Below are positions 1 through 32,540 of a stretch of DNA of 32,540 nucleotides, in pieces (the first letter of the stretch is position 1; every line of letters begins with the position of its first letter). Position numbers and translations under genes: made by a program. The DNA comes from Candidatus Woesearchaeota archaeon (lineage in GTDB: Archaea > Nanobdellota > Nanobdellia > Woesearchaeales > ARS49): NCBI GenBank assembly GCA_030750765.1, contig JASMHM010000001.1, forward strand, positions 1-32,540, in the 5' to 3' direction. The notes beneath the pieces are model-generated. The model was given only the letters and a program-made list of their open reading frames with translations, was not told where the DNA came from and made no database searches.

Positions 1-88
1 ATGGACCCAGCAAACGATTGCCGAAGGATTCTATCAATAGGCCCATTTTGGCCCAAAAAACGCCATTTTTAGTCTAAACCAACCGAAA

Positions 89-137
89 GGTTTATATACT
101 CAAACCACTACCTTTAAGTAGTTACTTTTGAGGGGGA
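89..137 (+). promoter_or_regulatory. TATA box and Shine-Dalgarno of first gene
   Basis: A TATA-like element (ggtttatatac) lies at about 89-99 and a strong purine-rich ribosome binding site (gaggggg) at 130-136. The TATA-to-start distance of about 47 nt implies a leader of roughly 20 nt. This gene therefore belongs to the minority class in this window that uses a Shine-Dalgarno instead of a leaderless mRNA. It supports the GTG at 141 as the start. Confidence 0.6.
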
Positions 138-140
138 CAC

Positions 141-1631
141 GTGGACGAACAAGCACATTCTGGAGAAGATTTCGACGAATCAACAGACTTTGACATAACA
201 GATTGGGATATCTCAACAAGAACTGAAAGTGCAGTACAAGAAGAAGCTCCTCAAATTGCGCTTGACACCATACCATTCATGTGGTATCAGCGCGCTCAAC
301 AATTCCTAGAACAGAACAACGCTGTTGGTGCAGCTATCGCCTTAGCAAGACTTGAATATGCAGCAGATGCAGGCCTAGATCTAGTAGCGCACTATGCATC
401 CTTAGATTTCGAATTGGGCGTAGACTCTGCCCTTGAGGCACTCCGACAGACTCATCGAGACATCACTGTTGCCAGCAAACCTCTGCACGACTCCTTGCTA
501 GAACTCACTGCAAAACAACAACCAATGGGACTGACCGAAAGACAAGAATTTTGGTACCACCAAACTCTTAAAAATCTACGAGAAGGCAGCGCATCTACCG
601 CCGACAAGAGTCTAGAAACACTTGAAGCATCATTAGACGGAAGGGACGCGTCCAAGATTCTTGACCCCCTTTACGACTCCCTTGCGATGGCACACGCAGA
701 ACAAGCAGGCATCGCGGAAGGAGACGCATACCACCATTTCGCCCGCTTGCCCCAAGAGGAGTGGAAACCTGTTTGTGTGGTAAAAAACACGAAAGACGAG
801 GTGTACGTAGACGAACATGGCGTAGCATACGCCCTTGATGATTTGTCAGAACCTGCATACCTCATAAAGGAAGCAGCGGAATCACTACCCCCAGAAGCGT
901 TCACACATCACGCAGTGGAAGAAAATACAAATAATGGAGCGAAATTGGCACAACTTCCAGGTCGTGAAGATTATCTTGTTGATCAACTAGGACAAGTGTA
1001 CAAGATAGTTGGTCAAGATGAACTTTATGGAAACATTGTGGAGCACGTAAGTTCTCCTAGTTTTTTCAACAGCGACTTCTCTCACTTTGATCGCTCAGCT
1101 CTAGAAGGCGAAGCGAGAAGCCGAGCAATGATCGGCTACGACGTAGGCAAGATAAAACAACAAGAACACCACCTAAAAAGAGCCATTGCGCTAGGCATGG
1201 AAGGACTAGAGTCTGAACTTGAGGCCTGCCAGAATGTTTTGCAAATGGCAGAGAACACCATGTTCCCATTAACTATAGCAACTCTAAAAGCCGGCGAAGT
1301 AGATCCTGCAGTACACGAGAGGCAACTGAAATACCTCGTGGAAGGCAGTACCCTGGCACAAAACTTCATCGGACAACTCTACGAGGGTCAAAATAACCCT
1401 GAACAAGCAAGGGCATGGTACGAGAAAGCAATACAGACCGATCCGTCAGATGCATACTCACACATACACCTCATGCGGATGACGGATAAGAACAAATTGG
1501 ATGAGTCTATGAAAGCTTTCCAGGAAGCTACAAACGGCCAATTCCCTGCGGACAAACTCCAGGATATGCTTTCCTCCCCCGAGTTTGTCACCGGCGTGCT
1601 ATCCGTATTCCATCGCAGTCAATCGGCCTAA
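141..1631 (+). CDS. TPR-like repeat protein of unknown function
   Basis: 496 residues, mostly helical, with no signal peptide or membrane segment, so probably cytoplasmic. The first 40 residues are very acidic. A convincing tetratricopeptide/Sel1-like unit sits near residues 405-438 (pattern G-QLYEGQNN-EQA-AWYEKAI-TDPSDA). A weaker helical repeat is visible at about 49-80. Such repeats usually form protein-protein docking surfaces. No catalytic motif was seen. The GTG start is chosen because a strong Shine-Dalgarno lies 4 nt upstream and a TATA box about 47 nt upstream. The next gene, rps17e, follows 33 nt later but has its own TATA box, so co-transcription is not required. The family is not recognised, and a role beyond scaffolding cannot be assigned. 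Confidence 0.8.
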   Translation: MDEQAHSGEDFDESTDFDITDWDISTRTESAVQEEAPQIALDTIPFMWYQRAQQFLEQNNAVGAAIALARLEYAADAGLDLVAHYASLDFELGVDSALEALRQTHRDITVASKPLHDSLLELTAKQQPMGLTERQEFWYHQTLKNLREGSASTADKSLETLEASLDGRDASKILDPLYDSLAMAHAEQAGIAEGDAYHHFARLPQEEWKPVCVVKNTKDEVYVDEHGVAYALDDLSEPAYLIKEAAESLPPEAFTHHAVEENTNNGAKLAQLPGREDYLVDQLGQVYKIVGQDELYGNIVEHVSSPSFFNSDFSHFDRSALEGEARSRAMIGYDVGKIKQQEHHLKRAIALGMEGLESELEACQNVLQMAENTMFPLTIATLKAGEVDPAVHERQLKYLVEGSTLAQNFIGQLYEGQNNPEQARAWYEKAIQTDPSDAYSHIHLMRMTDKNKLDESMKAFQEATNGQFPADKLQDMLSSPEFVTGVLSVFHRSQSA

Positions 1632-1664
1632 ACCTTTTTAAAGGGCCAGTCTTCTTTAGAGAGT

Positions 1665-1856
1665 ATGGGAAGAATCAAGACAAGGTTGATTAAGAGACTA
1701 GCACACCAGCTAGTCAAAATTCACAAACCTAAATTGAGCACTGACTTCACCGAAAACAACAAAGTGATCAGCAGCTACTTCTCCATGGACGCTTCTAAGA
1801 AGTTAAGAAACTGCATCTCCGGGTATGTTACTCGGTTGATGAAGATTAAGGAATAA
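1665..1856 (+). CDS. rps17e: 30S ribosomal protein S17e
   Basis: 63 residues, the usual size for archaeal S17e. This small-subunit protein is shared by archaea and eukaryotes and absent from bacteria. The N-terminus MGRIKTRLIKRLAHQL, the central TDFTENNKVI segment and the C-terminal KKLRN-ISGYVTRL-K motif match the family well. It acts in the 30S subunit. A TATA-like element (cctttttaaagg, about 1634-1645) lies about 26 nt before the ATG with no Shine-Dalgarno, so the mRNA is probably leaderless. The stop codon abuts the stop of the convergent decarboxylase gene with no intergenic base. Confidence 0.95.
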   Translation: MGRIKTRLIKRLAHQLVKIHKPKLSTDFTENNKVISSYFSMDASKKLRNCISGYVTRLMKIKE

Positions 1857-2882
1857 TCATTCTAGCACGGTTTCTAGTACAGGAAGATCACAAAAATCTG
1901 TCGTAAAATTGTATGCTCCCGCATTCAGGAATGTTAGCACATCTCCCTTTTTGGGATTATCAAGATACACGCGATACCTAAACAAGTCCATGCTGCAAGG
2001 CGTCAAACCTTTGATGATGAAAGCTTGACCCTCGCCCTTCTCCAACTCACCCTCTACTAACAACTTTGCAGGTACCACAAACGCGTCTGTATCCCCTTGG
2101 TACACGGAAGCGTCAACAACTACTGTGGAACCGTGCACTTGTAATATGTTCGTCACCAAAGTGCATGCAGGAGCAGAAATAAATCTTCCCGGTTCCAACA
2201 TAAGCAAACAATTATGTTCATTAAGATACTCTTTCATGTTACCAATCTTTCCTAGTACCCCTTGGATGACGTCCTTGTTCGTGTTAGCATAATGAGAGGG
2301 CAATCCTCCACCAATATTCACCACATCTATCTTGCTCATGACACTTTCGTCAAACATTCTTTGGAATTCGTACGCCAAACTCCATTCTGCCATGTTTTGG
2401 GTCTTCCGGTGAGAATGGATGCCTAACTTTTCTATCTTTGGATGGTCGCGTAGTTCGTGCACTAACTCTGCAACCCTTTCTGAGGACATGCCAAACACGT
2501 AGTAACGTTCTGTTTTTAATGTTCTTTCTTTCAAACGCACTCTGAGTAAGAGGTTTATCTTTACATCGTTCTTGTCCAAATGATTGAGTAACGTTTTCAA
2601 GTCCTCTGCATTGTCCACTGCCACCCATCTGACCCCTTGGCTGATGAGCTGTGCTACATCTTCCTCTGACCATGCTTGGGCAAAGTACAACACTCGTGAC
2701 TTATCTTGTACGCGTCCAAGCTCTGCCTTGAAGTGTATGGAAAACATGCTATCTGAATGCTTTTCTAGCGAAGGCGTTATGGCAGGGTTTGTTTTGGAGC
2801 TGTAGGCAATAAGGTCCGCATACGGTTTTAGTGTGTTGTACTGTTTGAGTGCGGTTTTTGTGGAGAGTACAAATTTAGCCAT
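1857..2882 (-). CDS. Type III PLP-dependent decarboxylase (ornithine/lysine/DAP-type)
   Basis: 341 residues of the alanine racemase-fold (type III) PLP decarboxylases, which decarboxylate basic amino acids for polyamines or lysine. Visible motifs: Schiff-base lysine K30 in AYSSKTNP, H156-x-H158 in the barrel, the glycine loop IGGGLP (190-195) for the PLP phosphate, EPGRF (230-234), the second active-site segment TPCSMD (C296, D299) and AGAYNF (321-326). It is somewhat shorter than typical members (about 370-420). The substrate cannot be read from sequence. Lysine biosynthesis is less likely because the gene overlaps a deoxyhypusine synthase-like gene by 8 nt, and that context suggests amine production. 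A strong Shine-Dalgarno (GAGGAGGG, 2891-2898) inside the upstream gene supports translational coupling and this start. Confidence 0.88.
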   Translation of the reverse strand: MAKFVLSTKTALKQYNTLKPYADLIAYSSKTNPAITPSLEKHSDSMFSIHFKAELGRVQDKSRVLYFAQAWSEEDVAQLISQGVRWVAVDNAEDLKTLLNHLDKNDVKINLLLRVRLKERTLKTERYYVFGMSSERVAELVHELRDHPKIEKLGIHSHRKTQNMAEWSLAYEFQRMFDESVMSKIDVVNIGGGLPSHYANTNKDVIQGVLGKIGNMKEYLNEHNCLLMLEPGRFISAPACTLVTNILQVHGSTVVVDASVYQGDTDAFVVPAKLLVEGELEKGEGQAFIIKGLTPCSMDLFRYRVYLDNPKKGDVLTFLNAGAYNFTTDFCDLPVLETVLE

Positions 2883-3816
2883 CTAACAATCCCTCCTCTG
2901 ATAGTTCTTCCAGAGCACGAATCATTACTAAGGGGAAGGTTATCGTGACGTCTCCTATCACTGTAGCAATGTCTGAGTCATCCTTGACCTTTCCCCAGGA
3001 CTTTGCTTCGTTGGTTGTTGCCCCACTCATACTTCCGCTTGTCTTGTGCGCTGTCGTAAGGTAGACTGCATACTCTGCTCCGCCGTTCAACAACGTACAG
3101 AGGATTGCGTGATGCTTGCTAATGCTTCCACCTAGAGCAATAACGCCTTTCTTCTCGTCCATGTTTGTACTTAAGAGTATGTTTCCAAAATCCTTCACCA
3201 CGTCTACTTGGAAGTCTTTATGGTCTTGCTGGAATAGGTACAAGTGGAAGCCGAACGCTCCGTCTGTGATTGCAGGACAGAATATAGGAACATTATTTTT
3301 TGCTGCTTGGTACAGTATGCTGTTCTCATCGTCCAAAGAGAGCCCTATCTCGCGTAGTAGTTCAGAAACAGGCCAGACTTTCTTCTTCTTGTACGCTTTG
3401 TCCAAGAATTGCATCATTTTGTCTTCAAACATCATGTAGCTTTCATTTTTTACAAACAAGTTACCGATACGATTGATGCCTTGCTCGTGCAATTCTACGT
3501 CATCACTGTCAAACTTGCCTATGGAGAACTTTTCCCCATATGCCTTCATGATATCCTCTTCAATGCCTCCTACGGTGGTGACGATGACGTCTGCCATGTG
3601 TAACTTGACTAATTGTGCGAAGAACCCTCGTAATCCGGAGGTCACCATGTTGCTGGTGAAGGTGAGAAACATCTTTGCGCTGTTTTTCTTCATTTTCACA
3701 ATAACATCTGCAGCGTTGTGTAGTTCAATGCTTTGGTAGCCAAGATGCTGAAATTGGTCTACCAAACTCTTGACCGTAATGTTCTTTTTCCACGTAAAGT
3801 CTTCTACAAAGGACAT
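2875..3816 (-). CDS. dys: Deoxyhypusine synthase-like protein
   Basis: 313 residues. Deoxyhypusine synthase transfers the aminobutyl group of spermidine onto a lysine of initiation factor aIF5A using NAD. Family features seen: TSNMVTSGLRGFF (54-66), the ALGGSISKHH segment (227-236), the GAEYAVYLTTA strand (246-256) and the SWGK motif with the catalytic-lysine equivalent K276. W274 and E270 are also kept. Three residues that in human DHS lie at or near the amine site are changed (human N292, D313, D316 correspond to L239, S260, M263 by my manual alignment), so specificity may differ. A homospermidine synthase-like activity is an alternative. It is the first gene of a two-gene unit with the PLP decarboxylase. 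No clear TATA box or Shine-Dalgarno was found upstream. An in-frame stop two codons before the ATG limits the start. Confidence 0.88.
   Translation of the reverse strand: MSFVEDFTWKKNITVKSLVDQFQHLGYQSIELHNAADVIVKMKKNSAKMFLTFTSNMVTSGLRGFFAQLVKLHMADVIVTTVGGIEEDIMKAYGEKFSIGKFDSDDVELHEQGINRIGNLFVKNESYMMFEDKMMQFLDKAYKKKKVWPVSELLREIGLSLDDENSILYQAAKNNVPIFCPAITDGAFGFHLYLFQQDHKDFQVDVVKDFGNILLSTNMDEKKGVIALGGSISKHHAILCTLLNGGAEYAVYLTTAHKTSGSMSGATTNEAKSWGKVKDDSDIATVIGDVTITFPLVMIRALEELSEEGLLDG
2891..2898 (-). promoter_or_regulatory. Internal Shine-Dalgarno coupling the two polyamine genes
   Basis: On the minus strand GAGGAGGG lies 8 nt before the decarboxylase ATG, inside the last codons of the deoxyhypusine synthase-like gene. 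Together with the 8-nt overlap it indicates re-initiation or coupled translation of the downstream gene. Confidence 0.6.
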
Positions 3817-3938
3817 AGTTTAGAAAATAAAGCGCTCTAGCTGCCAGAATGACGAATACTATCAAACATAGCTGCTGGCTTGTTCATGGGAGTATCTAGT
3901 TGCATAAGGTTTAAGAATGTATGCCTCACATACGTAAA

Positions 3939-4262
3939 ATGCCAAGATTGTTTAAGGACGAACCCCCCAACTTAGCACCCATTGTTGGCGCTCTATCAGG
4001 ATTTACCACAGGACTTGATCCTGCAGGTGCTGCAAGATACATTTTTACCGGGAATGAAGACACCCCTGGAGGGTGGGGAGCGAGCATGCTATCAGATATC
4101 CTAACTTGTCCTTCCGGACTAATCACATATGTTCCCGTGGCGTTGTGCGTTCTTGGGGCGCAATACACATTTTACGGAATCCCTGCGATAGGGATGGGCG
4201 TTTACTGCCTTTGGAAATGCGTAAGTTCTCCCACAGATAAGGAAACTAATAATACCGCATAA
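3939..4262 (+). CDS. Small hypothetical membrane protein
   Basis: 107 residues from the ATG at 3939, or 113 from an ATG at 3921. I prefer 3939 because a TATA-like box (ggtttaagaa, 3909-3918) lies about 26 nt before it, matching the leaderless pattern of the window. The protein is glycine- and proline-rich in its first half and has one hydrophobic stretch near its C-terminal third (ITYVPVALCVLGAQY through GIPAIGMGVYCLW), enough for one or two membrane segments. It ends in a short hydrophilic tail. No family is recognised. Its last 17 nt overlap the 3' end of the convergent lipoprotein gene. Confidence 0.6.
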   Translation: MPRLFKDEPPNLAPIVGALSGFTTGLDPAGAARYIFTGNEDTPGGWGASMLSDILTCPSGLITYVPVALCVLGAQYTFYGIPAIGMGVYCLWKCVSSPTDKETNNTA

Positions 4263-5325
4263 CGAACTCACCATCACGAATGGTTTTGATAACGTATTCC
4301 TTTTCCGGACCCCATAATATTTCGTTGAATGCGTATTGTCCTAGCGCTCCATCATACTCCATCGTGCGCATCTGTTCAGCAGCACAATCTCCATCCGTGC
4401 TCCCACAATCTTCAAACGCTTGTTTGAGCATGAACAACGCATCATAAGAACTTGCGCTGTGTGCAGTAGGTATCTGATCGTATTTGGTTTTGAAGTCTTC
4501 TGCAAACCAGGAGGCAGAGGTCACCTTAGGGAAGGTATACACAAGTCCTTCAGCGTACTCGCCAGCAACAGGAATGACTGTTGGATTCTCCACACCCCAT
4601 TGGCTGATGATCCTGGCTTTGATACCTAGCTCGCCAGCTTGCTTGAAAATGTCTCCTGCGACAGAATACACCACAAAAATAACGTCGGCATCTTTGAGCT
4701 TGAGTAAGGATGGCTTGAAATCTTTAGTAGCAAAGTTGAAGCTTTCCTCCTCCAGTACGATTCCTCCTAGCGCCTCAAAATGTTGCTTGAACCCTTGCCG
4801 ATGCAATTCACCAAACATGTTCTCAAAGTAGAGTATGCCTGCGGTTGTACCTATGCGTTCAAAAGCATGTCTTGCGAGAACCTTGTCTTCGGTTTCAACA
4901 GCTCCTGCAGTGCTAAAGTAGTGATCACTAAACTTTCCGTAGTTGTTGTTGGGCGTGATACCTACGATATGGTGTTGGCCGCTAAAGGTTGCGGTAATCT
5001 CTACAGGCGTTCCACAAAAAGGTCCGATGAATGCCTGTACGTTGTGTAGTTCCTTTAAAGCGTGAAGAGAGGTGAGGGTTTGGGTGCTATCACACTTTGA
5101 GTCTTCGTAAACAAGTTCTACTGGCCTTCCAAGGATACCCCCTTGGGCGTTGATGTCCTCTAGGGCCATAGAGAGCCCCCTTTCGTAGCGTTGACCAAAC
5201 AAGGCTAACGGACCGCTTAAAGGGGCTACAACACCGATCTTGAGCTCGTTGTCCACACCCGGAACCGCGCTTTCTGGCGAACAGGCAAATAAGAGCAATA
5301 ATCCTAGCATGAGTAATCGGTTCAT
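4246..5325 (-). CDS. LivK-type substrate-binding lipoprotein
   Basis: About 359 residues from the chosen ATG. The start MNRLLMLGLL leads into a lipobox LFAC (C15), so the mature protein should be lipid-anchored outside the cell. The mature part starts with IGVVAPLSGPLALFG and continues through AL-DINAQGGILGRPVEL--EDSKCD, the signature of branched-chain amino acid/amide-type periplasmic binding proteins (Peripla_BP_6). These normally deliver ligand to LivHMFG ABC transporters, but no permease or ATPase is present nearby. The protein could be a sensor or work with a distant transporter. The ATG at 5325 has a TATA box about 27 nt upstream. An alternative ATG at 5358 has a strong Shine-Dalgarno and would lengthen the signal peptide by 11 residues. 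A TrmB regulator is divergently encoded. Confidence 0.88.
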   Translation of the reverse strand: MNRLLMLGLLLLFACSPESAVPGVDNELKIGVVAPLSGPLALFGQRYERGLSMALEDINAQGGILGRPVELVYEDSKCDSTQTLTSLHALKELHNVQAFIGPFCGTPVEITATFSGQHHIVGITPNNNYGKFSDHYFSTAGAVETEDKVLARHAFERIGTTAGILYFENMFGELHRQGFKQHFEALGGIVLEEESFNFATKDFKPSLLKLKDADVIFVVYSVAGDIFKQAGELGIKARIISQWGVENPTVIPVAGEYAEGLVYTFPKVTSASWFAEDFKTKYDQIPTAHSASSYDALFMLKQAFEDCGSTDGDCAAEQMRTMEYDGALGQYAFNEILWGPEKEYVIKTIRDGEFVMRYY

Positions 5326-5347
5326 ACGCAATAGTATGGAAAACGAC

Positions 5348-5408
5348 CATATAAACATGATTCCTCCCCCAGGGGTGAACAAACGATATGCTTTTATACT
5401 ATATATCG
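5348..5408. promoter_or_regulatory. Divergent promoter/operator region of lipoprotein and trmB-like genes
   Basis: On the plus strand, cttttatactatata (5391-5405) places a TATA box about 26 nt before the TrmB ATG at 5421. On the minus strand, gtttatatgg (5348-5357) is about 27 nt before the lipoprotein ATG at 5325. Between them lies a CCCCAGGGG palindrome (about 5366-5374), and the minus-strand sequence GGGGGAGGAATC directly precedes an alternative ATG at 5358. The layout suggests that the TrmB protein binds here and controls both genes, which is inference. Confidence 0.55.
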
Positions 5409-5420
5409 ATTTATCCATGT

Positions 5421-6185
5421 ATGCAGACAGCATTGTTAGAGAACATCGGCTTTACCAAAGGCGAGATCAAAGTATACCTAGCCTTACTAGAGTTGGGCAA
5501 CACAACGACCGGACCATTAATACTGAAAAGTCATGTTGCACGTTCCAAAGTGTATGAAATACTAGAAAGACTGAAAGAGAAAGGATTAGTAACCGACGTC
5601 ACCAAAGAAAACGCAAGATACTTTGAAGCAACCTCGCCAGCACGCATAGAGGACTACATAAACCAAAAAAGCAAAGCTTTGCAGCAACAAAAGCAAGGCT
5701 TCCAAAAAATTCTTCCTGAATTGTTAGCAAAGCAAAAAATGCAAGAGTCCAAGCAAGAGGTCAAAGCGTACGTCGGCATGGAAGGTCTGCATGCCGCATT
5801 CTATGGGTTGATGGAAAACCAGAAAAAGAACGCAGAATACCTTGCTATAAGTTTCTATGGCGACGTGGACGAACCAGAAAAATACATACGATTTTTCGAA
5901 AAGTACAACAAAGCAAGAAAAGAGAAAAAGATAGCTGCAAGAATTCTCGTTCACCACGCCGATCCGTTGCTGAAAGAAAAAGAAAGAGTGAGCCGAGGGC
6001 TGTATCCCGTACGCGTTACTTCCAACGCCGTGCCTACCGGAGTGGCCGTTCTTGGCGACACCGTCATCACGCTCAACCTTGGCGAGATTCCAAGAGCGTT
6101 CGCCATCGTGTGCAAAGAAAACGCTGATCGATACCGAAATTTCTTTAACGGTCTCTGGAAAAAGTCCAAGCCGGCAGCTTTTTAG
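5421..6185 (+). CDS. TrmB-family transcriptional regulator
   Basis: 254 residues from the ATG at 5421. Residues 1-75 form the winged helix typical of TrmB: LLENIGFTKGEIKVYLALLE, then a recognition region ARSKVYEILERLKEKGLV, then a wing ending in ARYFEATSPARI. A coiled-coil segment (about 78-105) follows, then the effector domain beginning EVKAYVGMEGLHAAF. TrmB proteins sense sugars or metabolites and control transport and metabolism genes in archaea. Here the divergent neighbour is a substrate-binding lipoprotein, so it probably regulates that gene and itself. The start is chosen because the TATA box lies about 26 nt before it; an upstream in-frame ATG at 5388 would lie at the TATA box itself. 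The stop overlaps the next convergent gene by 4 nt. Confidence 0.85.
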   Translation: MQTALLENIGFTKGEIKVYLALLELGNTTTGPLILKSHVARSKVYEILERLKEKGLVTDVTKENARYFEATSPARIEDYINQKSKALQQQKQGFQKILPELLAKQKMQESKQEVKAYVGMEGLHAAFYGLMENQKKNAEYLAISFYGDVDEPEKYIRFFEKYNKARKEKKIAARILVHHADPLLKEKERVSRGLYPVRVTSNAVPTGVAVLGDTVITLNLGEIPRAFAIVCKENADRYRNFFNGLWKKSKPAAF

Positions 6186-6616
6186 TCTTTCCTGCTCCAC
6201 ATTTTCCAAAAATCTTGCCTGTGCTGATAAGCATTCAGGCTATCAATGGTAACCGCATCTTCTGTTCCTTCTAATGCCCCCCATCTAATCAACTGGGCTG
6301 CGTTCTTGGGCTTAATTCTGTAAATCTTGCTCGCGAGGCTGAACCTAATGGCTTCCCCTTCGTATGCAGGCGAGATATAGCCAGGTTTCTCTTTGGAATA
6401 CGCAACCGCAATGCCAAAACAGGTGCTTGTTATTTTCCTGTAAAAAACCTCCCCTCTCCTTTTCCTCACAGGTTTTAGATGTTGGGAAATAAATTTGGCC
6501 CGTGCCTCCGAAGTGCGATGGAGATTAATGGAACGGTCACGGTTTAGGATTCTGAAGGAATTCACCCAATCCGTATCGCGCTCCAACCTGTTTGGCTTGG
6601 GAAATCTTAGTTTCAC
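6182..6616 (-). CDS. Hypothetical basic protein
   Basis: 144 residues, strongly basic, rich in Arg and Lys, without signal peptide or membrane segment. The start is a GTG, and an in-frame stop lies eleven codons upstream, so no longer form is possible. No family is recognised. The basic, soluble composition would suit nucleic acid binding, but no motif confirms this. Its stop overlaps the trmB-like stop by 4 nt (convergent). A possible TATA element (minus-strand gtttttaaataaag, about 6700-6713) is too far for a leaderless start, and no Shine-Dalgarno is evident, so expression signals are weak. The gene could be a decaying accessory gene next to tRNA-Arg. Confidence 0.5.
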   Translation of the reverse strand: MKLRFPKPNRLERDTDWVNSFRILNRDRSINLHRTSEARAKFISQHLKPVRKRRGEVFYRKITSTCFGIAVAYSKEKPGYISPAYEGEAIRFSLASKIYRIKPKNAAQLIRWGALEGTEDAVTIDSLNAYQHRQDFWKMWSRKD

Positions 6617-6756
6617 ATCAGGGCTTTTAGGATAATCCGAACTTCACCAGCGATATTCTTCCCTAGCAATCCAATCAGGCATGTGCAATGATAACTCTTC
6701 TTTATTTAAAAACCTGAGGAATGCAATCGCTTGTTACTTTTGACATTTTCCAATGC

Positions 6757-6767
6757 CTTTTTATACC
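6757..6767 (+). promoter_or_regulatory. TATA box of tRNA-Arg
   Basis: ctttttatacc lies about 26 nt before the first base of the mature tRNA, the normal position for an archaeal TATA box and a transcript starting at or near the tRNA 5' end. Confidence 0.6.
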
Positions 6768-6787
6768 TAGAATTCGTCAACCTACTT

Positions 6788-6861
6788 GGGCGGATAGTTT
6801 AGTCTGGATAGAATACAAGGCTTCGGACCTTGGGACCAGGGTTCGAATCCCTGTCCGCCCG
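6788..6861 (+). tRNA. tRNA-Arg (anticodon TCG)
   Basis: A full cloverleaf can be drawn. The acceptor stem GGGCGGA pairs with TCCGCCC. The anticodon stem CAAGG/CCTTG holds a seven-base loop CTTCGGA, giving anticodon TCG for CGN arginine codons. The T arm is CAGGG-TTCGAAT-CCCTG. The discriminator is G. CCA is not encoded and no intron is present. The 3' end is partly repeated about 860 nt downstream (7708-7722), a possible integration scar. Confidence 0.95.
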
Positions 6862-6997
6862 CTTTACTCTTAGGTTATGTCGGGGGCGGAATGAAAACAA
6901 AGAACAGGATTAATTTGTCGTTAGGAAATATTAATCGGATACAACATTTTAGAACCGGGCCAATAAATTTATATAGGATGCAAATCTAAGTTAAGAT

Positions 6998-7645
6998 GTG
7001 TCTCAAAAGAAATATTATCAGAAACATTGGAATATTGATAAAGTTGAAAAAAAGGTAAAAAATGAGCCCTTTAGAAAACAAGAACCGGATGTTGAAGTTG
7101 TTAAATTCTTAAAATTTTTGAAAAAGAAAAAGGTCAGGGGGAATCTGTTGGATGTTGGTTGCGGAGGAGGTAGGCATTGTTTATTATTTTCTAAAAACGG
7201 TTTTGAGACAACGGGATTTGACTTTTCAAGCAATGCAATCAAGATCGCAAAACAATTATCTAAAAAATCAAAATTTAAAGTTGCTAGCGTATTAAAATAC
7301 AAAGACAATAACAATTATGATGTTGTTTTGGATTACGGCTGTTTACATCATATTCCGAAATCTAAGTGGGCTGCATACAAAAAAACCATATTAAATGCTT
7401 CAAAAAAAGGCACTTATTTTTTTCTATTTGGATATTCAAAAAATTCTGAATATTTGAGAGACTATAAATTATCCAGTTTTAATAAAACTAAAAGATTTCT
7501 ACGGTTAGAAGGAGATTACTTCCGTTTTTTTAGCATCAGCGAAATAAAAAAACTATTTCCAGAATTTGAGATCGTGTTCAAAAGCGAGAAGAAAACCTTG
7601 GGTAAAAATACCTCTTTTTATACTTTTTATTTGAAGAGAAAATAA
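6998..7645 (+). CDS. Class I SAM-dependent methyltransferase, A/T-rich
   Basis: 215 residues. The Rossmann-fold SAM site is clear: motif I LLDVGCGGGRH (50-60), an acidic residue at D75 ending the second strand (TTGFDFSS), and DVVLDYGCLHHIP (108-120) as the motif IV region. The substrate is unknown; relatives act on small molecules, proteins or lipids. The start is GTG at 6998, with a TATA box (atttatatagg) about 26 nt upstream, so it is probably leaderless. The gene is visibly richer in A/T and in Lys, Asn, Phe and Ile codons than neighbouring genes. It lies just downstream of tRNA-Arg and upstream of a partial copy of the tRNA 3' end, which suggests recent acquisition. Confidence 0.85.
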   Translation: MSQKKYYQKHWNIDKVEKKVKNEPFRKQEPDVEVVKFLKFLKKKKVRGNLLDVGCGGGRHCLLFSKNGFETTGFDFSSNAIKIAKQLSKKSKFKVASVLKYKDNNNYDVVLDYGCLHHIPKSKWAAYKKTILNASKKGTYFFLFGYSKNSEYLRDYKLSSFNKTKRFLRLEGDYFRFFSISEIKKLFPEFEIVFKSEKKTLGKNTSFYTFYLKRK

Positions 7646-7707
7646 GGTTCTAAAAATTATTTCATTTAATAACTATTAAACGTACTGATATTACCTGTCT
7701 TCTGAAG

Positions 7708-7722
7708 TCCCTGTCCACTCGC
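7708..7722 (+). repeat. Imperfect copy of tRNA-Arg 3' end (possible att scar)
   Basis: tccctgtccactcgc matches the tRNA-Arg 3' end and following base (tccctgtccgcccgc, 6848-6862) at 13 of 15 positions, in the same orientation, and a gaa lies just before both copies. The two copies bracket the A/T-rich methyltransferase gene. Integrases that use tRNA genes leave such repeats, but no integrase is present and the match is short, so chance is possible. Confidence 0.35.
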
Positions 7723-7731
7723 ACCTAAACC

Positions 7732-7758
7732 TTTATATAACATTTAGTTATAATATAT
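7732..7758 (+). promoter_or_regulatory. Toxin-antitoxin promoter with overlapping palindrome
   Basis: Two TATA-like elements (tttatataa at 7732-7740 and taatatata at about 7751-7759) precede the antitoxin ATG at 7776; the second is about 22-25 nt away. An inverted repeat TATAAC-N5-GTTATA (7736-7741 and 7747-7752) overlaps both. Antitoxins commonly repress their own operon by binding such sites, so this is a candidate operator. Confidence 0.45.
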
Positions 7759-7775
7759 AACAAATTGTAACAAAA

Positions 7776-8018
7776 ATGGCTCAAGCATTAATAAAACTGG
7801 GAGAAAGAGAGGATCGCGTTTTGACTATTGTGAAAGGTAAGTTTGGATTCAAGAACAAATCAGACGCGGTTAATTTTGTGATAGAAAAATTTGAGGAAGA
7901 ACTGTTAGAACCTGAGCTTAGGCCTGAGTACGCGAAGAAAATCAAAGGAATAATGAAAGAGAAGGGCAAACGATATCGCAGCATAGACGAGTTGAGGAAA
8001 GAGATCGAGCATGCGTGA
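7776..8018 (+). CDS. Antitoxin of a RelBE-like pair (DUF2683-like)
   Basis: 80 residues. The pattern MAQALIKLGEREDRVL-IVK-KFG-KNKSDAVNFVIE (ribbon-helix-helix type N-terminus) followed by EE-LLEPELRPEY resembles the archaeal DUF2683 antitoxin-like family. The first half should bind DNA as a dimer and the C-terminal tail should wrap the toxin. The last 8 nt overlap the toxin gene, the standard antitoxin-first order. A palindrome overlapping the promoter fits autoregulation. The mRNA is probably leaderless, since no Shine-Dalgarno precedes the ATG. The assignment as antitoxin rests on sequence pattern and context. Confidence 0.8.
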   Translation: MAQALIKLGEREDRVLTIVKGKFGFKNKSDAVNFVIEKFEEELLEPELRPEYAKKIKGIMKEKGKRYRSIDELRKEIEHA

Positions 8019-8286
8019 GTTTGAAATAAAGCCTAAACTACGAAAGATTCTTGATAAGCTGCATAAGAAAGATAGAAAGACATACAACGCAGTTATGCAA
8101 AAAATAGAGGAAGTGCTACGGTCGGAAGGCATTGAGCATTACAAGAACCTTAGACATGATATAAAACAGTTCAGCCGCGTTCACATCGGTAGTTTCGTCC
8201 TGGTCTTTTCCTACAACAAGCAAAGTGATTTTGTCATCTTCATTGACTACGACCATCACGACAACATTTACAAAACGGGAAGCTAA
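8011..8286 (+). CDS. RelE/ParE-superfamily toxin
   Basis: 91 residues, the usual size of RelE-fold toxins. The N-terminal half has two helices (LRKILDKLHKKDRKTYNAV---IEEVL), followed by the beta-sheet KNLRHDIKQFSRVHIGSFVLVFSY and a C-terminal FVIFIDYDHHDNIYK that resembles the end of RelE-type mRNA interferases, which cut mRNA on the ribosome. Basic and His residues (R48, H49, R56, H58, H82, H83) are available for catalysis. The start overlaps the antitoxin by 8 nt, with a purine-rich segment (gttgaggaaagaga) upstream for coupled translation. ParE-like gyrase inhibition is less likely but not excluded. Confidence 0.82.
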   Translation: MREFEIKPKLRKILDKLHKKDRKTYNAVMQKIEEVLRSEGIEHYKNLRHDIKQFSRVHIGSFVLVFSYNKQSDFVIFIDYDHHDNIYKTGS

Positions 8287-8301
8287 CAGATCCCTGCCCG
8301 T

Positions 8302-9057
8302 TTATAATTCTTCGTACTTTTCTACGATTTGCCCGATGTTTTCAAGTTTGGTGATGCGTTCGTGTTCCACCGCCTTCCCACCATCTTCGTACACCCAGGA
8401 CGCCGCAGGAATGTAAACAACGCGAAAGCCTGCACTGACCGCAGGCATCACATCACTGTGCAAGGAGTTGCCAACCATCCTAACATTTGCAGGTTCTCGA
8501 TCGTTCAACACGTGCTGGTACATAGGAACGTGCTTGTGGGGAACGATGAGCACTCTAGCATCAGGTACAGGCGTGGTAATATCAGGGACAAACCCGCATT
8601 CGTCGCCAAACCATCTTTCAAGATTAAGAGCGCGTACCTTTTCGGTTTGCACATCCTCATCTCCTTTTGTGAGAATAAGGAGCTCGTCTCCCTTTTCATG
8701 GAGGAAGTCTAGCGTGGATGTTGATCCAGGAACGAGTCCTCTCGCCTTCCATGTTTTAACATCATACGTGCTAAGACCTAGGCCGTACACTGGCTCAGAA
8801 TGGGTCTTTGGGACACCCATCTCATCGCAAAGTTCGCCGTAGACCTGCTGGAGAGCAAGAGGAAATCGGCAACTTCGAAACCCGTGCTGCTTTACAAGCT
8901 CAACATTTCGTTTTTCTACGCGTTCGGCCACGCTAAGTAACGATGGAGCCCGTTCATGGCGCATGTACAAAAAACGTAAGAACTCTGCCTTGACCCGGTT
9001 GTAGTCCACCGCAGTGTCCAAAAGCGTGTCATCCAGGTCAAACATCCATGTTCTCAT
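8302..9057 (-). CDS. HAD-superfamily hydrolase
   Basis: 251 residues with the four HAD motifs: motif I FDLDDT (nucleophile D7, acid D9), motif II ending LILTKGD (T130), a motif III lysine probably K175, and motif IV MVGNSLHSDVMPA (D202). A helical cap domain at about 15-105 places it with C1-cap phosphatases such as phosphoglycolate phosphatase or FMN/pyrimidine phosphatases. The substrate cannot be predicted. It should be cytoplasmic and Mg-dependent. A minus-strand TATA box (ctttttatacg, 9077-9087) lies 25 nt before the ATG, so the transcript is likely leaderless. The gene ends 15 nt from the convergent toxin gene. Confidence 0.85.
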   Translation of the reverse strand: MRTWMFDLDDTLLDTAVDYNRVKAEFLRFLYMRHERAPSLLSVAERVEKRNVELVKQHGFRSCRFPLALQQVYGELCDEMGVPKTHSEPVYGLGLSTYDVKTWKARGLVPGSTSTLDFLHEKGDELLILTKGDEDVQTEKVRALNLERWFGDECGFVPDITTPVPDARVLIVPHKHVPMYQHVLNDREPANVRMVGNSLHSDVMPAVSAGFRVVYIPAASWVYEDGGKAVEHERITKLENIGQIVEKYEEL

Positions 9058-9095
9058 AGACCATTAACCTAAAAGACGTATAAAAAGTTTCACCA

Positions 9096-10046
9096 TTAGT
9101 CGAACAAGTCGAGCTTCGTTGCAGGCTTTCTGACGTCTGCGTTGGTGACGTACCAGGCCCCACCGCTAATGTCCGCACGGTTGGAACAATCCAAGCTACA
9201 TTGAGTGTTACAAAAGTCTATCTTGTTTTCGTTGCAATACTGGTTGCCCAGCACCCATAGTAGGTCATCGAGCAGCGCAGGGTCTAACCCATGGCGCGCG
9301 GTTACTCTTTGGATTTCTAGGCGTATTACTTTTTCGAGGTTTTCTCGACGGTAGACTCCGGGAGGTTCTGTAACGATAGCACCATACCCATGGAATATGC
9401 GAGTTGCGTGCCTATCCACCTTTATAGGGAGGGCATGTGGGTTGTCAACATCAATCCAACCTAGCTTGACATAGTTTTTCACGAGCAGGGCTGCCTTGCC
9501 CCAAGAATAACCATCAAGGCCCCTCGCAACATCAATAATTTCGTTCGGTTTTGTTGTAGTGAATAGTTCTCTTGGATCGCCCACCTCACGTAACTGTTCA
9601 ATGTTCCGCCATAACATCGCGATAGGGCGCCCTATGCCTTCTCTACCCATGTATGTTTCTAGCAACTCCCAAAATGCCTTCTTGTCCTTTCCAAATACGT
9701 CCGTAGCAGTGTGCTCTTGGAACAAGGAGCGCATGCCTGCATACACCACACTACTTGGTCTGCCGCCATCGTACTGTACTGCAAAAAAGATGTGCAGGGC
9801 GCGTTCTAATGAATTCTCTCCAACTCCTTTGGGAGGGATGACTTCTGGGATGTCCAGATGCTCAAACGGCGGCTTTGCCTGATCATGCCAGTCCAGCAGC
9901 AAGCGACAGAGTTTCAACGTTCTTCCCCTGACCACTCTGATGCCTGATGCAGGGAGAACGCTTTTTTCTAGTTCTCTATCCCTAGGTTTTCTTGCAGGTT
10001 TTTCCACCTGTAGGCTAGGCAGCATTTCAAACAAGTGGCCCGTCAT
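9096..10046 (-). CDS. HhH-GPD-like DNA glycosylase-related protein with Cys4 C-terminus
   Basis: 316 residues from the ATG at 10046. The order resembles endonuclease III-type base-excision enzymes: a helical N-terminal part, a helix-hairpin-helix-like segment ARGLDGYSWGKAALLV (174-189), then LPIKVDRHATRIFHGYG, where D211 would be the catalytic aspartate, and a C-terminal cysteine cluster C271-x7-C279-x3-C283-x3-C287 that could hold an iron-sulfur cluster. The spacing differs from the usual C-x6-C-x2-C-x5-C, so this is a divergent family member or only structurally related. The start is ATG rather than an in-frame TTG two codons earlier, because a TATA box (gcataaaagc on the minus strand, 10067-10076) is about 26 nt upstream. 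The substrate lesion is unknown. Confidence 0.6.
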   Translation of the reverse strand: MTGHLFEMLPSLQVEKPARKPRDRELEKSVLPASGIRVVRGRTLKLCRLLLDWHDQAKPPFEHLDIPEVIPPKGVGENSLERALHIFFAVQYDGGRPSSVVYAGMRSLFQEHTATDVFGKDKKAFWELLETYMGREGIGRPIAMLWRNIEQLREVGDPRELFTTTKPNEIIDVARGLDGYSWGKAALLVKNYVKLGWIDVDNPHALPIKVDRHATRIFHGYGAIVTEPPGVYRRENLEKVIRLEIQRVTARHGLDPALLDDLLWVLGNQYCNENKIDFCNTQCSLDCSNRADISGGAWYVTNADVRKPATKLDLFD

Positions 10047-10098
10047 GGTCAAGGATGGCAGTCTTGGCTTTTATGCTTGCGGTTATCAAGAGCAAAGC

Positions 10099-10107
10099 CT
10101 TTAAAAG
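10099..10107 (+). promoter_or_regulatory. TATA box of tRNA-Pro
   Basis: ctttaaaag is centred about 29 nt before the tRNA 5' end, the expected archaeal spacing. Confidence 0.5.
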
Positions 10108-10131
10108 CAACCTACCATCCGTATTCTTAGA

Positions 10132-10205
10132 GGGGCTATAGTGTAGCTTGGCTATCACGCATGGTTTGGGACCACGTAACCCCGGTTCGAATCCGGGTAG
10201 CCCCG
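10132..10205 (+). tRNA. tRNA-Pro (anticodon TGG)
   Basis: The acceptor stem GGGGCTA pairs with TAGCCCC. The T arm is CCCGG-TTCGAAT-CCGGG. The anticodon loop TTTGGGA gives anticodon TGG, for CCN proline codons. The anticodon stem CATGG/CCACG contains one A-C mismatch at the second pair (positions 28 and 42); the other pairs are normal. The D stem has three clear pairs. The discriminator is G. CCA is not encoded and no intron is seen. Confidence 0.93.
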
Positions 10206-10245
10206 TTTACCTAACCTATTTAACCTCTCCACGGCTATCTAAAGC

Positions 10246-10851
10246 ATGAGAAGAACTCGTCTTGGCATCGGTACAGAATGGATTGACCATCATGCAGATT
10301 CCTTTCTAGAGGCGGTTAATTCAACAGGTTGTGACTTCTTGTTTTACACCCAACTACCCGGCGTGGGGATAGTTGGATTTGTGGATGGCAAGGGAAATGT
10401 CCAGTCTCACCAGGCGCCAGACTGTTCTGAACTCGTGCAAAGAATCCACAAAGCAGGCATACCTACATATATAGGAAGAATCCAGCCAAACACAGACGAT
10501 CCAAGTCAGTGCACTAAGCTGTTCGAGCTTTTCGCACGCCCCGTTATCAACCAACCTCAAGAAATGATCAAAGCCGTGGACGACTGGCGTGAGTTAGTTC
10601 TGACCTTGCCAGAATCACGAAACTTCTACTGGGGATCTGGAAGCTTTTTTGGGTTTTACACGGAACAAGCTAGGAAGGACACCCCTCCACGAAGATTCCT
10701 ATGCTCAGGGCATACAGACTATCGTTCGCTCTCAGACGCAATGGCAGATGTTCCCAATCTTAGCGTTGCACCCGTTGATGCGGAGTGGTATAGAGATGCC
10801 TCAACAATGCTCGGCATGCCTATACACCCCCATCCTAGCTCACGTTTATAA
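10246..10851 (+). CDS. Hypothetical protein
   Basis: 201 residues, soluble, with no signal peptide or membrane segment. No family is recognised. The sequence alternates predicted strands (CDFLFYTQLPG-GIVGFV) and helices and is fairly rich in His, Trp and Tyr near both ends, without a clear catalytic signature. A TATA-like box (ctatttaac, about 10215-10223) lies about 26 nt before the ATG, so it is probably leaderless. The next gene follows within 23 nt but also has its own TATA box inside the 3' end of this gene. Confidence 0.72.
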   Translation: MRRTRLGIGTEWIDHHADSFLEAVNSTGCDFLFYTQLPGVGIVGFVDGKGNVQSHQAPDCSELVQRIHKAGIPTYIGRIQPNTDDPSQCTKLFELFARPVINQPQEMIKAVDDWRELVLTLPESRNFYWGSGSFFGFYTEQARKDTPPRRFLCSGHTDYRSLSDAMADVPNLSVAPVDAEWYRDASTMLGMPIHPHPSSRL

Positions 10852-10873
10852 CTGCCTAGGGACTATATAAAGG

Positions 10874-12475
10874 ATGAGTGATGGATATTTTGGTAATGTA
10901 GAGCTGGCACTACAAGTGGCACATGTCGCTCCAGAAAACCGCCTTGTTGACCCCGATTTCGGACAGGGCGTTGGTCCCGTACCCAATCTTGATGCGTACC
11001 CCAAAGACTTCCAAAGACTCATTCGTGGACGATACTCCCACCTTGTAGAACCAGAGGAGGGCCAGATCAAGGTGCTGTACAAGATGGAACGCCTTCCCCG
11101 ACTGACTGATGGAGAACTTTCTGTGTTGGTGCCCAGCACAGAACTTCATGCAGGGAAAAGGTCACTCACGATCCCAGAAACCGAGGTACAAGTCTCCCAC
11201 AAAAGAGAATACCACCCCGCGATTGACCCAGAATTCGATGACGTTGAAGAAGACCCAGACCATCCAGGAGTTGTCAAAAGAATAGGAAATTTTGAGATTC
11301 TCAACAGGTATCTCTCCACAACGTTTAGCACCTTCACCTTCAATATTGCAGAACCCGATAATTGGAATGAGCTCAATGAACGCATAGGAGAATTGAAGGA
11401 AGGCAGTCTTGCGGAGTACATCACCACGCGTGCAGAAGCAGTCCATCGTTTTAGGAATTCGCCCAAACTTGCAGAACGCATAGACAAACTTGATGGAGAG
11501 TTCGACCAAACACACCAGGAACTCATACAATCCTGGAATCTTGCCACGAGAAGCTACCACGTCATCAGAGACAGCACGCTCATCCGCATCCTTTGCGAGT
11601 ACCAAAAGGCCATCGGCAAGGGAGTATATGTCCATCGCTATGAACAAGCACCCTTGATCGCCATAGACGCCTCTGGCAGAATGCTCAACTCCAACCACCC
11701 GAACCCGGACAGGCAGATCATGAAGAGCGACATAGACGACGCCCCCCTTTCACAACATGAAAGGCTCCCGTTTAACCAATCCTTTCAAGATGCAGTGCAA
11801 GCGGGGTTATGGGAGATTCCCGAAAGACGACCGGATTATCTCGTCGAATCATGGAACAAGCTTATCCGAGCGGGACGGCTGGCCAACGACGGATCGAACA
11901 ATGAAACAATAACTGCCTGCCAGACATCCTTAGAAATCATGCTACGAGGAACATTAGCAAGATACGGAGATATGAGTCATGAAGAAGTTCAAAAGAAAGG
12001 ATACAAACTCCAAACCTTGATGCGAAGATGTGAGAGCGTTCTTGCAAGTACGAAGAAAAGGAAGGGTGCAGCCCTCGCAGCTCCCATCTTTACCAAGCTC
12101 ATTAACATCACGAAAAAGGACGCAGTCAGCTTGGTAGACTACAGAAACGCGACCGTTCACGGCAACAGTTGGGGAGATCTGCCAAACTTTCTTGCGAGAT
12201 ACGCAGTCCAGGCGTGCGGTGAGGCAATATGCTACTTGGAAGAAGAGGCCTGGAAGCACGACGAACCCTTAACACTAGCAAGCGACCTGTACCTATGGCT
12301 CTATCCAACGATCCAAAGCACGTTCGGACTCAAAAGCGACATTGACGCAATGAACGGACGGATGGCCGCCAAACTATTGGGCTACATGGGCACTGAAGCA
12401 CTTATCCAACTTCCCGACTCCATGCCTAAGGGATCCTTGTCCCGAGGTCTCGTGACCGAATTCTTACAGTCCTAA
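10874..12475 (+). CDS. Large protein with C-terminal HEPN-like domain
   Basis: 533 residues, soluble. The first 330 residues match no family I know: an acidic beta-rich part (about 60-140) and a helical part (about 160-250). Residues about 340-460 look like a HEPN domain: a helix with ETITACQTSLEIMLRGTL, then VDYRNATVHGNSW with R424-N425-x3-H429, the RNxxxH motif of HEPN ribonucleases. HEPN proteins often act in toxin-antitoxin, phage defence or RNA processing. A nucleotidyltransferase partner, the common companion, is not adjacent. The start has a TATA-like gtttataac (about 10844-10852) 26 nt upstream; a second TATA-like ctatataaa overlaps the start region. The function is open and the HEPN call is from motif and context only. 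Confidence 0.72.
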   Translation: MSDGYFGNVELALQVAHVAPENRLVDPDFGQGVGPVPNLDAYPKDFQRLIRGRYSHLVEPEEGQIKVLYKMERLPRLTDGELSVLVPSTELHAGKRSLTIPETEVQVSHKREYHPAIDPEFDDVEEDPDHPGVVKRIGNFEILNRYLSTTFSTFTFNIAEPDNWNELNERIGELKEGSLAEYITTRAEAVHRFRNSPKLAERIDKLDGEFDQTHQELIQSWNLATRSYHVIRDSTLIRILCEYQKAIGKGVYVHRYEQAPLIAIDASGRMLNSNHPNPDRQIMKSDIDDAPLSQHERLPFNQSFQDAVQAGLWEIPERRPDYLVESWNKLIRAGRLANDGSNNETITACQTSLEIMLRGTLARYGDMSHEEVQKKGYKLQTLMRRCESVLASTKKRKGAALAAPIFTKLINITKKDAVSLVDYRNATVHGNSWGDLPNFLARYAVQACGEAICYLEEEAWKHDEPLTLASDLYLWLYPTIQSTFGLKSDIDAMNGRMAAKLLGYMGTEALIQLPDSMPKGSLSRGLVTEFLQS

Positions 12476-12510
12476 GCAACGCTTAAATACTTGAATTCTC
12501 GACGTAACCC

Positions 12511-13245
12511 ATGTTCCGCGTTAAAGACGTGCCCAACTATTTTGAAAGACTCACCGCGCGTATGAGCCAGATACACACACTCATAGGCCAACTATCCCGA
12601 AGTATGGAGAACGATGAGTTGTGTAGGGATCTGAGGAGAGGGCAGGCACGTCTTAATCTTGCCAAAAACATGCTCAACATCATCACACACACCAAAGGAA
12701 GAACCACGGAGAAGACCTTACGGGAAATAGTACAAGGAGTGGAGGACGGGAGAAAGATTCTACAAGCAAGCAATCCAGTCAACCAACCTGCAGTTTTTGA
12801 GCAACTCGGCCCCATAGACAAAGAGCTTCTGGTAACGCTGGCAGAAGTAACTAGCGATCTTCCTGGTCTTCGAACACAAAAACGTAAAGAAACAGACCAC
12901 GAGTTGCAACGGCAAGTCCGAGAGAACATCATCAACCAGTTCAAAGTATACACTGAAGGGAAAGAAGACCTGCCCAACGTCCCGAAAATCATGGAAACTA
13001 TGGCGTCAGGTCAAGAACTCTTAGAACAAGCCTTCAACGAAGATCCCATCGATGTGGAGACACTCGACGCAAGTATCGATCTCCTCTCCGGTGCACAGAA
13101 GGAACTCCCCACCGTACTCGTAGCAGCACTAGAGAAGGCTAGAGGTACAGATGCCGAGAAAACCATAGCAAAGTTGATAGCATTTGAACTCACAATGCCT
13201 CTGGAGGCACTGAAGGCATTTTCTAAAGAAGCCAAAGCTACATAG
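12511..13245 (+). CDS. Hypothetical all-helical protein
   Basis: 244 residues, almost entirely predicted helix with heptad-like patterns, hydrophilic, with no cysteine-rich, catalytic or membrane features beyond one or two isolated residues. No family is recognised. It could be a scaffold or coiled-coil protein. A TATA-like gcttaaatac (12481-12490) lies about 25 nt before the ATG with no Shine-Dalgarno, so it is probably leaderless and transcribed separately from the HEPN gene 35 nt upstream. Confidence 0.75.
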   Translation: MFRVKDVPNYFERLTARMSQIHTLIGQLSRSMENDELCRDLRRGQARLNLAKNMLNIITHTKGRTTEKTLREIVQGVEDGRKILQASNPVNQPAVFEQLGPIDKELLVTLAEVTSDLPGLRTQKRKETDHELQRQVRENIINQFKVYTEGKEDLPNVPKIMETMASGQELLEQAFNEDPIDVETLDASIDLLSGAQKELPTVLVAALEKARGTDAEKTIAKLIAFELTMPLEALKAFSKEAKAT

Positions 13246-13302
13246 TGACCTTGCTTACCGTCCTGAGCAACCTTTATATATACTGATTCTTCGATTGAGA
13301 AC

Positions 13303-14709
13303 ATGAGCGAAAAGGTAGGCATCACCGCAAAGAAGGAAGGCGACTTTAGCGAGTGGTACACACAAGTGCTACAAAAGGCTGAAATGATCGACTACAGTCC
13401 TGTGAGCGGCTGCTACATCCTACGACCCAACTCGATGTTTATCTGGGAGCAAGTCCAGAAATGGTTTGACAAAGAAATCCAAAAGATCGGCGTAAAAAAT
13501 GCTTACTTCCCCTTGTTCATCCCCGAAAGCTTGCTAAAAAAAGAAGAAAAACATGTTGAGGGCTTTGCACCCGAAGTGGCATGGGTCACCCAAGGAGGAG
13601 ACACAAAACTTCCCGAAAGATTAGCTATAAGACCCACAAGCGAGACCATCATGTGCCACACCTTCTCCAAATGGGTACAATCACACAAAGAACTACCCTT
13701 AAAGATCAACCAATGGTGCAATGTGGTGAGATGGGAGTTCAAACATCCTACCCCCTTCCTACGAAGCAGGGAGTTCTTGTGGCAAGAAGGCCACACCGTA
13801 CACGCTACCAAAGAGAGCGCTGACGAAGAAGTATACCACATCCTAGACTTGTACGAGCAAGTGTTGAAAGATTTGTTCGCCCTACCTTGCTTGAAAGGAA
13901 GAAAGTCAGAGGACGAAAAGTTCGCAGGAGCATTGTACAGCACGAGTTGTGAGGTCTACCTGCCCAATGGCAAGGCAGTCCAAGGCTGCACATCCCACGC
14001 GCTAGGACAAAACTTTTCCAAACCCTTCAACATCCAATTCTTAGACGAAAACGGAGACAATGCTTACGCTTGGCAAAACAGCTGGGGAATCAGCACCAGA
14101 ACCATAGGCATGATGATCATGATGCACGGAGACGATAAAGGGTTGATCATCCCACCAAGAGTGGCGGCAACGCAAGCAGTCATCGTACCCATCCTGTTTG
14201 ATGACACCAGAGAAGCAGTAATGAAGGAAGCAAAAAAACTAGAAGCAGACCTCAACATACGCGTTCACCTGGACGAGAGAGAAGATCACTCCCCTGGATG
14301 GAAGTTCAATGAATGGGAGATGAAAGGAGTACCTATCAGGATAGAAATCGGACCAAAAGACGTGGAGCACAAGCAATGCGTACTAGTAAGAAGAGATTCT
14401 GGAGAAAAACAAAATGTTCCTTTAGATCAAGTCTCTGCAAAAGTAACCCAAGTCCTAGAAAGCATCCAGAATGACATGTACACCAAAGCAGCACACTTCA
14501 TGAAAGAAGCAACTGTCGAAGTGGAAAGCCTGAAGCAATTCCCAGAAAGCAAACTAGCACACGCGCTATGGTGTGAGGAAGCAGCATGCCATGAACAAAT
14601 TAAAGAAAAGTTCAACGCCAAATGCCTCACCATGGAAGAAGGTACAGGAAAATGTTTCATGTGCGGCAAGCCCGCAAAAGGTAAAGCGTACTTCGCTAAA
14701 AGCTATTAA
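13303..14709 (+). CDS. proS: Prolyl-tRNA synthetase (archaeal/eukaryal type)
   Basis: 468 residues. It charges tRNA-Pro with proline in the cytoplasm. The class II core is complete: motif 1 region YFPLFIP (68-74), the RPTSE loop (110-114), motif 2 VVRWEFKHPTPFLRSREF (141-158) and motif 3 WGISTRTIGMMIMMHGDDKG (261-280). It lacks the bacterial editing insertion and has the C-terminal zinc-binding extension of the archaeal type (C424, C429, C451, C454), ending in the characteristic tyrosine (Y468). A tRNA-Pro gene lies 3 kb upstream. A TATA box (cctttatatatac, about 13271-13283) is 26-27 nt before the ATG, so the mRNA is leaderless. The last 4 nt overlap the convergent MscS gene. Confidence 0.96.
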   Translation: MSEKVGITAKKEGDFSEWYTQVLQKAEMIDYSPVSGCYILRPNSMFIWEQVQKWFDKEIQKIGVKNAYFPLFIPESLLKKEEKHVEGFAPEVAWVTQGGDTKLPERLAIRPTSETIMCHTFSKWVQSHKELPLKINQWCNVVRWEFKHPTPFLRSREFLWQEGHTVHATKESADEEVYHILDLYEQVLKDLFALPCLKGRKSEDEKFAGALYSTSCEVYLPNGKAVQGCTSHALGQNFSKPFNIQFLDENGDNAYAWQNSWGISTRTIGMMIMMHGDDKGLIIPPRVAATQAVIVPILFDDTREAVMKEAKKLEADLNIRVHLDEREDHSPGWKFNEWEMKGVPIRIEIGPKDVEHKQCVLVRRDSGEKQNVPLDQVSAKVTQVLESIQNDMYTKAAHFMKEATVEVESLKQFPESKLAHALWCEEAACHEQIKEKFNAKCLTMEEGTGKCFMCGKPAKGKAYFAKSY

Positions 14710-15566
14710 CGCTTGAACATCTTTGGATCTTTCAACACTATCTCCGTGTGTGGGTAGGCGAAACTAACGTTCTTGCTCTTTCCCACCAGCGCGTAAATCT
14801 CCTTCGTGATTACGGTCTCGACATGTTGGATGTTGCGAGCGGGCACCCAATACCGAACGTGCACGCTGATACCACTAGGGCGGAACTTACACTCCACCTT
14901 GGGCTCTTCGTTTACTGCCTCGCTAAACGCCTTCGCATGTTTCTTTGCTGCAGTAAGAGCAAGCTTCATGGCTTGGTCCAGATCACTCTCATACGTGGTA
15001 TCAAAGGCAACCTCATCACGAACGAACTCATCCTGCAACGTATAGTTGATGATGTTCTGTTCAAACATGATAGAGTTGGGAATCAAGATGATTCTTCCGG
15101 AGTTTTCCTCACCAGGAACAATACCCCCCACTTCTTTAAGATACAAGTGAGTCAGCGTAATGTCGGCAACATCTCCACGAACCTCGCCAACGATGATACG
15201 GTCACCAATCTCAAACGGACGCTTCACCACCAACATGATCCAGGCAGCAATACCCGTGATGGGCTTTTGTAGCGCCCAACCTAGCGCAGCAGACAGTAAA
15301 CCTAAGCTTAGTCCGATACCTGTGAAACTTCCCGTGTAAGAAAATATACCGAACAGGGCCAACACCACCAAGAGCACATACTTCAACAATCGAGAAAAGA
15401 TCTCCACGTTGGACTTCTGCTTTTTGGTAGTAGCACGCTTCAACAACTCTCGTTCTGCAAAGCGCAAAAGCTTGTCCAGACCCCACCATACCAAGATGAT
15501 GATGATCAAAGTTCTCAGTATCGGTAGAGACCCTTTGATTTGATCCAGAAATGCATACATCTCCAT
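14706..15566 (-). CDS. mscS: MscS-family mechanosensitive channel
   Basis: 286 residues, the size of small-conductance MscS channels that release osmolytes during hypo-osmotic shock. Transmembrane segments at about 16-30 and 60-80 precede the pore helix TM3 (84-115), which has the alternating Gly/Ala pattern GLSLGLLSAALGWALQKPI. The beta domain starts at RPFEIGDRIIVG (116-127) and includes IPNS, and the C-terminal alpha/beta domain follows. The protein should be a heptamer in the cytoplasmic membrane. A minus-strand TATA box (tatttatatagg, about 15585-15596) sits 25 nt upstream of the ATG; M3 is an alternative start. The gene overlaps proS by 4 nt at the 3' ends. Confidence 0.92.
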   Translation of the reverse strand: MEMYAFLDQIKGSLPILRTLIIIILVWWGLDKLLRFAERELLKRATTKKQKSNVEIFSRLLKYVLLVVLALFGIFSYTGSFTGIGLSLGLLSAALGWALQKPITGIAAWIMLVVKRPFEIGDRIIVGEVRGDVADITLTHLYLKEVGGIVPGEENSGRIILIPNSIMFEQNIINYTLQDEFVRDEVAFDTTYESDLDQAMKLALTAAKKHAKAFSEAVNEEPKVECKFRPSGISVHVRYWVPARNIQHVETVITKEIYALVGKSKNVSFAYPHTEIVLKDPKMFKR

Positions 15567-15584
15567 ACGCTTCCCTCAGTCGTG

Positions 15585-15633
15585 CCTATATAAATACGTT
15601 TTGGCTACACCACGTCCATAACGTTTTTATAGG
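15585..15633. promoter_or_regulatory. Divergent promoters of mscS and the PfkB kinase
   Basis: cctatataaata (15585-15596) is the TATA box of mscS on the minus strand. gtttttatagg (15623-15633) is the TATA box of the kinase on the plus strand. Each lies about 25-27 nt before its start codon. Confidence 0.55.
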
Positions 15634-15653
15634 CAAAATTGAGAAAAACATCA

Positions 15654-16634
15654 ATGGTTAGTGTTAAGGAGAAATTATCGAAACTAGAGCCAGTTATTGT
15701 AATCGGAGATCTCATGCTTGACCAGTATCATGGGGGAACGATGCAACCCTGCCCAGAAGGCGGGGAAAAGTTCATGGTAGAAAAGACCCATAACGTTCTA
15801 GGCGGAGCAGGCAACGTAGCCCGGAATCTTCGCTCCCTAGGCGTGCCCGTACACGTTATTGGAGCGCTAGGCAAAGAAGATTTGGATGATACCGGCATCA
15901 CACTATTACGCCTACTGGACGAGATCGGCTGCACTCACACCATCATTAAAAGTGCGCACCCTACCACGGTAAAATCAAGATTGTACGATCATGCTGGCGA
16001 CCGCTCCGGTCCAAGAGTGGACAAGGACATGATGTTTGAGAAAAAGCAAGCCCTACTCCACCAAGTAAAACACGATCTCGCAAACCGGAGAAACGCTTCG
16101 GTGATTGTTAGCGATTACGGAAAGGGCGTGGTGAGCAACGAACTCATGGAACTACTCTTCACCATGCAGATCAAGACCTTTGTAGATCCCAAGCCAGCAA
16201 GCAACGTCAACTACACATTCAAAGACTTCCCCTACATCTTACGACCTAACAAACAAGAAGCCAAAGAACTCGCAGCCAGACACAAGAAAGATCTCGGCAC
16301 CATACCTGAAGTGGCACAAACCTTACAAGAAAAAGGAGCCAAGAACGTCATCATCACCCTAAGCGAACAAGGAATGTATATTCTGGACAAGCAAGGATAT
16401 AGCATGCCTACCCTAGCAAAAGAGTGCGTCGACGTGACAGGAGCAGGAGACACCGTGATGGCCACTTTGGTAGCTTTTGAGGCGCTAGGATTGCCCCTAC
16501 GACAATGCTGTGAGCTCGCCTCTGCAGCAGCCGCGGTCGTGGTAGGCAAGAAAGGCACAGCCACAACAACCGTCGACGAGGTCCTTAAAAGGGCCCCAAA
16601 ACCCTTAGATTTCCAATCCGAAAAGTTTATATAG
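15654..16634 (+). CDS. PfkB-family carbohydrate kinase (RfaE/HldE kinase-like)
   Basis: 326 residues from the ATG at 15654. The N-terminal VIGDLMLDQYHGG and the GGAGNVARNL motif (50-59), and the C-terminal DVTGAGDTV with catalytic base D266, are typical of the PfkB ribokinase family. The specific wording resembles the kinase half of HldE (D-glycero-D-manno-heptose-7-phosphate kinase), including SDYGKGVV and DPKPASN. In bacteria HldE also carries a nucleotidyltransferase domain, which is absent here and not nearby. The substrate is probably a phosphorylated sugar such as heptose-7-phosphate, with moderate certainty. The start is the ATG, not the in-frame TTG five codons earlier, because the TATA box is about 26 nt before it. 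The 3' end contains the proteasome promoter. Confidence 0.85.
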   Translation: MVSVKEKLSKLEPVIVIGDLMLDQYHGGTMQPCPEGGEKFMVEKTHNVLGGAGNVARNLRSLGVPVHVIGALGKEDLDDTGITLLRLLDEIGCTHTIIKSAHPTTVKSRLYDHAGDRSGPRVDKDMMFEKKQALLHQVKHDLANRRNASVIVSDYGKGVVSNELMELLFTMQIKTFVDPKPASNVNYTFKDFPYILRPNKQEAKELAARHKKDLGTIPEVAQTLQEKGAKNVIITLSEQGMYILDKQGYSMPTLAKECVDVTGAGDTVMATLVAFEALGLPLRQCCELASAAAAVVVGKKGTATTTVDEVLKRAPKPLDFQSEKFI

Positions 16635-16670
16635 AACGCTCCAGTAACTATCTTTTAGTTCTACTGGGGA
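16623..16670 (+). promoter_or_regulatory. Promoter and Shine-Dalgarno of the proteasome/FttA unit
   Basis: aagtttatatag (16623-16634) is a TATA box buried in the last codons of the kinase gene, about 48 nt before the proteasome ATG. The leader contains a purine-rich ctgggga (about 16664-16670) as ribosome binding site. This is one of the few leadered promoters in the window. Confidence 0.5.
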
Positions 16671-16676
16671 ATTTTA

Positions 16677-17312
16677 ATGGAAGAACATAAAATCGTTAAG
16701 ACCGGAACAACAACGGTCGGTATCGTTTGTAAAGACGGTATTGTACTCGCTGGAGACAGAAGGGCCACTGCAGGCTATGTCGTTATGAAAAACGCAAAGA
16801 AAGTAGTACCCATCAATCATAACATGGCAGTCACCACGGCTGGCAACGTCTCCGACATCCAACTCTTGGTAAAACTTGCCAAAGCAGAGATGGTCCTAAA
16901 GGACCTCCAAAGCAAGAGAAAGAGCACAGTGAAGGAAATCGCCAACCTGTTTGGCGGAATGTTATACTCCAACATCAGAAAACCAAGCATGATTCCAGGC
17001 ATCGCAGCCTTCTTGCTTGGAGGAAGCGACATCAAAGGAACACACCTGTTTTCCTTAGACCCTGACGGTTCAGTCATTGAAATTGATGAGTACGTTACCG
17101 ACGGCAGCGGAAGTGTCTTTGCCATAGGCGTCATGGAAGCACAATACAAAAAAGGACTATCCCTTCAAGAAGGAGTCAAACTCGCAGTAACCGCGATCAA
17201 CGCATCCATCCAAAGAGATACCGCAAGTGGCAATGGCATTGATGTCTTGACCATCACGGACAAAGGTATGGAGTTCGTTATAGAACAAAAAATAGAAACA
17301 AACCTAGCATAA
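16677..17312 (+). CDS. psmB: Proteasome beta subunit
   Basis: 211 residues. The catalytic subunit of the archaeal 20S proteasome degrades unfolded and tagged proteins in the cytoplasm. The short propeptide ends KTG, and self-cleavage would expose T11 (TTTVGIV). D27 in LAGDRRAT and K42 complete the catalytic set by comparison with Thermoplasma. The GSDIKGTHLFSLDPDGS strand and the GSGSVFAIGVMEAQY segment are family signatures. The alpha subunit is not in the window. The gene has a leadered promoter with a Shine-Dalgarno and is followed 18 nt later by fttA, so the two are probably co-transcribed. Confidence 0.95.
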   Translation: MEEHKIVKTGTTTVGIVCKDGIVLAGDRRATAGYVVMKNAKKVVPINHNMAVTTAGNVSDIQLLVKLAKAEMVLKDLQSKRKSTVKEIANLFGGMLYSNIRKPSMIPGIAAFLLGGSDIKGTHLFSLDPDGSVIEIDEYVTDGSGSVFAIGVMEAQYKKGLSLQEGVKLAVTAINASIQRDTASGNGIDVLTITDKGMEFVIEQKIETNLA

Positions 17313-17330
17313 ACAGTTTCTTATCATAAC

Positions 17331-19226
17331 ATGGCAGAAATCATAAAAGAAATTTTGAAGAAATTGCCGGAAGATAAAATAAGCGCTGCCGGCTTCGAAG
17401 GCGCGAACATCGTGTTATACACGAAGGACGAAGAGTTCTTTACTACCAATAGCGGAGAGATCCGAAAGGTTGTGCAAGAATTCAAGAAACGCATAGAGCT
17501 CAGGCCGGACCCCAGCATCACCATGAAACAGGAAGATGCTGAGAAGGCCATCAAAGAACTCATGCCTGAAGACGCTGGCGTGGCCAACGTTATCTTTGAT
17601 CCGGAAAGAAGTATAGTATACATAGAAGCTGAGAAGCCAGGCATTGCCATCGGCAAGCAAGGTTCACTATTACGAGATCTACGAGCTAAAATCTTATGGG
17701 TGCCAGTCGTACAAAGATTGCCCCCCATCAAGAGCTCGCACATCGACAACATCCGACAAGTACTCTACCAAAACTCCGACTATCGCAGAAAGTTCCTAGA
17801 CAAAGTAGGACATCGCATCTACGACGGCTGGGTACGCGAGAAAAAGCAAGAATGGGTACGCGTCACACTGTTAGGGGCAGGAAGAAGCGTGGGCAGAAGC
17901 TGCATGCTCTTCCAGACACCCGAAAGTAACGTGATCATGGACTGTGGCATAGACGTTGCAGCCACAGAACCCGCACAAGCCTATCCAATGTTGGACGCTC
18001 CAGAATTTGATATTGGAAAACTAGACGCAGTCATTGTTACGCACGCACACGTAGACCACTCAGGATTTGTTCCTTGGTTGTTCAAAATGGGTTATCGAGG
18101 ACCCGTATACTGCAGTCCCCCAACAAGAGACGTCATGATATTGCTACAATTAGACATGATCAAAATCTGGAAAGGAGAGAACAAGGAAGAGTTGTATACT
18201 GTAGACGATGTTAAAGAAATGGTCAAGCATTCCATAACACTCAACTACGAAGAAGTTTCAGACATCACCCCTGACATTCGTCTAACCTTCTACAATTCCG
18301 GCCACATCATTGGTGGAAGCATGGCCCACCTCCATGTAGGCAACGGACTGCACAACTTCATGTACACAGCAGACCTAAAATTCGGACGATCATTACTACT
18401 AGAACCAGCTACCTCACGCTTCCCACGATTAGAAACGCTAACCATCGAAGGAACGTATGGTGGAAAGACAAACACCATGCCCAGCCAGGAAGACCAAGAT
18501 GAACTGCTGGCAAACATAATCAAGACCACCATCAAGAGAGGTGGAAAGGTGTTAATGCCCGTGTTAGGCGTGGGTAGAAGTCAGGACATCATGGTCATGA
18601 TCGAAAAAATGGTCCAAAATGGAGATCTCGACCCCACCCCTGTCTACCTAGAAGGTATGCTTTGGGACGTCACAGGTATCCACACGGCGTATCCAGAATA
18701 TCTTAACCGAAGCATTCGCAAGCGCATCTTCCACAAAGACCAAAACCCGTTCTTGAACAAGATTTTCAAGAGAGTGGGAAGTGCTAAGGAAAGAAAGCAA
18801 GTGGTTGAGGATACCGGACCGTGTGTGATATTGGCAACCTCTGGCATGTTGCAAGGTGGACCCTCAGTGGAATACCTCAAAGCCCTAGCCGACAATCCAA
18901 AGAACACCTTAATCTTCAGCTGCTACCAAGGAGAAGGAAGTCTGGGTCGTAGAGTCCAAGGTGGCGAAAGAGAGATCGCATTCAAGACAGGCAAGACACA
19001 AAACATGGTCCAGATCAAGATGGAAGTCCAAAAGCTAGAAATTTCTGACCACTCAGACAGAAAACAATTGATGAACTTTGTCTTCAAGTGCAACCCAAGA
19101 CCAAAGAAAGTTATAGTACAGCACGGCGAAGCAAGCAGATGTATAGATCTTGCAAGCAGCATCCACAAACAAGGCAGAATCGAAACCGTCGCTCCAAGAA
19201 TTCTAGAAAGTGTACGATTGAAGTAG
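17331..19226 (+). CDS. fttA: Transcription termination factor FttA (aCPSF1, KH/beta-CASP nuclease)
   Basis: 631 residues, the usual size. In archaea aCPSF1/FttA cleaves nascent RNA and terminates transcription. Two N-terminal KH-type domains (about 1-145, with GKQGSLLRDL at 108-117 as a GxxG-like loop) are followed by the metallo-beta-lactamase domain with zinc motif THAHVDHSGF (237-246), the beta-CASP domain, and the final DHSDR and VQHGEASRC motifs. Its place behind the proteasome gene with an 18-nt gap suggests an operon. It ends 1 nt before the convergent gene's stop. Its role fits the compact 3' ends in this window, where termination must occur within or against neighbouring genes. Confidence 0.95.
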   Translation: MAEIIKEILKKLPEDKISAAGFEGANIVLYTKDEEFFTTNSGEIRKVVQEFKKRIELRPDPSITMKQEDAEKAIKELMPEDAGVANVIFDPERSIVYIEAEKPGIAIGKQGSLLRDLRAKILWVPVVQRLPPIKSSHIDNIRQVLYQNSDYRRKFLDKVGHRIYDGWVREKKQEWVRVTLLGAGRSVGRSCMLFQTPESNVIMDCGIDVAATEPAQAYPMLDAPEFDIGKLDAVIVTHAHVDHSGFVPWLFKMGYRGPVYCSPPTRDVMILLQLDMIKIWKGENKEELYTVDDVKEMVKHSITLNYEEVSDITPDIRLTFYNSGHIIGGSMAHLHVGNGLHNFMYTADLKFGRSLLLEPATSRFPRLETLTIEGTYGGKTNTMPSQEDQDELLANIIKTTIKRGGKVLMPVLGVGRSQDIMVMIEKMVQNGDLDPTPVYLEGMLWDVTGIHTAYPEYLNRSIRKRIFHKDQNPFLNKIFKRVGSAKERKQVVEDTGPCVILATSGMLQGGPSVEYLKALADNPKNTLIFSCYQGEGSLGRRVQGGEREIAFKTGKTQNMVQIKMEVQKLEISDHSDRKQLMNFVFKCNPRPKKVIVQHGEASRCIDLASSIHKQGRIETVAPRILESVRLK

Positions 19227-19227
19227 A

Positions 19228-19575
19228 CTAAACACCATCTCTGCCCGAATCGTATGTGATCCTGACGAGGGAACCATCCACAAGCTTGAAGATCCGCGTC
19301 CTTAAACCGCCCTCATCACCATCCTCAAAACTTTCGTGCAGGTCCAACCCACCATACCTTGCCCTGTGAGCCTGAGGCGTAACAAGGTGACGTCGGTTCA
19401 TATACCATATCTTGTCTGTCACCTCGACCAAACCTTCAGAAATTGTGTCGAGGGTAACCACACGGCTAGTATCCACGTTGGGACCGAGTCCCGACTGCTG
19501 GAGAAATGCTTCCTGAGCCTCCGTTACTTTGGAGTAATCCTTCTTGCCAAACCGCTTTTCTAGTGCCTTGCTCAT
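19228..19575 (-). CDS. Hypothetical protein
   Basis: 115 residues, soluble and charged, with no recognised family. The N-terminus is basic helix (SKALEKRFGKKDYSKV) and the rest appears beta-rich, with SFEDGDEGGLRTRIFKLVDGSLVRIT near the end. A TATA box (minus strand gtttttaagg, about 19596-19605) is about 26 nt before the ATG, so it is probably leaderless. An AGGGA-N5-TCCCT inverted repeat lies between TATA and start and could be an operator or an RNA hairpin. It is downstream of the archaemetzincin-like pair on the same strand but has its own promoter. Confidence 0.7.
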   Translation of the reverse strand: MSKALEKRFGKKDYSKVTEAQEAFLQQSGLGPNVDTSRVVTLDTISEGLVEVTDKIWYMNRRHLVTPQAHRARYGGLDLHESFEDGDEGGLRTRIFKLVDGSLVRITYDSGRDGV

Positions 19576-19605
19576 AGACTGTTAGGGAACGCATCCCTTA
19601 AAAAC

Positions 19606-20275
19606 CTACACAAACCCGTACGGGACATCCCACTCGGTCATTTTTTGTCCTCTTTCTTTGCACACGTGGCAAAAACGTCTTGAATTGCTTGAGGTGGTAG
19701 CCATAGCACAATTTTTGTCTATGTTACCTCCCCCCCCATGCTGCGGTATCGCGCTGATCATTGTTGTGATGGCGCATGTTCAGGAGACAATGACCGAGTT
19801 CGTGTTGGGTAACTTGTGGGATTGAGTAGTCCTCGCAGGCTAACACTTTATCTAGGCTTATGAGTATCGGAGCGTGCGATTCCCTGGAGGTCTGTCCCAC
19901 CGTTTCCTGTTGGTCTCCGCGGGCCACAACGATAAGACGGTAGTCTTTGTTTTCCGTTATCTTCCTCAAGTCTCTCAAAGCTGGAGAAAAGTGAAGGGAT
20001 CCGCCCACCACATACCCATTTACGACATCAAGATATGATCTTCCGTCCTTTTCTAGATCACAAAAATGAGTTTCAGGAATTTGCAAACCCAAGTTCTTGT
20101 AAAAATCTCGCACCCCCTTACGTACGAGATCTTCAACAATCTTTGGAGCCCAGCTCACCGAAGACACCACACCAAAACGAGTCCTACGAAGGAATTTTAG
20201 CCTTTCCTTTTGGTAGTGGCGACCCATCTCTCTGGATTCATTTGCAAATATCAAGGGTTGTGTTCGTACTACCAT
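19606..20275 (-). pseudogene. Archaemetzincin-like metalloprotease, frameshifted at a G8 tract
   Basis: The ATG at 20275 opens a frame with zinc motif VTQHELGHCLLNMRHH that stops early after AWGGR. Removing one G from a run of eight G (19730-19737, minus strand) opens a continuation that runs NIDKNCAMATTSSNSRRFC, then CHVCKERG, and ends PYGFV at a TAG (19606-19608). This restores the C-x-M and C-x2-C cysteines of archaemetzincins and matches the end of the upstream paralogue (DCVLAS, FCDLCKKR, YGLV). The full product would be about 222 residues. It may be a recent pseudogene, a phase-variable gene, a slippage site or a sequencing error. The start overlaps the paralogue's stop as TGATG, indicating translational coupling. 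Confidence 0.8.
19730..19737 (-). repeat. Homopolymer G8 tract at the frameshift
   Basis: Eight consecutive C on the plus strand (G8 on the coding strand) mark the exact point where the protease frame is lost. Seven G would restore a full-length protein with its cysteine motifs. Long G runs slip readily in replication and sequencing. Confidence 0.9.
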
Positions 20276-21057
20276 CAAACTAACCCATACCTACGGTCCT
20301 CTTCTTCGATGACTCTTGCTCGTTTCTTGCACAAGTCACAAAAGGTCTTCCCTTTGCCGTACGTGCTTGCTAGCACGCAATCGCTCACCATGCCAGCTTC
20401 GAAAACCTCGACATCCTCTTCGGCATGATGACCTCGACCTAACAACACGTGCGTTTCTTCGTGAGTGACCACTTCAATAAGGGACATTCGGGGGGCGCTC
20501 CGGACTTGATCAATGCTGACCACCATGGCACCCATTTGCAGATTGGAACTCTCCCCTAAATCACACCCGGTAAATCCAGGAACCACCGCGAGTATACGAT
20601 GAGCAGGGTTTGCGTACTTGTCATCTAGGGCTTCTCTAAATCCAGACAGATCCAAGTTCTCACCATCATAGAATTGTGCATGAACGTCCGCGTATTCCTT
20701 CAGCTCTCTCCTTGAGGGGATCACGATATTCAATCGCGGAAGAGTAAGTCCTAATCCCTCAAAGGTTTTCGATATGCCTTCTAACACCTGTTCTCGTAAA
20801 TCTACATTCTTCTCGAAGCAGACAAGCTCAAATGATCCTCGGTCCACGTATTGCTGGTTCCATAGTTGGGCAGCGGATTCTCGTGCAGGAGGACGTGGAA
20901 TGCCTGAGGCCTCTCTTCTCTTCTTAAGCCGTGGCTTGAAATTTTGAGAGGTTCTTGCGGGGGCCTCCTCCTCATACATGGATGAGCCACCATGCGAGCC
21001 ATGCGGTTCCGGATCTCGATCAGGAGGTGGCAAGGGCGGCATAGGCGGATCAAACAT
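20275..21057 (-). CDS. Archaemetzincin-like zinc metalloprotease
   Basis: 260 residues. Residues 1-70 are a Pro/Asp-rich, probably disordered extension. The catalytic part resembles archaemetzincin: a strand LPRLNIVIP, then MGAMVVSIDQVR, the zinc helix THEETHVLLGRGHH (H199, E200, H203 and H210 or H211), and a cysteine set with C227 and C240-x2-C243 (FCDLC) likely to bind a second zinc. The spacing to the third histidine is one residue longer than the canonical HExxHxxGxxH, so it is a divergent member. No signal peptide is seen. Archaemetzincin substrates are unknown. A TATA box (cttaaaaat, minus strand, about 21079-21087) is 26 nt upstream. The stop overlaps the start of a second, frameshifted paralogue. 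Confidence 0.75.
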   Translation of the reverse strand: MFDPPMPPLPPPDRDPEPHGSHGGSSMYEEEAPARTSQNFKPRLKKRREASGIPRPPARESAAQLWNQQYVDRGSFELVCFEKNVDLREQVLEGISKTFEGLGLTLPRLNIVIPSRRELKEYADVHAQFYDGENLDLSGFREALDDKYANPAHRILAVVPGFTGCDLGESSNLQMGAMVVSIDQVRSAPRMSLIEVVTHEETHVLLGRGHHAEEDVEVFEAGMVSDCVLASTYGKGKTFCDLCKKRARVIEEEDRRYGLV

Positions 21058-21078
21058 TCACGAACAAAGATAAGATCC

Positions 21079-21140
21079 ATTTTTAAGTCTTATTCTGGCA
21101 AAATTATAAATACGAGTAGTTGGCCCTTCGACATAAGGGG
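21079..21140. promoter_or_regulatory. Divergent promoters of the protease pair and the DoxX gene
   Basis: The minus-strand TATA is cttaaaaat (21079-21087), about 26 nt before the protease start. The plus-strand TATA is attataaatac (21103-21113), about 42 nt before the DoxX ATG, whose leader carries the Shine-Dalgarno aagggggaag (about 21134-21143). Confidence 0.55.
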
Positions 21141-21148
21141 GAAGCATT

Positions 21149-21565
21149 ATGAAAGCAGAACATGGACCATTAATTTTGAGAGTATTTCTGGGTGTTGCAT
21201 TTATTGTTGCAGGCTTAGATAAATTGTTGAGCTACGGCATGGCGCAAGGTATGTTTACCAGTATGTTTGGTGGTGCAGGCACCGCAGTTTTGGTGGTGGC
21301 CATCATCATAGAGATCGCTGGCGGACTAGCTTTGCTGACAGGATATCACACAAAGAAGGCAGCTTCCATTTTGGCAGTTATTATCTTGGTGGCATTCTTG
21401 AAGACCTTTGGAGTTGGTCAAAGCGCACACTTCATCGGAACCTTGCGTGAAGTGATGGTGATGAACACGAGCGGTGCTAACACTGCAGTGAACTTTGCCT
21501 ACTTTGCAGGATTGCTCAGCCTTGCAGCAACAGGCTCCAAGTTTAAAGCGGTCAAAGCCGATTAA
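21149..21565 (+). CDS. DoxX-family membrane protein
   Basis: 138 residues with four hydrophobic segments (about 8-25, 42-62, 71-88 and 112-128), the DoxX topology. The first helix carries the family pattern RVFLGVAFIVAGLDKLL and the second IIIEIAGGLALLTG. DoxX proteins are inner-membrane proteins of varied function, some associated with thiosulfate:quinone oxidoreduction or thiol redox balance; the exact role here cannot be told. A Shine-Dalgarno (aaggggga) precedes the ATG and the TATA box is about 42 nt upstream, implying a leadered mRNA. A strong T tract follows the stop. Confidence 0.85.
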   Translation: MKAEHGPLILRVFLGVAFIVAGLDKLLSYGMAQGMFTSMFGGAGTAVLVVAIIIEIAGGLALLTGYHTKKAASILAVIILVAFLKTFGVGQSAHFIGTLREVMVMNTSGANTAVNFAYFAGLLSLAATGSKFKAVKAD

Positions 21566-21581
21566 TTTTTTTCTTTTTTTT
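21566..21581 (+). terminator. Poly-T terminator after DoxX
   Basis: A run of Ts interrupted by one C directly follows the DoxX stop codon. Oligo-T tracts are the known archaeal termination signal. It is one of only two clear ones in the window. Confidence 0.65.
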
Positions 21582-21618
21582 GATAATGTTTAAATACTAG
21601 TAAAGCCGCAATACCGCA

Positions 21619-22395
21619 ATGAACACGTTGCAATACATTCTTGTTTCTGTCTTAATCGTGAGTTTGATCTCCCTTCTGGGCGTGTTCACTCTCTCTTTGA
21701 AGAAGAAAAAGCTCCATAGTGCCCTGGGTGCGCTTGTTGCGTTCGCTGCAGGAGGCATGTTGGGGGCTGCTTTCTTTGATTTATTTCCAGAAAGTGTCGC
21801 GCAAGTGGGTTCAGAACAAACCTTTACTTGGGCACTGATAGGTATGGTTGCGTTTTTTGTGATAGAAAAATTCTTTTACTGGTATCACTGCCATGGTGGC
21901 AGGTGTACCCATCATGGATTACACGGTCATAAACGTATAGAACCGTATGCGTATCTTAATTTGATTGGGGATGGCATCCACAACTTTATTGATGGAGCCG
22001 TCATCGCTGTTGCGTATCTTAATTCCATCCCCTTAGGCATTGTGGCATCTATAGCGGTTGTGTTCCACGAGATCCCTCAAGAGATTGGAGATTTTGCAGT
22101 GATGGTGCAGGGAGGCATGGGACGTCATCGTGCGCTTGCTCTCAACTTTTTAACAGCCCTAGCAGCATTCTTAGGGGCACTCCTTACGTTTTACTTTGCA
22201 GGAACCATTGAAGGGTTGACCGGATACTTGCTTCCGTTTGCAGCGGGCAACTTCTTGTACATTGCCACTGCAGACTTGATTCCAGAATTGCACAAGGAAG
22301 AGACATCTGAGAAGAACCTCCAGCAACTAGCGTTGTTTATTGGTGGCATTCTTATTATTCTTGTGGTAAAGAGCATGTTTGGTCACCTACACTAG
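21619..22395 (+). CDS. ZIP-family metal transporter
   Basis: 258 residues with about eight membrane segments. ZIP transporters import zinc or other divalent metals. The two metal-site helices are clear: DGIHNFIDGAVIA (118-130) and VFHEIPQEIGDF (148-159). A His/Cys-rich loop (YHCHGGRCTHHGLHGHKR, 89-106) between membrane segments is typical of metal capture or sensing. A TATA box gtttaaatac (21588-21597) is about 26 nt before the ATG, so it is probably leaderless. The gene lies 53 nt downstream of DoxX, and the T tract between them suggests separate transcripts. The last 4 nt overlap the convergent thioredoxin gene. Confidence 0.92.
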   Translation: MNTLQYILVSVLIVSLISLLGVFTLSLKKKKLHSALGALVAFAAGGMLGAAFFDLFPESVAQVGSEQTFTWALIGMVAFFVIEKFFYWYHCHGGRCTHHGLHGHKRIEPYAYLNLIGDGIHNFIDGAVIAVAYLNSIPLGIVASIAVVFHEIPQEIGDFAVMVQGGMGRHRALALNFLTALAAFLGALLTFYFAGTIEGLTGYLLPFAAGNFLYIATADLIPELHKEETSEKNLQQLALFIGGILIILVVKSMFGHLH

Positions 22396-22688
22396 GCAAG
22401 CCAACTTTTGAGATCTTCTTCAGGAACAAAACCACTTCTTCGGTCTACTTCTTTGCCATCTTCTAGCTTGACTATGGTGGGAATGCTCGTGACGCTGAAT
22501 TTACCTGCAAGCTCTTGAGCCTCGTCCACGTTTACTTTTGCAAACGTAACACCTTCTACCTTCTTAGAAACATCTTCAAACACAGGACCCATCATCTTGC
22601 AGGGCCCGCACCAAGGTGCCCAGAAGTCTACCACTGCTTTGCCCTTCCCTATTTTTTCCTCAAAATTACTTTCGTTTAGATTTTCCAT
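22392..22688 (-). CDS. trxA: Thioredoxin
   Basis: 98 residues, a minimal thioredoxin. The active site is FWAPWCGPCKMMGP with C27 and C30; the cis-proline motif SVTSIPTIVKL and the final G-VPEEDLKSWL helix are present. It reduces protein disulfides in the cytoplasm and would need a thioredoxin reductase encoded elsewhere. The gene overlaps the 3' end of the upstream NYN gene by 23 nt on the same strand, so the two are co-transcribed and probably translationally coupled. Confidence 0.95.
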   Translation of the reverse strand: MENLNESNFEEKIGKGKAVVDFWAPWCGPCKMMGPVFEDVSKKVEGVTFAKVNVDEAQELAGKFSVTSIPTIVKLEDGKEVDRRSGFVPEEDLKSWLA

Positions 22689-23190
22689 TTTTCTTCATTA
22701 AGTATTTGCTTGATTCCTTGTCTAAATCGATAAATTGATCGCATACTTCTTTAACTTGAGCATTGGCGCTAGGTCCAAAGGCCATCACCTCTACTCTGCA
22801 ACCCAAGCCTCTTTGTAGGTGTTCCACTGCGGGCACGAAGTCTCCGTCTCCTGAAACTAGAACCATGGTGTCTAGCTTTGGGGCTTGTTCGATCATGTCT
22901 ACTGCGATGCCGACATCCCAGTCTCCCTTTTTGGATCCGTCAGCGAAGACTTGTAAATCCTTACTCTTAATCTCATACCCCATGTTTCCTAGGGCTTTGA
23001 AAAATTCTTCTTTTTTCATGTCGTCAGATCTGACGACATAGGCTACCGCTCTTACAAGTACTCTTCCTCTGACTGCTTGTTTGAGTAGGGCCTCGAAATT
23101 GACTAATGCCTGGTAGAGGTGTCTAGCACTGTAGTAGATGTTTTGTGTGTCCACAAATACGCCAACACGTTGTGCAACAATATCTTTCAT
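22666..23190 (-). CDS. NYN-domain (LabA/DUF88-like, PIN-fold) putative ribonuclease
   Basis: 174 residues. NYN domains are PIN-fold metal-dependent nucleases acting on RNA. The conserved acids are visible: D14 in VFVDTQNIYY, D90/D92 in KKGDWDVGIAVDM with D98, and D115/D117 in VLVSGDGDFVP. The tail is very basic (KKNGKSKRK), which would suit RNA binding. It is cytoplasmic by composition. A minus-strand TATA box (ccttttatact, about 23211-23221) is 26 nt before the ATG, so it is leaderless and the first gene of a two-gene unit with thioredoxin. The RNA target is unknown. Confidence 0.9.
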   Translation of the reverse strand: MKDIVAQRVGVFVDTQNIYYSARHLYQALVNFEALLKQAVRGRVLVRAVAYVVRSDDMKKEEFFKALGNMGYEIKSKDLQVFADGSKKGDWDVGIAVDMIEQAPKLDTMVLVSGDGDFVPAVEHLQRGLGCRVEVMAFGPSANAQVKEVCDQFIDLDKESSKYLMKKNGKSKRK

Positions 23191-23229
23191 GCTTGTACCG
23201 CGGGAAACTAAGTATAAAAGGGTTGTGTT

Positions 23230-25134
23230 TTAGGCTCTATTCTTGATTTCCTCATTGATCGCTTTCGCAAAAATATGTAGTGCTTGACTTTCTGACTTCC
23301 CATCTCGTAATCTCACACTTACACTTTCATCAGTTTTTTCTTTCTCTCCAACGATGAGTATATACTTTACTTTGGAGGTTTCTGCCTCAAGAATTTTCTT
23401 TTGTAAACGTTCGTTTCTGTCATCGATGCTTGCACGTACTCCTGGCAAACTGTCTGCAACGTGCTTTGCGTAGTCGTTGAACTTGTCAGAGATGGGTAAC
23501 ACTTTCACCTGTTGGGGCGCTAGCCAAGTAGGTAGCCTTCCTGCAAAGTGTTCTAATAGTATGCCTAAGAATCGTTCTGGGCTCCCTATCAATGCTCGAT
23601 GAATCATGATGGGTGTTTGTTCTTCACCTTTTTCATCTACATACTTTAGTCCGAAGCGTCCGGGCATGTTAAAGTCTAGTTGTATTGTGCTGATTTGCCA
23701 TTCTCTTCCTAAAGCATCTACTGCGATGACGTCCATCTTGGGTCCGTAGAATGCTGCTTCCCCATCCTCTGTTTCGTAATCAATCTTGCACTCATCTAGC
23801 AAATCCTTGAGTAATGCTTGGCTTTCTTCCCAAACGCTCTCATCCCCGAGATACTTTTCTTTTGCCTTAGGATCCCAGAAGGATAATCTTACCTTGTATT
23901 CCATCTTGTACACTTCTAATGCCTTTTGCACTACACCAAGAACGTTTTTGAATTCTTGTTTTATCTGATCTTTAGTACAGAAGGCATGTCCGTCATCTTG
24001 GCTAAAGCATCTTAATCTGGTTAGTCCTTGTAGTTCCCCTGGCTTTTCGTCTCGGTACAAGTTTGCAAAATCGCTTATGCGTATAGGCAGATCTTTGTAA
24101 GTTCTGAACTGGCTTGCATAAATCTGCGTGTGGTGTGGGCAGTTCATAGGCTTCAGGAAGTATTCTTCTTTGGAATAGTTGCTTTTCACGCTTAACATGT
24201 CTGCTTTGAACTTGTCATAATGTCCACTTGTTTTGAAGAGTTCTGCTTTGGTGATGTTGGGCGTGTGGACTTCTTCAAACCCAATACTCGTGTTCAACTC
24301 TCTACTGAACTGTACGATCTCATTCCTTAGTATAGTGCCGTGTGGTGTGTACAAAGGCAGTCCTGGTCCGACCATCTCAGAAAAGACGAGTAACCCCATT
24401 TCCTTTGCTAGCTTTCGATGATCGTTTTGTTTTGCTTTCTCGATCATTTCTAAGTATTCTTTCAAGAGCTTTTCTTTGGGGAAGGCTATTCCGTAGATTC
24501 TGGTGAGTTGTTGTTTCTCTGCATCCCCTTTCCAGTATGCTCCTGCAATGTTGAGTAGCTTGAATGATTTCAGAACGCTCGTGCTAGGTACGTGTGGTCC
24601 GCGGCATAAGTCTGTGAAGTCATCGCCCATCTTGTAGATGGTTAGGCCTGCTTCTTCGTGCTCGTCTGCAATCTCTGTTTTGTACGGGTTGTCAGGGAAG
24701 AGTTTTTTTACGCTTTCCTTAGGTATCGTACTTTTTGTGTAGGATAAGCTTTTGCCGGCGATCTCTTTCATCTTGACTTCTATTCGTTCTAGATCCTTTT
24801 CAGTTAGCTTGTAGTCTCCAAAGTCAAAATCGTAGTAGAAGCCGTTCTCTATGGCAGGACCTATCGTGTTTTTTGCTTTGGGAAATATTTGTTGTACTGC
24901 ATATGCTAGAACGTGTGCGGCACTGTGCCAGTACACTTCTTTTCCTTCCTTATCTCCCCATCTTACGAGTTTGAAGGTTGCGTCTTTGCTGAGCTCGTAG
25001 AACGTGTCTACTGCGTTGCCATCCACAACGCCTGCTAGGACATCTCTCAACCCTAGCTTGTCTGCTACCTGTTGGACAGTGGTTCCTTTAGGATAATCCT
25101 TCACTGAACCGTCTGGCAAGGTGAGCTTGACCAT
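23230..25134 (-). CDS. thrS: Threonyl-tRNA synthetase (bacterial/eukaryal type)
   Basis: 634 residues from the ATG at 25134. Domain order: TGS domain (1-60, starting VKLTLPDGSVKDYPKGTTV), the editing domain with zinc-type residues H70-x3-H74 and C177-x3-H181, the class II catalytic core with zinc ligand region MNCPHH (330-335), IGSPERFLGILLEHFAG near the end, and the anticodon-binding domain. This is the bacterial/eukaryal architecture and not the euryarchaeal form with a D-aminoacyl deacylase-like editing domain. The start is set by a strong Shine-Dalgarno (GGAGGAGT on the minus strand, 25141-25148). TATA boxes lie at 25158-25168 and 25217-25224. Upstream in-frame starts would add an unrelated 27-residue segment. 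Confidence 0.95.
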   Translation of the reverse strand: MVKLTLPDGSVKDYPKGTTVQQVADKLGLRDVLAGVVDGNAVDTFYELSKDATFKLVRWGDKEGKEVYWHSAAHVLAYAVQQIFPKAKNTIGPAIENGFYYDFDFGDYKLTEKDLERIEVKMKEIAGKSLSYTKSTIPKESVKKLFPDNPYKTEIADEHEEAGLTIYKMGDDFTDLCRGPHVPSTSVLKSFKLLNIAGAYWKGDAEKQQLTRIYGIAFPKEKLLKEYLEMIEKAKQNDHRKLAKEMGLLVFSEMVGPGLPLYTPHGTILRNEIVQFSRELNTSIGFEEVHTPNITKAELFKTSGHYDKFKADMLSVKSNYSKEEYFLKPMNCPHHTQIYASQFRTYKDLPIRISDFANLYRDEKPGELQGLTRLRCFSQDDGHAFCTKDQIKQEFKNVLGVVQKALEVYKMEYKVRLSFWDPKAKEKYLGDESVWEESQALLKDLLDECKIDYETEDGEAAFYGPKMDVIAVDALGREWQISTIQLDFNMPGRFGLKYVDEKGEEQTPIMIHRALIGSPERFLGILLEHFAGRLPTWLAPQQVKVLPISDKFNDYAKHVADSLPGVRASIDDRNERLQKKILEAETSKVKYILIVGEKEKTDESVSVRLRDGKSESQALHIFAKAINEEIKNRA

Positions 25135-25216
25135 GGGTGCACTCCTCCTTGCAGAGCTTATATACTTTACCCCGTTTAGAAGTACTCCTTTTAAGAGACA
25201 ACAAAAACGATACATT

Positions 25217-25240
25217 TATAAAGGTAAAATCCCCTTTATA
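25217..25240. promoter_or_regulatory. Mirror-image divergent TATA boxes of thrS and the lysozyme-fold gene
   Basis: TATAAAGG (25217-25224) and CCTTTATA (25233-25240) form a perfect inverted repeat with an 8-nt spacer. The right arm is the plus-strand TATA box about 26 nt before the GTG at 25263. The left arm reads as the same box on the minus strand, directed at thrS. Confidence 0.6.
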
Positions 25241-25262
25241 GTATGTATTCTAGGGGAATAAA

Positions 25263-26111
25263 GTGAAAAAACAACGATTATTTGCAGGCCTTTTCTTGGG
25301 CTCTAGCCTACTAGCGCTAGCAGCTACAAAGATGTTGGAGTTCCGCACAGAAGCACCAAGGCCCGTAGCAGTGGCAGCACAACAACTTACTTTTCTTCCT
25401 GCAGCAGAAGCTGCACCCGCAATACACAAGGAAAGTTCTTCACCACCTGAAGCAACACCTGTTCCACCACCCCAAACACTGCCTACCTACAAACATCCCA
25501 AACTCGGAGACTTTACCCCAGACACCTTCCAGCAACACGACGCATACATCATCGAACGCACAGAATTTTGGAACAACCACCTACGAACTCGAATTAAAGG
25601 ATACACAGACCTACAGCCAGAGCTTATCAAAAAGATGATGCTAGCAGAAAGCGGCGGAAGCCCTTCCATGTTCCGAACAGACCCGCTAAGCGTGGCCCAT
25701 GATGGCGATACAGCACTAGAAGACTTAGTCAAGGGCGACATCCGTTTGGTAGGAACAGAAGTGCTGAGCGAGATGCAAAAAAATTACAAGAACATAACAC
25801 CCATACCGTTCACTCGCGTCAAGAACAAGAAAGGAAAAGTCGTGCGTGCCTATTGGGATCTGGCCAAAGCAAAAAGGACCGCGAAAGCAAAGAATAAGCA
25901 AGTTATAACCGCACGAGAAAGCATAGATTTAGGAATTCTGTACCTAGCATGCAAAAAACGCCCCATTTTTGGCGTCAATAAAGGACCCAACGGCGAATGG
26001 CTTGACTGGTTCGTGAAATCGTACCGCACACCAATGCAGGGCGCGGTAAAGTACAACGGTGGCGGAGATAGCAAGTATCAAGCCAAATTAGAAGCTTTTG
26101 TCGCGCAATAA
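25263..26111 (+). CDS. Exported lysozyme-fold (lytic transglycosylase-like) protein
   Basis: 282 residues. A signal peptide or signal anchor (about 5-22) follows MKKQR. Residues 30-75 are a Pro/Ala-rich linker, so the rest should lie outside the cell. The folded part has the order of the lysozyme/SLT superfamily: LIKKMMLAESGG with catalytic-type E129, a helix ESIDLGILYLACKK (219-232), and AVKYNGGGDSKY (261-272), similar to the YNaG motif. Members cleave peptidoglycan, which archaea lack, so the target may be a bacterial wall, pseudomurein or another polymer. The start is GTG with a TATA box about 26 nt upstream. It shares a compact divergent promoter with thrS. Confidence 0.7.
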   Translation: MKKQRLFAGLFLGSSLLALAATKMLEFRTEAPRPVAVAAQQLTFLPAAEAAPAIHKESSSPPEATPVPPPQTLPTYKHPKLGDFTPDTFQQHDAYIIERTEFWNNHLRTRIKGYTDLQPELIKKMMLAESGGSPSMFRTDPLSVAHDGDTALEDLVKGDIRLVGTEVLSEMQKNYKNITPIPFTRVKNKKGKVVRAYWDLAKAKRTAKAKNKQVITARESIDLGILYLACKKRPIFGVNKGPNGEWLDWFVKSYRTPMQGAVKYNGGGDSKYQAKLEAFVAQ

Positions 26112-26112
26112 C

Positions 26113-26862
26113 CTATCTACTAACAAATCCGTTAGCTTGCAATTCTTCAAGAATCTCCATAGGAAGCGAATCCATGAGATCCCCATGCTGCTCACGAGGC
26201 GTTTGGCCCAGTTGGGTCAGTGCTTGTTGCGCTTGAGGACTCATGCGTGCCGCACGTTGTTTCATTTCCGCGCTCTGTTCTGGAGAAGGCTGCCGAGGCC
26301 CTGCAGGCTGTTGAGCTGGAGCAGGAGTACGCGGTGTAGGAGCAGGAGCACTAGGTGTTGGAGCAGTAGTGGAACCACTAGAGGTAGTCTTCTCCCCTTT
26401 CACTAAGAAGATAATAACGCCCACCATGATGATGGCTAGTAGTGCAGACATCACGAAAGGTGCGGTGACGAAGTTCAACAACCTTCCGGGCTTGAAAATG
26501 GTACTAAGAACAACAGCAAGGATGACGCCGATAACCGCCACCAAAATAACGTGCCAGTACCATTTTTTCTTGTCAATCTTGATACCTGATACACCAAAGA
26601 TCATCACCACAAACAACAACACTATGACAACGATGCTCATCCACGCCACGATGGTGTTCAACTGCTCTACCAACTGTAAACTAGCAACGACAAACATGCC
26701 AATCACGAAGGCCACCATGGCATTCAAGTTTTTACGATCAGAAAGCACCTTGGTCTGGTGCAGTATACCATATACAATAGCGAAAACTAGCACAAAAGGT
26801 AATAACACCGTGACAAAACCTATTCTTTCCAGGATTACTGCCAGGCTCGTAAACATCGCCAT
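26113..26862 (-). CDS. Multi-pass membrane protein with proline-rich tail
   Basis: 249 residues. About five hydrophobic segments (roughly 7-30, 47-65, 70-90, 102-120 and 132-154) are followed by a low-complexity tail rich in Pro, Ala, Ser and Thr (about 158-200) and a helical C-terminus (MSPQAQQALTQLGQ and MEILEELQANGF). No family is recognised. The tail may reach partner proteins. A minus-strand TATA box (ttaatatagg, about 26884-26893) is 26 nt before the ATG; the ATG two codons later is an alternative. It faces the lysozyme-fold gene with a 1-nt gap. Function is unknown. Confidence 0.75.
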   Translation of the reverse strand: MAMFTSLAVILERIGFVTVLLPFVLVFAIVYGILHQTKVLSDRKNLNAMVAFVIGMFVVASLQLVEQLNTIVAWMSIVVIVLLFVVMIFGVSGIKIDKKKWYWHVILVAVIGVILAVVLSTIFKPGRLLNFVTAPFVMSALLAIIMVGVIIFLVKGEKTTSSGSTTAPTPSAPAPTPRTPAPAQQPAGPRQPSPEQSAEMKQRAARMSPQAQQALTQLGQTPREQHGDLMDSLPMEILEELQANGFVSR

Positions 26863-26945
26863 AGTCAGTTGAGAATGCTACCCCCTATATTAATTGTGAT
26901 GCCAAAACACACAAATATTAAATACACTAATCCTCTCAAAGGAGC

Positions 26946-27521
26946 ATGCTTCAAACAGTTCGTTTCAGATCCCCGGAAAAGGGATTCTTAGAAACAGAAG
27001 TAGATTTAGACGAAAACAGCACCCCATCTACTGTGTCTAGACTGTTTAAAACCGCACAAGACAGGAGTGAAGGAGTATATCCCTCAGTGACCCACGAGGG
27101 CACAACGTTATACACTGGCAGCCCTACCTGGGGAAGAAAATCATGTGCGAATCCTTTTGTTTGGGCAACACGCATGTACCACAACTTAAGAAAACACACC
27201 CTACGAATACAAAACGGGAAAGTCTTTTGTCCAGGAGTAGAAATCCCAAGCTCTGCCATTTCCCAATCGCAGATCGACCACGCAAAACCACTACCTTTGT
27301 CTTTGAGTTGGCGAGCCCTTTTGCAGATAGGAATACTGTGCACCAACACAGCGAAAAGAGCGGTTGGACAGAAGGAGATTGTCAATTTCGCCGATCCAGA
27401 AGGAACGTTCTTCGGGTCTATATACCGACGTGGACAAGGCCACTATGCGACCATTCACGGCAGCGGAGAAAATGGCGTCCTTCTAGGCTGCCAAGTCGTC
27501 AGCCACATCACACAAGTATGA
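26946..27521 (+). CDS. Hypothetical protein
   Basis: 191 residues, soluble, with no recognised family. The sequence is mixed alpha/beta with several cysteines spread through it (residues 62, 95, 152, 180) but no close pairs, and a glycine-rich C-terminal part (GSIYRRGQGHYATIHGSGENGVLLG). A TATA box (atattaaatac, 26915-26925) lies about 26 nt before the ATG, so it is leaderless. Seventy-seven bases separate it from the next operon, which has its own promoter. Confidence 0.68.
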   Translation: MLQTVRFRSPEKGFLETEVDLDENSTPSTVSRLFKTAQDRSEGVYPSVTHEGTTLYTGSPTWGRKSCANPFVWATRMYHNLRKHTLRIQNGKVFCPGVEIPSSAISQSQIDHAKPLPLSLSWRALLQIGILCTNTAKRAVGQKEIVNFADPEGTFFGSIYRRGQGHYATIHGSGENGVLLGCQVVSHITQV

Positions 27522-27537
27522 CATTTTGGTCACACCA

Positions 27538-27593
27538 TCTTTATAAGGGAACTTTCACTGTATAGAGTATATGACTTTACGGTCACAGAGGTG
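27538..27593 (+). promoter_or_regulatory. Promoter and Shine-Dalgarno of the protease/NTase-HEPN operon
   Basis: ctttataagg (about 27538-27547) is the better-placed TATA box, about 56 nt before the ATG at 27599. A second A/T-rich element (tatagagtatatg) lies at 27560-27572. The leader carries gaggtg (about 27588-27593) as ribosome binding site. Confidence 0.5.
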
Positions 27594-27598
27594 TAACC

Positions 27599-27820
27599 AT
27601 GGCAAAAGAAGAAATATCAAAAGAAGAACAAGTAGGATTTCATAAAGGAAGTTTGAGCACGTTAGCTAAAGAAAGACAAGAATTAGCAAGATTATTGCAA
27701 ATAGTAGAGACATTAATGACCAGCCACATAAAAGCACTAAAAGATCTAGGCATCGACCTAGAAGCAGAGGCAAAAAAGGCTGAGAAGAAGCCAAAAGCCA
27801 AGTTGGAGGACCAACTTTGA
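27599..27820 (+). CDS. Small helical protein, first gene of the protease/NTase-HEPN operon
   Basis: 73 residues forming one or two long amphipathic helices: EEQVGFHKGSLSTLAKERQELARLLQI and then LMTSHIKALKDLGIDL, followed by a Lys/Ala-rich tail. It has no signal peptide and no enzyme motif and is probably a coiled-coil adaptor or dimer. The next gene starts at a TTG that overlaps this stop (TTGA), with a Shine-Dalgarno GGAGGA (27805-27810) inside this gene, so the proteins should be made together and may interact. I do not recognise a named family. Confidence 0.75.
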   Translation: MAKEEISKEEQVGFHKGSLSTLAKERQELARLLQIVETLMTSHIKALKDLGIDLEAEAKKAEKKPKAKLEDQL

Positions 27821-28557
27821 GTTATCAAGGCGGCTGTGGATACAGTCAGCCCAGTATGAGCTACATGTCAGCAGCTCCGCAAGGAGCCATGTACTCATCT
27901 AGCTATCAGCCTAGTGCTGACAGCACGTACATGACCAACTTGACCATGGAAGAGCCAAGCGTCCTGTACTTCTCCCCTGCGGAGTTTTTAGACCCTACAC
28001 GACCGCCTGTAGAAAACATAACTGAGGAAAACAAGGGCGCAGTCATGAGCATTATTAGGGAAACCTTCCAACACAGAACAGGAGAAGACTTCCCAGAAAA
28101 CAAGATCATCATCAGTATCGGAAGTAAAGAAACACTGAAAGAATGGCACAACGTAGCCGGAGGAGCATGGAGCGAAGGCATCCAAGGATTTGCGTTGAAC
28201 AGCAACAACAACCAACCTCACAGAATATTCGTGAAGGAAGGACCTAAAGATCAGATGTTGCTCACGTTAGGGCACGAGATCGGCCACGTCATGACACCCA
28301 CGCTAGAAAACGAACACGACGAGGAAGCAAAAGCCTTCGCATTCAGCATAGCATGGATGCAAACCATCATAGAACACGACATAGCAGGCTTAAGTTCGTT
28401 CTTGAACCCACAACCCGCCATGAACGGCCTACACAATGTAGCGTATGGATTCGTGCAAACATTGATACAAAACGGTAAGACAGCGATGCAAGCGTTCGTC
28501 GACATCGTCAACAAGACAGCATCTTGCAAACAACAACCCGAGGTAATCACAATATGA
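27817..28557 (+). CDS. Putative HExxH zinc metallopeptidase
   Basis: 246 residues from a TTG start. The N-terminal 45 residues are low complexity, rich in Ser, Tyr, Met, Gln and Gly. The zinc helix LTLGHEIGHVMTP (149-161) carries HExxH at 153-157, and a second acidic helix ENEHDEEAKAFAFSIAW (164-180) offers a glutamate (E169 or E170) as third ligand, as in gluzincins. No signal peptide is present, so it is probably cytoplasmic. The TTG is supported by GGAGGA 6 nt upstream and the 4-nt overlap with the preceding gene; M14 is a fallback. The next gene's ATG overlaps this stop (ATGA). Substrate and peptidase family are unknown. Confidence 0.78.
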   Translation: MSYQGGCGYSQPSMSYMSAAPQGAMYSSSYQPSADSTYMTNLTMEEPSVLYFSPAEFLDPTRPPVENITEENKGAVMSIIRETFQHRTGEDFPENKIIISIGSKETLKEWHNVAGGAWSEGIQGFALNSNNNQPHRIFVKEGPKDQMLLTLGHEIGHVMTPTLENEHDEEAKAFAFSIAWMQTIIEHDIAGLSSFLNPQPAMNGLHNVAYGFVQTLIQNGKTAMQAFVDIVNKTASCKQQPEVITI

Positions 28558-30395
28558 AAGAACAACCTATGCCAGGCCCAATGCCTGGACCCATGCCTGG
28601 CCCAATGCCAGCCGGCCCGCAACCTATGCGAATGCCACCAGAAGTACAAGAAAAATTCAAAAAGCTACAAAAAAGACTGGACAAGTTCAAAGACGTTCTA
28701 GTTAAGAAGTTCGGAGACTTAGTAATAGGATTAGCATTACTACCGCCTCCCAAACCCCAACCAGGAAGAGAGATTCCTCCTGAACAAAAAGACAAACACC
28801 ACGTTTTAGTGCTGTTGGACGAAACAAAATCAAAGATAGACCCAAGAGACTTCCAAGTCAAAGTGTTTGACGCCATCGACAAGGTAGCCAAAGACACCGA
28901 TGATGAATTGTTACCACAATCATTGCTCTTACGAGAGTTGTGGCAGAACTGTTACGACGGAAAGACAGAATTACTAGAATTGATCGCTATGGGCGCGCCC
29001 ATCTACGATAAAGGAATGTTGAACGCAATCCGCATCGCAGAAGTGCACAAACGCATGGCACTAGAAAAGTTCGAACGCTACATCGTAGCCTACGTACTAG
29101 CCGGATCGTTAGTCCAAGGCAAAGCAACACCTGCGTCTGACATCGATGTCTTCATCGTCGTAGACGATACTGACGTCAAGAAAATGACGCGATGGGAGTT
29201 ACGTGACAAACTACGCAACATAATCATAACCATGGGAATGCAAGCTGCAGAAATGACAGGAGTGAAGAACAAGCTCAACGTCCAAGTCTACATCTTGACA
29301 GACTTCTGGGAAAGCATCAAAGAAGCAAACCCCGTCATCTTCACCTTCTTACGAGATGGCGTACCCTTCTTTGACAGAGGCATCTTCATGCCATGGAAGT
29401 TGCTATTGAAAATGGGAAGGGTCAAACCCTCCCCAGAAGCGATAGACACGTACATGAGCAGCGGAGAACAATCCTTAGACAGAGTCAGGACACGATTGAA
29501 AGAGATCGGTATCGAAGATTTCTTCTGGAGCATCCTCACACCAAGTCAGGCAAGCCTGATGTTGTACGGTTTGCCACCACCAACACCAAAGGACACGCCC
29601 ACTCTAATGAGAGAGATCTTCGTCGACAAAGAAAAGATTCTTTCTGACAAAGACGTCCAAACACTAGAAATGGTCATCAAGACCAGAAAAGATCTAGAAC
29701 ACGGCGAAAAGAAAGAAGTGACGGGAACAGAGATTGACACCATGCTCACTAACTGCCGTTCGTACCTAGAAAAGATACGAGGATTGTTTGGCAGCATTGA
29801 AAAGCTCAAAGAAAAGGAAAGTATCGGCACGATACATGACGATGTTATAACAACAGTGAGAGACATCCTCAAGCAACAAGGTCAAGATCGCGTCAAAGAA
29901 GATGAGATCGTGGAATGCTTTGAACACCACTTAATCAACACAGGAAAGATTCCTGTCAACCAGTTCAGAAGCCTCCAAGAATTGATCAAGGCTAACAAGA
30001 ACTACGAAGGCATGAACCAAGTCCAAGTGACGAAAGTCAGGAAAACAAGCTTTGATCTCCACCGACACCTGGTAGAGTTCTTGCAACGAGGACGAGGAGA
30101 AGAGTTAGAACGCGCCACCGTAATGGTAAAGCACGGCTCTAAGTACGCCAAAGTGATACTCTTAGGTAGCACCGCGTACATCTTCCACGACATCGACAAC
30201 CAAGAAGGCGAGTTCAGCAAGGCCAGCATCAAGAACGATGGCGGTCTTGGCACCACAGAAAAGGCAGGGCTAGAAGAATACGAAAAGAGTTTGGCAAAAG
30301 TAGCCATCCCAGAAAAGGTATTCCTCAAAGCACCCCTATTCGAAGGTTTGGAACGCATCTTTGGCAAGGACATCGAAGTCCAAGTGAAGAGCTAA
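28554..30395 (+). CDS. Nucleotidyltransferase-HEPN fusion protein
   Basis: 613 residues from the ATG at 28554. Residues 5-28 are a Pro-Met-Gly repeat. A helical region (30-175) precedes a polymerase-beta-type nucleotidyltransferase domain with LAGSLVQGKATPASDIDVFIV (G184-S185-x10-D196-x-D198). The usual third carboxylate strand reads NVQVYIL, so that acid may be missing. Residues about 300-390 resemble a HEPN domain, with SQASLMLYGLPPPTPK and R378-x4-H383 (RKDLEH). A 200-residue C-terminal part is unassigned. MNT and HEPN proteins usually form two-gene toxin-antitoxin systems; here both signatures are in one chain. The ATG overlaps the protease stop, with GAGGT 9 nt upstream. No membrane segment is seen. 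Confidence 0.78.
   Translation: MKEQPMPGPMPGPMPGPMPAGPQPMRMPPEVQEKFKKLQKRLDKFKDVLVKKFGDLVIGLALLPPPKPQPGREIPPEQKDKHHVLVLLDETKSKIDPRDFQVKVFDAIDKVAKDTDDELLPQSLLLRELWQNCYDGKTELLELIAMGAPIYDKGMLNAIRIAEVHKRMALEKFERYIVAYVLAGSLVQGKATPASDIDVFIVVDDTDVKKMTRWELRDKLRNIIITMGMQAAEMTGVKNKLNVQVYILTDFWESIKEANPVIFTFLRDGVPFFDRGIFMPWKLLLKMGRVKPSPEAIDTYMSSGEQSLDRVRTRLKEIGIEDFFWSILTPSQASLMLYGLPPPTPKDTPTLMREIFVDKEKILSDKDVQTLEMVIKTRKDLEHGEKKEVTGTEIDTMLTNCRSYLEKIRGLFGSIEKLKEKESIGTIHDDVITTVRDILKQQGQDRVKEDEIVECFEHHLINTGKIPVNQFRSLQELIKANKNYEGMNQVQVTKVRKTSFDLHRHLVEFLQRGRGEELERATVMVKHGSKYAKVILLGSTAYIFHDIDNQEGEFSKASIKNDGGLGTTEKAGLEEYEKSLAKVAIPEKVFLKAPLFEGLERIFGKDIEVQVKS
28569..28616 (+). repeat. 12-nt tandem repeat coding Met-Pro-Gly-Pro
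   Basis: Three near-identical 12-nt units (atgcctggaccc-like) and a partial fourth encode repeated Met-Pro-Gly-Pro at the N-terminus of the NTase-HEPN protein. Such arrays can change copy number by slippage without breaking the frame. Confidence 0.75.
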
Positions 30396-30412
30396 TTCTT
30401 TTTTTACTTTTA
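30396..30412 (+). terminator. T-rich terminator of the operon
   Basis: ttctttttttactttt directly follows the stop codon of the NTase-HEPN gene. Oligo-T runs end transcription in archaea, so this probably closes the three-gene unit. Confidence 0.6.
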
Positions 30413-30427
30413 AATAGTCATGACTGC

Positions 30428-30454
30428 GGTAGAGTAACTACCCATTATATATCT
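30428..30454 (+). promoter_or_regulatory. TATA box with adjacent hairpin-type palindrome
   Basis: GGTAG-AGTAA-CTACC (30428-30442) is a perfect 5-bp inverted repeat just before attatatatc (30445-30454), a TATA box about 45 nt upstream of the ATG at 30494. It could be an activator or repressor site, or chance. A weak Shine-Dalgarno (aaagg) precedes the ATG. Confidence 0.35.
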
Positions 30455-30493
30455 GAATTTTTGCTTCCATCCGTATAGAGGACACTGTAAAGG

Positions 30494-31600
30494 ATGGGAC
30501 AACTAGAGGACTACGTAAAGGAACAGCTCAAGGCTGGCTACACTAAAGAGCAGATCCAGAGCTTGCTAGCCGCCTACTACCCTCCTGAAGCGATCAATAA
30601 GGCGTTGAAAACGTCTCACACCGGCTTGTTCATAGCCCTGCCGCTCATCATCATGCTGATCATCGGCATGGGCGTCACCACACTTATCTTTGTAAAAACT
30701 CCAGACGCAGCATCCTTTCCTTTGACTGTTTCAGCAAGTGTTGAGCCGCGAAGTGTCGTACAAAATGGCGATTTCGTGGCCTCCATAACTGTAGAGGACG
30801 GGATTACCACGAAACACCCAATTAACCTCCTCATCAAGGTAGTAGATGAAACAGGAAAGATCATTTTCGAACAAAAAGACTTCATCGTTGCAGCAGGCAA
30901 GGGCAGTCGTCAAAAGCCTGCCAAAGCGTTCATGCCTCCTGGAAGGTATTCCGTGCTTGTAGAGGCATCCAACAAAGAAGAAACAGCATCCATCACGACA
31001 AGCTTTGTGGTAACCGGAGCAAAAGCCGCACCTCGCCCGCCTCCAACAGCTTTGCCACCAAGACCGCGACCAAAAGAACCAGAAAAGCAAGCAAGCGGCG
31101 TGACGGTCAGCGCACCAAAAGCCTGCACTTCAGACTCCTGCATTAGTCAGCTAGCAGCAGTACAAGATGACACAACGGTTTGCGACCAGATCACGAGTTC
31201 GGACGGTAAGGACTCCTGCCTTTCCTACTTCTTCCTGCATGGAGACTTCAGCGTATGCGCAGTATTGAAGAATCCAGAGATTCAACAATCTTGCATGGCG
31301 CTCAAGCAGTTCGCAGATCCTGACGAGGTGGACGTGATCGTGGACGATCTTGTGGAGGAAGTGATCAAGGACGTATCCATCTTGGACGACGGCTTCGCCC
31401 CTGACCCGGTAGAGATAGTTGCTCCCACCACAGTGATCTGGACAAACGATGCAGAATCCGACCAAGATGTTGTAGGGGATGACTTCCAATCACAAACATT
31501 AGAGCCAGGAGATCCATTCAGCTTTGTCTTCACAGACCCTGGAGAGTACACCTACGAATCAACATTCGGAGAATTTACAGGCACAGTGTCAGTCAGCTAG
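30494..31600 (+). CDS. Membrane-anchored protein with Cys-rich module and degenerate cupredoxin domain
   Basis: 368 residues. Residues 1-40 are a cytoplasmic helical pair (YVKEQLKAGYTKEQIQSLL). A transmembrane helix at about 44-67 anchors the rest outside. Residues 75-175 look like an immunoglobulin-type beta domain, followed by a Pro-rich linker (180-198). Six cysteines (211, 216, 230, 242, 255, 267) form a compact module that would suit three disulfides. The last 75 residues have the cupredoxin pattern (DGFAPDPVEIVAPTTVIWTN and FTDPGEYTYES), but by alignment the copper ligands His, Cys, His, Met are Q324, E355, F358 and F361. Copper binding is therefore unlikely and a structural or binding role is more plausible. 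The 3' end overlaps the convergent gene by 12 nt. Confidence 0.8.
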   Translation: MGQLEDYVKEQLKAGYTKEQIQSLLAAYYPPEAINKALKTSHTGLFIALPLIIMLIIGMGVTTLIFVKTPDAASFPLTVSASVEPRSVVQNGDFVASITVEDGITTKHPINLLIKVVDETGKIIFEQKDFIVAAGKGSRQKPAKAFMPPGRYSVLVEASNKEETASITTSFVVTGAKAAPRPPPTALPPRPRPKEPEKQASGVTVSAPKACTSDSCISQLAAVQDDTTVCDQITSSDGKDSCLSYFFLHGDFSVCAVLKNPEIQQSCMALKQFADPDEVDVIVDDLVEEVIKDVSILDDGFAPDPVEIVAPTTVIWTNDAESDQDVVGDDFQSQTLEPGDPFSFVFTDPGEYTYESTFGEFTGTVSVS

Positions 31601-32540
31601 TTGGGGTTCTATGAATTCTCCCAATCGTATGCTATGTTCTTCTACCTCTCCAATCATGGTAAGATCTTCAATAGTCTGGAACTCGTCAAACAAGAAAGCG
31701 TACAAAATGATGGGCTTATCACTTAGTAGCATCTCATCCGAAACGGTGAACGAGGTGGCACCCTTAAGATTCACCCCACCCATTATGCTGTCCTCGTAAG
31801 GTGCAGCAGGTGCAATACCAATCGTTCGCAAGTTCAGCTTCTTGTTAAGTATGACTTGCAACCGAGACTCGTACGGTCCGAAGATGAGCTGGACCTCGTT
31901 GAGTCCGTCCCCAGTTTGCTGGATGCCGCTTGCAGGTACGGGTTGTTCATTAGGTTGTAGGGCCCTGTTGAGGGTGCCTGCAACTTGGACGTTGTCTGGA
32001 ATGACAAATGCAGAGGATCGTTGGATAGCTGCCGCGTTAGGAGTTATTTCAGGAGGCGTTAGTAGGTTAGCGTTCTTCCTGCGAAGAATCATGTCACTTA
32101 GAATGGCTTTGGATGTTGTATCATCCAACACGCCCGTAAGGAGATCAAGGTCTGGAATGATGGTTTCAAAGCGGTCTATCAATGGTTGCAAGGTTAAGGA
32201 TTCTGCCACCCCCTGGAAGATCAGCGTGTCCTGTCTTACTACTTCTTGATTCATGGCGTTATAGTGCTTCACCGGCTTGTGTCGGGAAATCATGGCACGA
32301 AGTTGGATCTCTATGACATCCATCTCACCCAGCAGACTTGCCCATTGATCACGCGTAATAGTTCCACCTACAGGACCTGTAGGGGTGAGTTCAGGAGCAG
32401 AAGCATTGATGATACGCTCCACCACCCCCAAGAAGGTCAGCAGCTGGTTCGCGTTAGTCACCATGATGTCTTTGGTGTGGAAAAGATTAGCTAAAGGAAT
32501 GAGGCGAATCTGTATCTGCCGGTCAATGATAGGTTCCAAC
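31589..32540 (-). CDS. Hypothetical protein, 5' end beyond the window
   Basis: At least 316 residues. The frame stays open to the right edge, so the true start is probably outside; the only possible start near the edge is an unsupported TTG. The visible part is soluble, rich in Leu, Ile, Asn, Thr and Pro, with a helical N-terminal half (FLGVVERIINA, IDRFETIIPDLDLLTGVLDD) and a beta-rich C-terminal half (VQLIFGPYESRLQVIL, FTVSDEMLLS). No signal peptide, membrane segment or catalytic motif is visible. The family is not recognised. The stop lies inside the last codons of the convergent cupredoxin-like gene (12-nt overlap). Confidence 0.7.
   Translation of the reverse strand, partial: LEPIIDRQIQIRLIPLANLFHTKDIMVTNANQLLTFLGVVERIINASAPELTPTGPVGGTITRDQWASLLGEMDVIEIQLRAMISRHKPVKHYNAMNQEVVRQDTLIFQGVAESLTLQPLIDRFETIIPDLDLLTGVLDDTTSKAILSDMILRRKNANLLTPPEITPNAAAIQRSSAFVIPDNVQVAGTLNRALQPNEQPVPASGIQQTGDGLNEVQLIFGPYESRLQVILNKKLNLRTIGIAPAAPYEDSIMGGVNLKGATSFTVSDEMLLSDKPIILYAFLFDEFQTIEDLTMIGEVEEHSIRLGEFIEPQLAD

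Follow-up and report, generated by a model that had tools for sequence, protein, structure and literature searches.

We found that a 32,540-nucleotide stretch of DNA from a tiny-celled Candidatus Woesearchaeota archaeon (contig JASMHM010000001.1; phylum Nanobdellota, order Woesearchaeales), hereafter the window, carries an overlapping unit of three genes that encode a small helical protein (gene 1), an HExxH zincin-like protein (gene 2), and a fusion of nucleotidyltransferase (NT) and HEPN domains (gene 3). With about even confidence, we propose that this operon is a nucleotidyl-transfer machine of these archaea to which a peptidase has been added. The gene order, conservation, domain make-up, active-site letters, distribution, and recurrent linkage of the genes were observed, and from these we infer every activity, the existence of a physical complex, the target molecule, and what genes 1 and 2 do. 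The three-gene unit stands above chance because the Pfam model PF01909 matched gene 3 over its cut-off, the zinc motif of gene 2 is invariant, and the gene order recurs in divergent relatives.

The unit lay exactly where the initial annotation had placed it, and the TTGA and ATGA junctions, the Shine-Dalgarno (SD) sites, and the closing T tract reported there were all located in the sequence, as listed below.

27599 to 27820, plus strand: gene 1, a helical protein of 73 amino acids, probably a helical hairpin, in which 20 positions are invariant across 23 relatives
27817 to 28557, plus strand: gene 2, 246 amino acids, TTG start, HExxH metallopeptidase-like
28554 to 30395, plus strand: gene 3, 613 amino acids, comprising pseudo-NT, NT, HEPN, and helical plus beta-containing C-terminal parts
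27588 to 27593, plus strand: SD-like GAGGTG of gene 1
27805 to 27809, plus strand: SD-like GGAGG of gene 2, within gene 1
27817 to 27820, plus strand: TTGA overlap of genes 1 and 2
28540 to 28544, plus strand: SD-like GAGGT of gene 3, within gene 2
28554 to 28557, plus strand: ATGA overlap of genes 2 and 3
30399 to 30405, plus strand: T7 tract 3' of the gene 3 stop codon, a probable terminator

Each SD-like site is 5-10 bases 5' of its start codon. In divergent relatives with the same order, the genes overlap or are separated by a few tens of bases, and gene 3 differs at a mean of 43% of sites across the trio loci. Gene order thus supports the earlier suggestion that the three genes are made as one unit.

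The structure of gene 3 was modeled by AlphaFold2 from 37 sequences (mean pLDDT 84, pTM 0.64). From the N- to the C-terminus, the model shows a Pro-rich segment that is disordered, an alpha/beta domain (residues 28-156), a second alpha/beta domain (157-290), a helical bundle (290-425), further helices, and a beta-containing end. The parts of gene 3 and its key residues are as follows.

28635 to 29021, plus strand: residues 28-156, degenerate NT duplicate without GS and DxD (hhalign; parallel secondary structure)
29022 to 29423, plus strand: residues 157-290, NT domain with GSX10DXD at 184-198 (PF01909; GS and DxD in 68/68 copies)
29283 to 29285, plus strand: Q244, Gln for Asp where the topology places the third metal ligand (68/68 copies and all class-level copies examined)
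29421 to 29828, plus strand: residues 290-425, HEPN fold (Foldseek; hmmsearch against 2hsb)
29685 to 29702, plus strand: RKDLEH, residues 378-383, an RX4H motif whose KxxEH is the conserved core outside the order (sequence comparison)
29826 to 30392, plus strand: residues 425-613, helical region followed by a beta-containing C-terminal domain (AlphaFold2 model)

PF01909 matched gene 3 with an E value of 1.1e-6 (29.4 bits; Pfam cut-off 21) and also matched all 41 gene 3 relatives scanned. Because residues 28-156 and 157-290 matched each other in an hhalign profile comparison (probability 99.25, E 5.9e-20), the two alpha/beta domains are duplicates. The first copy has lost both GS and DxD and keeps its own invariant W130, D135, and K137 (68/68), which marks a pseudo-enzyme domain that is conserved rather than decaying. 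The helical bundle matched the HEPN protein 2hsb by Foldseek (TMt 0.79, rmsd 2.4, 121 columns), and the hmmsearch match to 2hsb had an E value of 0.041. The MNT-HEPN fusion proposed in the initial annotation therefore stood with respect to both domains, by profile and by fold, including a HEPN helical bundle in the structure model, but the protein contains two NT domains rather than one. Another HEPN-like unit was considered for the C-terminal region, but its signal was weak (hhalign probability 27).

By Foldseek, the NT domain matched MntA (8xeo, TMt 0.68), and the NT domain together with the bundle matched AAD(9), kanamycin nucleotidyltransferase, and Hailong HalB. The HalB match is one of structure, not of sequence, and extends over the NT and helical part, but no defense context was seen for gene 3. 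AAD(9), AadA, and kanamycin nucleotidyltransferase, the top structural matches, share the two-domain order and the overall fold with gene 3, as would be expected if gene 3 encoded a small-molecule (drug-modifying) adenylyltransferase of this kind. We consider this reading highly improbable: gene 3 adds the duplicated pseudo-NT domain and the C-terminal region, its alignment has about 85 invariant columns, it has the distribution of a near-universal core gene, and no aminoglycoside model was matched over its cut-off.

We next turn to the active-site letters. G184, S185, D196, and D198 are invariant in the 68 order-level copies, and the GS pair, both Asp residues, and Q244 are also invariant in the class-level copies examined. 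The metal ligands of MntA are D39, D41, and D71 (PMC7641770). Judging from the topology of the model, Q244 appears to take the place of the third ligand, D71 of MntA, and the short paralogue described below likewise has neither Asp nor Glu at the equivalent position. Since a Gln occupies the expected third metal-ligand position, catalysis by gene 3 is a prediction. In the HEPN domain, the RX4H motif is well kept within the order (R in 66/68, H in 67/68), and K379 and E382 are conserved there even more strictly than its Arg and His. Outside the order, class-level sequences mostly have Tyr or Phe in place of the Arg, and KxxEH is retained in most copies. This weakens the claim of an active HEPN RNase in gene 3; to judge by the classical motif, such activity may occur within the order but was probably not what the core gene did ancestrally. 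Position 385, corresponding to the Tyr of RX4HXY, is mostly T, E, or D in the order copies.

The main mechanistic rival to a nucleotidyl-transfer machine is an RNA cut-and-tail enzyme, in which the HEPN domain would cleave RNA and the NT domain would extend the resulting end in a lineage-specific RNA processing or quality-control pathway. The RX4H motif in the order, the weak matches to poly(A)-polymerase palm models, and the presence of gene 1 in translation neighborhoods are consistent with it, as is the pseudo-NT plus NT arrangement, which is reminiscent of TUT4/7-type enzymes. However, the RNase Arg is not kept phylum-wide. Moreover, HEPN domains found in fusion with MNT as a rule have no RNase residues and resemble toxin-antitoxin pairs that have been domesticated (Anantharaman et al., PMC3710099). 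We regard this rival as rather unlikely.

Of 371 genomes of the phylum, 370 gave an NT-HEPN match, and most often there were two paralogues, of 613 and about 270 amino acids. The long form, gene 3, had a strong match (best E 1e-70 or lower) in 106 of the 118 order genomes; 11 of the others matched only the short paralogue, and the single genome with no match is 56% complete. Most full-length long-form copies in the order are about 45-60% identical to gene 3. The short-paralogue profile matched 192/193 order genomes, a count that includes matches to the long form, and the short copy of the source genome lies at C8:236003-236791. Close relatives of gene 3 in named records are almost all labeled Woesearchaeota or Nanoarchaeota. 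A pattern search of a viral contig collection yielded no relatives, and a viral or mobile origin was accordingly set aside. The NT-HEPN gene has been retained almost throughout a phylum whose genomes are strongly reduced, and it should therefore do something basic.

This distribution bears directly on the toxin-antitoxin or stress-toxin reading given in the initial annotation. As a rival explanation, it would have the NT domain silence the HEPN RNase by AMPylation and, speculatively, the peptidase free the RNase under stress. Gene 3 does resemble the type VII HepT/MntA system (PMC7641770, PMC11586414) in its NT fold with an exact GSX10DXD, its HEPN fold, and the RX4H motif within the order, and it showed weak likeness to PADLOC PDC-S09 and to NF047752, a model of MntA whose cut-off was not reached (E 3.3e-6). 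In HepT, however, the Tyr of RX4HXY accepts AMP from MntA (PMC7641770), and this acceptor is replaced in gene 3, which also has Gln at the expected third ligand. Furthermore, HepT and MntA are encoded by separate adjacent genes with a patchy, mobile distribution, whereas gene 3 encodes one fused protein with extra domains and is a near-universal core gene. Most genomes lack gene 2, and most copies outside the order have lost the RNase Arg. Near-universality, the missing Tyr acceptor, the fusion, and the lack of viral copies in the collection searched thus disfavor a toxin-antitoxin or defense module, and we judge it quite improbable.

The HExxH motif noted in gene 2 was confirmed as HEIGH at residues 153-157, followed by a Glu-bearing helix.

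28273 to 28287, plus strand: H153-E-I-G-H157 zinc motif; H153, E154, G156, and H157 invariant in 31 relatives
28321 to 28344, plus strand: E169-E-A-K-A-F-A-F, candidate helix of the third zinc ligand; E169, E170, A171, K172, A173, A175, and F176 invariant in 31 relatives

Gene 2 encodes a Gly/Ser/Tyr-rich disordered tail (residues 1-55) and a folded domain (57-240); its model is confident over approximately 57-240 and disordered N-terminal of that. The HExxH motif and the subsequent helix recall HExxH zincins such as M48, SprT-like, and M78/IrrE proteins, but no model in the profile libraries searched passed, so that none gave a family name, Foldseek gave no confident match, and the N-terminal tail sets gene 2 apart from these proteins. 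Weak Pfam matches were scattered over M48, SprT, and M78. Assignment to M78/IrrE by the EEAKAFAF motif was considered and rejected, because profiles and folds favor no single family. From its sequence, we call gene 2 a putative HExxH zincin-like protein outside any profile-assigned family. It is patchily distributed, being found in 75/343 genomes, all but two of them in the window's order. Since gene 2 is absent from most genomes with gene 3, it is dispensable for the core role of gene 3.

The three genes may also be a loose housekeeping cluster, co-transcribed in the window's family while doing unrelated jobs. This is the main sceptical rival, and gene order weighs on both sides of it. Over most of the order, genes 1, 2, and 3 lie apart, an arrangement that the initial annotation had named as counting against its reading, and gene 1 then sits among translation genes; in the window's family, by contrast, the trio is the rule. 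Gene 2 lies directly 5' of gene 3 (≤190 bases) in 14 genomes, comprising 12 of the window's family (12/12 of its genomes with gene 2) and two of one other family. Gene 1 precedes gene 2 in 13 of these 14 genomes and was not placed in the remaining one, and the named contigs show the same order of genes 1, 2, and 3. In 12 further genomes from several families, gene 2 is within 3 kb of the short NT-HEPN paralogue (within 15 kb in 16), so that its partner is the long paralogue in two families and the short paralogue in several more. The chance expectation is about 0.2 of 36, and a naive binomial test gave p of about 1e-16 to 1e-18, which ignores kinship and is thus strong rather than exact. Genes 1 and 2 are also adjacent in other families (G246, G082, and G215), G246 carrying the short NT-HEPN gene, gene 2, and gene 1 in tandem, and gene 1 is directly 5' of gene 3 with no gene 2 between them in G177 and G102. 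These recurrent pairings argue against a loose cluster, which we hold to be less probable than a working partnership but worth keeping in view, with a standing similar to that of the cut-and-tail enzyme.

No other evidence speaks as strongly for a joint function as the overlapping partnerships among genes 1, 2, and 3 and the short paralogue. In the gene 3 tree, the trio falls in separate groups, requiring four changes, compared with about 12.7 when the labels are shuffled. Across the trio loci, genes 1, 2, and 3 have correlated evolutionary distances (r 0.49-0.64, permutation p 0.0002), as vertical co-inheritance would give. In several genomes from outside the order, e.g., G258, G285, G295, and G383, the two NT-HEPN paralogues, long and short, are neighbors.

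Gene 1 is near-core, being found in 233/321 genomes of the phylum. The 20 invariant positions of its family include H15, H43, T21-L22-A23, and E25-R26. Outside the trio, it lies close to genes for aIF5B, PUA-domain proteins (PF13636; PF01472 with DUF1947), and DUF371, and these translation-flavored surroundings suggest, by gene neighborhood, a link of gene 1 to translation. A helix-turn-helix reading was dropped, as its matches were all sub-threshold. NEQ484, listed as an 'alpha helical protein' (PMC6393860), is a speculative counterpart of gene 1, and the two are not equated here.

Taking these results together, we propose that gene 3 would be a housekeeping enzyme of the phylum that adds a nucleotide, most likely AMP as judged by its relatives, to a macromolecular target, and that this target is more likely to belong to the translation apparatus, as an RNA or a protein, than to be a small molecule. 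The second NT domain would be catalytic, and the first, a dead duplicate, would hold the substrate or supply the surface for dimer formation. The HEPN domain is predicted to mold the site for nucleotide and substrate and, in the window's order, perhaps to cut RNA as well. Gene 1 would serve as a small helical adaptor or scaffold. Gene 2, acquired or retained only in part of the order, is predicted to be a regulatory zinc peptidase that would process or remove a component or target of the NT-HEPN protein. More tentatively, and with clearly less confidence than for the operon itself, we suggest that paired NT-HEPN paralogues throughout the phylum modify a translation-linked target, unlike the characterized systems; one of them carries a dead NT domain, both apparently lack the third catalytic carboxylate, and either paralogue may, in one order, have come under the control of a dedicated HExxH peptidase.

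This proposal fits and extends the earlier picture of MNT-HEPN proteins (PMC6393860, PMC3710099). A cluster described as 'MNT fused to HEPN' (cls.004259/NEQ050) is DPANN-specific and typically found in a housekeeping context (Makarova, Wolf, Koonin 2019, PMC6393860, Table 1); its conservation was remarked as unusual for a toxin-antitoxin module, and NT-HEPN fusions in DPANN were already flagged there as enigmatic, with a suspected important role (PMC6393860). Gene 3 resembles this cluster as a conserved MNT-HEPN fusion, compared by description and with conservation here covering this phylum only, but the entry mentions neither a pseudo-NT domain, nor a two-paralogue arrangement, nor the operon with genes 1 and 2. 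In the open literature searched, we found no description of an HExxH family partnered with NT-HEPN proteins and, among open-licence texts, no paper on the three-gene operon, in keeping with the earlier remark that the combination of MNT-HEPN with HExxH is no named system. New here are the pseudo-NT/NT architecture, the invariant Gln, the two phylum-wide paralogues, the deep KxxEH motif, and the HExxH partner in operon and linkage. The trio thus offers a way into an unsolved core function, not an example of a toxin-antitoxin pair, and it is a warning that NT-HEPN genes of this kind should not be labeled toxin-antitoxin modules. The duplication, invariant letters, paralogues, and partners make testable which molecule receives the nucleotide and what the peptidase cuts.

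With regard to base composition, the third-codon GC content of genes 2 and 3 is similar to that of the adjoining housekeeping genes, at 0.54-0.56 compared with 0.50-0.53, and that of gene 1, a short gene, is lower than in genes 2 and 3, at 0.32. The source genome comprises 1.14 Mb in 16 contigs.

Several other genes in the window drew attention, two of them overlapping HExxH genes and one with an Rx4H motif.

10874-12475 (+): 533-aa orphan; an Rx4H motif, RNATVH, lies close to its C-terminus
16677-19226 (+): genes for the proteasome beta subunit and, immediately after it, the beta-CASP nuclease FttA/aCPSF1
19724-20278 (-): HExxH gene, HELGH...RHH
20275-21057 (-): HExxH gene, HEETH...GHH, plus CxxC at the C-terminus
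30494-31600 (+): protein with a probable membrane anchor, immediately 3' of g3, the long NT-HEPN paralogue

The two HExxH genes have archaemetzincin-like features with shifted spacing, and neither matched Pfam. The 533-aa orphan, which also had no Pfam match, possibly carries another HEPN/Abi-like domain. The C-terminus of the probable membrane-anchored protein reads like a cupredoxin, with a plastocyanin match that was sub-threshold only.

In some divergent families (L269-L272, in genomes G153, G195, G129, and G118, respectively), the best relative of g3 was just 335-390 aa long and the pseudo-NT domain was missing. The NT duplication of g3 may be derived, or it may have been lost secondarily in some divergent families.

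At four loci outside the order of the window's genome (L258 in G295, L261 in G383, L263 in G285, and L267 in G258), the long and short NT-HEPN paralogues were located on the same strand, approximately 0.8-1.5 kb apart. The short NT-HEPN gene also has its own recurring neighborhood (L171-L189 and L192-L199), in which an AP_endonuc_2 TIM-barrel protein, an orphan of approximately 510 aa, and a Fis-type HTH protein were recurrent, together with DUF483, a TYW3-like protein, and surface proteins. In the short copy at L197 (NT gene 7704-8702), a low-complexity insert of approximately 65 residues lies between the GS-like motif and DxD, and FGS is replaced with FGGEGG.
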